From assembly GCA_030690415.1 (NCBI GenBank), contig JAUYGZ010000019.1, forward strand, positions 62,001-126,000: DNA of 64,000 nucleotides. The letters run 5' to 3'. The stretch is from a bacterium. GTDB taxonomy: Bacteria; Patescibacteriota; Gracilibacteria; JAUYGZ01. Positions 1 through 64,000 of this stretch are shown here, in pieces. The translations under genes were made by a program, and so were the position numbers. How positions within the stretch are numbered: the first letter of the stretch is position 1; each line of letters begins with the position of its first letter. The notes beneath the pieces were generated by a model. The model worked only from the letters and a program-made list of their open reading frames with translations, was not told the DNA's origin and did not search any database.

Positions 1-3000
1 GACAGCCTCAAACCCCGCTCCCTTCACGTCAAACAACAAACCGGAACCCAGGACAAAGAATTTCTTTCCGAACAAACCGTCCGCCTCATCAGCGCCCTCT
101 ACAACGACATCAAGAACGAAGAATCCTTCCAGTTTGACTACACCCGGGAAGACGGCAATTACGACACCAGTGGAATAGCCATCGTAAGCTCACTTCAGGC
201 AGGAAGCATCACCCGTTCCAACCGACGGCAGATCATCACTGTCCAGGGAGAAAACCTCAGCTACGAAACCCTGCTCAAATCAGATGATTGTGCTCAAATC
301 GCCGTAAAATACGGAAGTTCCGCCAAGTTTGAATTTGTCTGCCTGCTGAAAAAGGTGTCCGTGGCCGAATACCAGGTTGTCGATAGCAGCAAGGGAAACG
401 AGCTGCACAAGAAATCCATCGACATCCGAGAGGTCTATGATGTGACCGTCAAGGACAGCCCCGAAAAAGGATTTCTTCATATTTTCGTCACCGGAGTCAA
501 CCTCGAGAAAACCACTCTGGCCAGCTCAACGAACTGCAAGACACTCACGATCCTCCATGCCCCCAGCACCAGCGAACTCACCTTCCTCTGCGAGGAGAAC
601 TTCGGATCATTCAGCAAACCCGACAAAATCTCACTCCAGATCAGCAGCCAGGATAATTTCCCTCTCTTCAACAGCTCAGTACCGATCGGCGAAGAACTGA
701 AATTTTCCTCGCCAACTCCAATGAGCCTGATCAATAATCCAACAAGCCCCGGCAATCCTACAATCCCTAACACCACCAACATTCCGGGTAATCCCTCCAC
801 CTCCGGAGAGATGACCCCCCTCACGGACCTCCTCACGGTCGATTGCGGAAAAATTCCAAACAATGAGCTTTTCATCGGAGAATGCAAAGTCTATTCAAAT
901 TTCATGAGGGAAGGACACGGAACCTTCTCACTGGATATGCCGAACCTCATCGCTGCTATCGACGCCAGCTTCGATGTCACCCTCAGCAAGCAACTAGACC
1001 AGCAAACATCCATCATGCCGTCGGGCCTCAGGATCAATCCCATGTCTGGAAAGGGTCTTGTCATCGTTGATATGAAGAACGCAAACATGCTGATCAACGG
1101 TGAATTCAAGGGGCTCGGCTTCGAAGTCCAAGACGTCCTAGGCTACCCTTTTGATTTCGATCTTTATGACTTTAATGGACAATTCGTTGCGGGAATCCCT
1201 TCATTTTCATTAAGCCAATCAAGAGCTGACAGCGCGCTCGTCATCGGGATCGGAGAAGTATCCGGACCACAGATCGTGAAACTCAAAGGAAGAGGCAAGG
1301 AGATACAGGAAGCCATTGAAAAAGAAATCGCCAAGCTCAACAAAGACCTCAATCAGAAAAAAATCGAGCTGGGAGCCAAGCTCGTCGGATCCATTGAAAA
1401 TAGCACTCTTAAAAAACTGGCCCGCGTCAGCTATATCAAAATCCTCAAAGCCCTGGAAATAGTTCCCGAGGAAATCGCCTTCTTCGACAATTTCGACCTT
1501 GTCGCCAAAGGCAAACTCAAGAGCGAACCCTTTCGTCCCAAGAGCTGGGGAGAAAACCAGGCATGGATTCTGGAAGCCAATTTAGCCACCATAAACATCG
1601 ACTTCAGCGCCCATGAAGGCCGACTCAACATTCAGGGAAATGCTCTCAACAGCCTTTCGCTCTTCAATAATGACATCCTCAAAGCTGACAAAGGCATTCT
1701 TAATGTCGGATTGGACATCAATCTGGCTGAGGACAACGGTCGAATCGATTTGGATCCCGTGGAGCTTCGACTCCCGGGCGATATCGCCACCATGAACGCC
1801 GATGCCCACGTCAAACAGATTTTCAACCCCATCGAGCTAGCCATCTGGGGAAAGGTCAAGAGCGATCTGCAAATCTACGGAGTCGATCTGGCCAAAGCGG
1901 GTGCGGGATTTCGCTATGATCCCAACACTATCTACACCGTCGGGGATTATAGCGCGAAGGGACTTCTCCAGCTTGAAGCACAGGCCCAGCTGGTTGCGCT
2001 CCTGGCAACCGGAAAAGCCGTTTTCACCAGCCCGAAAGGATCACTGCTCGTCACCGACATCGGTGGCGCCTTGGATCTTGATTTTCTTGGCTACCAAAAA
2101 CGAATCGGCGATGTCCTGGGAAGACTCCGAATTGGAAAGGAAATCAGCGCCTGTTTCAACGCTATCACGGGAAGCATCAGTTTCCCCATCCCATTTGTCA
2201 GCTATCTCAAGACCAGCGGCTGGTTCGAGGATATCGAGTGGCTGGACAAAAATCTCGAGCTTCAGGGAGGTCTGAGCATTGAAGCAGCTCTGGACCTCGG
2301 CAGCTTCTCCGAAGACCCCAAGCTAAAAACCATCGCCATGAGTGGCCAGGGCAACAACGATACTCGAATTGGACTCCGCTACGACAATAGCAGATCCTGG
2401 TTCACCTCCTTTTCACTCTTCAACGAGCAATGCACCGATGCTCCCGATCAAAGCTTCTTTGATGAGGTGCTGGCGAAAGAAGAGACCTTCGTCAGACCGC
2501 TGGCAAGTCATCCTCAGCCTATTTCCTCTCTCATCAGGAGCAACAGCATCGTCAGCTCAAATCCTTCACCCCAACTCCTGACCCAAGCAGTAGAGGAATC
2601 TGAGCCAACACCCAATTCTTTCAACACACAATGGAATACCGAGGGCTGGAAGATCATCGTCGTGATAGAAAACAATGAGAATGAACTGGTCATCCTCGAT
2701 CCTCAGGGGAATCCCCTAAAGCTCGAAGAAAACGAATTTAGTGTCCCCGGAGTCTGGAAATTCGACAATCCCACGATGTTTATCATCGCCAATGAAGAAG
2801 AATTCAAGGCTTCAGGTTACCAATTCGCGTTTGTCCGGAACAACAACAAAGAAATAAAGTTCTCTGTTTCCAGCTACACTGGTGACAAAGAAAACAGTTA
2901 TCTGTTTGAGATCAGCAACCTCGGCCAATCAACCAATAGCCTCAGCTTCGACACTCTCGACAGCCAACAAAAGCTCACGTTGAACAACACAGCGATCAGT

Positions 3001-3687
3001 CCCGCTGAATCAGTGATCCGGACGATCGATCCTGAAGAACGCTCAGTACAATCGGAAATCAAATCCGAAAATCATTTCGAACTGACCTTCCCCGACGAAC
3101 CCGAAACCCCTACACAGGCTCCTGAGCCCTCAAGCCTCTCCACAGACCTTTTCACCGACATCAAATCCCCCATCCTCAGAGAAGCCGTTGATTACCTGGT
3201 CAAGCTCAACATCATTAGCGGATACGACGACAACACCTTCCGCCCCAGCGCCACCATCAATAGAGCCGAAGCCCTCAAAATCATCTTCCTCAGCCTCGGC
3301 GAATCCATAACCGACAACCTACCCCCTACAACCGACAACCTTTTTCCCGATGTCAACAAATCCGAATGGTTCGCTCCCTATATCCAACAAGCCAAAACGA
3401 AAGGCATCATCTCCGGATATCCGGATGGAACCTTTCACCCAGGCCAGGAAGTGAACAAGGCTGAATTTATCAAAATGGCCATGAGCGCACAGAGCAGCTA
3501 CAGCGAGCCAACTGATTTCCTCAGTGCCATGCTGCAGTACTCCGATCTGGATTCAAGCCAATGGTACATGCCTTACATCACCTTCGCCGTGAACCACGGC
3601 CTCCTCGACAACACCAAAAAACTCCACCCCACGGATGGCATGACCAGAGGCGACGCCGCGATGATCATCTACCGCCTGCTGCGGTAA
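1..3687 (+). CDS. SLH-domain surface protein (5' end outside window)
   Basis: The reading frame is open from base 1, so the start lies upstream; the first internal GTG at 355 is not a convincing start. The visible part is 1228 residues. It ends in three S-layer homology repeats (about residues 1050-1100, 1115-1162 and 1180-1228) with the family pattern FTDI...GYDDNTFRP...NRAEALK, then FPDV...GYPDGTFHPG...NKAEFIK and YSDL...MTRGDAAMIIYR. SLH repeats usually anchor exported proteins to secondary cell-wall polymers. The middle has a Pro/Asn/Thr-rich linker near residues 240-275 and long beta-rich stretches without a recognised domain. No catalytic motif was seen. Likely a cell-envelope structural or adhesion protein. 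Confidence 0.85.
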   Translation, partial: DSLKPRSLHVKQQTGTQDKEFLSEQTVRLISALYNDIKNEESFQFDYTREDGNYDTSGIAIVSSLQAGSITRSNRRQIITVQGENLSYETLLKSDDCAQIAVKYGSSAKFEFVCLLKKVSVAEYQVVDSSKGNELHKKSIDIREVYDVTVKDSPEKGFLHIFVTGVNLEKTTLASSTNCKTLTILHAPSTSELTFLCEENFGSFSKPDKISLQISSQDNFPLFNSSVPIGEELKFSSPTPMSLINNPTSPGNPTIPNTTNIPGNPSTSGEMTPLTDLLTVDCGKIPNNELFIGECKVYSNFMREGHGTFSLDMPNLIAAIDASFDVTLSKQLDQQTSIMPSGLRINPMSGKGLVIVDMKNANMLINGEFKGLGFEVQDVLGYPFDFDLYDFNGQFVAGIPSFSLSQSRADSALVIGIGEVSGPQIVKLKGRGKEIQEAIEKEIAKLNKDLNQKKIELGAKLVGSIENSTLKKLARVSYIKILKALEIVPEEIAFFDNFDLVAKGKLKSEPFRPKSWGENQAWILEANLATINIDFSAHEGRLNIQGNALNSLSLFNNDILKADKGILNVGLDINLAEDNGRIDLDPVELRLPGDIATMNADAHVKQIFNPIELAIWGKVKSDLQIYGVDLAKAGAGFRYDPNTIYTVGDYSAKGLLQLEAQAQLVALLATGKAVFTSPKGSLLVTDIGGALDLDFLGYQKRIGDVLGRLRIGKEISACFNAITGSISFPIPFVSYLKTSGWFEDIEWLDKNLELQGGLSIEAALDLGSFSEDPKLKTIAMSGQGNNDTRIGLRYDNSRSWFTSFSLFNEQCTDAPDQSFFDEVLAKEETFVRPLASHPQPISSLIRSNSIVSSNPSPQLLTQAVEESEPTPNSFNTQWNTEGWKIIVVIENNENELVILDPQGNPLKLEENEFSVPGVWKFDNPTMFIIANEEEFKASGYQFAFVRNNNKEIKFSVSSYTGDKENSYLFEISNLGQSTNSLSFDTLDSQQKLTLNNTAISPAESVIRTIDPEERSVQSEIKSENHFELTFPDEPETPTQAPEPSSLSTDLFTDIKSPILREAVDYLVKLNIISGYDDNTFRPSATINRAEALKIIFLSLGESITDNLPPTTDNLFPDVNKSEWFAPYIQQAKTKGIISGYPDGTFHPGQEVNKAEFIKMAMSAQSSYSEPTDFLSAMLQYSDLDSSQWYMPYITFAVNHGLLDNTKKLHPTDGMTRGDAAMIIYRLLR

Positions 3688-3694
3688 GGAATAA

Positions 3695-3829
3695 GAACCC
3701 CTAACCCCTTACAAGGGGAAGTCGTCCGCTGCGGCAGACGACCCAAATAAATTATTCAGGATTGTTAAACATTGTTCTTCTTAAGAAAGATGATCCATCT
3801 TTCTTCCCCTTGTAAGGGGTTAGGGGTTC
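3695..3829. repeat. 27-bp perfect inverted repeat around a small hairpin
   Basis: Positions 3695-3721 and 3803-3829 are exact reverse complements (arms begin GAACCCCTAACCCC). A smaller stem GTCGTC...GACGAC lies next to the left arm at 3721-3742. The unit sits between the SLH gene and ebfC. It is not followed by a T-run, so it is not a plain terminator; it looks like a dispersed palindromic element. Confidence 0.8.
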
Positions 3830-3842
3830 ATAAAAGACTCAT

Positions 3843-3871
3843 TTGCTCACCGCTCCCTTTTCCCCTATACT
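3843..3871 (+). promoter_or_regulatory. candidate sigma70-type promoter of ebfC-mltG
   Basis: TTGCTC at 3843-3848, a 17-base spacer and TATACT at 3866-3871. This predicts a leader of about 40 bases before the ebfC ATG at 3919. Found by eye, not by a scoring tool. Confidence 0.55.
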
Positions 3872-3918
3872 TTCCGGCGAAGCGCAGAACACTTCTGAGA
3901 TCACTTAACCAATTTCTC

Positions 3919-4212
3919 ATGGGAATGTTTGACCAGGCTAAAGACCTCTACAAGCTCCAGAAACAGGCCAAGCAAATCAAAGACGAACTCGGCAATATCC
4001 ATATCGAAGCCACTGAAGGTGGAGTCAAAGTCACCATCAACGGCGAACAGCATGTCATCTCCATAACAGTCGAACAGGATCAGTATTCCGGAAAGAACGC
4101 TCAACTGGAAAATGACCTCGTCGTCGCGATGAATAAGGCCATCAAGAAATCACAGGCCATTGCGGCAGAAAAAATGAAGGCCGTCATGGGCGGCATGGGC
4201 TTTGGGCAGTAA
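3919..4212 (+). CDS. ebfC: YbaB/EbfC family nucleoid-associated protein
   Basis: A 97-residue protein matching the small YbaB/EbfC DNA-binding family, which forms dimers that coat DNA and is often found near recombination or replication genes. The pattern is typical: an N-terminal helix (FDQAKDLYKLQKQAKQIKDE), a central beta part (GGVKVTINGEQHVISITVEQ), then a helix with NDLVVAMNKAIKKSQ and a Gly/Met-rich tail (GGMGFGQ). The frame is open further upstream, but the ATG at 3919 gives the family length and follows the likely promoter. The next gene, mltG, starts 13 bases after the stop, so the two are probably cotranscribed. Confidence 0.9.
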   Translation: MGMFDQAKDLYKLQKQAKQIKDELGNIHIEATEGGVKVTINGEQHVISITVEQDQYSGKNAQLENDLVVAMNKAIKKSQAIAAEKMKAVMGGMGFGQ

Positions 4213-4225
4213 CAATCCTTCCCCT

Positions 4226-5263
4226 ATGAAAAAGACCAGATGGAAAACCCTTCTCTTTTCCCTGCTCCTCATCATCTTCATCGGCGGCTTTGCCATGAAG
4301 GTGTATTGGGATAATACCTACGAAAACTACCTCGTGACCCCGGTCGATCCGGATGCCACCGCTCGGATTACCTTTACGATCGCTGAAGGCGAGACGGGAA
4401 AAACCATCGCGGCGAAACTGGCAGAGCTCGAGCTGATCCCGTCAGAATGGGCATTTTATCAGTACATCAAGGAAGAAAACATCGCCCCCAGGCTGGAAGC
4501 CGGGAAATTCATCCTGAAAAAATCCTATACCATCCCTGAAATCGCCCAGTATCTAACGCAGTCACGGACCGATGAATTGGTCGTCACCATCCGGGAAGGT
4601 CTTACCGTCAACCAGGTAGACGACTACCTCAGTGAAAACAGTATTCTACCCTCTGGATCATTTCTGGAATGCGCCCGTAAGTGCGAACCACAGAACAATG
4701 AAAGCTTTTTCAGCTCCAAACCTGACGATCAATCCTACGAAGGCTACCTCTTTCCCGACACCTACTTCGTAGATCCGGAAACCGTAACGCCCCAAAACCT
4801 CTTCAACCGCATGATCGACAATTTCACCAACAAACTCAACTCCGAGCTTCGATCCAATATCGCCAAAAGAGGCTATTCCATACACCAGATCGTCACGATG
4901 GCTTCACTCATCGAAAAAGAATCCCAAACAGCAGACGAAAAACCCATCATTTCAGGCATCCTCTGGAAACGACTGGAAGAAGGCATAGCTCTCGGCGTAG
5001 ATGCGACCGTCCGCTATGCGGTAAGCAAATGGACCGGAGGCCTGACCCAGGACGATCTGAATACGAACTCCCCTTACAATACCCGAAAACGTACCGGTCT
5101 ACCCCCCGGTCCTATTAGCAATTTTAGTCTGGAGTCCCTCAAAGCAGCCATCAGTCCGGAAGCCTCAGACTACTACTATTATCTCCACGGCGACGACGGA
5201 CAGATCCACTATGCGAGAACAAATGAAGAACACAATCAGAACAAGCAAAAGTATTTGCAATAG
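4226..5263 (+). CDS. mltG: endolytic murein transglycosylase MltG (YceG-like)
   Basis: MltG cuts nascent glycan strands of peptidoglycan at the membrane and sets chain length. The 345-residue protein has an N-terminal membrane anchor (about residues 8-27, LLFSLLLIIFIGGFAMKV), a LysM-like region, and the family core MASLIEKES with the catalytic Glu near residue 229. It is followed by the expected ALGVDATVRYA, SPYNTRKRTGLPPGPISN and YYYLHGDDGQIHYA blocks. The ATG at 4226 is preferred over an in-frame TTG at 4202 that overlaps ebfC, because the ATG places the anchor at the very N-terminus. Length and motif order match the family, so it should be active. Confidence 0.95.
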   Translation: MKKTRWKTLLFSLLLIIFIGGFAMKVYWDNTYENYLVTPVDPDATARITFTIAEGETGKTIAAKLAELELIPSEWAFYQYIKEENIAPRLEAGKFILKKSYTIPEIAQYLTQSRTDELVVTIREGLTVNQVDDYLSENSILPSGSFLECARKCEPQNNESFFSSKPDDQSYEGYLFPDTYFVDPETVTPQNLFNRMIDNFTNKLNSELRSNIAKRGYSIHQIVTMASLIEKESQTADEKPIISGILWKRLEEGIALGVDATVRYAVSKWTGGLTQDDLNTNSPYNTRKRTGLPPGPISNFSLESLKAAISPEASDYYYYLHGDDGQIHYARTNEEHNQNKQKYLQ

Positions 5264-5317
5264 CCGTAAAGCCCACTAGGATTTTGATAGAACACCAAAC
5301 GTGGTGACACCATTTCT

Positions 5318-5346
5318 TCATAGTCTTTATCGTCTTTATCGTCCTT
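5318..5346 (+). repeat. 9-base-period repeat upstream of hsp20
   Basis: Units of TTTATCGTC type (TAGTCTTTATCGTCTTTATC then GTCCTT) end four bases before the hsp20 ATG. The same low-complexity family recurs at 51.6 kb and at both edges of the 59-kb four-helix-bundle element, again just ahead of gene starts. Confidence 0.7.
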
Positions 5347-5350
5347 CTGC

Positions 5351-5755
5351 ATGTCCTCCCTCTTCACCTCCAAAAAAATCGGAAAAGAACATGAAGACGA
5401 CCCGACCATGAACGAAAAAATCGCTCCGATTCCCATTGATGTCTATCAGCACAAAGGGAAGTTGGTCATCCTGGCACCCATTGCGGGAATCACCATCGAA
5501 GATATTTCAGTCTCAATTTCTGACGATTTGCTCACCATCTCCGGAGCAAGAGAACAACCCGACGAGCTCAAAACAGGAGACTTATTTTCCCGCGAATGCT
5601 TTTGGGGGGAATTCAGCCGCTCGGTAGTCCTCCCCGTCTCCGTGGACACCAATAAAGTCGCTGCCTTTTATAAGCGCGGAATCCTCCGCATCGAAATGCC
5701 CATGACAGAAGAAGAACAAACCAGGGTAATTCCGATCAAGATGGAAGAAGAGTAA
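5351..5755 (+). CDS. Hsp20/alpha-crystallin small heat-shock protein
   Basis: An ATP-independent holdase of 134 residues. It shows the alpha-crystallin domain from about residue 27 (IDVYQHKGKLVILAPIAGI) to residue 120, with LTISGAREQP and the FSRSVVLPVSVD stretch, and the late GILRIEMP pattern (the G-x-L motif). The C-terminal VIPIKM gives the I-x-I tail motif used in oligomer assembly. The ATG at 5351 is used; an in-frame ATG at 5408 would cut only the variable tail. The acetyl-CoA synthetase gene starts 8 bases after its stop, so they may share a transcript. Confidence 0.92.
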   Translation: MSSLFTSKKIGKEHEDDPTMNEKIAPIPIDVYQHKGKLVILAPIAGITIEDISVSISDDLLTISGAREQPDELKTGDLFSRECFWGEFSRSVVLPVSVDTNKVAAFYKRGILRIEMPMTEEEQTRVIPIKMEEE

Positions 5756-5763
5756 ACACCATT

Positions 5764-7485
5764 ATGAACTACCCCCTCATTTCAAAATCTCAAAACAACA
5801 TCACTCCGAACTTTCCCGACTACCAGAAAACCTATAAGGAATTCAGCTGGGAAAAAGGCAGGAAGGAGATTGCTTATTTCGACGATGGCACGGTAAACAT
5901 TGCCCACAATGCTCTCGACAAGTGGAAAGGCTCTGAGACAGAACACAAAACAGCCTTCATCTGGGAAGACGATGAAACATCCAGAAGCTTTACCTACGGA
6001 GACCTAATCGCTGAAACGAATAAATTCGCCAATATGCTGAGCAAACTCGGCATCCAAAAGGGCGACAGAGTCTTTATGTTTCTCCCTCGAATTCCGGAAC
6101 TCTACATCAGCTTTTTGGGGACCCTCAAGGTCGGTGCCATAGCCGGAAACCTCTTTGCCGCCTTCGGATACGAAGCCCTGGAGGACCGACTGGCGGATAG
6201 CGAAGCAAAAGTCCTCGTCACTACCCACGAGCTGGAAGAAAGAGTAAAGAAAGTCAAAGACCAACTCCCTCACCTGAAGCACATCATCCTCGTGGATGCG
6301 GAAGCAACTGAACACGGAGAGATCAGCTACAGCCGGGAGATGAAAGCCGCATCCGATCAATTCGAAACAGCCCACATGCAGGAGAGTGACCCTTCCTACA
6401 TGCTCTACACCTCAGGAACTACCGGTAAACCAAAGGGAGTCGTTCACACCCACGGTGACATCGTGCAGGAGCACATCACCGGAAAATGGATCCTGGATAT
6501 GAAAGCAAACGACATCTACTGGTGTACTGCCGACCCTGGATGGGTCACAGGAGTGGTCTATGGCATTATTAGTCCCTGGAGCAACGGACTGACCCAGCTC
6601 GTCCACGGAGGACGCTTCGACCCGGATCGTTGGTACAGCCTCATTGAGAAACACCAGGTCACCGTCTGGTACACCGCCCCCACGGCCATCAGAATGCTCA
6701 TGACAAACCCCGAACTCCTGAAAAAACATAATCTGTCCAGTCTCCGCTATGTCTGCTCTGTCGGCGAACCACTGAACCCTGAAGCCATCGTCTGGGGACA
6801 GAAATACCTCAATCTGCCCATTCACGACAACTATTGGCAAACCGAAACCGGTTCCATCGTCATCGCCAACTACTTGAGCATGGATATCAAACCCGGCTCC
6901 ATGGGCAAACCATTTCCTGGTATTCATGCCGGCATTATAGACGACGAAGGAGGCGAGCTTGGCCCCGGAAAAGAAGGTGACCTTGCCCTTAAAAAAGGTT
7001 GGCCCAGCATGATGAAGGAAATCTGGAAAAATCCAAAAAAATATGAAAGTTACTTCAAAGGTGACTGGTATATCACCGGAGACCGGGCGATGAAAGATGA
7101 AGACGGCTACTTCTGGTTTATCGGACGAGCCGATGACGTGATCAAAACCTCCGGTGAACGAGTAGGGCCCTTCGAAGTGGAAAGTGCGCTCCTGAAGCAC
7201 CCGGCGGTAGCGGAAGCCGGAGTGATCGGAAAACCCGACGAAGTAAGAGGAGAAATCATCAAAGCTTTCATCAAACTCAAACCCGGCCAAGAAGGTTCAG
7301 AAGCTTTGAAAGAAGAGATCCAGAAGTTTATCAAAGAAGAACTCGCCGGCCACGCCTACCCACGTGAAATCGAATTCCGCGACACACTCCCAAAAACCCG
7401 CAGCGGCAAAATCATGCGGAGAGTGCTAAAGATGGAGGAGCTGGGACAGGATGTCGGCGACACCTCGACGATGGAAGAATACTAA
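5764..7485 (+). CDS. acsA: AMP-forming acetyl-CoA synthetase
   Basis: Converts acetate, ATP and CoA to acetyl-CoA, AMP and PPi. The 573 residues match the shorter AcsA form. The ANL-superfamily motifs are present in order: YTSGTTGKPKGV (P-loop, about residue 213), YWQTETGS (about 356), the hinge region TGDRAMKDEDGYFWFIGR (about 438), and the C-terminal PKTRSGKIMRR (about 543), whose Lys is the usual catalytic and acetylation site. The PPi formed could feed the membrane PPase encoded 1 kb downstream. A close acyl-CoA synthetase relative cannot be excluded by eye. Confidence 0.93.
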   Translation: MNYPLISKSQNNITPNFPDYQKTYKEFSWEKGRKEIAYFDDGTVNIAHNALDKWKGSETEHKTAFIWEDDETSRSFTYGDLIAETNKFANMLSKLGIQKGDRVFMFLPRIPELYISFLGTLKVGAIAGNLFAAFGYEALEDRLADSEAKVLVTTHELEERVKKVKDQLPHLKHIILVDAEATEHGEISYSREMKAASDQFETAHMQESDPSYMLYTSGTTGKPKGVVHTHGDIVQEHITGKWILDMKANDIYWCTADPGWVTGVVYGIISPWSNGLTQLVHGGRFDPDRWYSLIEKHQVTVWYTAPTAIRMLMTNPELLKKHNLSSLRYVCSVGEPLNPEAIVWGQKYLNLPIHDNYWQTETGSIVIANYLSMDIKPGSMGKPFPGIHAGIIDDEGGELGPGKEGDLALKKGWPSMMKEIWKNPKKYESYFKGDWYITGDRAMKDEDGYFWFIGRADDVIKTSGERVGPFEVESALLKHPAVAEAGVIGKPDEVRGEIIKAFIKLKPGQEGSEALKEEIQKFIKEELAGHAYPREIEFRDTLPKTRSGKIMRRVLKMEELGQDVGDTSTMEEY

Positions 7486-7658
7486 ACCTTTTCATTCCCC
7501 AAGAGATCAGGGGGAGAATTTGAATCAGTATCATCAAAACCCGAAACATCACCTTTTTTCAGAAATCCGTGATCAGAAACCAGATAAAGGATCTGACCAT
7601 GCCATGTCATTGAATTGCACCCTCAAAGTCCTACAATAAGATTACTTAAAAATTTCCC

Positions 7659-8075
7659 ATGAAAAAATTGTTACTCCTCATCGGAGCAGCTCTAGGTTCC
7701 ATTTTCACGTTGTTTTTCTCAAATAAGAGAGGCGCACAGGTAAGAAAAGAGGTGGAAAGCAAAAAGGAAGCGAAAGAAAAAGCGGAAGTCATCGGAGAGG
7801 AAGCGAAAAGTATGATGAAAAATTTCTGGAATACCATCAAAGGCCCCCTCAAAAGAGGTGTCATCACGGCTGAGGAGGAGGTCAAGAAATACGGAAAAGA
7901 ATACGGAAGCAAGGCCATAGTAAAAATGGAAGAGTGGAAAGACATGGCGGAAAAAGAGATCAAAAAAGACGTGAAAATAGCGAAAAAGGAGATCAATAAA
8001 ACCTTCAAGAAAGCCAAGACAACGGCAAAGAAAAAAGTGAAGCAGGCCAAAAAGGCCGTCCGAAACAAGAAGTAA
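7659..8075 (+). CDS. Lys-rich YtxH-like membrane-anchored protein
   Basis: A 138-residue protein with one N-terminal membrane segment (LLLLIGAALGSIFTLFF, residues 4-20) directly followed by the SNKRGAQVRKEVE stretch typical of YtxH-type proteins. The rest is a long, very Lys/Glu-rich helix, with about a third lysines and a tail rich in AKKK. No catalytic motif. The tail would bind nucleic acid or acidic polymers, or act as a general stress protein; this is inference. The 173 bases before it hold no other gene. Confidence 0.75.
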   Translation: MKKLLLLIGAALGSIFTLFFSNKRGAQVRKEVESKKEAKEKAEVIGEEAKSMMKNFWNTIKGPLKRGVITAEEEVKKYGKEYGSKAIVKMEEWKDMAEKEIKKDVKIAKKEINKTFKKAKTTAKKKVKQAKKAVRNKK

Positions 8076-8146
8076 AAAAGAAGGATCCTTCATTCTCGAT
8101 CTCCCTCCTTCCCCTTCATTCTCTTTTCCCCAAACTCCCAACATTC

Positions 8147-8401
8147 TCATTTCATCCCAAATTCACTGGCTACTTTTTCTAGAAGCCATTTCTTCATCGC
8201 TTCATCAAATCCCAAAGGACTCTTTTTCAATTCCTCAATTTCATCAGGGGTTGGCATTTTGACCATCAAGACCTCCGGAAGGATCTTCCCCCCAACCTTA
8301 ATCTTACCCCGCCCAACACCGATCACCCGCCCCGCGTAGCGAACCGCATTAAACAGAGCGGCAAAGTTCTGACGAGCGTTAGTCTTACTATAAACCTGCA
8401 T
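8147..8401 (-). CDS. putative Phd/YefM-like antitoxin-type protein
   Basis: An 84-residue protein starting [20 protein letters not shown], which resembles the N-terminal DNA-binding part of Phd/YefM antitoxins (an Ala-Arg-x-x-Phe block followed by a short strand, VIGVGRGK). The second half, [19 protein letters not shown], would be the partner-binding tail. No toxin gene lies next to it: its neighbours are the YtxH-like gene (convergent) and hppA (divergent). It may be an orphan antitoxin or a stand-alone regulator. The family call is tentative. Confidence 0.5.
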
Positions 8402-8484
8402 ATGATGATCAAATTGTACATGATGAGCCTAACAACTCTATCAGCCAATGGCAAGTCTTCCAGCAACACTCGAACAACACTCGA

Positions 8485-8513
8485 TTTACTTCATTCCTCA
8501 TCCTTGCTATACT
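8485..8513 (+). promoter_or_regulatory. candidate extended -10 promoter of hppA
   Basis: TTTACT at 8485-8490, 17 bases, TATACT at 8508-8513 preceded by the TGC extension. It would give a short leader of about 28 bases to the hppA ATG at 8548. Confidence 0.5.
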
Positions 8514-8547
8514 CTCATCGATTTTTAACCCCTTACCCGTATTTGCC

Positions 8548-10578
8548 ATGGAAATTTACTCCGCTATGGGCGCTGGCCTCATCGCTCTGATCACCGCTTT
8601 GATCTTTAATAGCGTCATTCGGAAAAAGAGTACCGGAAACGAAAAAATGACAAATATTGCCAATGAAATCTCCAAGGGGGCCATGGCCTTTTTGAAGAGA
8701 GAATACAGCGTGCTCGCTATTTTCGTCGTAATCGTCGCCATCCTTCTCACTTTTACCCTCGACAAGGCTGACACCACAACCCTGAATGAAGGCCTCTTCA
8801 CAGCCTTTGCCTTCGTAGGAGGAGCACTCTGCTCGGCAATGGCAGGATTTTTTGGTATGAGAACCGCTACCGCGGCCAATGTCCGAACCACCGAAGCCGC
8901 CCGAACAAGTCTCAGCGCCGGACTGCGAATCGCTTTCAGTTCCGGAGCCACCATGGGACTTTCGGTCGTAGGTCTCGGTCTTCTCGGTCTTTCCCTGGTC
9001 TACTTTGTCTTTACCAACACCATGGGCATCGAAACATCAGCAGCCCTTGACCTCCTCACCGGATTTGGACTGGGAGCCAGCTCCATCGCCCTTTTCTCCC
9101 GTGTGGGAGGAGGAATCTTCACCAAAGCAGCCGATATCGGAGCCGACCTGGTCGGGAAAGTGGAAGCTGGAATTCCTGAAGACGATCCTCGAAACCCCGC
9201 GGTCATCGCTGACAACGTGGGTGACAACGTAGGAGACGTCGCGGGAATGGGAGCCGACCTCTTCGAATCCTATGTCGGATCCATCATCGCCGCTCTCGTG
9301 ATTGGATTCACCGTCTACGGTATCAACGGAGTCCTCTTCCCCCTCTCAGTTGCTTCTGCCGGAATCATTTGTTCCATTATCGGAACCTTCTTTGTCCGAA
9401 CCAAATCAGAAAAACACATTCACCGGGCTCTCAAAACCGGACTCGTCGTAGCCTCAATCCTTTTGGCAGGAGCTGCTTACCTCCTCTCTCAACACTTCTT
9501 AACCGATAACGCCAACAATGTCTTTGTCGCTCTCATCGCCGGACTGGTGGTCGGAGTACTGATCGGACTCGTCACCGAGTACTACACCGCGGCTGAATAC
9601 GGCCCTGTAAAAGGACTGGCAAAAGCAGCTGAAACCGGAAGCGCGACCAATATCATCAGTGGGCTGGCTCTGGGGTACAAGTCAACCGTCATCCCCGTCC
9701 TGCTTATCGTCGTCGCCATCTACATCAGCTACTGGTTCGCCGGACTCTATGGTATTGCCATCTCCGCCGTGGGAATGCTCTCAACCCTTGGGATCTCTCT
9801 GGCGATCGATGCCTATGGACCCGTCGCGGACAACGCTGGAGGAATCGCTGAAATGGCGGGACTCGGCCCTGAGGTGCGTAAGCGAACAGACGCTCTGGAT
9901 TCAGCCGGAAACACCACAGCTGCCATTGGAAAAGGCTTTGCCATCGGTTCTGCAGCTTTGACCGCACTGGCTCTCTTTGCCGCCTTCGCCAGCTCAGCCA
10001 ACCTGCAGAGCATAAACATCGCTGAACCCAAGGTCATGATTGGTCTGCTCATCGGAGGCATGCTCCCCTTCTTCTTTTCCGCTATGACCATGGGAGCCGT
10101 CGGCCGGGCTGCTTTCTCCATGATCGAGGAAGTCCGACACCAATTCAAAACAATCAAGGGGCTGCTGGAAGGCAAGGCTCATGGTGATAGCGCTCGATGT
10201 GTAGACATTTCTACCCGCGCGGCGCTGAAGGAAATGATCGCCCCAGGTCTCCTCGCGGTCATTTCGCCCATTCTCGTTGGGTACCTCCTCGGGACCCCCG
10301 CACTGGGAGGACTCCTGGCAGGTGCTCTGGTCACGGGAGTGATGCTGGCGATATCTATGGCGAACTCAGGAGGAGCCTGGGACAACGCCAAGAAGTACAT
10401 TGAAGCCGGACACCACGGAGGCAAAGGATCAGAAACACACAAAGCTGCCGTTGTCGGAGACACGGTCGGTGATCCCTTTAAGGATACCTCCGGTCCATCC
10501 ATCAATATTCTCATCAAGCTGATGACCATCGTCAGCCTCATCTTCGCGGGAGTACTAACCAGCACGGGGATACTATAA
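8548..10578 (+). CDS. hppA: K+-dependent-type membrane pyrophosphatase (H+ or Na+ pump)
   Basis: Hydrolyses PPi and pumps cations across the membrane. The 676 residues contain about 15-16 hydrophobic helices and the PPi/Mg binding block [20 protein letters not shown] (near residue 197), followed by [14 protein letters not shown] late DNAKKYIE and [14 protein letters not shown] block is also present. In K+-independent enzymes the conserved GNTT is followed by Lys; here it is [10 protein letters not shown] (about residue 454), the K+-dependent signature. Whether H+ or Na+ is moved cannot be read by eye. A strong terminator follows, so the gene is monocistronic. Confidence 0.96.
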
Positions 10579-10597
10579 GAAGCTCTAGAACAAAATC

Positions 10598-10628
10598 AAA
10601 AAGGCCTCCGAATAATGGAGGCCTTTTT
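10598..10628. terminator. strong intrinsic terminator, bidirectional
   Basis: AAAAAGGCCTCC at 10598-10609 pairs perfectly with GGAGGCCTTTTT at 10617-10628 around a 7-base loop. The T-run on one strand and A-run on the other let it serve hppA (+) and the small gene on the minus strand. Confidence 0.93.
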
Positions 10629-10646
10629 GTATTCCAGAACAAAATA

Positions 10647-10994
10647 TCACCCTTCGACACTTCTCATCATTCGAGAATACCAAATCGGCTTTCCATCTGC
10701 CACAAGCCAAGTAATCCCTGCCCTCGTCTTTTGAATTTTATTCCAAACAATATCTTCACGCCTGATTTCAACATCTCTCGTATCCCCATTATCATGAGCC
10801 GACACAACCCAACCGTTCCCACAATCAGTACTCGTGTTTCTGCTATATAGACGGGTGATCAATCTCTCAGAAATATGATTGTGAAATGCTTTAAGCACCT
10901 CTATAGGAACTGAATTGGGATCCGCCTGCTTCTGAACATCACCTCCATCAGGGGATGAAGTATCACTACTACCGAGAGGCTGGATAATTGCCAT
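10647..10994 (-). CDS. small protein of unknown function
   Basis: 115 residues, not recognised. The first 30 residues are Ser/Asp/Gly-rich and probably disordered. The rest alternates charged and aromatic residues (NGWVVSAHDNGDTRDVEIRR, then GITWLVADGKPIWYSRMMRS), suggesting a small folded beta domain. There is one Cys, no signal peptide and no membrane segment. It is bounded by its own candidate promoter (TATAAT at 11025-11030) and by the terminator at 10598-10628, so it seems a stand-alone unit. Similar lone small genes occur elsewhere in the window (31032, 37186, 57451). Confidence 0.6.
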   Translation of the reverse strand: MAIIQPLGSSDTSSPDGGDVQKQADPNSVPIEVLKAFHNHISERLITRLYSRNTSTDCGNGWVVSAHDNGDTRDVEIRREDIVWNKIQKTRAGITWLVADGKPIWYSRMMRSVEG

Positions 10995-11024
10995 ACAATA
11001 AGATTAAGGATGTAAAGCGCAGGG

Positions 11025-11053
11025 ATTATAAGATCACTCAAGAGAAAGTAAAG
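11025..11053 (-). promoter_or_regulatory. candidate promoter of the 115-residue gene
   Basis: On the minus strand a perfect TATAAT (11025-11030) lies 17 bases after CTTTAC (11048-11053), leaving a leader of about 25 bases. The -35 match is weak. Confidence 0.45.
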
Positions 11054-11077
11054 CCTAACTTTATTACAAAAAAAAGT

Positions 11078-11106
11078 TTGCAATTTTCACACACATCTGC
11101 TACCAT
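11078..11106 (+). promoter_or_regulatory. candidate promoter of the giant surface-protein gene
   Basis: TTGCAA at 11078-11083, a 17-base spacer and TACCAT at 11101-11106 with a TGC extension. If used, the 11411 gene has a leader of about 300 bases holding two copies of CGCGGGGTAAACC (near 11194 and 11273) and a long 7-base repeat. Confidence 0.4.
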
Positions 11107-11330
11107 GATATGAAATCAAAACTAAAAACCAATTCAGATGATGTCTCTGCAGGGCGTCTCTCATATCGGTTGGAGTTGTAGGAGTATCACTCAGGCGCGG
11201 GGTAAACCAAAGGAACTTTCCACACGGATAGGGCCTGTTTTCGTGTATCGGGATTCAGGACCGCCCTTCGCTTCGCGGGGTAAACCTCTCTTAAGAACTT
11301 AAGAACCTAACAACACTAACAACCTAAAAC

Positions 11331-11384
11331 CCTACAACCTACAACCTACAACCTACAACCTACAACCTACAACCTACAACCTAA
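11331..11384 (+). repeat. (CTACAAC)n tandem array in the gene leader
   Basis: About seven near-perfect units of the 7-mer AACCTAC end 27 bases before the surface-protein ATG at 11411. Degenerate units run back to about 11300. The 224 bases between the promoter and the array hold no ORF. The same 7-mer recurs ahead of uppP, rsmE and htpX. Confidence 0.85.
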
Positions 11385-11410
11385 TTTTATTTCCCTTTTA
11401 ATTCTCTCTC

Positions 11411-14400
11411 ATGAAAAAGAAAAACACACACAAAACTCTCCGCGGATCAGTCGCCCTTTGGGCCGCGCTCGGAGCGTTCGTACTGGCACTCGCCGTGTCA
11501 GTGGTCATGACCTTCACGCAAGAGGGGTCGCAAGTGACAAAAAATTATTTGACGGCACAGCTGCTTCCTGCAGAATCCTGTGTCGCACCGGTTTACGGTG
11601 ATGGTACTGATGGAGCATTAACAGTTTCGTCTCTCAATACGGTGGTTAATGCCTCTACTCATTTGACCGCTAACGCGCCAATTGGTTCAACTAGTTTGGC
11701 GGTTTCCAGTTCCGCGTCTTTTTTAGTGGATGATGAAGTTCTTGTTCATCAGACACAAGGAGGTACCTATGGAACTTTTGAATACGTTCGTGTCAGTGGT
11801 GTGGGGGCTGGGTCTCTTACAGTCTCAGCATTGACGAAAGGGTTCACTTCAAATCCGGCCACTGCAAATACCGCGACGGCTGTGATTACCCAGGTGATCA
11901 AAGTCCCTCAATATACGACGGTCAATGTGCCGGCCGGGACTTCGATTGTTCCCGCAGCCTGGAATGGACTTACGGGAGGGATCTTAGCCTTTAGAGCGAC
12001 AGGAGATGTCACTCTGACAGGTGGTGGTAAGATTGATGCAGAAGGAAAAGGGTTTCGAGGAGGTGCCGGTGGACCTTGTTCAGCACTGAAAAATGGTTTG
12101 CAGGGAGAATCTCCTCGTGGAAGAGGTGTCCAATCAACGAGCGCCAATGTTGGTGGTGGTGGTGGTGGGCATGGTGATACTGGATCTTGCGGCGGCGCCG
12201 GTGGAGCCGGTGCAGGGCATGCTTTGACTGGGACTCAGGGTTCAACCGAGACTTGTCATGGTTCCATCAGAGCTGCCGCTGGTACGGCGTATGGCACAGC
12301 TGATTTGAGTACATTCAATTTAGGTTCAGGAGGAGGAGGAGGTGGTACGGATAATACATGTGGCATTCATACCGGTGGCGCTGGAGGTAATGGTGGAGGA
12401 GCTGTGGCTATTTACGCGAATAACATTGTCAACGGAGGATTTATTACAACAAGCGGTCGATATGGTGCAAGTGCCGGAGGAGCTGCCGGAGGAAGTGGTG
12501 GATCCGGTTCAGGAGGATCTCTTATTCTTAAAGGTAATTTCCTGGATTTACACTTCGCTCATGTGAAGAGTCAGGGTGGCCTATCTAATCAGACATATTG
12601 GTATGGTGGTGCCGGTAGTGACGGTCGATTAGCTCTTGAATATACTCGTTATAACGGCTCTACTTCTCCTAATAACGCCTCATTGTCACCCCTTTGTTCG
12701 ACGATTTGTAGTGACGGCTATGTGCTTGATCTGGAGCAATGTGACGATGGCAACCTCACGCCTGGTGACGGATGTAATGCGAGCTGTCAGACGGAGCCGG
12801 TGTGTCAGGATCCGATAAATATGGTGAGCTGGTGGAAAGCTGAAGGTGACACTGTTGATAGTGAAGGTGTAAATAATGGGGCATTGGGTAATGGTGCCAC
12901 ATTTGCTTCAGGGAAAGAGGGGCAAGCCTTTAGTTTTGACGGAGTGAATGATTTTGTGGGAGTTGGGAATAATCCTTCCCTTAACTTTACTTCGACGATG
13001 TCCGCGGAAGCCTGGATAAATCCTAGTGCGTATCCGGTTACTCCCAACGTACAAGCACCAATTATTTCGAAAACTTTAACATATTATTTTGAGCTGTCGC
13101 CAGCGGGTAAGCTCTTGGTATATACCTATGGCACATCTCCACAGGCTTGGTTTACATCAACGTCTTCAGTGCCCCTCAATACCTGGAGTCATGTTGTCGT
13201 GACGTATGGTGGGGGCCAGTTGAAAATATATATCAATGGTGTATTAGATATTTCTCAGGCAAGGACGGGAAACATTGCTGTCAATACTGCCAATCAGGCA
13301 GCTATTGGAGCAGTTGGACTTGGTAGCAGCGGTGCTGTAGCAAATAGGAATTTCATTGGACGTATTGATGAGGTGCGGGTTTATAGTCGGGTACTAGATC
13401 CTGCTGAGATTCAAACTAATTTTGAAGGTTGTGTTGTTTGTGGTAATGGAATAGTTCAGTCTGGAGAGACTTGCGATGATGGGAATACTACTCCTGGCGA
13501 TGGCTGCGACGCGAGCTGTCAGATCGAATTTGGGGCGCCGGATGAGGATAGTGATGGAGTAGATGATGGTGATGATCTCTGCCCTGGGACGGCAGCTGCC
13601 GCTGTTGTTGATGTCAATGGATGTAGCGATGCCCAGGTGGATGCCGATGGGGATGGATACTGTGCTCCCGGTGCGCCTTCAGCAGGTCCCGGCGGATGTA
13701 CCGGTATTGACTGTAATGATGGTGATATGACGATCAATCCGGGAGCCAGCGATGCTTCCTGTGATGGTGTCGATCAAAATTGCAGCGGAGCAAATGATGA
13801 AGGATACGCCTCTGTGCCAACGTCCTGTGGAGTAGGAGCTTGTGGAGACACGGGAGCGACTTCATGTGTGGCGGGAACAGTTCAAGACTCCTGTAGTCCT
13901 GGCACACCTGCGGCAGACGACAGTTCTTGTAATGGTATCGACGATGATTGTAACGGTGCAACTGATGAGGACTATCTGAGTTCGCCGACATCCTGTGGAG
14001 TGGGAGAATGTGGAGCGAGTGGAACGCTGAGCTGTGTGGGAGGTAGCGAGGTGGATAGCTGTACTGAGGGCTCACCTGCTACAGAGGTCTGTACCGGAGG
14101 TCTTGATGAAGACTGTGATGGACTCACCGATGCGGCTGATACCGCGGAATGTGCGGATACGGATAATGATGGAGTCCTTGATAATGCCGACAACTGTCCC
14201 CTGACACCAAATCCTTCTCAGGCAGATGCCGATGAGGATGGAGCAGGAGACGCGTGTGACACGCTGACCGTGATCGATGAAAATGATACGCCGGTGCAGT
14301 TCTATACGTACAAGCCCTTTGGGGAAAATGTGGAGGATCTGGAGTACAAGGTCTTTGTCGATCCGGGAGCGGTTGCTGAAATCGCGCCGGTGTATGATGG

Positions 14401-17400
14401 GACGGGGTTGACCATTGACGCGAGTAACACTGGAGTGGGACAGGTGCGCGTGGAGATTAAGGGGACAGTTATTGTTCTTGGTCCATCTTCCAGTGCTCAT
14501 ATTGTTGATCCGGAGGGTGATATGGATGTGACTAATACTCAAGGTACCGTTCAGGTGACGAGTAACGGTTCCGGAGCTACTCTTACCGTGGATCTTGACG
14601 ATAATATCGTTGTTCCTTTGGCTGAGGGCGAACGGGTAGTCCTTAAATTTTCCCGACCAGCTGGCGAATATGCTGTTGTGGCCGATGTGAAATGTATTGA
14701 AAGCGGCAATCGGGTAATTTTCACGCAAGCGCTTGCGGGGATGGGGACTCCGGCCGAACCTTCTTCGGACAGCACGGTAATAACAATTGACGCTTCATCC
14801 CCTTGTGGACCCAGCGTGCCACCTGAACAATTACCGATATATACCATTTCGGTTCAGGACAAGAAAACCTCGGTGGAACGAACGGATGATACGGCTCCAG
14901 GAGCTACCGCGACCAATGGAGGAATAGCCGCGGAGGTGCGATCTGGTCTTACCATGGAGTCAACACCAGGGGGAGTGGTTGTGACTACTTTTTCAGCAAA
15001 CACTGACCACATTCCCGTGGGAATGGCGACAGCAGGTGGTGATATAGACACAGCACAACCGATAGCGCTGATGGGGGCGGGAGCAGCAGGATTGTATAGT
15101 GTTAATGACGCTGTGCCAGCTGAGAATAAGCAGGTGGTGGAGAATGTGGGGGGGGAGGGCTTCGTGGTATTCAATGCTGCGGATGCACAGGGAATGCCGA
15201 CGGTGGATTCGATAGGAGCTTTATTGGCATCGTTAGACGGAGGAGAGTTTGAGAATGTTGCAGGACGAACTGGAACAGCATTTAGTGCGAAGAAGACGGC
15301 AGGTGGAGACTTTGCGGTCTATGGACGTATGAATCTTTCAACTGGATATCCGACAACTGATTCAGTAGGAGCCTTGCTGGCATTGGGAGACGGAGGATCA
15401 TTTGAACAGGATGGAACAGTCTTCAATGCCAAGAAGACAGAAGGTGGAGACTTTGCGGTGTATAATGCGTTGGATCTTTCCACCGGACTTCCAACAGCAG
15501 GTTCAATAAGGACTATGTTGGCTTTGACAGCACAGGGAAGCTTCGAAAAAATTGGATCAGCAATGAGGATTGAAAATTTTGGTCAGCTTACGCTTGTTTC
15601 CCACACCCATACTGACACCCCCGACGAAATCGTTGCCCAAATCCCAGATGCGTCTTCTCTCAAAATGGAGTCCGTAACGGCCGGGACGGTAAAGACTGTT
15701 CTGGAGCGCATTTCGGGACCCAGTACGTACCAGGCAACTGCCGTAGCGGGTATTCAGGGATCACTCGATACTGATGGCGCAATCGCGGAAGTGAAGGTGA
15801 CGACTCAGAAGCTCATTACCAAGACCCTTTCGGGTATGGTGGGCCTTGCCACTGACACTTTCCCCCCCCCCGGCCCCGATGCAAGTTATATCGTGTTGAC
15901 ACAGGGACAGGAGACCGAGATAGCCTTCGATGATGCTACGGGTATCACGACGATGAGCGCGAGCACGGCCAATACCGAGTACGCGGTCGTGGCTTATGAC
16001 TTTAATGGTCTGACCTTTGACCTGAATGGCGATCTGATCGTGACTGACACCATGCTCTTTGTTACGTTGCCCGCGGGAGACCAGATTCAGCTGGATTCTC
16101 CAGATATGGTCTTTACGACACTGCTTGATGATCCTACTTCTCCTACTCCGATCGTGGTCTCTCGAGCAACTCTCAACGCAAGCAACGACATTGTCACGAC
16201 TTCGGGATCTGACGGTTCAGTCGGAGTCGAAGTGCCGGAAAGCAATCCGGTTCAGTTTAGCTTCACGGGAAGCGAGCTGAATGTGGACAATCAGGGCACA
16301 GCGACACTGACGATCTACACCGAAGACTTCCAGATCACCATTCCCGATAATGGCGGCACGGGAGGATTCAATGAAAGCGGAGAGGTGGCTACGACTCCTC
16401 AGACGGTGGAGGAGACCGTGGATCCAGGGGAAACGAATACTTACTATGATCCAGACGCGGATGGCGATGGTGTCGCCAATGCCGATGATGCCTGTGATCT
16501 TGCCACCGGTCCTGCTCTTTACCAGGGCTGCCCCGTGGCTGACAAGAATCTTGTCGAGCTGCATACGGTAGGAAATGGACCTTCGACCAAAGCGCCTTTG
16601 GCGGGAGCTGACATTCGAGTCTTTGACCGAAATAATGCTGACTTCCAGGCTCTGTTTACCAAAAATCCAAGTGGTGATCAGTACGCGGTCGTCTATGATA
16701 CGGATGTTGCCCGAGTGGGAGCGTGTACCACAGACGCATCAGGGGCCTGTTACGCCGGAGAGGAAACCACGGGAGATTACCTGGTGGTCGTCAAATACTT
16801 CGATGCTGCTCAAAGCAAGACGGTGTACACGGGACGACCCAAGGGTCCATCAGATTTCGTCGATACGGATTCCAATGGCACGCCTGATCTGGCGACGAAA
16901 GAGTTCCAGATCATCAAGGCTTACAAGAAGGGAACCTTCCTGGAGTACCGGGGAGGCAGCAAGATTGTGGTGACGGGATCCATCCTGGAGGTGATCCAGC
17001 CGGAGAGCAGTATCTGGGAAGGAACTTCAGCCGTTTATCCCTTCATCTTCAGCTCGGACAGCGACTGGAGCGTGGATGTCTGCGCGGAAGTGCCTACCGG
17101 GTATAGCATTGTCGGAGCTTACGATGATTATGGCGATATGGTCGGTACCACGGACTGTGTCCAGGCGCTGATCGCCAATCAGACGAAAGCCTTCGTCTTC
17201 GAGGTCGTCGAGGTGGGTTCACCGGAGCCGAAAGGAAACTTCACGCTCAACGTCAATCATAAGGATCAGAGCGGCAAGCTGGTCAAGAAGCAGATAAAGC
17301 TGGAGGTTCAGGATATTCGCAAGGCGGCTCATGAAGCTCTGAAGGCTGAGAAGAAGGCCCAGAAGGAAGGCAAGCAGCAACAGAATAATGGAGGCAAAAA

Positions 17401-17611
17401 GGCTGAGCTGAAGGATTTTGCCGCCGCTCAGGTTCCTCAGGTGAATGTGGAAACCACCACCACTGCTGCGCCAGAAGCAGTACCGGCCGAGGTGGCTGTT
17501 GATCGAGTTGATCAGCAGGAATCAAAGGACAATAGTATTCCTGTCATCTGGATCGTTATCGGCCTGCTGGTGCTCGTCGGAGTCGTGTACGGTGTGAGCA
17601 GGAAGAAGTAG
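11411..17611 (+). CDS. giant multidomain surface protein (Gly-rich, LamG, DUF4215, TSP3, MopE-like)
   Basis: 2066 residues. Order: N-terminal membrane segment (about 12-34, ALWAALGAFVLALAVSVVM); Gly-rich region (about 205-375); Cys-rich DUF4215-type repeat CDDGNLTPGDGCNASC (about 443); LamG/concanavalin-like domain (about 470-670, SWWKAEGD...FSFDGVNDFV...EAWI...GRIDEVRVY); second CDDGN repeat (about 690); TSP3-type Ca-binding DSDGVDDGDD; MopE-like metal-binding repeats (GCTGIDCNDGD, CDGVDQNCSG); more TSP3; three internal repeats with GGDFAVY (about 1237-1384); and a third TSP3 near 1680. A Lys/Gln-rich stretch precedes a C-terminal membrane helix (about 2042-2062). Likely an adhesin or cell-contact protein anchored at both ends or cleaved. 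It contains C10 and G8 tracts. Its coding strand is G-rich, unlike most + strand genes here. Confidence 0.85.
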   Translation: MKKKNTHKTLRGSVALWAALGAFVLALAVSVVMTFTQEGSQVTKNYLTAQLLPAESCVAPVYGDGTDGALTVSSLNTVVNASTHLTANAPIGSTSLAVSSSASFLVDDEVLVHQTQGGTYGTFEYVRVSGVGAGSLTVSALTKGFTSNPATANTATAVITQVIKVPQYTTVNVPAGTSIVPAAWNGLTGGILAFRATGDVTLTGGGKIDAEGKGFRGGAGGPCSALKNGLQGESPRGRGVQSTSANVGGGGGGHGDTGSCGGAGGAGAGHALTGTQGSTETCHGSIRAAAGTAYGTADLSTFNLGSGGGGGGTDNTCGIHTGGAGGNGGGAVAIYANNIVNGGFITTSGRYGASAGGAAGGSGGSGSGGSLILKGNFLDLHFAHVKSQGGLSNQTYWYGGAGSDGRLALEYTRYNGSTSPNNASLSPLCSTICSDGYVLDLEQCDDGNLTPGDGCNASCQTEPVCQDPINMVSWWKAEGDTVDSEGVNNGALGNGATFASGKEGQAFSFDGVNDFVGVGNNPSLNFTSTMSAEAWINPSAYPVTPNVQAPIISKTLTYYFELSPAGKLLVYTYGTSPQAWFTSTSSVPLNTWSHVVVTYGGGQLKIYINGVLDISQARTGNIAVNTANQAAIGAVGLGSSGAVANRNFIGRIDEVRVYSRVLDPAEIQTNFEGCVVCGNGIVQSGETCDDGNTTPGDGCDASCQIEFGAPDEDSDGVDDGDDLCPGTAAAAVVDVNGCSDAQVDADGDGYCAPGAPSAGPGGCTGIDCNDGDMTINPGASDASCDGVDQNCSGANDEGYASVPTSCGVGACGDTGATSCVAGTVQDSCSPGTPAADDSSCNGIDDDCNGATDEDYLSSPTSCGVGECGASGTLSCVGGSEVDSCTEGSPATEVCTGGLDEDCDGLTDAADTAECADTDNDGVLDNADNCPLTPNPSQADADEDGAGDACDTLTVIDENDTPVQFYTYKPFGENVEDLEYKVFVDPGAVAEIAPVYDGTGLTIDASNTGVGQVRVEIKGTVIVLGPSSSAHIVDPEGDMDVTNTQGTVQVTSNGSGATLTVDLDDNIVVPLAEGERVVLKFSRPAGEYAVVADVKCIESGNRVIFTQALAGMGTPAEPSSDSTVITIDASSPCGPSVPPEQLPIYTISVQDKKTSVERTDDTAPGATATNGGIAAEVRSGLTMESTPGGVVVTTFSANTDHIPVGMATAGGDIDTAQPIALMGAGAAGLYSVNDAVPAENKQVVENVGGEGFVVFNAADAQGMPTVDSIGALLASLDGGEFENVAGRTGTAFSAKKTAGGDFAVYGRMNLSTGYPTTDSVGALLALGDGGSFEQDGTVFNAKKTEGGDFAVYNALDLSTGLPTAGSIRTMLALTAQGSFEKIGSAMRIENFGQLTLVSHTHTDTPDEIVAQIPDASSLKMESVTAGTVKTVLERISGPSTYQATAVAGIQGSLDTDGAIAEVKVTTQKLITKTLSGMVGLATDTFPPPGPDASYIVLTQGQETEIAFDDATGITTMSASTANTEYAVVAYDFNGLTFDLNGDLIVTDTMLFVTLPAGDQIQLDSPDMVFTTLLDDPTSPTPIVVSRATLNASNDIVTTSGSDGSVGVEVPESNPVQFSFTGSELNVDNQGTATLTIYTEDFQITIPDNGGTGGFNESGEVATTPQTVEETVDPGETNTYYDPDADGDGVANADDACDLATGPALYQGCPVADKNLVELHTVGNGPSTKAPLAGADIRVFDRNNADFQALFTKNPSGDQYAVVYDTDVARVGACTTDASGACYAGEETTGDYLVVVKYFDAAQSKTVYTGRPKGPSDFVDTDSNGTPDLATKEFQIIKAYKKGTFLEYRGGSKIVVTGSILEVIQPESSIWEGTSAVYPFIFSSDSDWSVDVCAEVPTGYSIVGAYDDYGDMVGTTDCVQALIANQTKAFVFEVVEVGSPEPKGNFTLNVNHKDQSGKLVKKQIKLEVQDIRKAAHEALKAEKKAQKEGKQQQNNGGKKAELKDFAAAQVPQVNVETTTTAAPEAVPAEVAVDRVDQQESKDNSIPVIWIVIGLLVLVGVVYGVSRKK

Positions 17612-17622
17612 AGATGGTGTGT

Positions 17623-17742
17623 GTAGAGACGCATGCCCCGTAGAGACGCATTGCAATGCGTCTCTACCCGCGCGTCGACCCCCTGTGCCGAAAAGGCGCG
17701 GGGGTTTTTTTTGCGTAGAGACAATTCATGAATTGTTTTTAC
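17623..17742. repeat. composite palindrome element, copy 1
   Basis: A half copy (GTAGAGACGCAT) at 17623 is followed by a perfect 28-bp palindrome at 17640-17667 (arms GTAGAGACG / CGTCTCTAC, centre CATTGCAATG), a G+C-rich hairpin with a T-run, and an imperfect copy with centre AATTCATGAATT at 17715-17742. The same three-part order recurs at 18.6 and 20.1 kb. Confidence 0.9.
17679..17712 (+). terminator. intrinsic terminator after the giant surface protein
   Basis: CCCCC and GTGCC (17679-17689, one bulged T) pair with GGCGC and GGGGG (17695-17704) around GAAAA, then eight T. It is embedded in composite palindrome copy 1. Confidence 0.88.
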
Positions 17743-17837
17743 GAAAAATGGGGGCAGTAGTCCCGGGTGATCGAGCTCCTTCATTGAATTGAAAATTTGC
17801 ATATCTTTTAGTATGATTAAGATGCTATAAGAATCCT

Positions 17838-18155
17838 ATGTCCAAAATCCTTCAGAAAATTCGAGACACTCTCGTGAGAGAGTATCAGCCGGATAAGATC
17901 ATCTTATTTGGTTCTCGTGCTTGGGGAAAGCCACGAAAGGATAGTGATTATGATCTGTTTATTGTGAAGAAAGGCGTAAAAAAAAGAATCCATCGCAGGA
18001 CGGGAGATGTTATTCGGGTACTCATCAGGTCCGACATTTGGACTCCAATTGATGCGCTCGTTTATAATCAGCGCGAAATCAATAAAAGTAGAATGTCAGG
18101 GAGCCAATTTTTTAACAAGGTGCTTAATAAGGGTAAAATTCTGTATGAGAGATGA
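17838..18155 (+). CDS. MNT-type minimal nucleotidyltransferase (type VII antitoxin candidate)
   Basis: 105 residues. The polymerase-beta-type signature GSRAWGKPRKDSDYDL (about residues 25-40) gives the GS and paired Asp metal ligands. In HEPN/MNT pairs the MNT protein neutralises the HEPN toxin, in studied cases by AMPylating it. The gene ends in TGA at 18153-18155, overlapping the HEPN ATG at 18145 by 11 bases, the usual coupling of such pairs. A possible extended -10 (TGCTATAAG, 17824-17831) lies just ahead of the start. The third catalytic Asp is less clear (DALV, about residue 73), so activity is probable rather than certain. Confidence 0.88.
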   Translation: MSKILQKIRDTLVREYQPDKIILFGSRAWGKPRKDSDYDLFIVKKGVKKRIHRRTGDVIRVLIRSDIWTPIDALVYNQREINKSRMSGSQFFNKVLNKGKILYER

Positions 18156-18528
18156 TTCCGTGCAAGAATGGCTAACCTATGCAAAGAATGATCTTGAAAC
18201 AGCTCAGTTTTTGTTGGACAACAAGAAGCATCCAGGACATACGCTCTTCCATTGTCATGAATCCATCGAAAAGTATTTGAAGGCTATTATTCTGAAACGA
18301 AACAAAGAGATTCCTTATGTTCATCAACTCTACAGCCTTCTTAAGGAGGCTGAAATTTCAGAGAGAGATACTATGAAGGTCTTAAATGCCAGTATCGTGC
18401 TTGATGAGCTGTACCGGGCTGCTCGTTATCCCAGCGGTGACAAAGAAGTCAGCAGATCTGAAGCTCAAGAAGCTATCAGGAGAAGTCGGGAAATAGAAAC
18501 AATTCTGCTCACCTACCTGGACTCATGA
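18145..18528 (+). CDS. HEPN-domain protein, partner of the MNT gene
   Basis: 127 residues from the ATG at 18145, chosen because it overlaps the MNT gene and because residues before it only translate the MNT gene in another frame. The four-helix HEPN pattern is visible: WLTYAKNDLETAQFLL, FHCHESIEKYLKAII, VHQLYSLLKEAEI, and LDELYRAARYPSGD, then SREIETILLTYL. The RX4-6H RNase motif of many HEPN toxins is not clearly met (R and H are separated by seven residues), so it may be the non-nuclease type or use a variant motif. The block sits alone between two composite palindromes. Confidence 0.87.
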   Translation: MRDDSVQEWLTYAKNDLETAQFLLDNKKHPGHTLFHCHESIEKYLKAIILKRNKEIPYVHQLYSLLKEAEISERDTMKVLNASIVLDELYRAARYPSGDKEVSRSEAQEAIRRSREIETILLTYLDS

Positions 18529-18571
18529 TTGAAATTTTACGGACCTGTCTCTAACGTGTGTGAGCATTCCT

Positions 18572-18669
18572 GTAGAGACGTTTTGCCAAAACGTCTCTAC
18601 AACCCAACAAAACGTCTCTACACGCACGGTGTGGGTTTTTTGCAGAGACAATTCATGAATTATCTCTAC
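18572..18669. repeat. composite palindrome element, copy 2
   Basis: A 29-bp palindrome at 18572-18600 (arms GTAGAGACG, centre TTTTGCCAAAA), an extra right arm at 18609-18621, a GGTGTGGG plus T-run at 18628-18641, and an AATTCATGAATT copy at 18642-18669. The TAG stop of the ATPase gene on the minus strand is formed by the right arm at 18666-18668. Confidence 0.9.
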
Positions 18670-19871
18670 GGGGTCGTCAAAAAATCGATCACATGCTGGT
18701 GTTCGACACCCTGGATATTCCCGCCGGCGCCTTCGTCCATGGAAAGAACGATTTTGCGATAATTGTCTTTGATCTCCAGCAGATTGCCGAATTCTCGATC
18801 GCGCACCTTTTGATTCGTGAGGAGATAGCAGACTTGGACGGAAAGTTTCTCATCTCCTTTTTGAGCAATGAAATCAATCTCTTTCTCCCCCTGCTTCCCC
18901 ACCGTGATCTGATATCCTTCTCTTTTCAGGTGGAGGTACACCACATTTTCCAGCATTTTGTTGATGTCCGTCTGACGGTATCCGATCAGAGCATGTCGAA
19001 AGCCCAGGTCGCCGAAATAGTATTTTTCCTGGATCTGAAAAATTTTTTTCCCGCTAATATCGGATCGCTTTGCTTCGTAGAGATAAAAGCTTGAGATAAT
19101 GTACTGCAGATAGTTGAGAACTACCGAGGGGGAAAGATTCATATGCTGAGCTTTGAGGTAGTCGCTGATGGATTTTGCCGAAACAAAACTTCCCACATTG
19201 TCTGCCAGAAAAAGAACGAGACGATTGAGAAAGTCGACCTGTCGGATCCCGTATCGTTCGACGATATCCTGAAGTAGGATGCTGTTGTAGACGCTGCTGA
19301 GGTACTGATAAACGACTTCATCGTTTTTTTCAATGTGGATCAGGTATGGCATGCCTCCGTACTGGAGATATTGGAAAAAAGACCTGGTTCCTTTCTCCAT
19401 CTGGTGGAAGCGTAAGAACTCGGGATAGGAAAGGCTGAATATTTCAAAAGAAATATGACGTCCCCCCAGGTAGGTGGCCAGTTCGGAGGAGACCATGAAG
19501 GCATTGCTGCCAGTGATATAGAGGTCATATTGCCCGGTCTGCTGGAGGCTTCGAAGGGCTTTTTCGAAATGTTGGATATCCTGGACCTCATCGATGAAGA
19601 GGTAGCGTTTTGCTTTTTTGGCACCAAAATGCTTTTCGACGGCTTTTATCAAATCCTTATTATCCCTGACATGGTCCCAGTCATACGATTCTTTGTTGAT
19701 AGACAGCATTTGTTCCTCCTTTACTCCTCTTCGTGTGAGTTCATCCATGATCTCATAAAGAAAATAGCTTTTTCCGACCCGTCTCTGACCAATGATGACC
19801 TTAATGAGCTCTTTTTCCATAAAGGGTTTGATCCGTCCGAGGTAGTGATCACGATGAATGAAGCTTTTCAT
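18666..19871 (-). CDS. AAA_14/DUF4143-type ATPase, copy 1
   Basis: 401 residues. The N-terminal AAA domain has Walker A GQRRVGKS (about residues 28-35) and Walker B KRYLFIDEVQD, followed by the sensor-like LYITGSNAF. The middle carries the family's YPEFLRF and a winged-helix-like part. The C-terminal region, EKYYFGDLGFRHALIG and LENVVYLHLKREGYQ, then EIDFIAQKGDEKLSVQVCY, is the PD-(D/E)XK-like DUF4143 domain with its E...D...Q pattern. Cellular function of this family is not established; related genes are abundant in CPR and archaeal genomes. A 26-bp perfect palindrome lies 30 bp upstream, probably its operator. The gene fills the space between composite palindromes 2 and 3. Confidence 0.88.
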   Translation of the reverse strand: MKSFIHRDHYLGRIKPFMEKELIKVIIGQRRVGKSYFLYEIMDELTRRGVKEEQMLSINKESYDWDHVRDNKDLIKAVEKHFGAKKAKRYLFIDEVQDIQHFEKALRSLQQTGQYDLYITGSNAFMVSSELATYLGGRHISFEIFSLSYPEFLRFHQMEKGTRSFFQYLQYGGMPYLIHIEKNDEVVYQYLSSVYNSILLQDIVERYGIRQVDFLNRLVLFLADNVGSFVSAKSISDYLKAQHMNLSPSVVLNYLQYIISSFYLYEAKRSDISGKKIFQIQEKYYFGDLGFRHALIGYRQTDINKMLENVVYLHLKREGYQITVGKQGEKEIDFIAQKGDEKLSVQVCYLLTNQKVRDREFGNLLEIKDNYRKIVLSMDEGAGGNIQGVEHQHVIDFLTTP

Positions 19872-19900
19872 TGTACTTAAAAGAATAAGATAAAATGCTG

Positions 19901-19926
19901 TATATTTTAAGTATACTTAAAATATA
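19901..19926. promoter_or_regulatory. 26-bp perfect AT palindrome, candidate operator
   Basis: Arms TATATTTTAAG and CTTAAAATATA flank TATA. A partial copy (GTACTTAAAA, 19873-19882) overlaps the start of the ATPase gene, giving two sites about 30 bp apart as in autoregulated genes. Confidence 0.6.
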
Positions 19927-19964
19927 AACAAAGACAAGTGTATTTTTTCCCCTGCCCTCGCTGC

Positions 19965-20013
19965 CTTTTTACCTGATGTCTCGATCCGTCACGGCGAATC
20001 GGAGTTTCTGGAG
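19965..20013 (+). repeat. direct-repeat partner, left of ATPase copy 2
   Basis: This stretch (CTTTTTACCTGATG ... CGGAGTTTCTGGAGG) resembles 21701-21749 in the same direction (CTTTTTATCTGATG ... TTGGAATTTTTGGAGG) with about three quarters identity by eye. Both contain a small GATCCG...CGGAT hairpin. The pair encloses ATPase copy 2 and its palindromes. Confidence 0.65.
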
Positions 20014-20022
20014 GAAAGAAGC

Positions 20023-20168
20023 GTAGAGACGTTTTGTTTGTATTTGGTAGAGACGTTTTGGCAAAACGTCTCTACGGGTGTTTGGGCATTCCTGTAGAGA
20101 CGTATTGCAATGCGTCTCTACCTGCGCGCTGGGTTTTTTTTGTAGAGACAATTCATGAATTGTTTCAC
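20023..20168. repeat. composite palindrome element, copy 3
   Basis: Left half copy at 20023; a 29-bp palindrome at 20047-20075 (centre TTTTGGCAAAA); a 28-bp near-palindrome at 20094-20121 (centre TATTGCAATG); GCGCGCTGGG with eight T (20125-20141); and an AATTCATGAATT copy at 20142-20168. The TGA stop of ATPase copy 2 lies in the last arm (20165-20167). Confidence 0.9.
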
Positions 20169-21382
20169 GATTCAATGAGTCCAAATATCCAGAGAGGAAT
20201 CCGGTTTTCATATCCCGTGATGATGTCATCAGCGATGACGAAGGTATTGGCATCGGGTTTTTTGAGTTTTTTGCTCCTGCCACCGACTTCACAAATAACT
20301 TTCTTCCCTTTGTATTCCAGCAGATAATCCTGTTTGCTGTGGAGCGATATATCGGCTCTGGCGCGTTTGATGCATTCGACGAAGAAGACTTCACGAAGCA
20401 TGCCTTTTGTGGGTTCACCTCCGAAAAGGTGCTGGTAAAATTTCAGAAGGTTGGTGTTGGAGAGGAGGATTTTTTTTTCTTTCAGGAGAGTATGTGTGAT
20501 AGTTCCATACTTTCGAATGATCGAAACCAGTCCTGTTTTTTCCAGGATACTGCAGTAGTGTTCGGCGGTTCTTGGATTGATATTGACTTTTTTCCCGATG
20601 TTGGAAAAATTCATCTCGGAGGGAGATATATTGCTGAGGAGAAAAAGGATTTTTTCAAGGGTCAGCAGATGACTGCTCTCCAGTGCAAAAATCCGGGGGA
20701 TGTCTTCATAGAGTGTTTTTTTTATGGCGTTGTCCAGGAGTTGCCTGTATTCATCGGTTGTTTTTACCTGGGCACGGTAAAAATAGGCATATTCAGAAAG
20801 GTAATCGTCAAAATTTGTTCTTCTGATGTGAGGGCTCAGATCAAATGAGATTCGTTTGTAATCCGTGAAGATCTCTTCGAGGGATAGAGGAGGCAGAGAA
20901 ATCTGATGGTAGTACGAGAGGTATTCCCGGAAGGAAAGCGGGTGAATGGTGTAGAGGAGGATACGTCGCGAAAGGTCAGCACCTTCGCTGATGATATCAA
21001 TGGATGAAGATCCTGATATAGCTACATGGACGTCGGGAAGACTGTCCGTGATGTTCTTGAGTTCCTGAGACCAGTTGGGATATTTATGAATTTCGTCAAT
21101 ATAGAGAAAACGCTTCCCGTGCTCAATTGTGAGGTCCGAAACAAGGCGCAGGAGGCCGTACTCGATGACGAATACATTGTCGCAGCTGAAATACAGGCCG
21201 TTGTCGGGATGATGCTTAAGCTGTTGCAGCATGATGGTCGTTTTCCCGACTCCTCTGGGCCCCTTCAGACCAATAAGAGGAAAATCCCAGTTGATTTTTT
21301 TGACGGCATCCCGTTCAAAGTCCGGGATTTTTTTCAACAGTTCCTGCTGATATTTGAGAAGGATTTCCGGTAATTTGAGCAT
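20165..21382 (-). CDS. AAA/DUF4143-type ATPase, copy 2 (different subfamily)
   Basis: 405 residues. Walker A GPRGVGKTT (about residue 40) and Walker B KRFLYIDEIHKYPNW are followed by VAISGSSSIDII. The centre has the HPLSFREYLSYY block and a winged-helix-like region (NFSNIGKKVNINPRTAEHYC). The C-terminal part, REVFFVECIKRAR, LEYKGKKVICEVGGRSK, is the DUF4143 nuclease-like fold with E and K in the usual places. It shares architecture with copy 1 but little sequence, so it is not a recent duplicate. A 16-bp perfect palindrome lies about 100 bp upstream (21480-21495). Function unknown. Confidence 0.87.
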   Translation of the reverse strand: MLKLPEILLKYQQELLKKIPDFERDAVKKINWDFPLIGLKGPRGVGKTTIMLQQLKHHPDNGLYFSCDNVFVIEYGLLRLVSDLTIEHGKRFLYIDEIHKYPNWSQELKNITDSLPDVHVAISGSSSIDIISEGADLSRRILLYTIHPLSFREYLSYYHQISLPPLSLEEIFTDYKRISFDLSPHIRRTNFDDYLSEYAYFYRAQVKTTDEYRQLLDNAIKKTLYEDIPRIFALESSHLLTLEKILFLLSNISPSEMNFSNIGKKVNINPRTAEHYCSILEKTGLVSIIRKYGTITHTLLKEKKILLSNTNLLKFYQHLFGGEPTKGMLREVFFVECIKRARADISLHSKQDYLLEYKGKKVICEVGGRSKKLKKPDANTFVIADDIITGYENRIPLWIFGLIES

Positions 21383-21479
21383 GTTCGGAGTAAGGCATAT
21401 GAATTGTCTTAATTATACGGAATTGACTGCAATAAATCAAGTGTTTAGAGCAGTCGAATGCAGTAGAATCAGTAATTGC

Positions 21480-21495
21480 TTGTATTGCAATACAA
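21480..21495. promoter_or_regulatory. 16-bp perfect palindrome upstream of ATPase copy 2
   Basis: TTGTATTGCAATACAA reads the same on both strands. It lies in a 400-base gene-free stretch (21383-21783) that otherwise shows only the direct-repeat partner at 21701-21749. Confidence 0.5.
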
Positions 21496-21700
21496 CGAGC
21501 AGTTGATTCCCTGTTATGAATTGGATAAAGTTAAGTTCTCTCCATTGTGGAACGCTTCCGTGACCTCAGGCTGGCCCAGCAGAAGGGCTTGGGGAGAGCG
21601 AGCAGGTGGAAGAGCGTGAGCCCAGGAAGGAAAAAGATGAATCAGTAGGTGTTTTCGTCGTTGCGGAAGACGGGCATGTCAAATTTTTCTCCCTCTGGCT

Positions 21701-21749
21701 TCTTTTTATCTGATGCCGATCCGCCGTGGCGGATTGGAATTTTTGGAGG
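21701..21749 (+). repeat. direct-repeat partner, right of ATPase copy 2
   Basis: Imperfect direct copy of 19965-20013. It holds the hairpin ATCCGCC/GGCGGAT (21719-21734). Confidence 0.65.
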
Positions 21750-21783
21750 GGTGAGGGGTTATAGAGTCTCTATCATTGATGCT

Positions 21784-23112
21784 TCATTTTCCCCTGATGA
21801 GGGGAATCGTTTCGCCCGTACCGGTTTCCGCGCTTTTCAGTAACTCTCCTTGTTCACCATGCTGTATTTGCAGGGCATCGGAGCCGTTATCCGGCAATAC
21901 TATTCTTTGACCATTTTTCAGTATCACAGAAAGCGGTTTCCTTTCAAGCTGTACGGTTTTCGGGATTTGAGGAAAGAATTGTCCTTGGAAGACTGGTGTC
22001 CCGAAGAAGGAAACAATCTTATCGAGCCGGGGAGAGAAGTACACGAAAAAGGGATGATCGGGATTCTCGAGTGAAAGCTCCTGGAGGTCTCGAGGGTCAA
22101 AAATCTTTTGTTCGTCGTACCAGGCCGCGAAATCAGGAGAAGCTTCTTTCATCAAGGCCACCAGCTCATCTCTCGATGGAGTGAAACAAGTGGTGTCATC
22201 GGTGATGTTATTTTTCTTTCGCTGATCGGCATTCCATTGCTCACCGGCATTTTTTAACGCGGCCAAAAATGCCGGTGTGATGAAGCTACTCCATACCTTC
22301 CCCGCGAGACTATTCCCTATATGAAAATCGTCGTTTTCGAGAATGAAGAGAATGTCTGAGGTCACTCCATTTTCCCATCCCACTTTTGTAAGTTTTTGTT
22401 GGACATCAGGGTGATTGAGACATTCCGAGATGAGGGTCTGGTATGCCTGTGTATCATGAAGGGCTGACAGATCGCGGTCGTGTGGCCAGGCAGTCTCTTG
22501 AGCAGGGTATTGTTCCTGATATCGGTCTGCCATGGAGTTAGCTATCCCTTCAGACCAGAGGTCTGATCCCTGAAGCGAAGCCCGGAAGACAATATGGGTG
22601 AGGGCATGCACCATTGAAGGAGAATCAATGGCGCCAAACGCGATTTCAGATGCGCTGATTTGCTGCCATTCAGGGATGGAGTTTCGTTGTTCTGAGGGAG
22701 CTATATTTTTCGCATGGAGATGATGACGATATTCGAAGAGTATTCCCCGCTCGGTCAGTTTTGGATCGTACGTGAAGGTGACATTTCCTTCCAAAGGAAT
22801 TTCCGACGCTTCGAAGAAGGGCATGATATTTGCCATCCGGTCTTTAATCATTTTCTGAGTATTGCTCTCATGATCAGGATGGTAGGAGTCCCAATTCTTC
22901 ATGGTTATTGTGAGCTTTCCCATGACGACTTCGAGAGATCCTTTGAGATCCGGTTTTTTTTCATCGGCATGGGCGACCGGAGGCTCGGAAAGTATCCCGC
23001 GAAGAGCGATTGCCGCTGCTATGCAAACTCGAACAAATGCTCTTCGATCAATACCTGTCTCTTGGGGAGGTTCATGCTGGAGAGGTTTTTCGGGGGATGA
23101 AGGATAATTCAT
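21784..23112 (-). CDS. exported protein with decayed gluzincin-like peptidase domain (paralogue A)
   Basis: 442 residues. A 22-residue polar head is followed by DRRAFVRVC and a hydrophobic stretch ending AHA|DE, which looks like a twin-arginine or ordinary signal peptide. The domain after it resembles gluzincin peptidases: VHALTHIVF (residues 168-176) stands where HExxH is expected, and WSEGIANSM (186-194) where the third-ligand Glu lies. The catalytic Glu is Ala (H169-A170-L-T-H173), so zinc may bind but hydrolysis is unlikely. It shares the order FTYDPKL - helix - (K/R)PLSVIL with paralogues B and C upstream. It follows gene B by 58 bases on the same strand and is probably cotranscribed. 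Confidence 0.7.
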   Translation of the reverse strand: MNYPSSPEKPLQHEPPQETGIDRRAFVRVCIAAAIALRGILSEPPVAHADEKKPDLKGSLEVVMGKLTITMKNWDSYHPDHESNTQKMIKDRMANIMPFFEASEIPLEGNVTFTYDPKLTERGILFEYRHHLHAKNIAPSEQRNSIPEWQQISASEIAFGAIDSPSMVHALTHIVFRASLQGSDLWSEGIANSMADRYQEQYPAQETAWPHDRDLSALHDTQAYQTLISECLNHPDVQQKLTKVGWENGVTSDILFILENDDFHIGNSLAGKVWSSFITPAFLAALKNAGEQWNADQRKKNNITDDTTCFTPSRDELVALMKEASPDFAAWYDEQKIFDPRDLQELSLENPDHPFFVYFSPRLDKIVSFFGTPVFQGQFFPQIPKTVQLERKPLSVILKNGQRIVLPDNGSDALQIQHGEQGELLKSAETGTGETIPLIRGK

Positions 23113-23170
23113 ATTTGGATTGTGTTAATACCGTGATTGAGATGAGGGGCGATGGTTTGAGTAATTTTTT

Positions 23171-25366
23171 CTATTGTTTGGAATTGTCTTTTCCTTGAAG
23201 TTGTATAAAACGATCCGTCTCCGATCCATCTATAGGTGTAATAAAAACCTTATTTCCCAATTCCTGGGGGATTTTCATTTGATCAAAAGGGTTTTCAGGG
23301 TCGCCTTGAAATATTTTAAAGTCTCCATTTTTCTGAGGAAAGCTGAGTATTATCGAAAGGGGCCTGAGAGATACTCCCTCTTCCTCAACTTTACCCCCCT
23401 GATTATTGGTTCGAATGGGGAGGAGGGTAAATTGCCAGACTGCGGAAACAATGATCATCTCTCTTTGTTTTGTCGTATAGCAGATGAGTACCTTTTGACC
23501 TTCCTGGGGCCGCTCAAAAAGTGACGTATCGGAGTAGAGTTGCTTCGCGAGGTCAGGAAATGATTCTGTGAGAAAAGCCTTCAAAAAATTCGCTCCAACG
23601 ATGATTCGAGAACCATCTTCCGTGGAGAGTTTCCGCGCTCGCAGCTCAGCATTTTCACGTCGCTGGAGGGCTTTAATGGCTCGCCCTATTGTTATCGGAT
23701 CGATGTCTTTCCACCGATCAGCGGCGGCAGCGGCTCCCAGGATATCCTCGTCAAGGTCAAGGCCCTGACTTTGGAGGAGGTATGGGAAGGAGGCTTTTTC
23801 CCAGCCGAACCCTCTTATCAGTGCCTCCAGAAAATCTTTATTTTTAAGCGCTTTATTTTCGATTGTACGATCTCTTTCTTCCCCACTGATTCCTTCAGGA
23901 AGAGGGGGTTCAAGACCTGATATAAGGTTTGGATTGTTGCTCTCGATGGTGCCCATCAGGACTCTCACCAGAGCGTTTCCATAGAGATTTGAACTGGAGA
24001 GGGATTCAAGGGCTATCTTGAGAATTTGTTCTACGAAAATTTTTGGGTTGATGCCGGGAAGTCTCACCATATGAGCCGGAGATTTTTTGGCGAGGAGAGC
24101 CTCATACGTTGTGTTCCCGAGCTTTACATCGATGGACTCAAATGAGGTGTAGTTCTCCGGTTGCTCCAGCGTCACGGGATTGTATTCGATCTGGATGTTC
24201 AGTGTAGGAATGGGAATATCATACGATTCCAAAACCTCAAGTACGGCATCGAGCTGCTCTGCGAAGGCTGCCTGTATTTCTTCCCGGTGTTCCGGGCTTC
24301 GGATATAGCTGTCCCAGGAGTCAGAAAAATTGAGATGGAGACCAGCTTTTTCAATTGTAAAAGAGCTGGCGGAATGTTTATCAAGTTCTTGAACAGCTTG
24401 AGAGAGCTGCTTATTCAGAGTATTTCTTTGAGCTTCAGAAAGGATTTCCGAATTGCCACATTGCAATTGAAGATCGTTCAGTTCAGAGCGCTTTTCTTTG
24501 AGGCTTAGAGTAGTGGACGAGATTGTTTTCTCTATGTGTGTTTCCATTTCACTGAAAAACTTCTCAGCCTTGGCTTCCTGATCAAGAGTTTTTAGCAATG
24601 CGGCGATAGTGTTCAGAAGTTTGTTTTTTTCCTCTTCCGGAAGGACTCTGTTGTTTTCGATGAGCCTGATAAGGGCTTCAAATCGCTGGACTTTCTCAAT
24701 GGCCGAGCTGGTTGAGGAGTCAATTTTTTCAATGTCCTTCAGAAAGGAGGCGATGGCTAGGGTGTTTGGATTCCGCTCCGGGGTAGAGGAAGTGGGTGGG
24801 GTCAGGGTATTATTCTCTTGATTCGGTTTCTTCTCATCAGGAGGAAGCGACTCCAGTCCTTCCACGGCTTGTCCCATGAGCGGGGACAGAAACGTCGTCT
24901 GAAAAACAGGGTCTCTCGCCGCTTCGCGATCCAGATCTTGAATGAGTTTTTTATAGATTCTTTTTCGTTCACCCGGCGACAGGGGGTCGCGGCTCACCGC
25001 GTCGAGGCGGGTTTGAAAATCTTGTGCTTTTTGTTCAGGCAGGTTTTCGTTGGCCGCGGCATGATTGGCCGCCGAATCATCAGTTCCCTCATGGTTTTCC
25101 TGACGGGAGCAGGAGGCGGCTCCCAAGGCGAGCAGCATAAGAAGCATTGCTCTCATTGCTCTCAGGGAAGTGGGAATGTCAGGATGGTGTTGGGAGAGGC
25201 TTTCATCATATATGGTCGCAAGTCTCTGTTTACGGCCAACGCTATTTGAGGGAAGAGGATCTGGAGATTGTGGCGTGTGCTGGCCTTTTGGCCTGAGGAG
25301 ATCGGGATTCGCGGGGACATCCCGGTGTCTTGTGCCTCTCGTGGAGGCGATATTATGATGAGCCAT
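23171..25366 (-). CDS. membrane-anchored or lipoprotein paralogue B
   Basis: 731 residues. A 70-residue polar head precedes a hydrophobic segment MLLMLLALGAASC (about 74-86), whose ASC could be a lipobox if translation began at the internal ATGs near 25156/25147. A well-placed promoter supports the longer form from 25366. Next come two Gln/Glu-rich helical regions (about 110-330) and a C-terminal domain that matches paralogues A and C in order (IEYNPVTL, then GINPKIFVEQILKIAL where A has its HALTH helix, then RPLSIILS). No metal-binding HxxxH is left. Function unknown; probably a surface-exposed binding protein. Confidence 0.65.
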   Translation of the reverse strand: MAHHNIASTRGTRHRDVPANPDLLRPKGQHTPQSPDPLPSNSVGRKQRLATIYDESLSQHHPDIPTSLRAMRAMLLMLLALGAASCSRQENHEGTDDSAANHAAANENLPEQKAQDFQTRLDAVSRDPLSPGERKRIYKKLIQDLDREAARDPVFQTTFLSPLMGQAVEGLESLPPDEKKPNQENNTLTPPTSSTPERNPNTLAIASFLKDIEKIDSSTSSAIEKVQRFEALIRLIENNRVLPEEEKNKLLNTIAALLKTLDQEAKAEKFFSEMETHIEKTISSTTLSLKEKRSELNDLQLQCGNSEILSEAQRNTLNKQLSQAVQELDKHSASSFTIEKAGLHLNFSDSWDSYIRSPEHREEIQAAFAEQLDAVLEVLESYDIPIPTLNIQIEYNPVTLEQPENYTSFESIDVKLGNTTYEALLAKKSPAHMVRLPGINPKIFVEQILKIALESLSSSNLYGNALVRVLMGTIESNNPNLISGLEPPLPEGISGEERDRTIENKALKNKDFLEALIRGFGWEKASFPYLLQSQGLDLDEDILGAAAAADRWKDIDPITIGRAIKALQRRENAELRARKLSTEDGSRIIVGANFLKAFLTESFPDLAKQLYSDTSLFERPQEGQKVLICYTTKQREMIIVSAVWQFTLLPIRTNNQGGKVEEEGVSLRPLSIILSFPQKNGDFKIFQGDPENPFDQMKIPQELGNKVFITPIDGSETDRFIQLQGKDNSKQ

Positions 25367-25400
25367 TGATAAAAAAGATGAAGGATTCCACTACAAAGAG

Positions 25401-25429
25401 ATATAATCACATAAAATACGATTTGTCAA
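25401..25429 (-). promoter_or_regulatory. candidate promoter of paralogue B
   Basis: Minus strand TTGACA (25424-25429), 17 bases, TTATAT (25401-25406). The predicted leader is about 27 bases. The IS target duplication begins 5 bp upstream of the -35 box. Confidence 0.6.
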
Positions 25430-25441
25430 TGACGACACGTT

Positions 25442-26346
25442 GGGTACTGTAAAGCAGATGGAACGATCCCAGCACGAAAGTGCCGTGCTAGGATAGAAAT
25501 ACTCCTATTTCCTAACGTTCCACCTATGAACAATATAATTCCAACGCCACCAGAACGCATCATTAAAGCAAAAATTTGTCGATTGTTATTCGGCAAAACA
25601 AATCTTGTGACTTGCCCCTATTGCACACGGACAGGCGTTATTCGTCGAAGTGAGAAGTTTTGCTGTCCCCGCTGTAATCACACCTGGTCACTCACATCTC
25701 TGACCTGGATGAAGGGAATGAAACTCTCTTGGAAACAATTTTGGGGCCTTCTCTGGACTTTCAGTCAACGTATCCCAGTCGATCAGACAGGAAAATTGTT
25801 GGATATCTCCAAGCCCACCATTTATCGATGGTATGGTCTCTTCCGCCAAAATCTGCCTCATCTCGAGGATGTGAGATTAGAAGGCACTGTTCAAATGGAT
25901 GAGGCTTATTTTGGCGGAAAGAAAAAGGGAGTGGCTATTATTGCGGCAAAGGAAAGAGATTCTTCAAAGGTAGCCGCATTTGTGGTTCCGGCATCTTCCG
26001 TAAAAAGAACTGATATTGTTCCCTTCATCAGACAATACGTGGTTCCAGGATCTTATCTCCACACTGATGGAGCCCTTATTTACAAGGGTATCGCTAAGCA
26101 TTGGCCGGTCGAACATGCTTACGATACTCATCGTAAAGGAGAATTTGGAAAGACTTCGGTCATCGAAGGGTTTTGGGGCTCTCTAAGGACCTTTATCCGA
26201 CGCATGTATCACCACGTAACAGTAGCCAAACTCCCCGAACTGCTTCGCGAATACCAGTGCCGACTGATGTTCAAAGAAATCTTCGAAAACCCCGCTTCTC
26301 TCCTACCGAAACTCCTTACTCCATTTCCGTTTGCTTAACAGTACCC
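25442..26346 (+). mobile_element. IS1595-type insertion sequence, 905 bp, intact
   Basis: The ends are inverted: the left GGGTACTGTAAAGCAGATGG matches the reverse complement of the right end (GGGTACTGTTAAGCAAACGG) with 3 mismatches in 22. The 8-bp direct repeat GACACGTT flanks it at 25434-25441 and 26347-26354; 8 bp is the usual duplication for this family. It carries one full transposase gene. The identical target repeats and full ORF indicate a recent or still active element. Confidence 0.93.
25526..26338 (+). CDS. IS1595-family transposase
   Basis: 270 residues. An N-terminal zinc ribbon (CPYC ... CCPRCNH, about residues 31-54) and helix-turn-helix (LDISKPTIYRWYGLF) are followed by an ISXO2-like DDE core: MDEAYFGGKK (first Asp about 126), LHTDGALIY (second Asp) and the late SVIEGFWGSLR (Glu/Asn region). 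The length fits the family. The short upstream stretch has an AGCAC/GTGCT hairpin (25480-25498). The ORF occupies nearly the whole element. Confidence 0.94.
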   Translation: MNNIIPTPPERIIKAKICRLLFGKTNLVTCPYCTRTGVIRRSEKFCCPRCNHTWSLTSLTWMKGMKLSWKQFWGLLWTFSQRIPVDQTGKLLDISKPTIYRWYGLFRQNLPHLEDVRLEGTVQMDEAYFGGKKKGVAIIAAKERDSSKVAAFVVPASSVKRTDIVPFIRQYVVPGSYLHTDGALIYKGIAKHWPVEHAYDTHRKGEFGKTSVIEGFWGSLRTFIRRMYHHVTVAKLPELLREYQCRLMFKEIFENPASLLPKLLTPFPFA

Positions 26347-26385
26347 GACACGTTGGTATGGGAATAGCTGGTTTATTTCTCACTT

Positions 26386-28456
26386 TTATTCTCCCCCTCT
26401 TATTACCTCATACTTATTACCCTCCTTGTCCATTGCATAGAGAACTGGAGGAAAATCTTTGACAGAATATCCGAATACCATTTCTTCAGAGCCTTCATCT
26501 GATGGAAAATTTAGCTGTTTGTTGGTACCACATACCACATCAAATGGCTTATATTTACAAACCAGGTCTATTTTTGTTCCCAAAGCTGTTTCGCGGATTA
26601 TCTGATCCCATTTTCCAACTACGCTTACGAGCCATTCTTTGTCTTTGTTCAGATAATATATAAACATTCGCGTGTACCTGAAAGTACTGATCGGAATCTT
26701 GAAAACAATACTTTCATCAAATCCGGGTATTACTTTCTTTGCTATTTCTCTTAATCCTTTAGGAGTTATGACTATGCTCCTCACTTCCTCATTTCCAGTC
26801 TCTCTTGTTTCCTTTTGTTCTGTGTATGTGTCAATTTCTGTGACGAGTTTTTGTATCAGCGTCGAATCTTCTTTGAGCCACTTGTCCCAGGTGTATGCTG
26901 CTATGTATGCTCGAAACACATCATTATTAATCATCTCTCTCTCTATTGCTGATGTTTGTTGTTCCCATGGATAAGAAGAAAGTTTATCCATAAATTCTTT
27001 ATTGTCTAGGCACTCAAAATACGATGATTCCTTTTCAAGAAAGATTTGCCAAAATGATTTGGTATTCAAATCCATTACTACGGTATTGGTTGATTGTCCC
27101 ATTTCTTTCATTCTCAGTACGGTTGCTCTTGGGAGCCCAATTTCAAAAAGATGACTGCCACTACATCGTCCACTCAAGATTGCTCTTATGAGTTCTTCCA
27201 TAAGGCTGTAGGTATCTATCAGACTGATGCCTATTTCAGGAATCATTTCCTGTCCTACTGTTATCAGATTTGAGCTGCTATTTTCACTTTCCACCTTCAG
27301 TCCATGAGAATAAAGGCATTGGTAATTCATTTCCTTCAGTTCCGGTTTATAGGTGAATCTAATGGCCTTCCTTGGAAACTCCAGATGAAGGACGTCTTTG
27401 ATAAACCGGATCGCAGGAGCCATGGTCGCCTCAAGGGCTTTTGAAATCGTCATTCCGTTTTCACACTCGTATCCCAGAGCCAGGCTTTTGTGGACACTAA
27501 AGCTGACTTCTTCGATCTGAAAAGTTCTGTATTCAGGAAGAAGAGGCTCTAGTGTGGATTTCAATTCGTTCGCCTTCTCCAGCAATGCTTCCCTACCTTT
27601 TTTGTTCAACCGGAGATCGGTCTTGATCTGAGCGATCGTTGATATCAAGTTTTCAGCATTTGGCCATGGCGTTTGACTCAGCTTTTGTTCCAGCCGGTTG
27701 AGTTTATCCATAAAATCCCGCAGGATTTGCTCCTGTTCAGAGGCAATACGTGTTTCAGCTCTCAGTCTCTCGGTATCTTTGGAGAGCTGTTCACCTTTTT
27801 CCCTCCTTTCAGGATCACTGATTCGGGATATGCCCTGTTCCATTTCTGCCAGAAGCTGATCGAGTTGCTGCAGTTTTGCTTCGAATTCGGTTTCCAGTCT
27901 TATCTGCTCCAGTCTTTGTCGGAAGCCAGATAGCATCTTTTCGTCCTTTTCCTTCTGCAGTCCTTTTGGATCGGGAGATACGGGTTGTTTTTCCGGTGGT
28001 TTCATCGGTTCCGGTGGTTCAGGCGACGCTTCCGGTTCAGCCGACGAGCTGGCTGTGGCTTCGGGAGTCAGAAACCGCGTGTTTTCCTCTCCTTTTCCTA
28101 AAAACGCCCAGGCGAAAATCATGGCCGAAGCAGCAATTCCCCCCAGGAGCAGTTGGTTGATCTCTTTCCTGAGCCAGGCCTGAAGACCCCTGATCTCAGG
28201 TTTTTTGAATGTGCCCGATATTTCGCCTGATCTGGTAGCTCTTAGGTGCTCCGGAATAAAGGGCTGGATGATTTTGAATTCACCACTCTCCAGTGTGACC
28301 CCACGGAGGAAGCGGCTTTCTTCGAGTTCGGCACGGCCCTGATCGGTTACATTTGTATTTTTTATTTCGAGATTAAATGGTGTTTCTGATTCCTCGTTCA
28401 GGAGTGGTGTCAGGACGTTTGTGAGTCTGCCAAGGCCTTCGTCATCGAGTCTGGTG
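26386..28456 (-). CDS. paralogue C: C-terminal part of a frameshifted LRR-membrane-gluzincin-like protein
   Basis: The only standard start in this frame is an ATG at 28122, but the frame is open back to about 28456 and encodes the natural continuation of the LRR gene upstream: TRLDDEGLGRL, NLEIKNTNVTDQG (leucine-rich repeat pattern), then a membrane helix INQLLLGGIAASAMIFAWAF that the ATG would cut in half. After it come a Pro/Glu-rich linker, a coiled coil of about 150 residues, and a domain shared with paralogues A and B (FTYKPELK, then SLMEELIRAIL at the position of the lost HExxH helix). Treated as one gene with 28442-29656, joined by a +1 shift near 28456. Function unknown. Confidence 0.7.
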
Positions 28457-29656
28457 CGTCCGGAGCTGGAGTCGCTTCAGCTGCGTCATGTTTTCCAGCC
28501 AGCCGAAATCAGTTCCCGTGATCTCAGTGCAACCGGAAAGACCCAAGAATTCGAGGTTCGTCAGATGGGCGAGGTGGTGGAGGTTTTCATCCGTGATGGG
28601 ATTGTCCGCGAGCTGGAGGTGCTGAAGGGATGGGTGGAGATTTGCAAGTCCAGAGCCGGTTATGCCTGGGGTTTTGGCAGTTTTTAGGCAGCCGCTCAGC
28701 TCGAGCCGGGTGAGATTGAGTTGGCTGAGGTGTTTCATTCCCTCATCGCTGAGGACCAGGCAGTTATTAAGAATGAGTTTTTGAAGTTTTGGAAATGATT
28801 CGAGGTGCCTGAGATCGTCGTCTTTGATGTTCAATCCGATATTGCTTATTCTCTTCCCTTCTTCAGAGATTTCGAGTTCGCTGATATTGGGGTGTTCTTT
28901 GAGCACTTCGAGAAGATTTGGACACCTTATATTTCCCCTGATACTCAGGATATTGAGGCGTTTCAGTTTTCGGACGAGTTTCAGCTCTCGGGTGCAGGGT
29001 TCATGGAGCACGCAAGTGATCTGCTTGCCGCTTTTTCGAATATCTTCACAGCGGGTGATGAGCGCGTTGAGGATATGCGTTTCATTTCCTCCTAATATTT
29101 CCGTGAGTTTTTTGATTCCGTACGACGAAATAGTCGCCTCAGGTTCCGGAGGCTCGATTGTTTCCAGGAGCTTTCGATACCATTTTTTTAGTAGTTTTGG
29201 ATTTTTGGTGTTTGGAGGGATGGCGATAGGGGTGTTTTCTTCTGATGAAGGCAACATGATCGAGTCATCGGGCGTGATGGACTCGGCGATGACCGTTGGA
29301 TTTTCACTGGGCGGTATGCTATTCCCATGAGCATGATCAGTGGTTTTCTTAACGTCACCGGTTGAGAGGAGGTCCGGAGGAGGGTTTAGGGCTGTTTTTT
29401 CCGGAACATTATTCTCTGAAAGAACCTTGCTGATGCCTGAGCGGGTTTGGCTCTGGCCAGGTCTATTTGGAGTTTTTGGGCTTTTTGGCCTGCAAAAACG
29501 GTCAGTTCTCAATACTTGACTGGTGTCATTATCTGGCTCTAGAGGCCGTCCTGACTCCCATGTTGCCGTCGGCTCACTCCCCACCGAATTCAGTTCAGGT
29601 GGGGTTTTTGCTCCCACGGCATCACCATCTCCCCTGTCTGATGGGTTTTCGGGCAT
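28442..29656 (-). CDS. LRR-containing N-terminal part of the same frameshifted gene
   Basis: Residues 1-170 are Pro/Ser/Asn-rich and look disordered; then a helical region (KLLKKWYRKLLETIEPPEPE) and five to six leucine-rich repeats of the GLxxLxxLxxLxLxxCxxITD kind (LTRLELSGC, LQHLQLADNPITDENL, LEFLGLSGCTEITG, LKRLQLRT). The frame stops at 28442-28444 in the middle of a repeat, and the next repeat continues in the neighbouring frame, with one extra base in the ACGCACC stretch. Removing it gives a continuous protein of 1089 residues. The ATG at 29656 is preferred to a GTG at 29668. Either a true disruption or a sequence error. Confidence 0.72.
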   Translation of the reverse strand: MPENPSDRGDGDAVGAKTPPELNSVGSEPTATWESGRPLEPDNDTSQVLRTDRFCRPKSPKTPNRPGQSQTRSGISKVLSENNVPEKTALNPPPDLLSTGDVKKTTDHAHGNSIPPSENPTVIAESITPDDSIMLPSSEENTPIAIPPNTKNPKLLKKWYRKLLETIEPPEPEATISSYGIKKLTEILGGNETHILNALITRCEDIRKSGKQITCVLHEPCTRELKLVRKLKRLNILSIRGNIRCPNLLEVLKEHPNISELEISEEGKRISNIGLNIKDDDLRHLESFPKLQKLILNNCLVLSDEGMKHLSQLNLTRLELSGCLKTAKTPGITGSGLANLHPSLQHLQLADNPITDENLHHLAHLTNLEFLGLSGCTEITGTDFGWLENMTQLKRLQLRTHQTR

Positions 29657-29683
29657 AACAAAAAGCACAAGAACAAGTGTACA

Positions 29684-29712
29684 GTGTATCGATAACTGTG
29701 TGCTGTTGTCAA
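29684..29712 (-). promoter_or_regulatory. candidate promoter of the LRR/paralogue C gene
   Basis: Minus strand TTGACA at 29707-29712 with ATACAC at 29684-29689 (17 bases) or GATACA one base nearer. It would start a transcript through C toward B and A, now interrupted by the IS. Confidence 0.45.
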
Positions 29713-29808
29713 GGGGAAGGGCTTACACACTTGATACGATTGTTAAGATTGCTAAAAGGAAAAAATTATGTTATTATAATAAGATAGAAAAAATATAAAA
29801 ACAAAAAC

Positions 29809-30927
29809 ATGCTTTTTCGAAAAGTCTCAACCATCATCGGAGGAGCCCTCCTGATCATCTCAATAGCTGCTCTCATCACAGGGGGAAGTTTGGGAAGAGT
29901 GGTCCCCGAACGATACGAGCTCAGCACACTTCAATCCACACCTGAAAACCCCCTTCTCAATGCCCCAGAAGAAGAACCGGTCGAAACGGAAAAAATAACC
30001 CGCATCCCTGCGGAATTCGAAGCCCTTGACTACGTCATCCTCTCCTACACCGGAAACAATCCGGAGTTTTACGATTTTATCAGGCAACTTCTCCCCGTCA
30101 CGAAAGTCCTGCTCATCAAAGACAATGGTATCTCAGACGAAAGACTGTTTGCAGACCTGGAAAAACACAGCATCCCCACCGACGACCAAAACCTTTTCAT
30201 CAAGGAATACCCCATCGATACCTACTGGGTCAGGGACTACGGTCCCATGCTGATCCTAAAAGACGGAAAACCCACCATTGTGGACTTCAGCTACAAAACC
30301 CGCAATATCAACCGCCAACAAGATGACAGCATCCCCTATCTCTTGTCTGAAGAGCTCAACACGGAATACCTGTCAACCGATATCAGGCTCCTCCTCGGAA
30401 ATTTCATGACGGATGGACGAGGAAACTGCTACTCTAGCACATCACTCTACGAAGAAGCCGTCACGGACGAACTCAGCGAATCTGATATCGACGACTTTTT
30501 TCACAGCATCGGTTGCGACACCATCCGAACCCTCACCAAACTGGAGGATGAACGCACGACACACATCGATATGTTCGCCAAATTCGTCAACGAAAATACC
30601 GTCATAGTCGCTAGTATGGAGAACGATACCAACACGAACATCCTTGACGAAAATGCTCGACAATTCGAAGAATGGGGATACAAGGTTGTCCGAATCCCTA
30701 TCCCTCAGCGATGGCTCACCTATATCAACCTTCTCCTCGTCAACGGCCACGCCTTCATCCCCAGCTACAGGGCATCTGAAGAAGAGCTCGGCGTATTGGA
30801 GGAACAGATCGGACAAACCTTCCGAGATCTCGGACTTGTCCCCCACTTCATCCCATCAAGCTACCTCATCCAAAGAAACGGAGCCATTCACTGCACTTCT
30901 ATGCAGGTTCCAAGAATCGAAGCCTAA
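29809..30927 (+). CDS. agmatine deiminase / PAD_porph family protein, membrane-anchored
   Basis: 372 residues of the peptidyl-arginine/agmatine deiminase family, which removes the imino group of a guanidine. Family motifs: TYWVRDYGPM (about residue 143), LGNFMTDGRGNCYSS (about 203), the HxD of TTHIDMF (about 250), and the C-terminal GAIHCTSMQVP with the catalytic Cys. An N-terminal membrane segment (STIIGGALLIISIAALI) is not part of classical agmatine deiminase, so the enzyme probably faces outside and may act on arginine-containing peptides or agmatine from a host or neighbours. A perfect TATAAT at 29775-29780 could be its -10. Confidence 0.9.
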   Translation: MLFRKVSTIIGGALLIISIAALITGGSLGRVVPERYELSTLQSTPENPLLNAPEEEPVETEKITRIPAEFEALDYVILSYTGNNPEFYDFIRQLLPVTKVLLIKDNGISDERLFADLEKHSIPTDDQNLFIKEYPIDTYWVRDYGPMLILKDGKPTIVDFSYKTRNINRQQDDSIPYLLSEELNTEYLSTDIRLLLGNFMTDGRGNCYSSTSLYEEAVTDELSESDIDDFFHSIGCDTIRTLTKLEDERTTHIDMFAKFVNENTVIVASMENDTNTNILDENARQFEEWGYKVVRIPIPQRWLTYINLLLVNGHAFIPSYRASEEELGVLEEQIGQTFRDLGLVPHFIPSSYLIQRNGAIHCTSMQVPRIEA

Positions 30928-31031
30928 AAAGCAATGATCCTGTCGATCATTGTCGACAACGTATGATCATACAAAGCCCTTGAAAAAGCCGTTTTTCAGC
31001 ATAAAACCCTTCTCACATTAACCATTAAATT

Positions 31032-31250
31032 ATGTTACCAGATCAATGTGGCAAACACCACTTCATTCCGATGCCAAACGCTGAAGAATCAGAAATGATA
31101 ACGACTGCCCCAGACCTCTATAAGGGTACCGAAATTTGTACGAATTGCTTGGATATTCGTTCAAAAGTAACAACTGCTCTACACGGAAGGGCTTTATTAG
31201 ATCAAAAAATTAGGGATATCCAGGGCGTGAACTATGGAATGGCTCATTAG
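31032..31250 (+). CDS. small Cys/His protein of unknown function
   Basis: 72 residues, not recognised. It has CGKHH near the N-terminus and CTNC near the middle, so it could bind zinc. The start ATG follows an AT-rich stretch with TAAATT. No signal peptide. It is a tentative gene supported only by its length, start context and Cys/His pairs. Confidence 0.4.
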   Translation: MLPDQCGKHHFIPMPNAEESEMITTAPDLYKGTEICTNCLDIRSKVTTALHGRALLDQKIRDIQGVNYGMAH

Positions 31251-31303
31251 AGTGAAAATGAAGATTGAAGCTTGAAATGGAGATCCTGTCAGACGCGGTA
31301 AAA

Positions 31304-31383
31304 AAACTCACCCCCTTGGTCCCCCTCTCTTCCGAAGAGAGAGGGAAGGAGTCCCGCTCAGCGGGACGAAAGGGGGTGAGTTT
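31304..31383. repeat. nested hairpin element (14-bp outer stem, two inner stems)
   Basis: AAACTCACCCCCTT (31304-31317) pairs exactly with 31370-31383. Inside are a CCTCTCTT/AAGAGAGAGG stem (31322-31343) and a perfect GTCCCGC/GCGGGAC stem (31351-31367). It lies between a + gene and a - gene ending head on and has no T-run at the base, so it looks like a dispersed structured repeat. Confidence 0.8.
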
Positions 31384-31409
31384 GTTTAGAGCACCCGTTT
31401 GCCCCAACC

Positions 31410-32807
31410 TCACTCCCCCTGAAAGAGCACGCCAAAAGTCTGCACGATAATGCGCAAATCCAGCCAAAAGGACCAGTTTTCGAGATAATAGACATCCAAC
31501 TTCACCTCCTTTTCGAAATCGAGCTTGCTGCGCCCTGAGACCTGCGCGAGTCCTGTCACCCCAGCCTTTACCGCAAGAACTTTCCGGTGGTGCTTTTCAT
31601 AACGTTCCACCTCCTCCGGCAAATGAGCCCTTGGTCCGACCAGGCTCAGATCACCCTTCAGCACATTCCAAAGCTGCGGCAACTCATCGATCGTGGTCCG
31701 ACGAATAAAGCGACCAACCCGGGTCACCCGAGGATCATTCTCGATTTTGAAGAGCGGCCCTTCACGACGGTTTTGATTAGCCAACTGTTGCTTCAGGCGA
31801 TCTGCATTCACCACCATGGATCGAAACTTCCACATGCCAAACTCTTTGTTCTTCGACACCCTCCGGCTTTTGTAAAAAACAGGACCTCCATCATCCAATT
31901 TGAGCGCTACCGCGACAAGAGCAAACACCGGTGACAAAAGAATCAGTCCAACCGAAGCTCCCAGAATATCCATCAGTCGCTTCACTGTCCTGGCCCACCA
32001 ATCAATGGCCGTCGGTCGAAGCGTGATCAAAGGAATATCCTGAACAAAATCTATCTCCGTATTCGTTCGCTGCACCTCCAGCATGTCGGGGACAAAGCGA
32101 TACTCAATATAGTTGAGCTGGCAATACTCAACCACACGCTCTGCGTCCTTCACATGAGCCACCTGCACCACCTCATCGATCTGGTACTGCTTCACGACCT
32201 GCTCCAAATCATCATAGGTGCCCAAAATCTTCAGCTCTCCCCTTGGAACGGACCGTTTTTCAGCGGCAAGACGCCCCACAAGCTGCAGACCCAAAGCTCC
32301 TCTCCACATTCGATCCAGCTCCCTCAGAACTTTTCCATCCCCCAAAAACACAATTCTCCTCAGACTCACCCCTCTTCTCCACAACCAATGCTGAAAAAGC
32401 CGAAGAAGAAAACGGTGGAGTAGCATAAACAGAATCGCCAGGACAAAAGCCAAACCAAGAATAAACCGGGAGAAGAAATGAACGCCCACCACAAAAAAGT
32501 ACAAAATAATCACCGTAAACGCAGCTCCAGTCAGCAGGATCATTCGCCGAAGCTCCTGACGAAAACGAACCGACTTTTTCAGGCTGTACATCCGTTCCCA
32601 GGCAAAAAGAAGCACGACTAATATGGCAGCCTGAAGACTAAACCAGATGAAATCTGCCATGGGCAATAGATCCGCCTCAGTAAGGTTGAGAAATGGAAGC
32701 AAATCGGGTCGTTGCCGAAGCCAATAGGAGAGAAAAAAGGCACAAAAAACCGTAATCCCATCCAGAGGTATTCGCATCAGCCGAAGAATGATTTCAGGTT
32801 TTTTCAC
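31410..32807 (-). CDS. polyprenyl glycosylphosphotransferase (undecaprenyl-phosphate sugar-1-P transferase)
   Basis: Starts a surface glycan by moving a sugar-1-phosphate from a nucleotide sugar to undecaprenyl phosphate. The 465 residues have four N-terminal membrane helices, a Rossmann-like middle domain ([15 protein letters not shown]), a fifth helix ([19 protein letters not shown]) and the catalytic bacterial-sugar-transferase domain: [39 protein letters not shown] (split in the protein around the Asp-Glu pair), [14 protein letters not shown] and [15 protein letters not shown]. All key blocks are present. It is divergent from galU, which makes UDP-glucose, a likely precursor. Confidence 0.95.
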
Positions 32808-32894
32808 CTCGATGAAAGAGTCATGAAAACAACGATACTCTATTTATGATCATACCACTGATATGCTATCCTGACAGTCCTTCCCCCCTTCCCC

Positions 32895-33695
32895 CTGAAA
32901 GCCATCATCCCCATCGCCGGACTTGGAACTCGTCTCCTCCCCTTCAGCAAGGTGATTCCAAAAGCCATGCTCCCGGTCCACAACAGACCCAGCATCCAAT
33001 GGATCGTGGAAGAACTGAACGAAGCCGGCATCACCGAAATTATCTTCATCACCTCAAAAGGACAGGAGATGGTCAAAGAGTACTTTACGCAAAGAACCTG
33101 GTATGACGAGGAACTTCACACCCGAGGCCATCACGAACACCTGGAAAACCTGGAGTACATCAGGAAACTGTCCAATTTTCACTTTGTGGAACAGAAAGAA
33201 CAGCTTGGCGATGGCCATGCCATACTCCAGGCAAGAAATCTCATCGATCCAGAAGAACCCTTCTTCGTGATTTTTGGAGACTGCCTCTACCATGGCGACG
33301 ACGTCATCTCAAAGATGAGACAACTCCATGCGCTCAGAAACCGCTCTATTATTGCTCTCCAGGAAATCGAACCGGAAGAAACCACCTATTATGGCATCGT
33401 AGGACACACAGAAGAAGGCAAAACCTTCATCATCGACCAGATGGTCGAAAAACCGGAACCCCGACTGGCCCCTTCGAATAAAGCCATCATTGGCCGCTAC
33501 CTCCTCACACCGGCCATCTGGGAACACCTCGAAAAAGAGCTTTCGGGAAGCGGAGAAATCAGACTTATCGACGCGCTTGAGGATTTACAGAAAGAAGAGG
33601 AAGTCTATGGGCTCCTGCTCGAAGGTCACTGGCTTGACACAGGAAGTCTGGAAGGCATCCAAAAGGCGACTGAACATCTTCGGAAAGAGCACTAA
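32895..33695 (+). CDS. galU: UTP-glucose-1-phosphate uridylyltransferase with apparent CTG start
   Basis: Makes UDP-glucose from UTP and glucose-1-phosphate. The signature AIIPIAGLGTRLLPFSK, followed by IPKAMLPVHNRP, VEELNEAG and DQMVEKPEP, is complete only if translation starts upstream of the first standard codon (GTG at 32952), which would remove the nucleotide-binding loop. In frame back to the TGA at 32859 there is no ATG, GTG or TTG; CTG at 32895 gives the normal family N-terminus (M/L-KAIIPIAG). Length from there is 266 residues. The stop TAA overlaps the stop of the convergent GlmU-like gene within CTAA. Confidence 0.85.
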   Translation: MKAIIPIAGLGTRLLPFSKVIPKAMLPVHNRPSIQWIVEELNEAGITEIIFITSKGQEMVKEYFTQRTWYDEELHTRGHHEHLENLEYIRKLSNFHFVEQKEQLGDGHAILQARNLIDPEEPFFVIFGDCLYHGDDVISKMRQLHALRNRSIIALQEIEPEETTYYGIVGHTEEGKTFIIDQMVEKPEPRLAPSNKAIIGRYLLTPAIWEHLEKELSGSGEIRLIDALEDLQKEEEVYGLLLEGHWLDTGSLEGIQKATEHLRKEH

Positions 33696-34984
33696 ACTCT
33701 TCGTTCAACTTTTTTCTGATTCTCCCGCATATCCAATCCCCCACCCCCAGCCTTCACGAAGGTGTTTTCGGCAATATCTTGCCCCACACTAAGCTCCGCG
33801 CCGATCATCGTATTCGAACCCACCTTTATTCCCGGCATGAAGGAAGTATTGATCCCCACTCGAATATCATCTCCGGTAATAAGTCCCAGCTTGTTCAAAC
33901 GAGTATTGATTTTTTCACCCTGAATCTCGACAGAAATCTCCCCTTCATCCAGACGAAGATTCCCCGTCACCGTCCCGGAACCAAAAGAGACATTGGACCC
34001 AATCACCGAATCCCCCAGGTAATTTTTATGAGTCCAGACTTCATCCTGAAGCAACGACCGGGCAATTTCGGTAAAAGATCCCACCACGCAACGCTCGCCA
34101 AGAGAAGATCCTCGAACCAAAGAGAAGTTCCCCACAATCGAATCCCGACCGATATAGGCCGGCCCATTGATCACGACCTGATCAAATACCCGAACCCCAG
34201 CCTCAATCACCACGTTCCCATTGATCACAGCCGTCTCCGCAATCTGTGCCTCCGGCGAAAGTGAGCGTTCCAGCTGTCCCAAAAAAAATTCGGTCAGTCG
34301 AAGTAAGTGCCAGGGATACTTCACTGCCTGCCAAAACCCGTCATACGGGATAACTGAATACTTTTTTTGTTCATCAAAAAGCTGTTGTAAAGCCGTTTCA
34401 TACAAGTCATCCGTGTCCGACTGAGCAGATTCTAATGCGGCATAAAGCCCCTGCACATCCCGATGGACGTGAATCACCAGATTCACCAGATCCGACGGTT
34501 CATTCCCTTCCCCCGGCTTTTCAACAATCGTCTTCACAAATCCATCTTCCCCCACCTTTAAATATCCTCCGGGAAAATATCGTGAAACCTTATACCCAAC
34601 CATGGCCCCATCAGCCTGGGAATTACTCTTTAACCAAGCAGCAACCAACAGCCAAGCACTCGCTTCGACCACATCATTGGAACTGACCACCATAATTTCA
34701 TCTTCTGTAAAAACAAACTCTTTCGCTGCCTCCATAGCCGCCTTCATCCCCCCATCCAAATCTTCTTGTTCAACCACCCTCAACTCTAAACCCTCAACCC
34801 TCAACTGCGACAATCGTTCTAAATTAGCCCCATTCCCCACCATCACGATATCAGTAAACCCTCCTGACTTCAGCGCGTCCAGCTGCCATTCAATCAGAAA
34901 TTTCCCGCAAACCCGCACAAAATTTTTGTCGGCAATGGGTTTCACCCGTTTTGACTGGCCTGCGGCCAGAAGAATCGTCTTCAT
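33692..34984 (-). CDS. GlmU-like bifunctional nucleotidyltransferase / hexapeptide protein
   Basis: 430 residues from ATG 34984, which places MKTILLAAGQSKRVKP at the N-terminus; the frame is open for 23 residues before it, but these are not conserved. The N-terminal half is a sugar-nucleotide transferase fold (AAGQSKR; DLDGGMKAAME; VVSSNDVVE; VEKPGEGNEP). The C-terminal half is a left-handed beta helix with hexapeptide repeats (IAETAVINGNVVIEAGVRVFD, split in text around VINGNV; YIGRDSIVGNFSLV; GVNTSF-like GINTSFMPGIKVGSNT). It probably makes a UDP- or dTDP-linked sugar for the envelope. Substrate not readable; GlmU-type (UDP-GlcNAc) is the nearest guess. Confidence 0.85.
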   Translation of the reverse strand: MKTILLAAGQSKRVKPIADKNFVRVCGKFLIEWQLDALKSGGFTDIVMVGNGANLERLSQLRVEGLELRVVEQEDLDGGMKAAMEAAKEFVFTEDEIMVVSSNDVVEASAWLLVAAWLKSNSQADGAMVGYKVSRYFPGGYLKVGEDGFVKTIVEKPGEGNEPSDLVNLVIHVHRDVQGLYAALESAQSDTDDLYETALQQLFDEQKKYSVIPYDGFWQAVKYPWHLLRLTEFFLGQLERSLSPEAQIAETAVINGNVVIEAGVRVFDQVVINGPAYIGRDSIVGNFSLVRGSSLGERCVVGSFTEIARSLLQDEVWTHKNYLGDSVIGSNVSFGSGTVTGNLRLDEGEISVEIQGEKINTRLNKLGLITGDDIRVGINTSFMPGIKVGSNTMIGAELSVGQDIAENTFVKAGGGGLDMRENQKKVERRV

Positions 34985-35023
34985 ATTTTGCAATACCTTT
35001 GAGCGTGCACAGTATATCACTAA

Positions 35024-35134
35024 GGAGGGAAGGAGTATTCTCTTTTGTGTCATTTGTCAGCATTGGTCGCTCCGCCGCAGAACATGTTCAAGGCGGAGGC
35101 GGCATTGACACAAAAGGGAATACTCCTTTCCTCC
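35024..35134. repeat. 29-bp inverted repeat with inner GC stem
   Basis: Positions 35024-35052 and 35106-35134 are reverse complements with two mismatches (arms contain AGGAGTATTC and TTTTGTGTCA). Inside, GCTCCGCC (35069-35076) pairs with GGCGGAGGC (35092-35100) around a GAACATGTTC centre. The element fills the space between the divergent GlmU-like and lemA genes. Confidence 0.85.
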
Positions 35135-35194
35135 GTTTTCTTTTTTAAGCAAACCCGATACAATAATTCCATATTCAACCTTTACTAAAACATC

Positions 35195-35770
35195 ATGGAA
35201 CCCTTCATAGCCCTTCTTCTCATCCTCGGTATCGTCGTCCTTATCGGCGTGGTCTACTACAACAAGATCGTCGGACTCAAAATTCGCGTAGGCGAAGGCT
35301 GGAGCGACATCCAAGTTCAGCTCAAACGAAGGCACGACCTCATCGGAAACCTCGTGGAAACGGTCAAGGGATACGCGACTCATGAAAAAGAAACCCTCGA
35401 CAAGGTCGTCCAGGCAAGAAACACTGCCAAACAGGCAGAAGGACAAGACTCTGCCACCATTCAGTCCGCGGAACGAATGCTGAGCTCAGCGCTTTCCGGG
35501 CTAAAAATCAACGCCTTAGCGGAAGCCTATCCTGATCTTAAAGCCAACACCAACTTCCTACAGCTTCAGGCCGAACTGGCTGACACAGAAAACAAGATCG
35601 GCGCTTCACGAAGGTTTTATAACACCACCGTCAGAGATCTGAATACCATCATCGAGCAGTTCCCCGGAAACCTCTTCAAGGGGATGGCCAAAGCCGAACC
35701 TGCCAAATTCTTCGAGCTGGATGAAGACAAGGCGAAGGAGATACAAGAGCCACCAAAAGTTTCATTCTAG
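35195..35770 (+). CDS. lemA: LemA family protein
   Basis: 191 residues with an N-terminal membrane helix (FIALLLILGIVVLIGVVYY) and the family's helical ectodomain: VGEGWSDIQVQLKRRHDLI, ETVKGYATHEKETLDKV, LKANTNFLQLQAELADTE, and ASRRFYNTTVRDLNTIIEQFP. The tail ends with FFELDEDKAKEIQEPPKVSF as in typical LemA. Role uncertain; LemA genes usually sit directly before an M48 (HtpX-like) protease gene. Here the pair is separated by an inserted four-helix-bundle element of about 490 bp. Confidence 0.95.
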   Translation: MEPFIALLLILGIVVLIGVVYYNKIVGLKIRVGEGWSDIQVQLKRRHDLIGNLVETVKGYATHEKETLDKVVQARNTAKQAEGQDSATIQSAERMLSSALSGLKINALAEAYPDLKANTNFLQLQAELADTENKIGASRRFYNTTVRDLNTIIEQFPGNLFKGMAKAEPAKFFELDEDKAKEIQEPPKVSF

Positions 35771-35778
35771 AGCTCAAG

Positions 35779-36267
35779 GGTTGTCGGTTATCGGGAGTAG
35801 GTTGTAGACGGTATTAGAAAAAATGTTAGAAAAGCTGCTGAGAGAGCCTATTCAACATCCTCATGACACCATCCAACAATTCATCAACACGGGAGCTATC
35901 TTGCACAAACCCCAAACGCTTAGATAATTCAACCTGAGTCTCCAATTCAGCCCCTGAAGCAAAAGCAGTCACAACAAAATGACGATAATCCTTACGAGTT
36001 CCTCTCCTATTTCCTTCGGCAATATTAGATGGTATCGAAACCACCGATCTTCTCATCTGTGAACTTAAACCATATACTTCTTCCTTCGGGAAGTTTCTTG
36101 TTAGATCATAAATAGCAAGAACCAAGTCCATCGATTTTTGCCATACCATCAAATTTTTATAAGATAACAACGCCATATTCATTCATTACATCATAAATCA
36201 AAGAAACATTATCATATACTCAAATACATAAAAATAGACCACAACCTACTCCCGACAACCGACAACC
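35779..36267. repeat. inverted-repeat-bounded four-helix-bundle element 1
   Basis: 27-bp ends at 35779-35805 (GGTTGTCGGTTATCGGGAGT...) and 36241-36267 are reverse complements with a single mismatch. They enclose one minus-strand four-helix-bundle gene between lemA and htpX. No target duplication is clear. The right end closes 4 bases before the htpX ATG. Confidence 0.85.
35826..36182 (-). CDS. four-helix-bundle protein (23S rRNA intervening-sequence / S23 family), copy 1
   Basis: 118 residues with the family pattern: NLMVWQKSMDLVLAIYDLTR, FPKEEVYGLSSQMRRSVVSI, PSNIAEGNRRGTRKDY, and a last helix AELETQVELSKRL. This family is encoded inside intervening sequences of some 23S rRNA genes and is related to the avd accessory protein of diversity-generating retroelements; its biochemical role is unclear. 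No rRNA gene or reverse transcriptase is near. It is the only gene in element 1. Confidence 0.95.
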   Translation of the reverse strand: MNMALLSYKNLMVWQKSMDLVLAIYDLTRNFPKEEVYGLSSQMRRSVVSIPSNIAEGNRRGTRKDYRHFVVTAFASGAELETQVELSKRLGFVQDSSRVDELLDGVMRMLNRLSQQLF

Positions 36268-36271
36268 TATT

Positions 36272-37177
36272 ATGAACATCTATCAGCAAATCAGCTCCAA
36301 CAACCGCCAAACGGTCCTTATCCTCCTGCTTTTCACGGCAGTGGTGTTGGGGATCGCTTTTGTAGCCTTCCTGTTCCTGGAAGTCCCCACCGAATTGTTT
36401 CCCAGCGTGTCCCTGGCTATTTTTGGGATTATCTTCGTCTGGACCCTCATTTCTTATTACTGGGGCGACAAGATGATTCTCAGCTTCGTCGGAGCGAAGC
36501 CGATCAGTCGGCAAAGCCATTTCGATGTCTACAACCTCGTCGAAAACCTGTCCATCACCGCGGGACTTCCGAACCCGACCGTCTACGTGATCGAAGACGA
36601 CAGCCTGAACGCCTTCGCCACAGGGCGGAACCCCAAGCACAGCGTCGTCTGCCTGACCACGGGCATCGTAAAGAAACTGAATAAACGCCAGCTCGAAGCG
36701 GTCATTGCCCATGAAATGGGACACATCGCGAACTATGATATACGCCTTCAACTCATCCTCATCACGGTCGTCGGACTCATCGCCATGACAGGAGAGATCC
36801 TGATGCGGGTTCGAGGGAAGAATACGGGAAGCATCGCGCTCGCGGGACTCGTCATCTACATCATCGGTGCCCCCCTTCTCCGCCTCATCAGCCTTGCACT
36901 ATCACGAAACAGAGAATACCTGGCTGACGCGACCGGATCCTTTTATACCCGAGACCCCGAAGCCCTCGCGGAGGCTTTGCAAGAAATCTCGAAAGACTCC
37001 CGCGTCGAATCCGCCGATCGCATGAACTCCGCCGCCCACCTCTTCATCGAGAATCCCAAAAAAGAACCGGACCTCGACAGTCCCAAAAAAATCAAAGGAC
37101 AATCATTTCTGACCCGGATCACCTCAACCCATCCGCCCATCCTGGAGCGAATAAAAAGGCTCAAAGGACATGAGTAG
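36272..37177 (+). CDS. htpX: M48 family membrane zinc protease, HtpX-like
   Basis: 301 residues. Two N-terminal membrane helices (VLILLLFTAVVLGIAFVAFL and a second near residues 45-65), the zinc motif VIAHEMGH (His147, Glu148, His151), two further hydrophobic stretches (about 160-210), and the third-ligand motif LSRNREYLADAT. The C-terminal STHPPILERIKRL is typical. HtpX clears misfolded membrane proteins. It probably worked next to LemA before the intervening element arrived. Confidence 0.95.
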   Translation: MNIYQQISSNNRQTVLILLLFTAVVLGIAFVAFLFLEVPTELFPSVSLAIFGIIFVWTLISYYWGDKMILSFVGAKPISRQSHFDVYNLVENLSITAGLPNPTVYVIEDDSLNAFATGRNPKHSVVCLTTGIVKKLNKRQLEAVIAHEMGHIANYDIRLQLILITVVGLIAMTGEILMRVRGKNTGSIALAGLVIYIIGAPLLRLISLALSRNREYLADATGSFYTRDPEALAEALQEISKDSRVESADRMNSAAHLFIENPKKEPDLDSPKKIKGQSFLTRITSTHPPILERIKRLKGHE

Positions 37178-37185
37178 AGCAATAG

Positions 37186-37518
37186 CTATATTGCTTCCGG
37201 AGTGAAGAGCTGTCTAAAACGATCGTTGAGGCCATTCCATGCTTCCAAAACCTTCTTTTCATCACTAGAGGAACAAATATCCTCAAGAAGCTTACGAATT
37301 TTCGGATCAACAATACCATCTGGGATCAATCCGCCTCTCACAAATTCATTGATTACCGGCACAACGGAAAACAATATCTCTTCAATCTGCCTTTTTACAT
37401 TGTCTGCCAGCCTGAGCAATTCGGAATTTTCCCCCAACCTTCCAAAATGCAGCTTAAGCTCCGGTTTCTGGACCTGAGGCTCTTCCCCAGGAAGATGTCT
37501 GTGGCGTCGACGACTCAT
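37186..37518 (-). CDS. small helical protein of unknown function
   Basis: 110 residues, not recognised. A basic, His/Arg-rich head (MSRRRHRHLPGEEP) precedes a helical region (LRLADNVKRQIEEILFSVV, then VDPKIRKLLEDICSSSDEKK, and LNDRFRQLF). No membrane segment. It converges with htpX, 8 bases apart. The stretch 37519-37663 after it holds nothing clear. Confidence 0.55.
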   Translation of the reverse strand: MSRRRHRHLPGEEPQVQKPELKLHFGRLGENSELLRLADNVKRQIEEILFSVVPVINEFVRGGLIPDGIVDPKIRKLLEDICSSSDEKKVLEAWNGLNDRFRQLFTPEAI

Positions 37519-37663
37519 AATAACCCATTAAAAAGAGACGCGATTGTAAATGCACACCACCAGTTAGTCAACCTAAAATCCTATCAGCTCAGGAAAAACC
37601 ATAATCCATTCACCAGAAGCAAATACCCCACAAAACAAAGATCCTTCGAAACTGGAGAGAGAA

Positions 37664-38506
37664 TCAGGAGCTGGAGTGAAGAAGGAACCAATACCCATTT
37701 ATCATCAATAAATAGCCAACGAAAACCCACAGGCTCCTTTTTCTCAAAAATTTCAACATCCCATAAATGCAGACAAGACTCACCAACATGGAGCTTCCGA
37801 AACCAACCGCCAAGGCTCCTCCGCTTACCATCTGGCCTCCATTGACGGCCCCGAACAGATCCTTCGAAAGAAATATCGTCGCCCCTGCAATAGCCGGAAT
37901 CGCCATCAAAAAAGCAAACTTGGCCGCCGCCTCACGCTCCAGCCCACCCAAAAGCCCCCCCACAATAGTCGACCCACTCCTGGAAATCCCCGGAATAATC
38001 GCCATGACCTGAAAAAATCCCATGAGAAGTGCGGTCTTCAGAGAGTTCATTTGGGTTTCTTTGCGTTTTCCAAAGACTTCTGCCAAAACCAGCAGCACGG
38101 CCGTCACTCCCATCATACCGATAACCACCGAAGCCGAACGAAAATACTGTTCGATCACCTCTTTCAAAAAAGGAGCCAAAAAGACCACCGGAAGCGTCGC
38201 GACGATCAGGTACCAGACCTGCTCTCTCGGATTATCCGGATTCCTCAGCTCCTGTCGGCCCTCCGGCTTCAGCATTTTCTTCATATCAATCCAGAGTCCC
38301 TTCGCCATCCCCACCAAAGTACCCCGGAAGTACAATATCAGTGCCATCAGAGTCCCCGCGTGAAGCACCACATCGAAGCTGAGCAATCCTTCAACATTGA
38401 GCCCCAAAAACGTTTCAGCAAGAACTAAATGTCCTGAGCTGCTAATCGGAAGGAACTCAGTGGCACCCTGGATGATACCGAGAATGAGGGCTTGTAATAA
38501 GGTCAT
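37664..38506 (-). CDS. uppP: undecaprenyl-diphosphatase UppP (BacA)
   Basis: Recycles the lipid carrier undecaprenyl-PP to undecaprenyl-P at the membrane. The 280 residues contain the two diagnostic blocks: GATEFLPISSSGHLVLAE (about residues 14-31) and IPGISRSGSTIVGGLL (about 167-182), plus FDVVLHAGTLMA, and eight membrane helices. The ATG at 38506 directly follows a run of the CTACAAC repeat. It supplies carrier to the sugar transferase at 31.4 kb and to peptidoglycan synthesis. Confidence 0.96.
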   Translation of the reverse strand: MTLLQALILGIIQGATEFLPISSSGHLVLAETFLGLNVEGLLSFDVVLHAGTLMALILYFRGTLVGMAKGLWIDMKKMLKPEGRQELRNPDNPREQVWYLIVATLPVVFLAPFLKEVIEQYFRSASVVIGMMGVTAVLLVLAEVFGKRKETQMNSLKTALLMGFFQVMAIIPGISRSGSTIVGGLLGGLEREAAAKFAFLMAIPAIAGATIFLSKDLFGAVNGGQMVSGGALAVGFGSSMLVSLVCIYGMLKFLRKRSLWVFVGYLLMINGYWFLLHSSS

Positions 38507-38664
38507 AGGTTGTAGGTTGTAGGTTGTAGGTTGTAAGTGGTGAGTAGCAGATAACTCTCAAGAATCGATTATCTGAAGTAGACTTGTATATCCTCTTTCA
38601 CCCTGTGTAGTCTATCGAAGACCCCTCATAACTACAACCTACTCCCTACCACCTACCCCCTCCC
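38507..38664. repeat. facing low-complexity repeats between uppP and rsmE
   Basis: GGTTGTA units (38507-38536) face ACAACCTACTCCC and related units (38634-38663) across a 97-base centre without any gene. ACAACCTACTCCC is shared exactly with the right end of four-helix-bundle element 1 (36241-36253). It looks like an empty bracket of the same repeat family. Confidence 0.7.
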
Positions 38665-39378
38665 ATGCATCGCTTCTTCATCGACCCCCACAGCCTCAAC
38701 AACCAACATTTCCGAACGACCGATAAAGAACTCTGCCACCAGGTCAGCAAAGTGCTGAAAATGAGTGCCGGAAAAAAAATCATCTTCTGCGACAACACGG
38801 AACACGAGTACCTGGCCGAATGGACTATCGTGAGCAGATCAGAATGTTCAGCCAACATCCTCGAAAAGAACTTCAAACCTGATATCGGCAGCCTAAAGCC
38901 CGTCCACCTCTTCGTGCCACCCCTGAAGAATCAAAACCGCTGGGAACTCATGCTCGAGAAAGGAACTGAGATCGGCGTCGCCAGCTTTACCCCTCTCATC
39001 ACCGCGAGAACAGAGGTGACCGAATTACGCAAACTGGATCGCCTTCAGCGAATCATCATTGAAGCCGCTGAGCAAAGCGGAAGAACCAAATTACCAACCA
39101 TCAATCCGCCTCTTTCATTCCAACATGCAATCAACAATAACTGTAATATCGAAGATACCATTCGATTTATTGCTACCCTTGATAAAGATTCAAAACCTCT
39201 GTCTTCCTCCAAACTCCAAACTCCCATCTCCGAACTTTTTATCGGCCCCGTCGGCGACTTCACCGCGGAAGAAATCCAACAAGCCCTTGACCATGGATTT
39301 TTTGCCGTATCACTTGGACAACAGATAATGCGAACCGAAACTGCGGCTCTTGTTGCGGCCACGCTGTGCCTGAACTAA
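38665..39378 (+). CDS. rsmE: 16S rRNA m3U1498 methyltransferase RsmE
   Basis: Methylates U1498 of 16S rRNA using SAM. 237 residues: N-terminal PUA-like part (MHRFFIDPHSL, HQVSKVLKMSAGKKIIFCD), then the SPOUT domain with LMLEKGTEIGV, ERTEVTEL-like ARTEVTELRKL, IIIEAAEQSGRTKLP, LFIGPVGDFTAEE (normally GPEGGF) and VSLGQQIMRTETAALVA. The knot is complete. A run of the AACTCC low-complexity repeat (39208-39238) codes for SKLQTPISEL just before the SAM-binding block, an unusual insertion. Confidence 0.95.
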   Translation: MHRFFIDPHSLNNQHFRTTDKELCHQVSKVLKMSAGKKIIFCDNTEHEYLAEWTIVSRSECSANILEKNFKPDIGSLKPVHLFVPPLKNQNRWELMLEKGTEIGVASFTPLITARTEVTELRKLDRLQRIIIEAAEQSGRTKLPTINPPLSFQHAINNNCNIEDTIRFIATLDKDSKPLSSSKLQTPISELFIGPVGDFTAEEIQQALDHGFFAVSLGQQIMRTETAALVAATLCLN

Positions 39379-39403
39379 AATATAAAATCAGTCACAATAC
39401 AAT

Positions 39404-40315
39404 ATGCTCTCTGCGCCAGAAGCACCGCACAGCACTTTGAAAGTAGCCACTCAAAATTGCTGGTGGGGAAACGATGCAGCCAATTTTGCATTTCCAAGCA
39501 ATCGTCATCGACGATTCCGGCCTCTCCTCGAACGAATAAAAAATGAACACGATCCGGACGTGCTTTTTCTCCAGGAAATCCTCTGGACAAAAGACATCCC
39601 GGTCATCGAAGAAGTCCTGGAGAAATACACGGCCATATTCATCAGCATCCCAAGAGCGATCAGAGTCCTCCTTCCGAATATCCTGGGCGGACTCGTCACC
39701 ATGGTAAAAAAAGAACTCGAACCCCGCCACGCGGCTTTTCAGGAGTTCACGAAACAAGGAAAATTCTTTCATCCTCAATTTTTTGAAAAACTCCTCAGGA
39801 AAGGCGTCCTCTCAACGGTAATACAAATGCGAAACCAGATGATCACCCTCTCCAATACCCACCTGGTCTCCATTCCAAACGCTGAAGAGCAACACAAAAG
39901 AGCTCGCCGCGACAAATCACTCATGACCCAACTCCGGGAAGTCCGGAATCTCATGATAAGAAAAGCAGATCTCATCCTCGGAGGAGACTTTAATATCTGC
40001 ATCAGAGACAACCCCTTTCAAGAATTTTTGAAACAGGTCCCGGGAATGGTTCATCTCACGAAGAAACTTGAGGAAGCAACCTGTGGAGATTTCGGCATGA
40101 TAGACGGCATCCAGGCGAGCGATACTATTACTCACGACAGTCAGGACCATAATCAGGGCTACATGCAGAACGAAGGGGAAAGTGACCACCTGGGAGTCAT
40201 GACAAGCATTCCCCTCTGCATTGGAGAGACCCGATACGCCTGCGGTTTCCTCAATTCTCTGGACTTTGAACACACGGAAAAAAGACCCCTCACGACAATC
40301 GCCCAATCCGCCTAA
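39404..40315 (+). CDS. endonuclease/exonuclease/phosphatase (EEP) family protein
   Basis: 303 residues with the metal-dependent EEP fold of DNase I, Exo III and sphingomyelinase relatives. Motifs: VATQNCWW (Asn), DVLFLQEILW (Glu), NTHLVSI (His), LILGGDFNI (Asp and Asn), and GESDHLGV (Asp-His pair). No signal peptide, so it should act in the cell unless exported otherwise. The substrate, nucleic acid or phospho-ester, cannot be told. It begins 25 bases after rsmE. Confidence 0.88.
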   Translation: MLSAPEAPHSTLKVATQNCWWGNDAANFAFPSNRHRRFRPLLERIKNEHDPDVLFLQEILWTKDIPVIEEVLEKYTAIFISIPRAIRVLLPNILGGLVTMVKKELEPRHAAFQEFTKQGKFFHPQFFEKLLRKGVLSTVIQMRNQMITLSNTHLVSIPNAEEQHKRARRDKSLMTQLREVRNLMIRKADLILGGDFNICIRDNPFQEFLKQVPGMVHLTKKLEEATCGDFGMIDGIQASDTITHDSQDHNQGYMQNEGESDHLGVMTSIPLCIGETRYACGFLNSLDFEHTEKRPLTTIAQSA

Positions 40316-40382
40316 CTCAACTCCCAAAAAAAGCCTTCTCAGCACACCAGACGAAATCAAGAAGCAATTACAAGCGAAAAAC

Positions 40383-40410
40383 TTGCAAAAAACCAATAAA
40401 AATGTATTAT
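40383..40410 (+). promoter_or_regulatory. candidate promoter of a short transcription unit
   Basis: TTGCAA at 40383-40388, 16 bases, TATTAT at 40405-40410. Together with the terminator at 40566-40599 it frames a unit of about 180 bases. Confidence 0.5.
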
Positions 40411-40442
40411 GCCACCTCTCATTCTTTCTTTATTCATTTCCC

Positions 40443-40523
40443 ATGAACCCCGATAGAATAAGCCCGTATAGTAACAAATCAGGAGCCGGAAAAGACCCTG
40501 AAGGAGAAGAAAATAAGGCATAA
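40443..40523 (+). CDS. 26-residue micro-ORF
   Basis: Encodes MNPDRISPYSNKSGAGKDPE plus GEENKA, a polar, probably disordered peptide. It is the only ORF in a unit with its own promoter and terminator. It may be a real small protein or just part of a small RNA. Confidence 0.35.
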   Translation: MNPDRISPYSNKSGAGKDPEGEENKA

Positions 40524-40565
40524 CAAACGATCATAAAATCAGAGACCCTTGCAGAAATGCAGAGC

Positions 40566-40599
40566 AATCCCTCGCTCCCGGACGCAAGGGATTTTTTTT
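40566..40599 (+). terminator. intrinsic terminator before tspO
   Basis: AATCCCT (40566-40572) pairs with AGGGATT (40587-40593), extended inside by a GC/GC step, followed by six more T. Confidence 0.85.
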
Positions 40600-40652
40600 C
40601 ATAACCGGAAAAAATACAGTACGCTGGAGAAAGAAAATCCTCACATCCCCAC

Positions 40653-41042
40653 ATGCAAGAATGGTACCAACAGCTCATCAAACCTTCATGGGCTCCCCCA
40701 GCCTGGCTCTTCGGCCCCGTCTGGACCGTCCTTTACGCCATCATCGCCGTAAGCTACAGCTATGTCGGCTGGCTCTTTTTCAAAGGGAAAATCCCCTTCA
40801 TCGTCTTCCTCCCCTTCCTCCTCAACCTCATTTTCAACCTCGCCTACACACCCCTCCAGTTCGGGCTCAACAATAATCTCCTGGCATCAGTCGATATTCT
40901 CCTTGTCCTCGGGACCCTCATCTGGCTCATCATCGCCATCTACCCTTATGAGAAGTGGGTTAGCTTTGCCAATCTTCCTTACCTGCTTTGGGTCCTCTTC
41001 GCCACCGTGCTACAGCTCACCATCACGAGCCTCAACGGATAA
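40653..41042 (+). CDS. tspO: TspO/MBR family membrane protein
   Basis: Five-helix membrane protein that binds porphyrins and related ligands. 129 residues, at the short end for the family (about 150-160), because it starts right at KPSWAPPAWLFGPVWTVLY, the conserved first helix. Helix 3 contains NLIFNLAYTPLQFG, corresponding to the NxxW(S/T) part, and the last helix ends in LTITSLNG. The first few N-terminal residues of longer relatives are missing; otherwise complete. Confidence 0.9.
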   Translation: MQEWYQQLIKPSWAPPAWLFGPVWTVLYAIIAVSYSYVGWLFFKGKIPFIVFLPFLLNLIFNLAYTPLQFGLNNNLLASVDILLVLGTLIWLIIAIYPYEKWVSFANLPYLLWVLFATVLQLTITSLNG

Positions 41043-41121
41043 GAAAGAGAAACCACAAAATATGATACTCTTATCTCATGAAAGATAGATTCCCACGGCA
41101 AAGTCATGATAAACAGCTCAC

Positions 41122-42402
41122 ATGACACGCTCTATAAAAGCAGCTCTCTCCATTTTCGCTATCATCCTTTTCATCACAACTGCGACTCTTTTTCTCAATG
41201 GGAATAGTCCGTTTTCAACGGTCCTCACGAATATCAATCACGAACTGAGTGCACAAATTTTACAAGACACAAAAACGAAGCTCAGAAAAATCTCTTTCCC
41301 CACGAGAAACTCCACATCGATTATCATCAAGAAAAACGATTCACCTCTACATAATATTGCTTCTACCATTTTTGAACTTCGGCAGAGTGCACTATCCTCT
41401 ATCCGAACCCGACCCGACAACAAAAAAGGGATCTACCTCAATGCCGAAAACTCCGGAAACGAAAATCTGGTCGATCAGGCTCTGAAGAAGCTCACAGAAG
41501 CCAATGGCTCCACCATCATCTTCGATGTCAAAGGAAACGGGGTGTACTTCGACTCACACGCTGCTATGGCCACGGAACTCGGACTGGTCCGCAATACCTA
41601 TACCCTCAGCACGGTCCTGGAAAAACTGCATGAAAAAGGAATCTACGCCATTGGACGATTTGTTTCCGTCAAAGACCAAGCCTTCACGAATAAAAAACCC
41701 GATACCAAAATCAGGCATCCCCAAAACGGAACCATCCTCAGCAACGACTGGATCGATCCCTCCAATGATGAAGCCATCCGGTACAATACTGAAATCATCT
41801 GCGAACTCGCCGCTTCAGGAATCGATGAAATCAACCTGGACTATATTCGATTTTCGACGGCAGAATTTGGCGCGCTTCGCATATACTCAGCGGAACAAAA
41901 GGGAGATCTTCTGGAAAAATTCATTCGTGCCGTCCGACAAACCATCGACCGGTGCGGTCCCGACACAAAGCTGGGCCTCTCCACCTACGCCATCCTGGGA
42001 TGGTCCTATGACATCAACGTGAAAACCACCGGGCAAGACGTCGTCCGCTTCGCCCCCTATATCGATGTGATTTCTCCAATGGCATACCCCTCCACCTTCA
42101 CCTCCGCAGGCTACTACAACCCCGGCGTAAATCCCGGATCCAGACCATACTACCTCGTCTATCGGACCTTGACCGGATACGCGGATCTCCTCGGACCGGA
42201 GCACAGCAAAAAGCTAAGGCCATGGATTCAGGCATATGGGATGAGCAGCAATCAGATATCAGACGAGATAAAAGGGGTTTACGATGCCGGCTACTGCGGC
42301 TTCACCTTTTGGAGCGCGGGAAACTACTATGAAGCAACCTACGCCGCCATGAAACAGGACAACATAAGACCGGAGGCATGTACAACGGAAGAAGCCCTCT
42401 GA
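41122..42402 (+). CDS. putative glycoside hydrolase, DUF4015 (GH-like TIM barrel), membrane-anchored
   Basis: 426 residues: N-terminal membrane segment (ALSIFAIILFITTATLFL), a variable stalk to about residue 95, then the DUF4015 barrel. Characteristic pieces are KGIYLNAENSGN, TIIFDVKGNGVYFDS, GIYAIGRFVSVKD, GIDEINLDYIRF (catalytic-type Asp in strand 4), DVISPMAYPS, LRPWIQAYGM, and YCGFTFWSAGNYY. DUF4015 proteins resemble amylase-type hydrolases and are thought to cut surface polysaccharide; substrate unknown. Confidence 0.9.
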   Translation: MTRSIKAALSIFAIILFITTATLFLNGNSPFSTVLTNINHELSAQILQDTKTKLRKISFPTRNSTSIIIKKNDSPLHNIASTIFELRQSALSSIRTRPDNKKGIYLNAENSGNENLVDQALKKLTEANGSTIIFDVKGNGVYFDSHAAMATELGLVRNTYTLSTVLEKLHEKGIYAIGRFVSVKDQAFTNKKPDTKIRHPQNGTILSNDWIDPSNDEAIRYNTEIICELAASGIDEINLDYIRFSTAEFGALRIYSAEQKGDLLEKFIRAVRQTIDRCGPDTKLGLSTYAILGWSYDINVKTTGQDVVRFAPYIDVISPMAYPSTFTSAGYYNPGVNPGSRPYYLVYRTLTGYADLLGPEHSKKLRPWIQAYGMSSNQISDEIKGVYDAGYCGFTFWSAGNYYEATYAAMKQDNIRPEACTTEEAL

Positions 42403-42412
42403 AAAATTCATC

Positions 42413-42520
42413 AAAAAAAAACACCCTTCGCATCGGTAAGGGGTGCATGATTCGTACTGCCAGGATGACATTATCTACGGCGGTGAGCTCGTAATGTGCA
42501 GAGCTGCAGTATCTACGACC
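42413..42520 (-). ncRNA. candidate small RNA with own promoter and terminator
   Basis: On the minus strand a promoter at 42527-42555 would start a transcript near 42520. It ends at a hairpin (GCACCCC/GGGTG type, 42422-42445) followed by nine T (42413-42421). The roughly 105-base product has no convincing ORF. It lies between the DUF4015 gene and the zinc operon, antisense to neither. No known RNA family was recognised. Confidence 0.5.
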
Positions 42521-42526
42521 GAACTC

Positions 42527-42555
42527 ATAGTACTCCACTCAAAAAACAAAATCAA
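42527..42555 (-). promoter_or_regulatory. candidate promoter of the small RNA
   Basis: TTGATT (42550-42555), 17 bases, TACTAT (42527-42532), read on the minus strand. Confidence 0.55.
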
Positions 42556-42562
42556 GAGAATT

Positions 42563-42596
42563 TACGTAGCACTACCACCTACGTAGCACTACCAGA
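42563..42596. repeat. 17-base tandem repeat, two units
   Basis: TACGTAGCACTACCA occurs at 42563-42577 and again at 42580-42594. It lies just upstream of the small-RNA promoter and could be a regulator site. Confidence 0.7.
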
Positions 42597-42710
42597 ATAG
42601 CTGCCATGAATACACGACAAAAACGCCCCTGAATTGTTCACACAATGGGCATACCCCGACCAATAACAAAACTCTTTTTTCCGATATCCCTGAAAAAACA
42701 ATAAGCTACT

Positions 42711-42729
42711 AATGCAATACATTTGCATT
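42711..42729. promoter_or_regulatory. candidate Zur operator
   Basis: AATGCAATACATTTGCATT: perfect 7-base arms AATGCAA / TTGCATT around TACAT, 48 bases before the znuA ATG. A Fur-family regulator is the fourth gene of the same operon. Confidence 0.7.
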
Positions 42730-42777
42730 AACAAAAAAGAGCCTGTAGGATCGGAAAGAACTTAATTACTTTTCTGC

Positions 42778-43719
42778 ATGCAAAAATATCTCGTCATCCT
42801 ACTTATTTCCATATCCACACTTACCGGATGCGGTGTGCCGGAAAAGGAACGCCGGACAGACCAGTCAAACTCAGACAATAATACTCCTCTGACCATCGTC
42901 GCCAGTTTTTATCCCCTCGCCTATTTCACCCAAGAGATCGGTGGATCCTTTGTTGAAGTCACGACGATTACACCGGCTGGAGCTGAGCCTCATGATTATG
43001 AACCCAGCCCGAAAGAAATTGCGATGATCTCAGATTCCGACCTGTTTATTTATCATGGCAGCGGATTCGAACCCTGGGCCGAAGATATCGCTCAAAACAT
43101 CGGAGAAACAAACGTGCCAGGCCTCGAAATCAGCAGTGCTTTTCAGCTCATGCCCATACCCGCTGAAGAACACGATGAAGATGAATTACTAGCCTTCGAT
43201 CCGCACATCTGGCTGGATCCGGTGCTGGCTCAGGAAGAAGTCGGCCTTCTCCGCGATCAGCTCGAGAAGCTCGATCCAGAGCATGGAAAAGATTATCAGG
43301 AAAGGGCTGAAGATCTTCTCTTCCGTCTCCAGCAATTGGATGAAGAGTTTCAGCAGGGACTAAAAACCTGTCTCCTCAATGAATCGATCGTCAGTCACAA
43401 TGCCTTTTCTTATCTGGGAAGACGATATGGAGTCACGTTCACGGGAATTTCGGGAATATCTCCGGAAGCTGAACCATCCGCCATGCATCTGGCCAAGCTG
43501 ACAGATCTCGTCCGGGAGAAAGGTATTACCGTGATCTTTTTTGAAAGCCTCGTGAGTCCGAAACTTTCAGAAACGCTGGCTCTCGAAACGGGAATCACAA
43601 CCCTGGTTCTGAATCCGCTCGAAGGACTTACGGCTGAAGAACAAAAAAATGGCACCGATTATTTCTCCGTCATGAGAGACAACCTTGATCATTTGAAAAT
43701 CGCTCTCCAATGTCAATAG
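42778..43719 (+). CDS. znuA: zinc ABC transporter substrate-binding lipoprotein
   Basis: 313 residues. Signal with lipobox LTGC (Cys18), then the cluster-A-I metal-binding fold: VASFYPLAYF, AGAEPHDYEPSP (His ligand), an acidic His loop EEHDEDELLAFDPHIWLDP (second His), VSHNAFSYLGRRYG (third His), and VIFFESLVSP with LNPLEGLT at the C-terminus. The pattern points to zinc or manganese; the regulator next door makes zinc likely. It overlaps znuC by 10 bases. Confidence 0.93.
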   Translation: MQKYLVILLISISTLTGCGVPEKERRTDQSNSDNNTPLTIVASFYPLAYFTQEIGGSFVEVTTITPAGAEPHDYEPSPKEIAMISDSDLFIYHGSGFEPWAEDIAQNIGETNVPGLEISSAFQLMPIPAEEHDEDELLAFDPHIWLDPVLAQEEVGLLRDQLEKLDPEHGKDYQERAEDLLFRLQQLDEEFQQGLKTCLLNESIVSHNAFSYLGRRYGVTFTGISGISPEAEPSAMHLAKLTDLVREKGITVIFFESLVSPKLSETLALETGITTLVLNPLEGLTAEEQKNGTDYFSVMRDNLDHLKIALQCQ

Positions 43720-44465
43720 ACTCCAAAAATATCTGCGTTTCGGTCAAGAATCTTTCTTTTCGCTATAACAAAGAATGGATTCTCAAGAACATCAGCTTTG
43801 ATATTCGTCAGGGGGAATACGTCGGCATCATCGGCCCCAATGGAGGAGGAAAAACCACCCTCGTCAAGATCCTGCTCGGGCTATTGCATCCAACGGAAGG
43901 AACCATTCACGATGCCTGTGAAAATCATCATCATCTAAGGCATCGGATCGGCTACATCCCTCAACTGATGGCCGATGGCATACGAAATTTCCCGGCAACG
44001 GTTCGGGAAGTGGTCAGCGCTCATGCAATGAGGTCATGGACACTTTCCGAAAAAGAAAAAAATGCCGTCACCAGCGCCCTTCAGCAAACAGGCATGACGG
44101 AACTTCAGGACCGTCTCATTGGAGAGCTTTCAGGCGGACAACTGCAAAGGGTGCTCATCGCTCACGCTCTCGTGGGAAATCCGAAAATTCTCATCCTGGA
44201 TGAACCGACGCTCGCGATCGATCTTTCCGGAAAAGAAGAATTTTACCAGTTTTTGGAAAAAATAAATCGTGAACAAGGCATCACCATTATCATGGTCTCA
44301 CACGATATCGATACCGTTGCCAAGCAGGTCAAACATGTCCTGTGCGTGAACCAAAATCTCGTCTGCCATGGCCCTCCTAAATCCACCATGACTCCCACGG
44401 CTCTGGAAAATCTCTACGGCAAAGAACGGAGTGCCGTAGATCACACCGCTATTCATCATCACTGA
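43710..44465 (+). CDS. znuC: zinc ABC transporter ATP-binding protein
   Basis: 251 residues with a complete ABC ATPase set: Walker A GPNGGGKTTLVK (about residue 43), Q-loop YIPQL, signature LSGGQLQRVLIAHAL, Walker B ILILDEPT, and the switch His in MVSHDIDTV. The C-terminus ends in HTAIHHH. Its TGA stop (44463-44465) is one base before the znuB ATG, direct evidence that TGA is a stop here. Confidence 0.95.
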   Translation: MSIDSKNICVSVKNLSFRYNKEWILKNISFDIRQGEYVGIIGPNGGGKTTLVKILLGLLHPTEGTIHDACENHHHLRHRIGYIPQLMADGIRNFPATVREVVSAHAMRSWTLSEKEKNAVTSALQQTGMTELQDRLIGELSGGQLQRVLIAHALVGNPKILILDEPTLAIDLSGKEEFYQFLEKINREQGITIIMVSHDIDTVAKQVKHVLCVNQNLVCHGPPKSTMTPTALENLYGKERSAVDHTAIHHH

Positions 44466-44466
44466 T

Positions 44467-45270
44467 ATGTTTGAGATTTTTTCATACGACTTCATGGTCA
44501 GAGCCTTCATCGGAGGCATGATGGTGGCTTTCGTGGCACCTTTGATTGGAACTTTTTTAGTCATCAGGCGCTCCTCGTACATGGCAGATACGCTTGCTCA
44601 TGTGTCACTGGTTGGCGTATCCGGCGCATTATTGATGAACTTCAGTCCTTTTCTTGGTGCGCTGATCGCAACGCTGCTGGCTTCGCTAGGTATTGAAAAA
44701 CTTCGCCATTATCATGGGCTTTTCGGAGAATCACTCTTGGCTCTTTTTCTTTCCGGCAGTCTGGCTATTTCAGCCGTCCTGATCAGTTTGGCAAACGGAT
44801 TTAACAGCGATTTATTCAGTTTTCTTTTCGGCAGCATTACCACCATCAGCAGAGAAGAAGTGATGATCATCACGGGACTGGCAATCATCGTCACGGGCTG
44901 CATCATATGGAATTATCATCGATTTTTCCTGATCAGCTTCGATGAAGATTTAGCTCACGTAGAAGGAATACCCGTCAAACGCTACAATATTATTCTGATG
45001 TCACTCGCCGCCATTGCCGTGGCGATTTCCATTCAGATCGTCGGAGCACTGCTCATTGGGGCGCTCATGGTGATTCCGACATTGACGGCATTCTTATGGC
45101 GAAAAAGCTTTCGTTGCACACTGATCATTGCTCTTTTTGTTTCGCTTTTTTCCACGGCGACAGGTCTCTATGGATCATACTATCTCGATATCGCCAGTGG
45201 CGGAGCGATCGTGATCATTGCCCTGGGATGCTTCATCGCATCGATAATGATGAAAGGAAATCGTAATTAG
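44467..45270 (+). CDS. znuB: zinc ABC transporter permease
   Basis: 267 residues with seven to eight membrane helices of the ABC-3 family. Blocks include MVAFVAPLIGTFLVIRRSSY, MADTLAHVSLVGVSGALL, GESLLALFLSGSLAIS and the late IVGALLIGALMVIPTLTAFL. The gene follows znuC by one base and precedes the regulator by six, so the transporter is complete: binding protein, ATPase and permease. Confidence 0.95.
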   Translation: MFEIFSYDFMVRAFIGGMMVAFVAPLIGTFLVIRRSSYMADTLAHVSLVGVSGALLMNFSPFLGALIATLLASLGIEKLRHYHGLFGESLLALFLSGSLAISAVLISLANGFNSDLFSFLFGSITTISREEVMIITGLAIIVTGCIIWNYHRFFLISFDEDLAHVEGIPVKRYNIILMSLAAIAVAISIQIVGALLIGALMVIPTLTAFLWRKSFRCTLIIALFVSLFSTATGLYGSYYLDIASGGAIVIIALGCFIASIMMKGNRN

Positions 45271-45276
45271 CACCTC

Positions 45277-45702
45277 ATGACCACCCTGCTCACCCTTTCA
45301 ATTCAGCTCCGAAAAAATGGCTATCGCATGACGAGAATCCGAGAAGCCATCATCCAATGCCTCATGGAAATATCATGCGCACTTTCGATCCAAAACATAA
45401 AAGAGCACCTTGAAATACAGGGAAGTAAACCGAATACCTCAACACTGTATCGCGAACTTCAGTTTTTGAGAGATCACGGCATAGCCCAGGAAATTGTTTT
45501 TAAGGACGGTGTAATGCGGTATGAATTGAAGCAGAGTACGCATCACCATCATTTGATCTGCAATTTCTGCGAGACAATTGAACCCGTTGAAATGGAAAAG
45601 CATTTAGAAAAGACCGAGCAGTCTATTCGAAGAAGGAAGAATTTTCAAATCACTTCCCATAGCTTGGAATTCTATGGGCTATGCGCTAGCTGCCATGAAT
45701 AA
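45277..45702 (+). CDS. zur: Fur-family zinc regulator (Zur)
   Basis: 141 residues. N-terminal winged helix (YRMTRIREAIIQCL, LEIQGSKPNTSTLYRELQFL) and a C-terminal dimer domain with HHHHLICNFCETIEPVE and LCASCHE: two CxxC pairs form the structural zinc site and the His run part of the sensing site. Encoded inside the znu operon, so zinc uptake is the target and autoregulation is likely through the palindrome at 42711-42729. The TAA stop shares its last base with the ATG of the next gene. Confidence 0.9.
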   Translation: MTTLLTLSIQLRKNGYRMTRIREAIIQCLMEISCALSIQNIKEHLEIQGSKPNTSTLYRELQFLRDHGIAQEIVFKDGVMRYELKQSTHHHHLICNFCETIEPVEMEKHLEKTEQSIRRRKNFQITSHSLEFYGLCASCHE

Positions 45703-47513
45703 TGACAAAAACCCTCCCTCTTCTCAAATGCACCGTAAAACGCTTCAAAGCTATCTTTTGGAAAAGCCTGCTCTTTGAAGGAGTCTTCAAGTTGATTTCA
45801 GCTTTCCTCATCCTCCCCCTGGCACTTTACCTCATCTTCAAGCTGATCAACCTCAGTGGCCAACCCGTAGTGATCAACTTCGATATTTTCTCCTTTGCCA
45901 TTACCCTCCCGGGAATCCTCACCGTACTGATTTGGGCCCTCATTACAGCGACTCTTATTTTCGTCGAACAAATGGGTTTGCTCATCATTATCGCGGAACA
46001 GCAAAAAAAGAAAAGAATCCAACTCCGTCAGGTCTTTTGGAAGTCCATATTATCACTGCCCAGAGCGATTAATTTTGGTCTGCTTTCAGTCCTTTTCATC
46101 ACCTTTCTCCTCTCCCCTCTTTTTGCTTTCGTCGTCAAGGCATTCCTCCCCCTCGTCGCATCCCCCTCCAATACCGTCATTAATGAACTCTTGCAATACT
46201 GGTGGCAGAGCAGCCCCTGGCTAGCAGGAGTTTTCATGCTCATGATAATCGCGGGAGCCAGCCTCTTCATCCACCTGATGTTTGTCTTTCACGTCTGCGC
46301 TTTTGAATCAAAAAAACTCACCGGAGCCCTGAAAAGCAGCTGGAAACAGGTCAGGAAATCATTTCGAAAACTGATAAAACCTCTGCTCAGCGGCTATGCT
46401 ATCGGCTTCGTCTTAGTCCTTTTGGGAAGTCTCCTTCTCAGTGGACTTAATCAACTCATGATCGCTTCGACACTTTCATCAGATACTCTTTTCACCACAA
46501 CACTCGCCCTTTTAGTCATTCTCAATACCCTTTACGCGGGATTTCTGACCATCATAACACCTCCTCTCCACATGGCTTTTTTGACCGAACTCTATCTCGA
46601 CATCAACCCCCACCACCACCTCCACTTGACCCCGGATATCACAACAACCAAACTCAAAAAACACATCATCCTCAAACACCCTTTGATCAGCGCTGGTTTA
46701 GGGATCCTGATCCTGGCCAGTGCCACGGTCCTCATCATCCCTGATATCGAACAAAGTCTAATACAAATGAACACTACCACAACCGTAACCTCCCACCGGG
46801 GAGTCACTGATGAAGCCCCTGAGAACACGCTACTGGCCTTTCAAAAAGCTATCACTGAAAGAGCTCAAATCCTCGAAACCGATGTTCGTCAAACAAAAGA
46901 TGGCGTACTGGTAGCCTTTCACGATGTCAATCTTAAACGGATGACCGGAAGGAATGACGCAATCGCTGACCTGACACTCGAAGAACTACAGTCCATTGAC
47001 CTGGGGCAATCCGAACAGATTCCTACCATTGAATCCATTCTGAAGCTGGCAAAAAACAAAGTAGAACTAATTCTCGAGATCAAACCGCAGGCAGATCTCG
47101 AAGAGATCACGAAAAAACTCGTAGAACTGATCAAGCAATACAGTATTCCCGAACAAGTGATCATCATGACTCAGGACTACCCCATCCTCCAGCTGGTCAA
47201 AGTGCTCAACCCCTCAATTCGCACCAGCTTTCTCGTGGGAAAAGTCCTAGGTGACTTGAGCAGAATCAAGGTTGATATATATAGCATCATCACATCCCTG
47301 GCCACACCGGACTTTATCAACAAGGCTCACGCAAGCGGATACCAAGTCCATGTCTGGACACTGAATAAATCAGTCGAAATCAAAAAAATGATTGATCTGG
47401 GAGTCGATAGTGTCATCACCGATGACATCAAAACAGCACAGGATCTCATCGAGCAAGAAAAAAACGAAAGCCTGAGCAAGAAAATTCGCAACACATTTTT
47501 TCCCTCCTCCTAA
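45702..47513 (+). CDS. glycerophosphodiester phosphodiesterase with membrane domain
   Basis: 603 residues. Residues 1-350 form a GDPD-membrane domain with six to seven helices (ISAFLILPLALYLIFKLI and others). From about residue 365 the GDPD TIM barrel follows: VTSHRGVTDEAPENTLLAF, ILETDVRQTKDGVLVAFHD, LTLEELQSIDLG, VELILEIKP, and HVWTLN near the end. The catalytic His pair (HRG and FHD) and the Glu/Asp metal ligands are present. It releases glycerol-3-phosphate from lipid head groups. Translationally coupled to zur, its link to zinc is unexplained; some GDPDs need metal. Confidence 0.93.
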   Translation: MTKTLPLLKCTVKRFKAIFWKSLLFEGVFKLISAFLILPLALYLIFKLINLSGQPVVINFDIFSFAITLPGILTVLIWALITATLIFVEQMGLLIIIAEQQKKKRIQLRQVFWKSILSLPRAINFGLLSVLFITFLLSPLFAFVVKAFLPLVASPSNTVINELLQYWWQSSPWLAGVFMLMIIAGASLFIHLMFVFHVCAFESKKLTGALKSSWKQVRKSFRKLIKPLLSGYAIGFVLVLLGSLLLSGLNQLMIASTLSSDTLFTTTLALLVILNTLYAGFLTIITPPLHMAFLTELYLDINPHHHLHLTPDITTTKLKKHIILKHPLISAGLGILILASATVLIIPDIEQSLIQMNTTTTVTSHRGVTDEAPENTLLAFQKAITERAQILETDVRQTKDGVLVAFHDVNLKRMTGRNDAIADLTLEELQSIDLGQSEQIPTIESILKLAKNKVELILEIKPQADLEEITKKLVELIKQYSIPEQVIIMTQDYPILQLVKVLNPSIRTSFLVGKVLGDLSRIKVDIYSIITSLATPDFINKAHASGYQVHVWTLNKSVEIKKMIDLGVDSVITDDIKTAQDLIEQEKNESLSKKIRNTFFPSS

Positions 47514-47532
47514 TACCGTATTATAAACCCTC

Positions 47533-48192
47533 TCAAATCCTCAATCTCTCCTCCATCGCTTTTCGATTCGTCATCACGATCCGGGATCCTTTTTTCTCAA
47601 ACCATCCCTTTTTGATCATTTTCGAAAGCTCCCGAGAAAGCACCTCGCGAACTGTCCCCAGATGCTCCGCAATAGTCTTGAGCGTGTCGGGTAAACGGAC
47701 CGAGTCGCTTTTCTGAAGCTCCGCCAGATTGAGAAGATAGGAAACAAAGCGCTGGTCCACCCAGTACACTGTCATATTTGCATAGGCATCACCATAACGC
47801 CGTAAACGACAAACAAAACCATCAATAATAAAACGACTCAACTCATACGAAAGCTTCAACAGATCAAAAAATCGCTCCCGGGGAATGACAAAGACCTTGG
47901 CCTCCTCCCCCATCACCTCCGCCGTCACGAACATCGGCCGCTCATCAAAAAGACTCACCAGCGCAAAGGTATCTCCCGGCAGGACCGTCCGAAGGATACG
48001 CTTTTGTCCACCCTTGCTCAGTTTAAAAACCTGAATCCTCCCCTCCACCAGCATATAAAAATCCGTATCGGGATCTCCGATAGCAAAAATCCGATCACCC
48101 GGATGATAAACCTTCACTTCACCCACCTCGAGCAAAGCCTTGCGGAGCTCAGGAGAAAAGCGCTTGAAAAAGGGAAGATGGGAGAGATTCAT
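47533..48192 (-). CDS. Crp/Fnr-family transcriptional regulator
   Basis: 219 residues. Cyclic-nucleotide-binding-like domain (about 15-125: YHPGDRIFAIGDPDTDFYML, VLPGDTFALVSLFDERP) and C-terminal winged helix (about 165-215: TLKTIAEHLGTVREVLSREL). The cNMP cassette is altered (FDERPMFVT where R-SA is normal), and no Fe-S Cys cluster is seen, so the signal is unknown. It begins 12 bases after the large glycosyltransferase gene on the same strand, and is probably cotranscribed with it. Confidence 0.9.
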   Translation of the reverse strand: MNLSHLPFFKRFSPELRKALLEVGEVKVYHPGDRIFAIGDPDTDFYMLVEGRIQVFKLSKGGQKRILRTVLPGDTFALVSLFDERPMFVTAEVMGEEAKVFVIPRERFFDLLKLSYELSRFIIDGFVCRLRRYGDAYANMTVYWVDQRFVSYLLNLAELQKSDSVRLPDTLKTIAEHLGTVREVLSRELSKMIKKGWFEKKGSRIVMTNRKAMEERLRI

Positions 48193-48204
48193 GCCAGCAT
48201 CATA

Positions 48205-51200
48205 TCAAATTCGTAATGAAAAATCCTCCCGCTCTAAAGTCAGATGAGGATTGTAATACGGATCATTTCGGATCAGGTCACCCCAAACTTCCATCATGTA
48301 TTCAGCCTCTTCCTGAAACCGAGGGTGATGCAATGCGTCCTTACCACGTGAAACAGACTCATGGTGATAGAGCTGAGCAAAGGGCGTGTAAACATTCCGA
48401 TATCCCCTGCGAAGCAGCTTGAGACACAAGTCGACATCATTGTAGGCAACCGCCAAATGCTGCTCATCAAAGCCTCCCACCTCAAAAAACTTTCGTTTCT
48501 CCAGCATCATACAGGCCGCCGTCACGGCTGAATAATTTCGGACGACATTGGCATACCCGAAATAACCGTGCTGTTCAGCAGGCACATGACGAAAAGCATG
48601 ATTGGCTACCCCATTGACCCCCAATACAACCCCAGCATGCTGAATAGTGTTATCAGGATACAAAAGCTTTGCCCCCACAGCACCGATATCCATACGGACT
48701 GCTAATTCCAGGAGACTCTCAATCCAGTCTTTAGAAATAAGTTCGGTATCGTTATTGAGGAAAAGAAGAAAATCACCATGCGTCCTCTGGACAGCCCAAT
48801 TATTGATCGCGGAAAAATTAAACTCTCGGGGATAATCGAATGACCGAATTCGCTGATTTTGCTGACAAAATCGATCCACCACCAGCTGAGTTTCCTTCAT
48901 CTGACTCTGATTCGAAATCAACAGGATTTCCCGATGGGGATACGACGATTTTTCCAGGCTTTCCAAACATCGCTCCAAATACTCTGGCTGATCCCGAAAT
49001 GGGATGATGATCGAAACCAAAGGTTTTTCTTCCAATAATCTCCTGACCCGATATGATCCCTTCCAAAGACTCTGCTGGACTCTCCCATCCTGATGTTCAC
49101 GGAGAAGCCTGTCCAGGAGTGCCTTTTGAGCAGCCTCGTACGCATAGTCCTTGGCGTTCGCCGAAGCAGCGGTACTCCCGGGAATCATCCTCCAGTGATA
49201 CAAGATCTGCGGAATATGAGCGATGCGATCCGTATGGTCTGTAAAGCGAAGAACCAGATCATAATCCTGACTCCCTTCAAAACCTACTCTAAAACCCCCG
49301 ATCTTCTCCAAAAGACTTCGTCGGTACACGCCCAGATGACAACAGTACATCATTGATTCAAAGGTCTCCGGAGACCAGTCAGGCTTAAAATGAGGATCAA
49401 TACGATTACCCTGAAGGTCCAGCTTATCTTCATCGCTATACAGCATATCCAGATCAGGATCATCGTTGAGTCGTTTCACCACTTCGAGCAGAGCATTCGG
49501 ACTGATTTCGTCATCATTATCCAGAAGAGCGACAAACTCTCCCGTAGCCATTTGAAGAGAATGATTAGACGCTCCGGAGATATGAAGATTCTGCTGACCA
49601 AAAGAAATCTTGATCCGAGGATCTCTTCCTTCCCAACGCTTAAGACAATCAAGGGTCTTACGATCCGTAGAAGCGTCATCATAAAGACACATCTCCCAAT
49701 GCGGATAAGACTGATCCATCACGGACTGAATACAGCGATCAAGCCAGCGGGGAGCAACATTGTAAACCGGTGTCAATAATGAGATCAGGGGCTGATACCG
49801 AAGATCCTGGATCTGATGACTCAAGGATGCTGGACGAGGAGCAGACCGTTCTTGCTCTAGGAAAATCTGATACTGCTCATTGAGGGAAAGTGCCTGTCCA
49901 GAGGCAGCACTTCGATGCCGTGAAATGAAATACTGCTTCAAATGAAAGAAAAAAACTCTCACACCATCCCGTCGAAGAATGTGAAAGCCCTGAAGCCCAG
50001 AACGGTAAAGCTTGACGAAATAACCCGTAATCCCTCGATGAAAAAGCAGAAACCGATAACTCAGGGATCGTTTCACCACCTGAAACTCCTGGTAATCCGG
50101 AAGGAGCTCCTGGATCTGCTGATCCTTTTGGGAAATTCTCTCGTTCAAATCCCGCAAACTTTCATTCAAACCAGAAATCTCATCCTCCAGCTTCAGACTT
50201 CGAGACTCCTCCCGGATCAGCTTGGCCTGTAAAAATCGAACTTGATACTGCTTCCCAAGAGACCGTTTTCGAAGAATCCCAATATGATACTTCAGCTCAC
50301 GACAAACCTGTCGGCGCTCCTCCAGCTTGACACGAAGATGATCCAACTCCTCACGATGCAACCCCAAATCATATTCCAAAGATCCCACTTGCTCACCCTT
50401 CATCTTCAGATCCGAATTCAGCTCCTGGAGCTGAGACTCCTTTTCCATCACGACCTGATCTCGGTTTTGCACTTGTATCGTGAGCTCCTGAATGACCTCT
50501 TGTCGACGATAAAGCTCAACTGACGTGCTGCTGAATCGATCCTCCTGGCTCTGAATAACTACCTTCAGAGTATCCAAAGCTCCCACATGCTCACTCAACT
50601 GAGTCTGGAACTCACGGTTCAAATCCCGAACAGATACGAGCTCATGACGCAAGCTCTCCACCTGAGCAACCTGCTGGACATTCAAATCCAGTTGCCCTTG
50701 CAAAAGCGTATTTTTGTGACGGGTAAAAGTACTGATCAGGTCAAAAGCAGCACTCCTCAACGAGCTCCTCTTGACCGGATCAAGCTGATAAGAAAATGCA
50801 AAAGGAAAGACCTCTCGGGTCATAAAAAAGATCTGTCGATAGCTCCCCAGACGAAAATCTTCAACCTCCAAAAAATCACGATTGTAAGCCTGATAAAACG
50901 CTTGGATCAAATCATCCGAAACCCCATAACAGTAAGAGAAAAATATCAGCATTTGAAGAAGCACCCAGTTATCGAGATCGGATGAGGATAAAATAAAAAA
51001 CTGCCTCCCATGAGATCTAATCAGATCTTCCAGAAGGGCCTTCTCAGGTAATCCGTACTCCAAATGTTCCTTCAACCATTCATGATCCTCTCCCAAAAGA
51101 CTCTGAAAAAAATGATTGAGCATGGTCTCAGCCTCATGCACTCCAGGCTCGTCAAAGGGCGCTGCCAGGATCACCAGGTCAGCGGAAACGCGAAAAGATT

Positions 51201-51585
51201 CGAGAATAAATGCCTTGCGCAGATCAAAAGGGATATGCTCATAGGTATCACCCGAAACCACCACATCAAATGAATGATCTTCAAACATCGTCATCTGAGT
51301 CCCGTCTCCAACAATCAAATTCGACTCACCCCCTTCCCGGATATCGAGAATCGTCAGATGGTCTTCAGGATCCAGGAAAACATTCAATTGACCACCTCGA
51401 CCCCCAACATCCAAAATCTTGATCCGCCGCAATCCCTTCAGCTTCTTATACTGTCGTATTCCCTCAGCGATGTGGACATTCCGAGAATACAGATCAGATG
51501 GCAGCGACAATTGATCAACTTTTTTATTCACAAATAAAGCCTTAGGACAGGCAAAAAATCTACACCAGTCAAGACTACAAAACAA
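48205..51585 (-). CDS. methyltransferase - coiled coil - double GT2 glycosyltransferase fusion
   Basis: 1126 residues from a TTG at 51585; the true start could be slightly downstream. Residues about 45-260: class I SAM methyltransferase (KILDVGGRGGQLNVF, VVVSGDTYEHIP). About 290-520: long Gln/Glu coiled coil. About 595-840: first GT2 domain (LISLLTPVYNVAPRWLDRCI, LYDDAST, VALLDNDDEISPNAL, GSQDYDL). About 855-1110: second GT2 domain (VSIIIPFRDQPEYLERCLES, FLLFLNNDTELIS, YNDVDLCLKL). The design fits chain-building enzymes of O-antigen or capsule, where the methyltransferase may cap length. A coiled coil between the two activities could act as a ruler; this is inference. Confidence 0.88.
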   Translation of the reverse strand: MFCSLDWCRFFACPKALFVNKKVDQLSLPSDLYSRNVHIAEGIRQYKKLKGLRRIKILDVGGRGGQLNVFLDPEDHLTILDIREGGESNLIVGDGTQMTMFEDHSFDVVVSGDTYEHIPFDLRKAFILESFRVSADLVILAAPFDEPGVHEAETMLNHFFQSLLGEDHEWLKEHLEYGLPEKALLEDLIRSHGRQFFILSSSDLDNWVLLQMLIFFSYCYGVSDDLIQAFYQAYNRDFLEVEDFRLGSYRQIFFMTREVFPFAFSYQLDPVKRSSLRSAAFDLISTFTRHKNTLLQGQLDLNVQQVAQVESLRHELVSVRDLNREFQTQLSEHVGALDTLKVVIQSQEDRFSSTSVELYRRQEVIQELTIQVQNRDQVVMEKESQLQELNSDLKMKGEQVGSLEYDLGLHREELDHLRVKLEERRQVCRELKYHIGILRKRSLGKQYQVRFLQAKLIREESRSLKLEDEISGLNESLRDLNERISQKDQQIQELLPDYQEFQVVKRSLSYRFLLFHRGITGYFVKLYRSGLQGFHILRRDGVRVFFFHLKQYFISRHRSAASGQALSLNEQYQIFLEQERSAPRPASLSHQIQDLRYQPLISLLTPVYNVAPRWLDRCIQSVMDQSYPHWEMCLYDDASTDRKTLDCLKRWEGRDPRIKISFGQQNLHISGASNHSLQMATGEFVALLDNDDEISPNALLEVVKRLNDDPDLDMLYSDEDKLDLQGNRIDPHFKPDWSPETFESMMYCCHLGVYRRSLLEKIGGFRVGFEGSQDYDLVLRFTDHTDRIAHIPQILYHWRMIPGSTAASANAKDYAYEAAQKALLDRLLREHQDGRVQQSLWKGSYRVRRLLEEKPLVSIIIPFRDQPEYLERCLESLEKSSYPHREILLISNQSQMKETQLVVDRFCQQNQRIRSFDYPREFNFSAINNWAVQRTHGDFLLFLNNDTELISKDWIESLLELAVRMDIGAVGAKLLYPDNTIQHAGVVLGVNGVANHAFRHVPAEQHGYFGYANVVRNYSAVTAACMMLEKRKFFEVGGFDEQHLAVAYNDVDLCLKLLRRGYRNVYTPFAQLYHHESVSRGKDALHHPRFQEEAEYMMEVWGDLIRNDPYYNPHLTLEREDFSLRI

Positions 51586-51610
51586 TCGTAAACAATCTCA
51601 CCCCCTTCCT

Positions 51611-51670
51611 TATAGTCTTTATCGTCCTAACAGTTCATCGCCATGGAGACAATTCATGAATTGTCTCTAC
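51611..51670. repeat. 9-base repeat and AATTCATGAATT palindrome at the glgP end
   Basis: TATAGTCTTTATCGTCCTAA at 51611-51630 matches the hsp20-leader repeat. At 51646-51667 a perfect 22-bp palindrome (GAGAC / GTCTC around AATTCATGAATT) follows; it holds the glgP stop codon. Confidence 0.85.
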
Positions 51671-53321
51671 CCACCCCCCACAGCCTCTCCTCATACTCCC
51701 CAATACACCGAGAGGTATTGAAGTACCCGGCCAACGCAAGAGCTAATTGCATCCTACGCAACCATTCCTCAGGTCGATCGTAATAACAGTCTACGATATC
51801 TTCAAGACAAACATACAACTCCTCAGCATCTCGTTGATCTCTCTGATCATCTGGAAGCCCCTGTGAGTGATCACCAAAACCCCATCCGGCTTCGGGATGA
51901 CGTGCAAATCCTTCAACCCACCAGCCATCCCATGTCGAAAGATTCAGTAACCCGTTGAGAGCTGCCTTCATCCCGCTGGTCCCACTCGCTTCTCGACTTC
52001 TAATCGGAGCATTCAACCAGAGATCAGCACCGCAAACAAGTTTTCTAGCTATGTCAGGAGAATAATCCGGGATCAGAGCAATCTTTACCTGACCCCGAAG
52101 CTCCTCAGCATAATGCCGTACATCTGCCCTCAAATGGGCACACGACTCATCACTGGGGTGACACTTCCCGGCAAAAATAATCTGAATTTTCCGATACCCT
52201 AATTCACGGAGCCTCTGAAGATTCTGAAAAATCAAAGAGGGTCTTTTGTAAGCAACAAAACGACGAGCAAAAGCAATAGTCAAAGTCTCATCATCAAACC
52301 CATCATCTCCTGAGGGATTATCAAAAGCAGGGAAAAACTCCTGATGGACATTGATCCAGTCAATCAAGTCCTGCTTATTTTTTCGATGAGCTGCCAATAA
52401 TTCATCCTGAAGAGATATTTGAGAGAGCTGTTCCAATTGATTCGGTTCCTGCTCCCAAGACGGGAAGTGCTGCTGAAAGAGCTCTCTTATCGGATCGGAA
52501 ACCCAAGTCGGAAGATGAATACCATTCGTCACATTTTGAAACGAATAGCCCTGAAACATCCGCTCACAGACCCCATGATGGACTTCAGAAACAGAATTCG
52601 TTGCTTTACTTAAATTCAAGGCTAAATGGGTCATGCTCAAACTCTGATCCGTCGCCAACTGACGAATATTCGCTGGCACAAGAGAACCTAAGACCTGATA
52701 CACCAGAACATAATCAAAATGATCATGCCCCTCCGGAACAGGCGTATGGGTGGTGAAAGTACAGCTCTTTTTCACTGCCGCAACATCTCCCTGCTCCTCC
52801 TTGAGCCGCTCGAGTGTCAAAAAAGCCGAATGCCCTTCATTCATGTGAAAATTCTCAATCGTGGCATACCCAAGCTTCCGCAGCATCCTCACACCACCGA
52901 TACCTAAAATGACTTCCTGCCCCAAACGAGTATAGGCATTGCTGGACGCATAGAGATCCTTGGTCAAGTCACGATCCCATCGGGGATTTTCGGAAAGATT
53001 AGTCGTCAAAAAGTAAATTGGAACCGTCTTGCCGGATATTCCCTTCACCTGATGAACAAAAGCCCCAACCTTCACCTGTCGATTCTCGATCGTGACCTCC
53101 ACCATCTCAGGAACCCTCTTCATCACCGTTTCCGGATTAAACCCTTTTTTCAGATCATCATCCTGATGATAGATCAAAGACACCCCCACAGCCGGATAAT
53201 CCAGATCCGCGAAAGAATGCATCATATCTGCTGCCAAAACACCCAAACCACCGGCATAGTTTGGCACATCCGACCAGAGCGCGATTTCCATTGAGAAGTA
53301 AGCGACTTTCACAGCTGTCAT
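51654..53321 (-). CDS. glgP: alpha-glucan (glycogen/maltodextrin) phosphorylase, short form
   Basis: Releases glucose-1-phosphate from alpha-1,4-glucan with phosphate and PLP. 555 residues, shorter than classical enzymes (about 800) but typical of the short alpha-glucan phosphorylase group. Motifs: SMEIALWSDVPNYAGGLGVL, NEGHSAFLTLER, HTPVPEGHDHFDY, TNGIHLPTWV, RFVAYKRPSLIF, and EASGTSGMKAALNGLLNLST with the PLP Lys. The last residues RDNS and the TGA stop are coded by the repeat palindrome, so the original C-terminus may have been replaced. The glucose-1-P could feed GalU. Confidence 0.95.
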   Translation of the reverse strand: MTAVKVAYFSMEIALWSDVPNYAGGLGVLAADMMHSFADLDYPAVGVSLIYHQDDDLKKGFNPETVMKRVPEMVEVTIENRQVKVGAFVHQVKGISGKTVPIYFLTTNLSENPRWDRDLTKDLYASSNAYTRLGQEVILGIGGVRMLRKLGYATIENFHMNEGHSAFLTLERLKEEQGDVAAVKKSCTFTTHTPVPEGHDHFDYVLVYQVLGSLVPANIRQLATDQSLSMTHLALNLSKATNSVSEVHHGVCERMFQGYSFQNVTNGIHLPTWVSDPIRELFQQHFPSWEQEPNQLEQLSQISLQDELLAAHRKNKQDLIDWINVHQEFFPAFDNPSGDDGFDDETLTIAFARRFVAYKRPSLIFQNLQRLRELGYRKIQIIFAGKCHPSDESCAHLRADVRHYAEELRGQVKIALIPDYSPDIARKLVCGADLWLNAPIRSREASGTSGMKAALNGLLNLSTWDGWWVEGFARHPEAGWGFGDHSQGLPDDQRDQRDAEELYVCLEDIVDCYYDRPEEWLRRMQLALALAGYFNTSRCIGEYEERLWGVGRDNS

Positions 53322-53355
53322 TGAGAGGAAATGAGGGGAAAAGTAAATCCCTTCA

Positions 53356-54180
53356 TTATAGCATTTTTATCCCAAAAAGTCTCCTCGCATTTGCATCCAA
53401 AACCGTATCTACCTCTCCAATCTCCATCTCTTTTAACTTCGCGATCATCTGAGCAGTTTCCACGACATATGCGGGCTCATTCCGCTCTCCCCGATATTTT
53501 TGCGGAGCCAAAAACGGACAATCCGTCTCCACCACAATCCGATCAATCGGTACCATTTTCACGACCTCCCGAAGTTCAGACGCGTTGGGATAAGTCAGCA
53601 CTCCTGAAAAAGACAAAAACCATCCCCTCTTCAAGACCTCCTCAGCCATCTGACGATCACCTGAAAAGCAGTGGAACAAGACCTTACCCTCAACCATCCC
53701 CACCTCATCAAGTATTTGCAAGCAATCTTGCTCGGCTTCATTTAGCTGCCCCCTGCCTTCTGCCAACTGCGAACTCTGTTTTCCCATCCTCAAATGCACC
53801 ACCACCGGCAAATCAAACTCCTGAGCCAACAAGCACTGCTCCCGAAACATCTCCTGCTGCAACCCCGAATCAAAAGGTTCGTGAAAGTAATCAATCCCCG
53901 TCTCCCCCACTCCCACGACCTTGTCACCCGATTCAATCAACTCCCGCATCCAGGCAATACTCTTTTTTCCTTCCCAATACTTCCCATCCGTCGGATGCAG
54001 ACCAACAGTCGCATACAAAGACCCGTACTCAGAGGCCAACTTCACACTCGCCCTGGAACTCTCTTCATCACAGCCTACACAGACAAACGTATGCACCCCT
54101 ACTGCCTTCGCACGCTCGATCACTTCAGGTATCTCTCCCCTGAAATGCTTGAACCAGAGATGACAATGGGTATCTATGAT
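53356..54180 (-). CDS. tatD: TatD-family metal-dependent hydrolase with non-standard start
   Basis: TatD enzymes are Mg-dependent DNases or deoxyribonuclease-like hydrolases. Found: DTHCHLWF (metal His pair), VGVGETGIDYFHE, LPVVVHLR, KVLFHCFSG, and VETDCPFLAPQKYRGERNEP. The HxH block is upstream of the first standard start (GTG at 54123), which would destroy the active site. The frame continues to an ATC-ATA pair at 54180-54175 and then into the AACTCC repeat with no ATG, GTG or TTG. The preceding four-helix-bundle gene stops (TAG) exactly here, so translation may be coupled from ATC or ATA. Confidence 0.85.
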   Translation of the reverse strand: MIDTHCHLWFKHFRGEIPEVIERAKAVGVHTFVCVGCDEESSRASVKLASEYGSLYATVGLHPTDGKYWEGKKSIAWMRELIESGDKVVGVGETGIDYFHEPFDSGLQQEMFREQCLLAQEFDLPVVVHLRMGKQSSQLAEGRGQLNEAEQDCLQILDEVGMVEGKVLFHCFSGDRQMAEEVLKRGWFLSFSGVLTYPNASELREVVKMVPIDRIVVETDCPFLAPQKYRGERNEPAYVVETAQMIAKLKEMEIGEVDTVLDANARRLFGIKML

Positions 54181-54569
54181 AAGTTGGGAGTTTGGAGATT
54201 GGAGTTCGGAGTAAGTTTCGACTCAAGAGCTGATAACATTTTTCGAATCTCAAGAATAAATGCGTGACATTGTTTATATAATTCAAAATTCTTGAGATAC
54301 TTTAAGTTTTCAGCGATAAAAAGCTGAGTTTCCAGTTCTGCGGAAGAGGCTTTAGAATTTCTCAAAAAATAAATAAAATCTTTATTTGTTCTTCGCTGAC
54401 TCCCTTCAGCAATATTTGAAGGTATCGAAACTGCAGATCTTCTCATTTGATTTGTAATCCCATAAACCTCAATTTTTGGGAAATCTTCTGTCAGCTGATA
54501 AACACATGTCACGAGCTGCATGGCTTTCTGCCAAACAATAAGCTTTTGATAATTTGACTCCATACTCAA
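54174..54569 (-). CDS. four-helix-bundle protein (S23 family), copy 2
   Basis: 131 residues: KLIVWQKAMQLVTCVYQLTE, FPKIEVYGITNQMRRSAVSI, PSNIAEGSQRRTNKDF and a C-terminal helix KASSAELETQLFIAENLKYL. The tail SKLTPNSNLQTPNLS is not conserved: it is the translated left repeat of element 2, and the stop lies at the tatD start. As in copy 1, this protein family is known from 23S rRNA intervening sequences. Confidence 0.95.
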   Translation of the reverse strand: MSMESNYQKLIVWQKAMQLVTCVYQLTEDFPKIEVYGITNQMRRSAVSIPSNIAEGSQRRTNKDFIYFLRNSKASSAELETQLFIAENLKYLKNFELYKQCHAFILEIRKMLSALESKLTPNSNLQTPNLS

Positions 54570-54612
54570 ACCTTAAATTTGTCTCCAAACTCCGAACTCC
54601 AATCTCCGAACT
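54189..54612. repeat. inverted-repeat-bounded four-helix-bundle element 2
   Basis: 24-bp ends at 54189-54212 and 54589-54612 are reverse complements with one mismatch (arms contain GGAGATTGGAGTTCGGAGT). They enclose the copy-2 gene between rny and tatD. The right end overlaps the rny stop codon by two bases. The repeat chemistry (AACTCC units) differs from elements 1 and 3. Confidence 0.85.
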
Positions 54613-56152
54613 ACTTTGCGTATTCTACTGCTCTCGTCTCCCGTATCACATGCACCTTGATCTGCCCGGGATAATCGAGATTTTTTTCGTACTCCTGAGC
54701 AATATCCCGTGACAGCTGCATCATCTGAATATCAGAAATCTCATCCGGCTCAACGAAGACCCGCACCTCACGACCAGCCTGAATTGCGTAAGACTTTTTC
54801 ACTCCTGCCTTGGATTTAGCGATTTCTTCAAGCTGCTTCATTCTCTTCACGAAAGCTTCAGCATTTTCCCGTCTAGCACCCGGTCGTGCGGAAGAAATAG
54901 CGTCCGCAGCCATCACAATATAGTCCTCAACATTCTTGAGAGGAATATCCTCATGATGAGCACCCACCGCCTGACAGATCCGTTCATCCATCCCGAATTT
55001 TTCGAGAATATCACGTCCAATCAGAGCGTGATTTCCTTCGATTTCATGGTCTACGGACTTCCCGATATCATGCAGGAACCCGGCCACTTTGGCAATTTCC
55101 TGATCTGCTCCAATTTCCGCAGCGATTGCTGAAGCCAGGAATCCAACCTCAAGCGAATGCTTCAAGACATTTTGACCATACGAAGTACGGAATCGCAGTC
55201 GGCCGATCAGCTTGATCAGGTTGGGATGCAGATTTGGAATACCGATTTCAAGCACCGCCTTCTCTCCCAGCGTTTTCACCAGATCAGAAACCTCATCCTT
55301 CACCTTCTCAAGCATTTCCTCGATACGTGCCGGATGAATCCTACCGTCTTCAACTAATCGCTCCAGCGTGAGCTTGGCGACATACCGGCGAAGAAGATCA
55401 AACCCTGAGATCAGAATTGTGTTGGGGGTATCATCGACGATGACATCGATCCCCGTCAAAAGCTCAAAAGCATTAATATTCCGCCCTTCTTTTCCGATAA
55501 TACGTCCCTTCATCTCATCACTCGGCAGCGTCACCGAAGTCGTCGTGCTCTCTGCCGTAACTTCCGCGGCATACTTTTGGATCGCCTGGGTAATGACCCA
55601 TCGCGCCTTTTCGGATGACATTTCCTTTGCCCTCTCTTCTTCACTTAAAATCTTTTTTTTAATATCCGACTGAGCAATCACCTCCACACGACGGAAAAGC
55701 TCTTCTTTCGCCTGGTCTTTATTCAATCCGGTCATCTCTTCCAGTTTCTTCATTTCTTGTCCTTTCATTTCCTCCAGATCCTTTCGAATTGCATCTATAC
55801 CCTGCTCCTTTTCACGCACCTCCTCCAAACGCTTCTCAAACTCTTCGTTCTTTTTATCCAGATTTTCTTCCCTGGTCTCCAGACGAGTCTGCACTTTCTC
55901 TAAACTGTGCTGCATTTCCTTGGCATCTTCAGCAGCCTTCGCCAGCTTCTTGGAAGCCTTGTCCTCAATGAGCAGTGCCTTTTTTTCAGCCTCAAGAAGC
56001 ATTTCTTTGGACTGCATACGCGTGCGTTCGAGCCGCTCTTCATTCTTCCGTTCGATATCCGCCGCTTTCATAGCCTCTTTTGGTTTCCAGATAAAGAAGA
56101 GACCCAGGCCAGAAAGCGCAGCACCGATCAGGAAAGCAAGTAACGTATTCAT
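54611..56152 (-). CDS. rny: ribonuclease Y
   Basis: Membrane-bound endoribonuclease that starts mRNA decay. 513 residues: N-terminal anchor (LLAFLIGAALSGLGLFFIW), a long charged coiled coil (about 25-180), a KH domain with GRIIGKEGRNINAFE (about 210-225), and the HD phosphodiesterase domain with HSLEVGFLASAIA, AGFLHDIGKSVDHE and GAHHEDIP. The end VHVIRETRAVEYAK is typical. All catalytic His/Asp residues are present. A leader of about 240 bases follows its promoter. Confidence 0.97.
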   Translation of the reverse strand: MNTLLAFLIGAALSGLGLFFIWKPKEAMKAADIERKNEERLERTRMQSKEMLLEAEKKALLIEDKASKKLAKAAEDAKEMQHSLEKVQTRLETREENLDKKNEEFEKRLEEVREKEQGIDAIRKDLEEMKGQEMKKLEEMTGLNKDQAKEELFRRVEVIAQSDIKKKILSEEERAKEMSSEKARWVITQAIQKYAAEVTAESTTTSVTLPSDEMKGRIIGKEGRNINAFELLTGIDVIVDDTPNTILISGFDLLRRYVAKLTLERLVEDGRIHPARIEEMLEKVKDEVSDLVKTLGEKAVLEIGIPNLHPNLIKLIGRLRFRTSYGQNVLKHSLEVGFLASAIAAEIGADQEIAKVAGFLHDIGKSVDHEIEGNHALIGRDILEKFGMDERICQAVGAHHEDIPLKNVEDYIVMAADAISSARPGARRENAEAFVKRMKQLEEIAKSKAGVKKSYAIQAGREVRVFVEPDEISDIQMMQLSRDIAQEYEKNLDYPGQIKVHVIRETRAVEYAK

Positions 56153-56403
56153 GATGTCTGGTTATAAAAAAATAAAGAAAGAAACGACTTTCCTTTTTTT
56201 TGAGCGGGCGAGAGGAGGTAAGCAGGCTTAAACGATTCAACCCTCAGAAGGAAGAGACAAGCAGTCGTCGAGAAAGGGATGAAAGAGCTGAATCATGATA
56301 CTCAATGGGAAAAACCTGTAAAAAATACTTACAAACAACTCATTTTAGCTCAAAAAAAACAGAAAATATCACAAAAATTATCATTTCAATTTTTTGCCCA
56401 AAT

Positions 56404-56432
56404 AGTATAACAGAAGCTTGAGACAAGGTCAA
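56404..56432 (-). promoter_or_regulatory. strong candidate promoter of rny
   Basis: Minus strand TTGACC (56427-56432), exactly 17 bases, TATACT (56404-56409). The gene-free stretch 56153-56542 otherwise shows only AT-rich sequence and, at 56500-56542, TTTATTTCCTC repeat units. Confidence 0.65.
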
Positions 56433-56542
56433 AAACCCATTTTGTCAATATCGACGTCCCAGAAGCCCCATGGAAAAAAAATCAATTGACAAACATTACT
56501 TCTTATTTCCTCGTTTCTTCATTTCTTTATTTCCTCATTCCT

Positions 56543-57283
56543 TCACCCCATATATTTTTCAACAAACTTTCGAGCCTTCTCCAAATTCTTCATCACCTTG
56601 GCATCATCACCCGCTTGTAAGGCTTTAGGACGGACCAGAAGGGTCAAATCACCCGCATACTGATCCTTCGCAAGCTTCGTCAGAAAGCTCTCCAAAGGCA
56701 TAATGCCATCCATCGGCATACTGTGTTCTTTTCCCTGTTGCACATTCGAGAGGTGGACATGAACCAGATATTTTTTCATCAGATCATAGGCCCTCATCAG
56801 ATCAAGCCGCTTCGCGAAGAGATTTGAGGTATCAAGACACACTTCCTCGAAATTTTGAAGATCAGGAATACTGGACATCGATCGCCCCGGCAATACTCCC
56901 CACAGGGTCTCGGTTGGACCGTTCTTCAGAGCAAGATGAAAACCATATTTTTTGCGCAATCCCGGAACCTCCTTTTTCAGCCAATTCTTATACGTAAAAT
57001 CAAACAAACGTGGCGGATCCAGGACAAGCGTCTCTGCCTTCACTGCTTCAGCAATACTCATCGCGAGCGTGGTCTGCTTGACCGTGCTATTGGGAAAAGT
57101 CCTGACAGCGCGAACAGGCAGATCAAACTGCTTTTGAAGCTCATTCAGATACTCGCTGCTTTGGGTATCAAACTCTCGTATATCCAGTGCCACCTCCACT
57201 CCTCCATAGCCCGCCTCCTTGGCAAAGCGAAAAACCCGATTGAGACCATAGCCACGAAGACTGTCAGTGGAGAGAAGAAGCAT
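56543..57283 (-). CDS. sugar phosphate isomerase/epimerase-like TIM barrel protein
   Basis: 246 residues of the AP_endonuc_2/xylose-isomerase-like fold: LLLSTDSLRGYGLNRVFRFA, GYGGVEVAL, HLALKNGP, EEVCLDTSNLF and VHVHLSNVQQGKEH. The conserved metal positions are partly kept (Glu, Asp, His of VHLSN). Substrate unknown; the family includes sugar epimerases, inositol-type isomerases and endonuclease IV, but the DNA-binding loops of the latter are not seen. Confidence 0.8.
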   Translation of the reverse strand: MLLLSTDSLRGYGLNRVFRFAKEAGYGGVEVALDIREFDTQSSEYLNELQKQFDLPVRAVRTFPNSTVKQTTLAMSIAEAVKAETLVLDPPRLFDFTYKNWLKKEVPGLRKKYGFHLALKNGPTETLWGVLPGRSMSSIPDLQNFEEVCLDTSNLFAKRLDLMRAYDLMKKYLVHVHLSNVQQGKEHSMPMDGIMPLESFLTKLAKDQYAGDLTLLVRPKALQAGDDAKVMKNLEKARKFVEKYMG

Positions 57284-57450
57284 GATGATATTCGAAAAAG
57301 GACCGCTTCATTGTATCAAACCAATACCAATCCACAAATGAATGGGAGCACACAAAAAAGAGCGGCGGCGGACTGGAATGAATCACAGCCCGCCAGCCGT
57401 GCCGTTCTCCCCGGAGGGCAAAGGGCAAAACTCCCTATTCCAGCAACATT

Positions 57451-57915
57451 TCAAAGATCAAATTCCGAATCACCATCAATAATCTCAATTCTGTGATATT
57501 TTCCCCTTGAAAACTCAATGAGCTCGGAAAGTCTCTCCAGAAGTTCATTGTGTTCAAGAGCATATTCTTTGGAAAGATAAGCAATCTCATTGTGTTTGAG
57601 TTGTACAAGAAGAGCGAGATTTTTTCGGAATTGATCAACATCAGATCTCATCTGCTCAAACTCTTCATCGTTCAAACTTTCAAAAAAATGAACCGTATCA
57701 TTGAGAAGATTTAGTAACTTCGTCCGAACCGAATCCGTTCGTTTGTTCAGTTCGGACAATTTTTCTGAAAGCGCTTCGGAACGGCAAGCATCGATCCGAA
57801 CGGATGGATCGAATAATGCATATACCGGAACAGGAGGAGCAAGCTCTTGCCAGGAATCTACTGGACCTGAGAGGAGTGAAGCAACCATGAAAGTTACTGG
57901 TTTTGTGAGTGACAT
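57451..57915 (-). CDS. coiled-coil protein of unknown function
   Basis: 154 residues, not recognised. A weakly hydrophobic start (MSLTKPVTFMVASLL) is followed by PPVPVYALFDPSVRIDACRS and about 100 residues of charged helix (LSEKLSELNKRTDSVRTKLL, FEQMRSDVDQFRKNLALLVQ). It may form a homo-oligomeric rod. It stands alone between the TIM-barrel gene and a terminator. Confidence 0.55.
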   Translation of the reverse strand: MSLTKPVTFMVASLLSGPVDSWQELAPPVPVYALFDPSVRIDACRSEALSEKLSELNKRTDSVRTKLLNLLNDTVHFFESLNDEEFEQMRSDVDQFRKNLALLVQLKHNEIAYLSKEYALEHNELLERLSELIEFSRGKYHRIEIIDGDSEFDL

Positions 57916-57968
57916 GAGTAAGATGTGAAGGATAAAAGGAATGAATGTAAGTCGACAGGAAAACCAAA

Positions 57969-58000
57969 CAAAAAGCCTTCCTTTGTGCTGAGGAAAGCTT
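57969..58000 (-). terminator. intrinsic terminator downstream of holB
   Basis: Read on the minus strand: AAAGCTTTCCT pairs with AGGAAGGCTTT (one mismatch) around CAGCACAA, then further T. It lies about 190 bases past the holB stop. The stretch between (58001-58193) has a TGGTCCGC/GCGGCCA hairpin (58058-58075) but no gene. Confidence 0.7.
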
Positions 58001-58193
58001 TACAAGGTGTCTATTTCAGAGAATCTATCTGCTACACCGTTCCTCAACACAGTTCATGGCCGCAAAGCGGACCACGAGACACATCTTGTCGAGAATAATG
58101 GTGTGCAAAGACAAATTCATAGGATTTGAATGCTGATTACGGAGCCAGACTAAGCCAGGATACAGGAAAAGTCAAGAAAAATATCAGAAAGTT

Positions 58194-59078
58194 TTATATC
58201 CCCAAAAACAAATCCTCCAGGACCAAACGCCTGTTCACTTGGGTATCTTCGAAGAGTTGGCTCACCTCCTGCAGGCGGTCCAGCTGCTTCAAATAGCGCT
58301 GAGTCCCCTCCTGCTTCAGCTTCAACGCCAAAAACATGAGAAACTGGGACAGCTCAGCCGAACTCACTTCTTTCTGCGAAAGATGCTCTGCCAGATGAAA
58401 GCGATCCACAATATCCTTTTCAAAAATCAGCATCGCGTAATCGTAGAGCTCCCTCATCCGGTCTAGCAAAGCCGCATCTTTCATCATCGAAAGAGCCAGA
58501 CCAATCCGACCGGCTGATAACTTCATCAATTCTTGAACCATCACTTCATTTTTAACCCGGGACAGCAAAAAACTTTCCACCGCCTTCCCCGGTAGAAGCG
58601 TAAAACGAAAAAACTGCACCCGCGAGCGGATCGTTGGCAAAAGCTTCTTTTCCTCCCGCGTCGTCATCAGATACACAAAGCGCTCGGACGGCTCCTCAAG
58701 AACCTTCAAAAAAGCATTCGCTGCCGACCGGGTCATCCGCTCCAGATGCTCAATCACACAAAAAGATACCTCCCCTTCTGCCGTCCTCCGCGACACAAAG
58801 TCTACGATTTTCCTCACTTCATCCACCTTTAGTGTCTCCCCATCATCCAAAAAACTGATGAAACCAGGCCCCTGCCCCACCATCACCTGCCTCCCAAAAA
58901 CTGATTCCGGGTCAAAAGAGACCTGTGTCCGAACAAGACTCAAAAACTCCCGTAATAAACTCATCTTGCCGATATGCTCTGGCCCACTAAACAGATAAGA
59001 CTGGTGAAAATTCTTTGTTTCAAGATCGCTCTTGAGTTGATCCTTGATCCGATCATGACCGACGATAGCTTGAAACAT
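58194..59078 (-). CDS. holB: DNA polymerase III delta' subunit (clamp loader), HolB-like
   Basis: 294 residues of the clamp-loader AAA fold: MFQAIVGHDRIKDQL, SYLFSGPEHIGKMSLLREF (Walker-A-like, but Met follows GK, so ATP binding is doubtful, as expected for delta'), KVDEVRKIVDFVSRR, VCVIEHLERMT-like FCVIEHLERM, NAFLKVLEEP (SRC-type position) and IRSRVQFFRF. The four zinc-binding Cys of E. coli delta' are missing. Divergent from the four-helix-bundle gene; the 9-base repeat begins right after its start codon region. Confidence 0.88.
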   Translation of the reverse strand: MFQAIVGHDRIKDQLKSDLETKNFHQSYLFSGPEHIGKMSLLREFLSLVRTQVSFDPESVFGRQVMVGQGPGFISFLDDGETLKVDEVRKIVDFVSRRTAEGEVSFCVIEHLERMTRSAANAFLKVLEEPSERFVYLMTTREEKKLLPTIRSRVQFFRFTLLPGKAVESFLLSRVKNEVMVQELMKLSAGRIGLALSMMKDAALLDRMRELYDYAMLIFEKDIVDRFHLAEHLSQKEVSSAELSQFLMFLALKLKQEGTQRYLKQLDRLQEVSQLFEDTQVNRRLVLEDLFLGI

Positions 59079-59086
59079 AGGACGAT

Positions 59087-59654
59087 AAGGATGATAAAGA
59101 CGATAAAGACTATAAGGATTCTTTCAATCTGAAACAAATCAGAAAGCAATCAAGTATAAAATATTGCATATACTGAATATCATACTTTATAAAAAGAGAG
59201 ATTCTATAATGCAAAGAGATGAACATCTACGATCGTTCATTTAGAAGACTGATAGTTTGGAGAGAGGCCAAAAAACTCACTATCAACATATACCAAATGA
59301 CCAAGCGATTTCCTAAAGAAGAAAAATACAGCATGACAAATCAGATGAGAAGAGCAGCAAATTCTATCATGGCCAACATTGCTGAAGGAAATGAGAGAAA
59401 ATCAAAGAACGATTGCTGTCGATTCCTTGAGGTTGCGCGGGGATCACTCGTCGAGGTCGATTGTTTCATTGATTTAGCTTATGAACTTACCTATCTTTCT
59501 GATACCGATTTCAAGACTCTTTCTGACCAGATAGCAAAAACAGGATATCTTTTGCATCAGTTTTCAGAAGCACAAGAACGAAATCCAATGAGAAAATAAA
59601 TAAATCCATATCATCATTATCATCCTTATCATCTTTATAGTCCTTATCATCCTT
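59087..59654. repeat. inverted-repeat-bounded four-helix-bundle element 3
   Basis: 33-base ends at 59087-59119 and 59622-59654 match as inverted repeats at 29 of 33 positions; both are built of 9-base GATAAGGAT/GATAAAGAC units. They enclose copy 3 between holB and the phosphofructokinase gene. The left arm abuts the holB start and the right arm ends five bases before the next ATG. Confidence 0.8.
59219..59599 (+). CDS. four-helix-bundle protein (S23 family), copy 3
   Basis: 126 residues: RLIVWREAKKLTINIYQMTK, FPKEEKYSMTNQMRRAANSI, MANIAEGNERKSKNDCCRFL, then GSLVEVDCFIDLAYEL. Diverged from copies 1 and 2, so the three are not recent duplicates. It is on the + strand, while copies 1 and 2 are on the minus strand. 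Confidence 0.95.
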   Translation: MNIYDRSFRRLIVWREAKKLTINIYQMTKRFPKEEKYSMTNQMRRAANSIMANIAEGNERKSKNDCCRFLEVARGSLVEVDCFIDLAYELTYLSDTDFKTLSDQIAKTGYLLHQFSEAQERNPMRK

Positions 59655-59659
59655 CCCCT

Positions 59660-60805
59660 ATGAAACTCCTGATTGCCCAAGGCGGCGGCCCCACAGCCGT
59701 CATCAACCAATCCCTCGTGGGAGCAGTCCTCGAAGCCAAAAAAAATGGACTCGAGATCATCGGATCTCGATACGGCATCCAGGGGATTGTGGAAGAAGAC
59801 TTTGTGGAACTTCACAGGCTCGACGATGAGAAACTCAATCGTATTGCAGAAACACCGGGAAGCGTACTTTTTTCAACAAGAGACAAGCCAAATCAGGAGT
59901 ATTGTACAAATATTTTGAACATCTTTCAAAAGCATGATATCAAAGGATTTTTCTACATCGGCGGCAATGACTCATCGGAAACCATCCGGATCGTTCTGGA
60001 AGCGGCAAAAGCCTCGCAATATGACATGAAAGGATTTCATATCCCCAAGACCGTGGACAACGACCTTGTCGAAAACGACCACACCCCCGGATTTCCTTCC
60101 GCGGCACGCTTCGTCGCGAAAGCCATGATGGGACTCGAGCGGGACAATGCCGCTCTCCCCGGCATCCACATCGCCATCATCATGGGCCGCCATGCCGGCT
60201 TCTTGACCGCCGCGGGCGCGCTGGGTGGAGCTCATCGCGTCTATATCCCGGAGCAGGTCTTCGACCTTGACCACTTCGCTCGTGAAGTCAAAGAAACCTA
60301 TGAGGAACATGGTCGGGCTATACTCTCCATCAGTGAAGGGATCTCAGGAGCCGACGGCAACCCTATCATCACTCAATTCGTCAAAAACGAAGTGGATGCC
60401 CACGGCAATATCCAGCTCAGCGGACTGCCTCTGGGAAATGTCCTGGCTGATTTTCTGAAAGAAAAAACGGGCATTTCACGCGTCAGACAGGACACCTTTG
60501 GATACCCGCAACGCAGCTATCCCGACCCTAGTCCTGTCGACAGCCGGGAAGCCAGACAGGTGGGCGAACAGGCTGTCCAACTCTACACCGAAGACCAGCT
60601 CCAATCCGCCTCTATCACTATTAAACGCGTTTCCAACTCTCCATACGAAATTCGAATCGAACCTGTGGAGCTGGAAAAAGTCGCCAACAAAACCCGGCAC
60701 CTTCCGGAGGAGTATTATGATTCAGAAAAAAAACAGCTCACCCAAGCCGGGCTTGACTACCTTATGCCGCTGGTGGGAGAGCTACCCAGCATCGAAACAA
60801 TCTAA
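59660..60805 (+). CDS. 6-phosphofructokinase, pyrophosphate-dependent type predicted
   Basis: 381 residues. Phosphorylates fructose-6-phosphate at position 1. The donor-binding residues are diagnostic: YIGGNDSSET (about residue 100) and HIPKTVDNDL (about 128), where Lys follows Pro as in PPi-using enzymes and ATP enzymes have Gly. Other blocks: AQGGGPTAVINQSLVG, GFPSAARFVAKAMMG, IIMGRHAGFLTAAGAL (MGR), ISEGISG, and RQDTFGYPQRSYPDPSP. The reaction would be reversible and ATP-saving. Confidence 0.9.
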   Translation: MKLLIAQGGGPTAVINQSLVGAVLEAKKNGLEIIGSRYGIQGIVEEDFVELHRLDDEKLNRIAETPGSVLFSTRDKPNQEYCTNILNIFQKHDIKGFFYIGGNDSSETIRIVLEAAKASQYDMKGFHIPKTVDNDLVENDHTPGFPSAARFVAKAMMGLERDNAALPGIHIAIIMGRHAGFLTAAGALGGAHRVYIPEQVFDLDHFAREVKETYEEHGRAILSISEGISGADGNPIITQFVKNEVDAHGNIQLSGLPLGNVLADFLKEKTGISRVRQDTFGYPQRSYPDPSPVDSREARQVGEQAVQLYTEDQLQSASITIKRVSNSPYEIRIEPVELEKVANKTRHLPEEYYDSEKKQLTQAGLDYLMPLVGELPSIETI

Positions 60806-60809
60806 TTTC

Positions 60810-60838
60810 TGGAAAAAACCGGCATTTTTTGCTATAAT
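60810..60838 (+). promoter_or_regulatory. candidate promoter of the PrgI-TraC genes
   Basis: Perfect TATAAT at 60833-60838 with a TGC extension; weak TGGAAA at 60810-60815. The leader to the ATG at 60859 is about 14 bases. Confidence 0.55.
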
Positions 60839-60858
60839 AAAGAGATTAAAGACTCTTT

Positions 60859-62097
60859 ATGCAGTTCAAAGTCCCCCAGGACGTACAACAAGCCGACAGA
60901 ATTGTCTGGTTTCTGACCCTCCCACAACTCATTATCTGTGTGGTAGGCGGTGCCATATCCTATGCCATCTACGCGGCACTGAGTAATCAGGGTGCATCTA
61001 CGATTTTCTGGCTACCTCCAGTCATTCTCACTATTCTGACTACAGTAGCTTTCGCCTTCATAAAAATTGCAAATCTCCCTTTTCATCGCTACCTGGCTCT
61101 GGTCATCGAACGCTTCGTCACTCCCTCGAAACGCGTGTGGGTAAAGGGAACAGATCAAATCACTCAGGAAGAAGGATACAAAACACCGGAAGAAAAGAAA
61201 GAAGACGCGAAAGCAGAAAAAGAAAGCCAAATCATGATCGCAAAAGAAGAACAGTTGAAAGAAATCCGGGGAATCAGCAAAACACTGGATACCCTCAAAC
61301 AAGAAAAAGAAAGTGAGCCGCTCAAAACCGTTGATGCCGAAAAGGACGAAAACCTCCTCAAAAGCGCCTTTCTCAATGAGAAACCACACGGCGATAAGTC
61401 CTCCAAAATGGAAACACAAACCAATGATCCCGAAGAAAAAATCCTGGAGATAGGAAAAAAGCCCCTTTCAGAGGCATCAAAAGAAATACCACCCACTGAA
61501 GAACCCCAAAAAAGAAAGAAAAAACGACGAAAACGACGACGAACAAAGAAAAATACTGAAAGTACGACAACTCAGACAGAAGAAAAAAAAGACGTGTCAG
61601 ATCTCTCAAAAACTCTTGCTCCTGAACCGGCTCTGCCATCCTGGCTCAGCGAGAGTCCCGAAAAGCCCCCCGAACCTGAAAACATTCCGAAACCAAAAGC
61701 TGAACCCATCCCGAAACCCGAACCCGTTCCAGAACAAAAACCTGAACCGATAGCAATACCTAAACCGAACCCCGTGCCTGAACAAAAACAGGTCACAGAG
61801 CCTCCACAAGCTCCTAAGCCAGCACCTGAACCCATTCCGGAACAGAACAGCAACACCGACACAGAACCGAAACCTCAGCCTCTCCAGGAACCTGAATTAG
61901 CATCTGAGACAAAAAGAGATGCCTTTGAAGCTCCGGATCAGTCAAAAAATCCTATTAAGACGCCGGAACGACCCCCATTGAAGAACAAAAACGAAGAGAA
62001 CCTCCTCAAAAAAAGCGAAATCCTCACAGCAGACCAGCTCCGTCAGGGCGCTGAACGAAAAGTTCCTTCAGCAGAATCTCAAGAATCCACGACTTAA
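60859..62097 (+). CDS. PrgI-family membrane protein with long Pro/Glu-rich tail
   Basis: 412 residues. The first 100 are a PrgI domain, a small inner-membrane part of Gram-positive-type conjugative (type IV) machines: MQFKVPQDVQQADRIVWFLT, two membrane helices (LIICVVGGAISYAIYAAL; WLPPVILTILTTVAFAFI), then a Lys/Glu coiled segment and a low-complexity tail of PEPIPKPEP-type repeats (about 260-345) with a KRKKKRRKRRRTKK patch. The tail is far longer than in usual PrgI proteins and may reach across the wall or bind DNA. TraC follows. Confidence 0.85.
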   Translation: MQFKVPQDVQQADRIVWFLTLPQLIICVVGGAISYAIYAALSNQGASTIFWLPPVILTILTTVAFAFIKIANLPFHRYLALVIERFVTPSKRVWVKGTDQITQEEGYKTPEEKKEDAKAEKESQIMIAKEEQLKEIRGISKTLDTLKQEKESEPLKTVDAEKDENLLKSAFLNEKPHGDKSSKMETQTNDPEEKILEIGKKPLSEASKEIPPTEEPQKRKKKRRKRRRTKKNTESTTTQTEEKKDVSDLSKTLAPEPALPSWLSESPEKPPEPENIPKPKAEPIPKPEPVPEQKPEPIAIPKPNPVPEQKQVTEPPQAPKPAPEPIPEQNSNTDTEPKPQPLQEPELASETKRDAFEAPDQSKNPIKTPERPPLKNKNEENLLKKSEILTADQLRQGAERKVPSAESQESTT

Positions 62098-62106
62098 CTC
62101 CCACAG

Positions 62107-62197
62107 TACAGATGTTTTGCCAAAACGTCTCTACCACATACACCCACCAACCCTCAACTCCCAACTCTTGTACAGACGCATAGCTATGCGTCTCTAC
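62107..62197. repeat. two GTAGAGAC-type palindromes between PrgI and TraC genes
   Basis: 62107-62135 has arms GTACAGATG / CGTCTCTAC around TTTTGCCAAAA; 62170-62197 has GTACAGACG / CGTCTCTAC around CATAGCTATG. A few AACCCTC/AACTCCC units lie between them. Confidence 0.85.
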
Positions 62198-62225
62198 GCT
62201 CTCACACCACTCAACCCCCATCCCC

Positions 62226-62966
62226 ATGACAACTTCACCTGATCCAAATCAACCCAAAGATTCCGTGAAAGCACGACCTCCTCAGCAAAAAAGCGCCGCG
62301 ACTCAGCGATTTTTACCGATTGCGGAAATTCATGACAACACGGTGGTTCTTAAAAATGGAGGAATTCGGGCAGTACTCCAAACCACCTCAGTAAACTTCA
62401 ATCTCAAATCAGAAGAAGAACAAAACGCACTTATTCAGGGCTATCAATCTTTCCTGAACTCCCTGGAATTCCCCGTCCAGATCGTCGTGCGATCAAAAAA
62501 ACTCGATATCGACAACTATCTCGAACACCTAGATGAGATCAAAGAACAACAGGAAAATCCTCTGCTCAAGCAACAGACCGCGGAGTACCAGGAGTACGTC
62601 GAAAAGCTGGTCGAATACGCCGATATCATGGAAAAAAAGTTTTATGTCGTCGTTCCGGTCGATCCTCCCACAGGAACCAAAATCAGCTTTATCGACCGAT
62701 TCCTGGGCCACATTTTTCCCAGCGATACCATAGCGAAAACGCGAACCCGTCAAAAAAACTTTAAAGACCTCAGAAAAAAACTGACCCAACGGGTCAACCA
62801 GGTCGAGCAAGCCCTCGTGGGACTAAATATTAGGACCCAAGAGCTCAATACCAAAGAGCTTATCGAGCTTTACTATCAATCCTACAATCCCATCACAGCA
62901 CGCCAGGAAAAAATTAACAAGCTCGAGAAAACCAACATCGAAGACTACGAGGAAGAAAAAAAGTAA
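62226..62966 (+). CDS. TraC-like / VirB4 N-terminal domain protein
   Basis: 246 residues. After a Pro/Gln-rich head comes the TraC/VirB4 N-terminal fold: FLPIAEIHDNTVVLKNGGIR, VLQTTSVNFNLKSEEEQNAL, SFLNSLEFPVQIVVRSKKLD, then a coiled coil and KKFYVVVPVD. No Walker motifs are present, so the ATPase half is encoded elsewhere. In CPR genomes PrgI and TraC genes usually stand next to a VirB4 ATPase gene; here a membrane-protein gene on the other strand follows, so the set may be reduced. Confidence 0.82.
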   Translation: MTTSPDPNQPKDSVKARPPQQKSAATQRFLPIAEIHDNTVVLKNGGIRAVLQTTSVNFNLKSEEEQNALIQGYQSFLNSLEFPVQIVVRSKKLDIDNYLEHLDEIKEQQENPLLKQQTAEYQEYVEKLVEYADIMEKKFYVVVPVDPPTGTKISFIDRFLGHIFPSDTIAKTRTRQKNFKDLRKKLTQRVNQVEQALVGLNIRTQELNTKELIELYYQSYNPITARQEKINKLEKTNIEDYEEEKK

Positions 62967-62968
62967 GT

Positions 62969-64000
62969 TCATCTTTTCTCCAGAATATCCCCCCTCACCC
63001 GCATATCTTCCTGACGATCGAGCAGACAAAACAAGACAAAATACCCGAGAAAAAAGAAAGGAACCAGGAGTAGATACCACTGTTGATGGACCATCATCAA
63101 AAAGAAAAAGCCTGTAAAAACTGAAACCACGATGCCGATAAACACTCGTTGATCACCATAGGCTTTTTGATGGAGAGGAGAAAAGAGTCGCGAAAAGAAT
63201 CCCGAAAGAAATGGAATACGCCTGAATGAATGCTCCAAAAAAAACTGAGAAGCAAACACTGATCGCACCAAAAACGTTGTCAGAAACCCGAGAAGGAGAA
63301 CCCCCAGAAAAAACACAAATAACTCGTGGAAAAAGAAGTTTCTTGCCGAGAGCAGAGCAAGATCAGGTGATGACAAGGTATCACTCCAACTGAAGAGAAA
63401 AGAAACAAACAGCATCATAAGTCCACTCACCCAGACAAATTCCATGAAAATCTGAGGAGTATTCAGGTACGCAGTATCAACAAGTCGAATAAAGTACTGA
63501 ATCACAAAAAGAAAACTCATAAGCTCCAATAAAGAAATGAGAATATCAAATGCCATCCCTTCAAAAAGCAAGATCCACAGATAACTCAGAAAAAGAGAAA
63601 GAAGCGAAAACAAGATCACTCCCCAGGGCATGGAAAAAGAGCGTCGAAAAAGGCTCTTCAGCCGCTCCAGACGAAAGGTCACGACAGACCAGAGAGCAAT
63701 CCCCAGAAGAACCCCGACGGCAAGACCCCCATACACCAAAAGGTAAAAAACCAGCTGGGAAAGAAGGGCCGAAGCACTTCCTGCCTGAACCAGGTAAACC
63801 AATGACCAATCTGTACGATACACCACCAGAGACTCCAAAAAACCCGGAACCCACATGACAAAGGCACCCCATATGACAGCCACAATAAGAGCAGCCCCAT
63901 AATACCAGGACAATCGACGGACATTTCGAAAAAAAGAATACACAATAACCGCCAGAACCAGAGCAAAAAGCACCACACTTCCTCCTCCCCACCAGGGATT
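62969..64000 (-). CDS. polytopic membrane protein (5' end outside window)
   Basis: At least 343 residues in frame to the window edge. The first standard start, a GTG at 63976, is probably not the true one because the frame continues as NPWWGGGSV ahead of it. About nine membrane helices (VVLFALVLAVIVYSFF; LIVAVIWGAFVMWV; LVFYLLVYGGLAVGVLLGIA and more). No transporter or enzyme motif recognised. It is convergent with the TraC-like gene, two bases apart. A component of a secretion or pilus machine is possible but not shown. Confidence 0.7.
   Translation of the reverse strand, partial: NPWWGGGSVVLFALVLAVIVYSFFRNVRRLSWYYGAALIVAVIWGAFVMWVPGFLESLVVYRTDWSLVYLVQAGSASALLSQLVFYLLVYGGLAVGVLLGIALWSVVTFRLERLKSLFRRSFSMPWGVILFSLLSLFLSYLWILLFEGMAFDILISLLELMSFLFVIQYFIRLVDTAYLNTPQIFMEFVWVSGLMMLFVSFLFSWSDTLSSPDLALLSARNFFFHELFVFFLGVLLLGFLTTFLVRSVFASQFFLEHSFRRIPFLSGFFSRLFSPLHQKAYGDQRVFIGIVVSVFTGFFFLMMVHQQWYLLLVPFFFLGYFVLFCLLDRQEDMRVRGDILEKR

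Follow-up and report, generated by a model that had tools for sequence, protein, structure and literature searches.

The window, a 64,000-nucleotide stretch of DNA from a bacterium of the Gracilibacteria (Patescibacteriota), carries lemA followed by an htpX-like gene for an M48 peptidase, and the two are separated by a compact unit of two inverted arms and one gene (Table 1). This sole enclosed gene is oriented antisense to lemA-htpX. Its product matched the 23S_rRNA_IVP family (hereafter IVP) over its full length with 120 bits, and the four helix bundle model TIGR02436 with 116 bits. The only solved relative of the protein is Xcc0516 of Xanthomonas, which forms a homopentamer of four-helix bundles (PMC4990558). 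An initial annotation had described ends inverted at 26 of 27 positions and enclosing a four-helix-bundle gene alone, and this description was confirmed. Beyond it, the arms were found to be tandem arrays whose sequence differs between units and matches within a unit, and the window was found to contain a gene-less unit.

The view that lemA and the M48 gene are normally adjacent also held. They were found side by side, without the unit, in two relatives of the same family, G001 (HtpX 68% identical) and G002 (63%), as well as in less closely related members of the class. The empty site of the window unit is defined at the level of genes, in the same-family relatives, and not at that of nucleotides. 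A separate hairpin occupies the spacer before lemA, and a loop of similar GC-rich appearance adjoins the IVP unit on contig C8 (L012).

Table 1. Positions of IVP units, a gene-less unit and neighbouring features in the window
Feature	Position	Strand	Remarks
Hairpin in spacer before lemA	35024-35052/35106-35134		29 nt, 93% complementary, 53-nt loop
lemA, host flank	35195-35770	+	PF04011; TAG stop 8 bp upstream of left arm
35.8-kb unit, left arm	35779-35805	+	GGTTGTC GGTTATC GGGAGTA GGTTGT; period 7, about 3.9 units
IVP/S23 family gene, 118 aa	35826-36182	-	PF05635, TIGR02436; solved relative 2gsc (Xcc0516)
35.8-kb unit, right arm	36241-36267	-	reverse complement of left arm at 26/27 positions
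htpX-like M48 peptidase gene, host flank	36272-37177	+	PF01435; ATG 4 bp past right arm
ORF left of gene-less unit, 280 aa	37664-38506	-	uppP-like by eye
Gene-less miniature unit, left arm	38506-38529	+	TAGGTTG x3.4; cognate to arms of 35.8-kb unit
Gene-less miniature unit, right arm	38632-38655	-	inverted partner of 38506-38529
ORF right of gene-less unit, 237 aa	38665-39378	+	rsmE-like by eye
Second IVP gene, 131 aa	54174-54569	-	C-terminal tail encoded by the array itself (LTPNSNLQTPNLS)
Second unit, left array	54182-54212	+	AGTTTGG x4.4; inverted-repeat part 54189-54212
Second unit, right array	54583-54612	-	inverted-repeat part 54589-54612
Third unit, left array	59079-59118	+	period 9, x4.4; inverted-repeat part 59087-59119
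Third IVP gene, 126 aa	59219-59599	+	profile match
Third unit, right array	59604-59654	-	period 9, x5.7; inverted-repeat part 59622-59654

Further IVP units and solo arrays in the genome

The two additional units that the initial annotation had placed at 54.2 and 59.1 kb are real, with arms matching at 23 of 24 and 29 of 33 positions, respectively. Arm periods in the three units of the window are 7, 7 and 9; the other two IVP copies above the cut-off, which lie on contigs C6 and C8, show periods of 7 and 8. The array sequence is specific to each unit, and within one unit both arms agree, down to the order of variant repeats. All five above-cut-off copies fall in separate parts of the IVP protein tree, which points to separate arrivals rather than local copying.

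Two weak relatives of PF05635 were also detected in this genome, L013 on contig C29 (24.5 bits) and L014 on contig C3 (23.3 bits), both below the cut-off. No inverted arms comparable to those of the IVP units were found at either locus; these relatives are possibly no longer mobile, or have another function.

Heptamer arrays without a partner, AACCGAC-like and akin to the arms of the 35.8-kb unit, were observed at positions 3309-3340 of the window (C27:65314-65340) and at L005 (C30:30960-30986). The former lies in frame within an ORF of 1110 aa that ends in SLH-like repeats (...ITDNLPPTTDNLFPDV...). Additionally, an unpaired array of approximately 11 AACCTAC heptamers at 11304-11383 stands directly upstream of an ORF of 2066 aa that begins at 11411.

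Inverted arrays accompany IVP genes

As an own-genome control, 473 ORFs of 90 to 160 aa in 443 kb were examined for inverted repeats with a score of at least 14, no more than 250 bp away on each side. Such arms were carried by four ORFs, and these were exactly the four IVP genes present there, as expected of the recurrent system, rather than chance, that had been proposed. In a set of 80 loci from multiple phyla, arms with a score of at least 14 accompanied 50 of 75 testable IVP genes compared with 3 of 1552 displaced windows at the same loci; since the loci were chosen by similarity to this genome's proteins, close relatives are over-represented in these figures. Strong arms were likewise present at 23 of 36 IVP genes in a class-level set (0 of 208 controls) and at 38 of 49 in a further set of class members and plasmids (4 of 1399 controls), five loci being common to these two sets. 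Far from being no commoner than at random genes, the outcome named in advance as contrary to the proposal, strong inverted arms occurred in 111 of 160 pooled IVP tests against 7 of 3159 displaced controls. Approximately one third of IVP genes were without strong arms at the threshold used. PF05635 genes themselves are common in bacteria; within this class, 158 of the 353 genomes contain them.

The elements have a median length of 454 bp from arm to arm. Among 112 elements the arm period was 7 in 75 (14-mers counted as doubled heptamers), 8 in 16 and 9 in 13, and each arm usually held four to five copies regardless of period. The inward-reading strand of the arms contains little C and much A, G and T; AG was present in 90 of 107 repeat units compared with 68 in shuffled units. 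Arm sequence tracks the IVP protein and not the host genome: mean arm similarity was 0.72 for cross-genome pairs with at least 70% protein identity, compared with 0.21 overall and 0.19 for pairs within a genome, and arm and protein similarity were correlated in a Mantel test (r 0.18, p 0.0005). Like arms were also seen at different sites in different cyanobacterial genera, as in L216 and L227 (AGCTTTT) or L224 and L225 (AGGGAAA/AGGGAAC). The most conserved residues of the IVP protein (P32, E35, Q42, R45, S49, N53, E56, G57 and E79) lie mostly in one central segment.

Gene-less units match the IVP units of their own genome

Nine inverted pairs with periodic arms were found in the 443 kb; an IVP gene lies within four of them, and the other five have nothing between their arms. 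For four of the five gene-less units, the best arm match among 106 elements was an IVP unit of their own genome; the fifth ties for its best match with the 35.8-kb unit. This pairing of autonomous and gene-less forms is what would be expected of an IVP protein that works in trans on ends cognate to it.

A similar arrangement was found in Nostoc, where two gene-less units with TCAGGAG arms, one nested in the other (L226, 1730-2000), adjoin the IVP unit of L226. Among relatives of this locus, L235 has the outer gene-less unit only and L237 has neither. A candidate ATTTAA duplication at the L226 gene-less unit was dropped, as a near-repeat is already present in the empty site, from which 8 bp were lost.

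Filled and empty sites

The empty sites in relatives that the initial annotation had suggested looking for were found, for pairs of plasmids at the DNA level and for the window unit at the gene level. Cyanobacterial plasmids with 90 to 98% DNA identity provided filled and empty pairs that differ by insertions of approximately 0.45 kb. On plasmid C of Trichormus variabilis (L215), GTAAT flanks the unit at either end, a clean 5-bp duplication, and the approximately 97% identical plasmids of Fremyella and Aulosira have a single GTAAT and no unit. The insertion is also present in Scytonema, there with fewer repeats, and a decayed remnant persists at this site in Nostoc C052. A homologue of the Trichormus unit lies at an unrelated site on plasmid a of Nostoc ATCC 53789 (L226), probably flanked by a 5-bp duplication of TTCTA, and this site is unoccupied in three other plasmids. 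Additional filled and empty pairs were found at a TraM-like locus, between cas10 and cmr3, between nrdB and nrdA, and at L262 and L263. Related elements occupy different sites. Nearest to the window unit are relatives in G245 and G246; their site lacks the unit in three congeners, and in two of these it carries other hairpins. Such hairpins at some "empty" sites in Patescibacteria count against the reading as a mobile element. Overall, the mobility of the IVP unit as DNA is well supported, and we regard it as highly probable.

The outcome at the target was not uniform. An 11-bp target replacement was seen at L263, some pairs show target deletions of 8 to 11 bp, and a general test for target-site duplication across 99 elements was negative (35% vs 34%). 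This varied outcome, together with the negative test, looks unlike that of a classical transposase with a fixed stagger.

In Nostoc edaphicum pNe_5 (L217), an IVP unit splits the genes for the beta and alpha subunits of ribonucleotide reductase, which are adjacent on a plasmid of Calothrix NIES-4105 (L220). IVP units also recur inside CRISPR-cas operons on cyanobacterial plasmids, at L216, L218 (between cas6 and cas4) and L223 (between cas10 and cmr3). Dolichospermum (L219) was considered as an exact empty site for the insertion between cas6 and cas4 and was rejected, its spacer holding a different, unrelated hairpin.

Searches for an enzyme and comparison with known systems

Profiles of four transposase and reverse transcriptase families (RVT_1, Y1_Tnp, rve and DDE_Tnp_1) gave no match in this genome, which is 98.8% complete and contains five units together with gene-less satellites; the same searches were positive in control genomes. 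The IVP protein has no recognisable catalytic domain. No defence model in PADLOC matched the three IVP proteins submitted, and no relative was found in phage records. In the open-access literature (bioRxiv and most subscription journals being outside the scope of the search), we found no function for PF05635 "four helix bundle" genes and no paper tying IVP genes to inverted repeat arrays.

The IVP unit has terminal inverted repeats in common with classical IS and MITEs, along with filled and empty sites in relatives (at the gene level for the window unit); it further resembles MITEs and small IS in its short length and in the existence of autonomous and gene-less pairs. It differs in having degenerate arrays as ends where these elements have a fixed TIR, and in holding the IVP gene alone, in a genome without rve, DDE_Tnp_1 or Y1_Tnp, where a classical IS relies on a known transposase. 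As to the constant-length target-site duplication of the classical elements, the outcome was mixed: a clean 5 bp once, a probable 5 bp once, and none or deletions elsewhere. Avd, an accessory protein of diversity-generating retroelements, is a distant four-helix-bundle relative (bAvd, 24.1 bits with a cut-off of 40; Avd, 23 bits with a cut-off of 80); a diversity-generating retroelement, however, has a reverse transcriptase, and the RAYT/REP system a Y1 (TnpA-REP) transposase, whereas RVT_1 and Y1_Tnp are both absent here. Among the MITEs and small IS compared is BrickBuilt, which has an internal minisatellite (PMC4596501).

Intergenic arrays of period 7 have been described previously, as the STRRs of cyanobacteria and with the unit TAACTGA in Beggiatoaceae (PMC4679880) and GGGAATC in Xanthomonas and Nostoc (PMC4692102); neither of these two papers mentions S23, intervening-sequence or four-helix proteins. 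Such STRR-type heptamer repeats are like IVP arms in period, intergenic position and strain-specific sequence, and their mobility has been proposed, albeit unproven. Unlike these repeats as described, IVP arrays are paired, inverted and enclose an IVP gene.

Relation to rRNA intervening sequences

Intervening sequences (IVSs) of rRNA with an S23/IVP ORF are known from Leptospira. The initial annotation had interpreted the window unit as an IVS-like mobile unit that had moved into a spacer between protein genes. Mobility, recurrence and location outside rRNA all stand. A departure from rRNA is not supported, as an Rfam scan placed none of 58 IVP loci within an rRNA gene, and detected no rRNA in the window. 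In this sample, protein-gene spacers are thus the usual habitat and rRNA a special location. Most simply, the spacer form would be the general one, with the rRNA IVS as a special landing site.

IVP units have in common with rRNA IVSs the protein family, complementary ends, a single gene and a length of approximately 0.4 to 0.5 kb, and the ends of the window unit would be able to form a stem as in an IVS. They differ in lying outside rRNA, in the element-specific tandem arrays at their ends, in their gene-less satellites and in their filled and empty pairs at the DNA level. In the IVS of Coxiella, which RNase III excises, the S23 ORF is directly preceded by three heptamers in tandem (GACAGAT; PMC4990558). 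The 16S and 23S rRNA genes of CPR bacteria have IVP ORFs dispersed among several sites of insertion (PMC11270868).

Discussion

The IVP element is likely to be a small mobile DNA that combines a single gene of the IVP four-helix-bundle family with two inverted arrays, each of about four to five units 7 to 9 bp long, and for which the rRNA IVS is one location. Binding of the IVP protein to its cognate arms is probable, and we propose that it would involve one subunit per repeat, in keeping with the homopentamer formed by its homologue; the constant number of four to five copies would suit a ring of five subunits, each reading one repeat. Such a ring might hold both ends close to each other, whether these are double-stranded, single-stranded or hairpin DNA; the unit and its gene-less satellites could thereby move, either through a catalytic step of the IVP protein's own or through recruited host enzymes of repair or recombination. 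That the IVP protein drives the movement of the unit is plausible, if unproven, and we lean slightly towards it. Insertions would survive mainly at gene ends and in short spacers inside operons. The rRNA IVS would be an IVP element lodged in rRNA, whose paired ends happen to form a stem for RNase III.

Two alternatives would assign the movement to something other than the IVP protein. The unit could be a non-autonomous cassette that owes its movement to an unrelated host transposase acting in trans, with the IVP protein as a passenger or an arm-binding regulator. We consider this unlikely. The missing catalytic domain would be explained, as would the movement of gene-less units and the variable target outcome, but a nearly complete genome with five units and their satellites is devoid of all four enzyme families, the arms diversify with the IVP protein rather than with the host genome, and those in the 443 kb enclose IVP genes or nothing. 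Less probable again is an IVS acting at the level of RNA, in which RNase III would cut the paired arms from transcripts and spread would proceed through RNA or cDNA. The gene family is that of rRNA IVSs, the Coxiella IVS combines heptamers with RNase III excision (PMC4990558), and the whole 35.8-kb unit is predicted to fold as RNA into a long, strong stem (z -5.4). However, the suggestion of arms maintained for pairing at the RNA level found no support: arm mismatches show no excess of G-U-compatible changes (51 vs 76 pair-breaking transitions), leaving an RNA role of the stem unsupported, and the gene runs antisense to the lemA-htpX operon. The absence of RVT_1 from the genome and the lack of any rRNA location among the 58 loci also count against this alternative.

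The remaining alternatives deny mobility altogether. A resident regulatory module, comprising an IVP gene with operator or terminator arrays that is inherited vertically, occasionally lost and not mobile, is very improbable. The arms could indeed be operators or bidirectional terminators, and many units lie directly at gene ends, but against this reading stand filled and empty pairs at 90 to 98% identity, homologous units at different sites, nested gene-less insertions and five unrelated IVP lineages in one genome. An artefact of common heptamer microsatellites that mirror one another by chance can practically be dismissed; partnerless solo arrays do exist in the window, yet the displaced-window controls and the ORF control within the 443 kb refute it.

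With the IVP element taken as mobile DNA, the unit looks like an unrecognised kind of mobile element, present in many bacterial phyla. Tentatively, we extend this to a separate, autonomous class of mobile DNA, in which a pentameric ring, and not a DDE, Y1, serine or reverse transcriptase enzyme, may read inverted arrays, each subunit engaging one of about five short repeats, and drive both itself and gene-less satellites in many phyla; STRR-like heptamers may then be its debris and rRNA IVSs one landing site.

The cognate arrays, gene-less satellites and empty sites give the PF05635 family a testable role. They also suggest where paired heptamer repeats in intergenic DNA originate, and the puzzle of the 23S rRNA IVS becomes a special case. 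Should the IVP protein indeed drive movement, mobility would here depend on a protein that has none of the known transposase folds.

What the first reader, a model, noticed from the sequence alone, without database searches (positions are those of the whole stretch)
54189..54612. Second element of the same design between rny and tatD, with a different repeat
Seen: 24-bp ends (one mismatch) enclose the copy-2 gene; the right end overlaps the rny stop and the left end abuts tatD. The arms are built of AACTCC-type units, unlike element 1. Inference: the element uses or brings whatever local low-complexity repeat is at hand, perhaps by inserting into repeats. The neighbour being RNase Y is notable because rRNA intervening sequences are removed by cellular RNases.
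Basis: partly seen in the sequence, partly recalled or inferred. Interest (0 to 1): 0.75.

Follow-up and report, generated by a model that had tools for sequence, protein, structure and literature searches.

The report
Mobile element with protein-matched repeat ends
Between two ordinary genes of a tiny-genome bacterium sits a small mobile DNA element whose single protein (relatives crystallise with five copies) is flanked by mirror-image strings of 7-letter repeats; the same design recurs across bacteria, and the repeat type goes with the protein type, so the protein probably reads its own ends.

Summary
In detail: 24-nt inverted arms (23/24 paired) built of 7-nt units enclose a 23S-rRNA-IVP gene (PF05635/TIGR02436, "four helix bundle protein") between rny and tatD. 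It belongs to a large class. In 174 IVP loci from many phyla, 44% have strong inverted arms (0% in the same loci 1.4 kb away). The arms are tandem repeats with a period of only 7, 8 or 9, usually AG+N5-7, with the G-rich strand reading towards the gene from both sides. Unit type follows the protein, not the locality: arm similarity tracks protein identity at unrelated sites (Mantel r 0.26, permutation maximum 0.12), and period clusters on the protein tree (14 changes versus 25 shuffled). Cyanobacterial plasmids give filled/empty pairs at five sites, so these are discrete insertions; one site shows a 5-bp duplication. IVP-less hairpins and short arrays of the same unit are scattered in the host genome, including in-frame inside aroC. 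Most likely: a small mobile element related to rRNA intervening sequences, whose IVP (crystal relatives have five chains) binds the end repeats. Which enzyme cuts DNA is unknown; the genome has no detectable RVT_1 reverse transcriptase or Y1 transposase.

The parts
54182..54212 (+). left arm: AGTTGGG AGTTTGG AGATTGG AGTTCGG AGT, period 7, G-rich strand reading toward the gene
54174..54563 (-). IVP (S23 / four helix bundle) gene; ATG at 54563 (TTG 54569 also possible); last ~12 residues are encoded by the left arm and predicted unstructured
54583..54612 (-). right arm: the same 7-mers in inverted orientation (24-nt core 54589-54612); overlaps the rny stop codon
54611..56152 (-). rny (RNase Y) host gene; its TAG stop is the outer edge of the array; the same array follows the rny stop in relative G002
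53356..54180 (-). tatD host gene; no ATG/GTG/TTG start in frame before the conserved IDTHCHL motif (frame continues into the arm as ...SPNSQLIIDTHCHL; first codons ATC ATA)
35779..36267 (-). copy 1: IVP gene 35826-36182 with 27-nt inverted arms (35779-35805 / 36241-36267), GGTTGTC/AGGTTGT 7-mers
59079..59654 (+). copy 3: IVP gene 59219-59599 with inverted period-9 arms (GATAAGGAC type)
38500..38665 (.). IVP-less inverted pair of TAGGTTG 7-mer arrays, 97 nt apart (MITE-like); shares ACAACCTACTCCC-type sequence with copy-1 arms
39206..39235 (+). solo CTCCAAA array (same unit as the element) inside an RNA-methyltransferase (PF04452) ORF
11304..11383 (+). solo AACCTAC array (11 units)

Best explanation
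This is one copy of a widespread family of small (about 0.4-0.5 kb) mobile elements: inverted arm, IVP gene, inverted arm. Each arm is typically about 4-6 tandem units of 7, 8 or 9 nt carrying an AG core. SHOWN: the arms are inverted, their unit and period follow the protein clade and not the place, and the whole unit is present or absent as a block at otherwise near-identical sites. INFERRED: the IVP, an oligomer whose two closest crystal structures have five chains, binds an arm one unit per subunit and so brings the two ends together or protects them; insertion then occurs mostly between genes of an operon, in one case with a 5-bp duplication. The strings of units also supply stop codons and let the element be transcribed with its host operon. 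IVP-less hairpins and solo arrays of the same unit are derivatives or by-products. Whether the IVP also does the DNA chemistry, or borrows a host enzyme, is not known.
For: Inverted arms at 44% of 174 IVP loci, versus 3% of random positions and 0% of positions 1.4 kb away in the same loci. Array periods are only 7 (83), 8 (20) and 9 (18), never 4-6 or 10-12; AG in 36/45 upstream and 30/38 downstream period-7 arrays, versus CT in 9 and 8. Mantel test of protein identity against arm similarity at unrelated sites: r 0.263, permutation maximum 0.116. Period on the protein tree: 14 changes versus 24.9 shuffled, 0/200; 11 of 14 period-9 elements form one clade. Filled/empty pairs on Nostoc-type plasmids, one with GTAAT duplicated at flank identity near 98%. 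IVPs 79-83% identical with the same AGGAGTC unit at three unrelated sites. PDB relatives 2gsc and 2rld, five chains each; median array 4.75 units. Unit family at about 14 loci in this genome, 4 and 21 matches in its two family members, 0 in G003, reversed-pattern control 0.
Against: The duplication is clear at one site only; sites 3 and 4 show none, and sites 2 and 5 are ambiguous. No known nuclease or transposase is encoded. Part of the protein-arm correlation could be common descent of arm and gene rather than binding. About a quarter of IVP loci show neither arms nor an array at the thresholds used (131 of 170 do). At the Flavobacterium gmk-nadD site the whole intergenic block is exchanged, which recombination between species could also produce. 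No binding or excision has been measured. No true empty rny-tatD site was found. The five-unit/five-subunit match may be chance.
Confidence: 0.72

Rival explanations
1. RNA-level element: like the 23S rRNA intervening sequence, the arms pair in the transcript, RNase III cuts the stem, and the freed RNA bound by IVP is copied back by a reverse transcriptase in trans, IVP acting as its relative Avd does in diversity-generating retroelements.
For: Same ORF family and anatomy as the Coxiella IVS (28-bp terminal stem cut by RNase III in vitro, tandem GACAGAT heptamers, selfish-element hypothesis; PMC4990558). Fold match to Avd in the DGR reverse-transcriptase complex, Z 14.6. The window transcript folds with paired arms, z -4.07. 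Both flanking genes co-directional with IVP in 46 of 72 armed loci.
Against: No RVT_1 match in the host genome (98.8% complete). AG polarity is equally strong in both arms, as DNA-level recognition predicts, whereas a sense RNA carries the AG strand in one arm only. Some copies are opposite to both neighbours (6 of 72).
Confidence: 0.15
2. Not mobile in any active sense: arms are regulatory or mRNA-stabilising hairpins of a resident gene, co-evolving by slippage and quasi-palindrome correction, and presence/absence reflects exchange of operon alleles between strains.
For: Flavobacterium gmk-nadD junctions swap the whole stop-to-start interval, with at least 6 changes on supported branches. Unit number differs by two (14 bp) between otherwise near-identical copies L287 and L297.
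Against: The same IVP family plus the same unit at three unrelated sites; block insertions at five plasmid sites; a target duplication at one. IVP-less copies of the unit inside conserved genes.
Confidence: 0.1
3. One reading: the gene inserts into, or recruits, whatever local low-complexity repeat is present.
For: Solo arrays of the same unit exist in the genome.
Against: Arms are inverted; empty sites have no array; unit and period follow the protein.
Confidence: 0.03

Closest known systems
23S rRNA intervening sequences with an S23/IVP ORF (Coxiella, Leptospira)
   Same: same ORF family, about 0.4-0.5 kb, terminal inverted repeats of ~28 bp, heptamer repeats, suspected selfish element (PMC4990558)
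   Different: here the element lies between protein genes, not in rRNA; arms are entire repeat arrays whose unit follows the protein; empty sites and one target duplication seen
[quoted passage not shown]
   Same: 7-nt G-rich units, mostly four units, frequent convergent inverted pairs, function unknown; Xanthomonas campestris also encodes XCC0516, the closest solved relative of this protein (2gsc)
   Different: a text search of the Xanthomonas/Nostoc paper finds no mention of S23 or four-helix genes; the link proposed here was not tested at XCC0516 itself
Avd of diversity-generating retroelements
   Same: fold (Z 14.6; Foldseek probability 1.0)
   Different: 9-11% identity, below the Avd cut-off, no RVT_1 reverse transcriptase found in the genome
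Insertion sequences with MITEs; REP/RAYT; Rickettsia palindromic elements (from general knowledge)
   Same: inverted ends, IVP-less derivatives, dispersed copies, in-frame copies inside genes
   Different: no known transposase; ends are degenerate tandem repeats, different between protein clades

Membership tests
PF05635 / TIGR02436 IVP (four helix bundle protein) | profile score above curated cut-off | tested here: met
   125.5 bits vs 33.8; 124.2 vs 24
PF05635 / TIGR02436 IVP (four helix bundle protein) | four-helix bundle fold | tested here: met
   pLDDT 94.8; 2gsc Z 21.4, 2rld Z 16.9
23S rRNA intervening sequence | insertion inside a 23S rRNA gene | tested here: not met
   lies between rny and tatD
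23S rRNA intervening sequence | excision from RNA by RNase III | not testable with these tools
   only a predicted stem
DGR accessory protein Avd | score above Avd cut-off, with a DGR reverse transcriptase | tested here: not met
   23.4 bits vs 80; no RVT_1 in genome
Insertion sequence | terminal inverted repeats | tested here: met
Insertion sequence | target-site duplication | tested here: inconclusive
   5 bp at plasmid site 1; ambiguous or absent at four others; no empty site for the window copy
Insertion sequence | encodes a known transposase | tested here: not met
   the only ORF of the element is IVP
REP/RAYT | Y1 (IS200-type) tyrosine transposase in the genome | tested here: not met
   no PF01797 match
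STRR-type heptamer repeats | 7-bp tandem units able to form hairpins | tested here: met
   7-mer arms also around IVP genes on Nostoc-group plasmids; identity with the published STRR families was not tested

The most novel reading that the evidence does not exclude
The IVP oligomer (pentamer in crystals of relatives) is itself the recombinase of a new class of transposable element: an Avd-fold protein that reads arrays of about five AG-N5-7 units at each end through one binding site per subunit. The unexplained heptamer repeats of cyanobacteria (STRR), Xanthomonas and others, and the rRNA intervening sequences, are all products of this one system.
Probability: 0.25. Interest if true: 0.95.

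Novelty: new variant of a known kind. Interest (0 to 1): 0.8.

Why it matters
Annotated 'four helix bundle' / 'S23 ribosomal' genes are common across bacteria and have no known role; half of the sampled genomes in this class carry one (124 of 242). If they are the proteins of a mobile element that reads its own repeat ends, three old puzzles become one testable system: the purpose of the ORF in rRNA intervening sequences, the source of dispersed heptamer repeats, and what Avd-like folds do without a reverse transcriptase. The natural series of protein/unit pairs with three periods is a ready-made data set for solving a recognition code.

Tried and rejected
(1) Arms borrowed from local repeats: rejected. 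(2) A role for the RNase Y neighbour: other copies have unrelated neighbours. (3) Clean empty rny-tatD junction: not found; G001 has another repeat there, G002 runs off the contig and only a tatD fragment was found, other class members looked at lack rny-tatD synteny. (4) Phage carriage: no hit in 50,697 phage records. (5) Defence role: no PADLOC match. (6) The ~115-nt hairpin that replaces IVP at gmk-nadD in many Flavobacterium species: I first took its arms for period-8 arrays; a check shows no clear 7-9 period, so I do not count it as an IVP-less copy. (7) Weak PF05635 hits L006 and L007 have no arms and were left out. (8) Residues tied to period: a few columns stand out (z 4-6), but shared ancestry was not removed, so no claim. 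(9) Fold matches beyond 2gsc, 2rld and Avd (for example pectin methylesterase inhibitors, Z ~13) are in the range expected for any helical bundle. (10) Co-orientation with neighbours has no baseline here, so it is weak evidence. (11) Literature searches found no description of free-standing IVP elements with repeat arms; the library lacks most subscription journals.

Full report
WHAT IS THERE. The window (host contig G000:C27, a Patescibacteria-like genome of 1.45 Mb; some members of its class read TGA as a sense codon) carries at 54189-54212 and 54589-54612 two 24-nt arms that are 96% complementary, each a run of 7-nt units. Shuffled flanks never reach this score (0 of 1000). They enclose a gene of the 23S-rRNA-IVP family (PF05635, 125.5 bits; TIGR02436). 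The genome has five strong members of this family. All five are flanked by inverted arrays with different units: AGTTTGG, GGTTGTC and CTGGTTA (period 7), GATAAGGAC (period 9), GAGGAAAT (period 8).

HOW GENERAL. I collected IVP loci from the class and from one-per-species genomes of many phyla. Aligning 500 nt upstream against the reverse complement of 500 nt downstream gives a score of 15 or more in 44% of 174 loci, against 0.7% when flanks are paired at random between loci, 3.2% at random genome positions and 0% at positions 1.4 kb away in the same loci. Array periods are 7 (83), 8 (20) and 9 (18) and nothing else. After aligning units by rotation, which inflates the figure, the first two positions are A and G in most arrays. 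The independent check is polarity: among period-7 arrays AG occurs in 36 of 45 upstream and 30 of 38 downstream, CT in 9 and 8. So the same strand polarity points inward from both sides. Counting arms or arrays, 131 of 170 loci are positive. Half the genomes sampled in the class have an IVP match (124 of 242). The loci were taken from the best-scoring matches, so they are not a random sample of the family.

THE REPEATS BELONG TO THE PROTEIN. Leaving out pairs with similar flanks, arm similarity rises with protein identity: strongly similar arms in 2% of pairs below 40% identity and 55% of pairs at 60-70%; Mantel r 0.263 against a permutation maximum of 0.116. Unit period is clustered on the protein tree (14 changes, 24.9 when shuffled, 0 of 200 as low), and 11 of 14 period-9 elements form one group. 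Elements from a gammaproteobacterium and a Ruminococcus (L135, L178) share TTAGTGG arms with 57% identical proteins. In one genome (G132) two copies at different sites share AGATTACG arms and 74% protein identity. This is shown as association; that it reflects binding is inference.

IT MOVES. Plasmids of Nostoc-type cyanobacteria give the clearest evidence. Site 1: Nostoc linckia and N. carneum read AAAAAGTAATTAACAAAT; Trichormus and Scytonema have at the same place AAAAAGTAAT, the element, GTAATTAACAAAT (flank identity near 98%), a 5-bp duplication with a 0.5% chance of arising by random matching. A third plasmid keeps the left arm and a truncated IVP there (L306). Site 2 and site 5 are two neighbouring junctions of one operon: pC052_D is filled at one and empty at the other, pNsp_c the reverse, with different IVPs and different units (AGGAGTC, AGGGAAA). 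Sites 3 and 4 are also filled/empty pairs, without a clear duplication. The IVPs of L284, L287 and L289 are 79-83% identical, have the same unit and lie at three unrelated places. Others sit between cas6 and cas4, cmr2 and cmr3, nrdB and nrdA. In Flavobacterium the gmk-nadD junction has or lacks the element in close relatives (94% nadD identity), with 9 changes on the tree, at least 6 on supported branches; recombination of the whole interval could explain part of this.

THE SITE IN THE WINDOW. In the same-family genome G001 the rny-tatD junction has no IVP but a different, roughly inverted repeat; in G002 the same GGAGTTN array begins at the rny stop and runs off the contig. So presence of the unit at this junction predates the split from G002 or is recurrent; I cannot date the insertion. 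tatD has no ATG, GTG or TTG in frame before its metal-binding motif and would have to start at ATC or ATA or be translated by coupling to IVP.

SOLO AND IVP-LESS COPIES. The pattern GGAGTTYGGAGTT...GGAG occurs 18 times at about 14 loci in this genome, 4 times in G001, 21 in G002, 0 in G003; the reversed control pattern never. Only one of those loci carries an IVP gene. Several lie in frame inside conserved genes: chorismate synthase (a ten-residue insertion absent from four relatives), a polyA polymerase head domain, an RNA methyltransferase. In G002 an IVP-less inverted pair lies inside priA. In 184 kb of this genome there are 12 arrays of period 7-9; in 160 kb of two genomes without IVP there is one, but G126 with four IVP genes shows only one in 120 kb, so this comparison is small and uneven.

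MECHANISM. The protein is predicted with high confidence as a four-helix bundle closest to XCC0516 (2gsc, Z 21.4) and BT_0352 (2rld, Z 16.9), each with five chains in the crystal, then Avd of a DGR reverse-transcriptase complex (Z 14.6). Arrays have a median of 4.75 units. I infer one unit per subunit. Eleven positions are invariant across 58 proteins, among them Q41, R44, S48, N52, E55, S75 and E78; this could be a working site or a structural core. The genome has no detectable RVT_1 reverse transcriptase or Y1 transposase, which lowers the RNA-copying and REP/RAYT routes but leaves open which enzyme cuts DNA.

RELATION TO WHAT IS KNOWN. The Coxiella rRNA intervening sequence has the same ORF family, a 28-bp terminal stem cut by RNase III in vitro, and tandem GACAGAT heptamers that vary in number between strains (PMC4990558); GACAGAT read as AGATGAC fits AG+N5. 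Heptamer repeats of Xanthomonas (186 arrays, mostly four units, 70 convergent pairs) and Nostoc are described as of unknown role with no mention of this gene family (PMC4692102); STRR hairpins likewise have no known function (PMC2670836). I found no paper on free-standing IVP elements with repeat ends, in a library that lacks most subscription journals. I therefore call it a new variant of the intervening-sequence kind, with a categorically new reading (IVP as recombinase) not excluded.

Noticed in passing
window 54177-54180: tatD lacks a normal start codon before its conserved IDTHCHL motif; the insertion seems to have replaced it, leaving ATC ATA or coupling to the IVP stop.
   Followed up: partly
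L263:1498-1520: A GGAGTTC array is inserted in frame in chorismate synthase (about ten residues), absent from four relatives.
   Followed up: yes
L274:1400-1560: IVP-less inverted pair of the same 7-mer inside priA of G002; G001 has a short array in its priA too (L277).
   Followed up: partly
L283, L286, L292: IVP elements sit between cas6 and cas4 of type I-D and between cmr2 and cmr3 of type III-B CRISPR operons on cyanobacterial plasmids.
   Followed up: no
L213-L234, gmk-nadD junction: A conserved ~115-nt hairpin without a clear 7-9 nt period alternates with the IVP element at this junction in Flavobacterium; its nature is unknown.
   Followed up: partly
L248:12528-12668: IVP-less inverted pair of the period-9 unit, matching window copy 3.
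   Followed up: partly
L005: The fifth IVP copy has a long one-sided TTTCCTCA-type array downstream that is also read as part of an ORF (HFLPSSFLHFFISSF...).
   Followed up: no

Follow-up and report, generated by a model that had tools for sequence, protein, structure and literature searches.

The stretch of DNA analysed here (the window) is 64,000 nucleotides long and belongs to a gracilibacterial genome of 1.45 Mb in 30 contigs (G000). It includes three strong IVP loci, named elements 1 to 3. Element 3 (59084..59654, + strand) fills the gap between holB (58194-59078, − strand) and a gene of the phosphofructokinase (PFK) family that starts at position 59660 on the + strand. Its extent was defined by arm alignment, an array scan and comparison with the empty site in the sister genus G001, and it consists of a G-rich 9-mer arm, an IVP gene and a C-rich 9-mer arm. 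The left arm (59084..59119, + strand) includes four copies of the unit KATAARGAY, the G-rich strand of which reads inward, while the right arm (59604..59654, − strand) includes 5 to 5.7 inverted units and is C-rich on the + strand. The 9-base units on which the initial annotation had based the arms are therefore borne out, and so is the inverse match that it had described, at 29 of 33 positions (88% complementary), between 59087-59119 and 59622-59654, which are separated by 502 nt. The outer edges of the arms are found 5 bp from the holB start codon and 5 bp from the PFK start codon. As RNA, the arm duplex has a predicted energy of −33.9 kcal/mol, and the arms are paired in the folded element RNA.

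The gene located between the arms (59219..59599, + strand) codes for a four-helix-bundle protein of 126 amino acids that belongs to the family PF05635 (23S_rRNA_IVP; 125.2 bits, E 1.5e-36, curated cut-off 33.8) and TIGR02436 (113.2 bits, curated cut-off 24). Apart from PF05635, a profile search of this protein gave no more than a weak match to bAvd, and no transposase. As had been noted from the sequence, the gene lies on the strand opposite to those of elements 1 and 2 (35826-36182 and 54174-54563, both on the − strand) and has diverged from them, the protein p-distances to the other two strong IVPs of the window being 0.67 and 0.66.

The profile search identified seven PF05635 matches in G000, five strong and two weak. 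All five strong genes are flanked by inverted arms, each with different units: two 7-mers and the 9-mer in the window, a 7-mer on contig C6 and an 8-mer on contig C8. No inverted tandem arms were seen at the two weak matches. Element 1 consists of a left arm with the 7-mer GGTTGTM (35779..35805, + strand), the IVP gene (L011; 35826..36182, − strand) and a right arm (36241..36267, − strand) located 5 bp ahead of a start codon. Element 2 has a left arm with the 7-mer AGTTYGG (54182..54212, + strand), an IVP gene (L009; 54174..54563, − strand) and a right arm (54583..54612, − strand). The C-terminus of the element 2 protein is encoded by the arm (54174-54212), and the IVP at locus L054 (G047:C31), which ends in KDYKDYKDYKD, is another such case; in these instances the gene has run into its own repeat.

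The window also includes arrays without a gene. An inward pair of element-1-type 7-mers (38506..38665, no strand assigned) is formed by arms at 38506-38535 and 38632-38665 with a 96-bp loop. Three solo arrays are found on the − strand: a C-rich 9-mer array of the element 3 type (5315..5343) located 8 bp ahead of a start codon, eleven copies of the 7-mer AACCTAC (11304..11383) that match the arms of element 1, and an 8-mer array (56500..56545) matching the arms of the IVP gene on contig C8 (L013). In a survey of 445 kb of sampled stretches of G000, 48 of 74 gene-less arrays fitted the arms of the genome's own five strong IVPs, element 3 accounting for 30 of the 48, while random sets of five foreign IVPs matched 4.3 arrays on average and 32 at most. 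The array density per 100 kb, estimated from partial samples, was 2.0 in IVP-free members of the class (ten genomes, 20-40 kb sampled from each), 9.6 in IVP-bearing members and 14.1 in G000; the difference between IVP-bearing and IVP-free genomes is about 5-fold (p 5.5e-5, uncorrected for kinship). Separate short hairpins of the type TACAGACG..CGTCTCTAC occur beside heptamer arrays in L116 at about 8010-8210 (G000:C23:88010-88210) and represent another dispersed repeat.

The gene-less inverted pairs in the 445 kb are all inward, with loops of 8-96 bp, and the lone outward pair corresponds to the interval between two adjacent arrays. On the GC-skewed contigs C27 and C23 the C-rich strand of the solo arrays was on the + strand in 33 of 33 cases, and this orientation follows the skew even where the adjacent genes run opposite. 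Contigs of G000 without GC skew include mainly inverted pairs. The link between skew and the orientation of solo arrays may reflect strand-specific insertion or a strand-biased decay of one of the arms.

To determine how general this anatomy is, the left flank of each IVP gene was aligned to the reverse complement of its right flank. In a first set of 96 IVP genes from G000 and its class, with a threshold at the 99th percentile of mismatched flank pairs, arms were found at 70. A second set comprised 80 loci, 78 of which were counted, on genome contigs of many phyla, including Bacteroidota, Planctomycetota, Chloroflexota, Pseudomonadota, Bacillota, Verrucomicrobiota, Nitrospirota, Omnitrophota, CPR lineages and others; here 60 loci had arms (score at least 14.5). 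At the same score, only 2/110 and 4/381 control ORFs (1-2%) had arms. Among the loci below threshold (26/96 in the class and 18/78 elsewhere) some have decayed arms, such as L031, and others have none, such as the weak family members L014 and L015. The IVP loci compared on cyanobacterial plasmids have arms of the heptamer type in 8 of 8 cases, two of which (L270 and L271) are near-identical loci. The units vary by locus, most of them being 7-9 bp and some 6 or 11-12 bp long, and the arms are often degenerate. The arm strand read inward was G-rich at 57 loci versus 12 where it was not in the first set (p 4e-8), and at 59 versus 1 in the second.

The alignment score of the element 3 arms was 23, compared with 20 for the 99.9th percentile of mismatched flank pairs, and of ten Markov shuffles of the window, eight generated no comparable array and the other two a single one each, with 2-3 units. 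Together with the control ORFs, these results rule out a chance origin of the bracketed layout.

Comparison of orthologous sites revealed filled and empty versions. In the sister genus G001, holB and the PFK gene are adjacent in the same divergent order and the IVP gene is absent. The PFK gene is preceded there by a different C-rich 8-mer array of the TCCTAACTG type (L165 1440-1500), and therefore the holB-PFK junction has been a target at least twice. Genus g22 provided four sites that are filled in some species and empty in others. At the rpsS-rplV gap only G039 has the element; in three species the gap measures about 20 bp, and in a fourth its place is taken by a solo array with the unit of that species' own IVP. 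As for the rpsH-rplF gap, G039 again has the element, G055 retains a degraded 3′ fragment of the gene and three species have an empty gap. Two further sites, filled in G030 and G047, are empty in sister species. Plasmids of Nostocales provided another five sites with both versions, the empty gaps being 0-52 bp; for sites A, B and C the records compared are 90-95% identical. Four of these five insertions are in stop/start gaps of 0-3 bp, and in one of the five the gene is antisense to the operon. In one case a gene-less remnant of 260 bp retains both arms. The Nostoc loci L281 and L274 show that, in different plasmids, two adjacent junctions of one plasmid operon have different IVP elements. 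By genome comparison, this presence or absence at orthologous sites shows that the gene and its arms are one insertion unit, and hence mobile DNA in the broad sense.

Target-site duplications of IVP elements are short, ambiguous or absent; possible ones at the Nostocales insertions, TTCTA at site A and ATG at site A2, overlap the repeat sequence. The distance from the outer edge of the arms to the neighboring stop codon has a median of 10 bp and that to the start codon a median of 19 bp, and this placement may reflect either targeting or purifying selection. An IVP element is found immediately upstream of a 16S rRNA gene at L089 (G039:C104). Another one (L272) separates cas6 from cas4 in a type I-D CRISPR locus on the Anabaena sp. 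90 plasmid pANA02. The 23S rRNA IVP appears among published CRISPR associations (PMC10910872), an entry that the insertion in Anabaena sp. 90 may explain; if IVP elements make and move the arrays, such odd associations of IVP genes would be simple insertions.

The initial annotation had inferred an independent arrival of element 3 and convergence on the same bracketed layout, and had proposed a phylogeny of the proteins as a check, with a local clade born of one duplication together with the arms as the outcome that would speak against it. In the tree of the 96 proteins the five strong IVPs of G000 fall into five separate clades, with five origins that are forced by the starred branches; the protein closest to that of element 3 belongs to G001. 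A local duplication as the source of the three copies in the window is ruled out by this tree, as no such clade was found. The five separate origins and the adjoining holB and PFK genes without an IVP gene in G001 support the independent arrival. The idea of convergence, on the other hand, is not supported, since inward inverted tandem arms are present on most members of the family in many phyla and their units track the protein tree. Protein distance and arm similarity are correlated (Mantel r −0.27, reached in 0 of 2000 permutations), and unit length changes 14 times on the protein tree compared with a minimum of 20 among 300 shuffles. The eight 9-mer elements require just two changes, the clade of element 3 is largely 9-mer, and six elements with 11- or 12-mers make up a single clade in G056. 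These comparisons show that the length and the sequence of the arm unit are inherited along with the IVP protein, and indicate that the bracketed layout is handed down with the element, the repeat units diverging together with the protein. Such co-inheritance would be equally expected if the arms were a mere binding or regulatory site.

Some other features of the IVP proteins became apparent. The residues Q42, R45, S49, N53, E56, G57 and E79 are near-invariant and possibly define a functional site. Solved structures are available among the relatives (2gsc, 2rld), and the Xanthomonas IVP structure is a pentamer (PMC4990558). The proteins at L077 (G039) and L039 (G024) are closely similar in spite of belonging to different families of the class, a candidate case of recent horizontal transfer. 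The IVP genes of G012, G023 and G057 have in-frame TGA codons, which suggests that these bacteria translate TGA as an amino acid.

The mobility of the IVP elements is shown by the comparison of sites, and from the remaining evidence we infer that the IVP acts on the arms. Element 3 is probably a copy of a widespread mobile element of about 400-600 bp in which the IVP recognises its own repeat and drives the spread with host enzymes. Such an element consists of one IVP/S23-type four-helix-bundle gene between inward inverted arrays of short tandem repeats, the G-rich strand of each array running from the flank toward the gene. Comparison shows that the insertions are located in short intergenic gaps, often with a stop codon right on one side and a start codon on the other, and that gene-less arrays and hairpins with the same unit are dispersed in the same genome. 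The IVP would recognise the repeat as a hairpin or a single strand, of DNA or RNA, and would drive copying or insertion in cis; it would also serve the gene-less hairpins in trans, as RAYT does REP. To our knowledge, the PF05635 family has no known catalytic domain. A processing step by RNase III at the arms is possible by analogy with the rRNA intervening sequences (IVS).

Potential partners were looked for by profile search. RVT_1 had no match in G000 or in the IVP-rich genomes G007, G011, G019, G021, G030, G031, G039, G053 and G056, and the Y1 transposase had none in G000 nor in several IVP-rich relatives; therefore neither of them is required, and both a reverse transcriptase and a Y1 transposase can be discarded as obligatory partners. 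A phage origin was rejected as the IVP had no match in 50,697 phage records.

Other explanations for the arrays were considered. They could be regulatory leaders, in which the IVP or another RNA-binding protein acts on pyrimidine-rich repeats to control translation and the bracketed gene is autoregulated. The C-rich arrays in G000 do often end 4-11 nt ahead of start codons, and this role has been proposed for the TAACTGA repeats, which are mostly found immediately ahead of start codons (MacGregor 2015, PMC4679880). However, the orientation of the solo arrays tracks the GC skew (33/33 on two contigs), so that genes on the opposite strand get a G-rich leader, the arms are as close to stop as to start codons (median 10 versus 19 bp), many insertions are inside operons, and the orthologous genes at empty sites manage without arrays, all of which makes a regulatory role an unlikely explanation. 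A purely RNA-level role, with the arms as a stem cut by RNase III as in the rRNA IVS, agrees with the pairing of the arms in the folded element RNA and with the Coxiella 23S IVS, the complementary ends of which are cut by RNase III in vitro (PMC4990558). Since it leaves the insertion polymorphism and the scattered gene-less copies unexplained, we consider it quite improbable as the whole explanation, while as an added feature it is compatible with a mobile element.

It could also be argued that slippage or recombination makes the arrays expand and move, and that the IVP is a passenger, captured between inverted arrays by chance or by recombination; tandem arrays are indeed prone to changes in length, and degenerate arms are frequent. 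We give little credence to this possibility because about 75% of the IVP genes are bracketed by arms versus 1-2% of other genes, the unit length tracks the IVP tree, and the array density in the sampled IVP-free relatives is about one fifth. Finally, a reverse transcriptase or a telomerase-like activity might extend both 3′ ends of a break with G-rich arrays, the IVP serving as an accessory like Avd. The geometry is consistent with this mechanism, as the G-rich strand runs 5′ to 3′ inward from each flank, and the IVP weakly matches the Avd models, but RVT_1 is unmatched in G000 and the nine IVP-rich genomes, although a very divergent enzyme could escape the profile; on balance this appears highly improbable.

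The mobile element in which the IVP acts on its own repeat is thus the reading that we prefer. Comparison of genomes gives good support to the more limited statement that a phylum-spanning element with short-tandem-repeat arms and without a recognisable transposase is mobile DNA. A wider proposal, toward which we are inclined to be somewhat skeptical, is that IVP elements constitute a class of mobile DNA in its own right, with no known transposase, in which the IVP itself sets the unit (mostly 7-9 bp, also 11-12) and builds or spreads the arrays, and that most of the intergenic tandem repeats of 7-9 bp in bacteria, including the cyanobacterial STRR, derive from them.

For decades, genes of the PF05635 family have carried the annotation of rRNA intervening-sequence or 'ribosomal S23' proteins, with no function given. 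A search of the open literature, outside of which are subscription papers and preprints, found no link of PF05635 to tandem-repeat arms. If IVP elements make and move the arrays, one small protein family would account for both the IVP genes and the heptamer repeats, and there would be testable repeat-protein pairs as well as mobile DNA without a known transposase. The elements are a candidate source of the long-unexplained short tandem repeats in some bacterial genomes.

Among known systems, insertion sequences share the inverted ends with element 3, which lacks a transposase domain; a fixed target duplication would be expected of them, while IVP elements have short ones or none. Avd of the diversity-generating retroelements has a related fold and a weak sequence match to the element 3 IVP (NF033474, E 1e-8), which is below the Avd cut-offs (35 versus 80 bits; bAvd, 25 versus 40 bits), and, unlike in Avd systems, G000 has no RVT_1 match and hence no reverse transcriptase partner. 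The REP/BIME sequences with RAYT are similar in being intergenic hairpins, in having a protein gene bracketed by the same repeats and in the excess of gene-less copies, which are many in G000 (48 of 74 arrays in 445 kb match the arms of its own IVPs). They differ in that the gene bracketed here has no Y1 (HUH) transposase and the arms are tandem arrays, whereas REPs are single palindromes. The heptamer repeats of cyanobacteria, Xanthomonas and Beggiatoaceae (STRR, GGGAATC and TAACTGA), compared by their descriptions, are likewise 7-bp intergenic tandem arrays. The TAACTGA repeats are found ahead of start codons by a mechanism that was not evident (MacGregor 2015, PMC4679880), and the GGGAATC repeats, the inverted pairs of which number about 70 per genome in two Xanthomonas genomes, were described as convergent, no link to mobile elements being found in that 2015 study (PMC4692102). 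Unlike the reading presented here, these papers (PMC4679880, PMC4692102) name no mobile element or mechanism. The rRNA IVS with an S23p/IVP ORF from Coxiella, Leptospira and CPR have a PF05635 protein, a size of about 430 bp and complementary stem-forming ends, like those of element 3 (29/33, duplex −33.9 kcal/mol). The Coxiella IVS includes heptameric tandem repeats before the ORF, the number of which varies between strains, and mobility has already been suggested for the IVS (PMC4990558); IVP ORFs are also present in the rRNA insertions of CPR (PMC11270868). Unlike the IVS, element 3 is located between the protein genes holB and PFK, outside any rRNA gene, and the copies described here have tandem-array arms that track the protein and gene-less satellite arrays in the genome.
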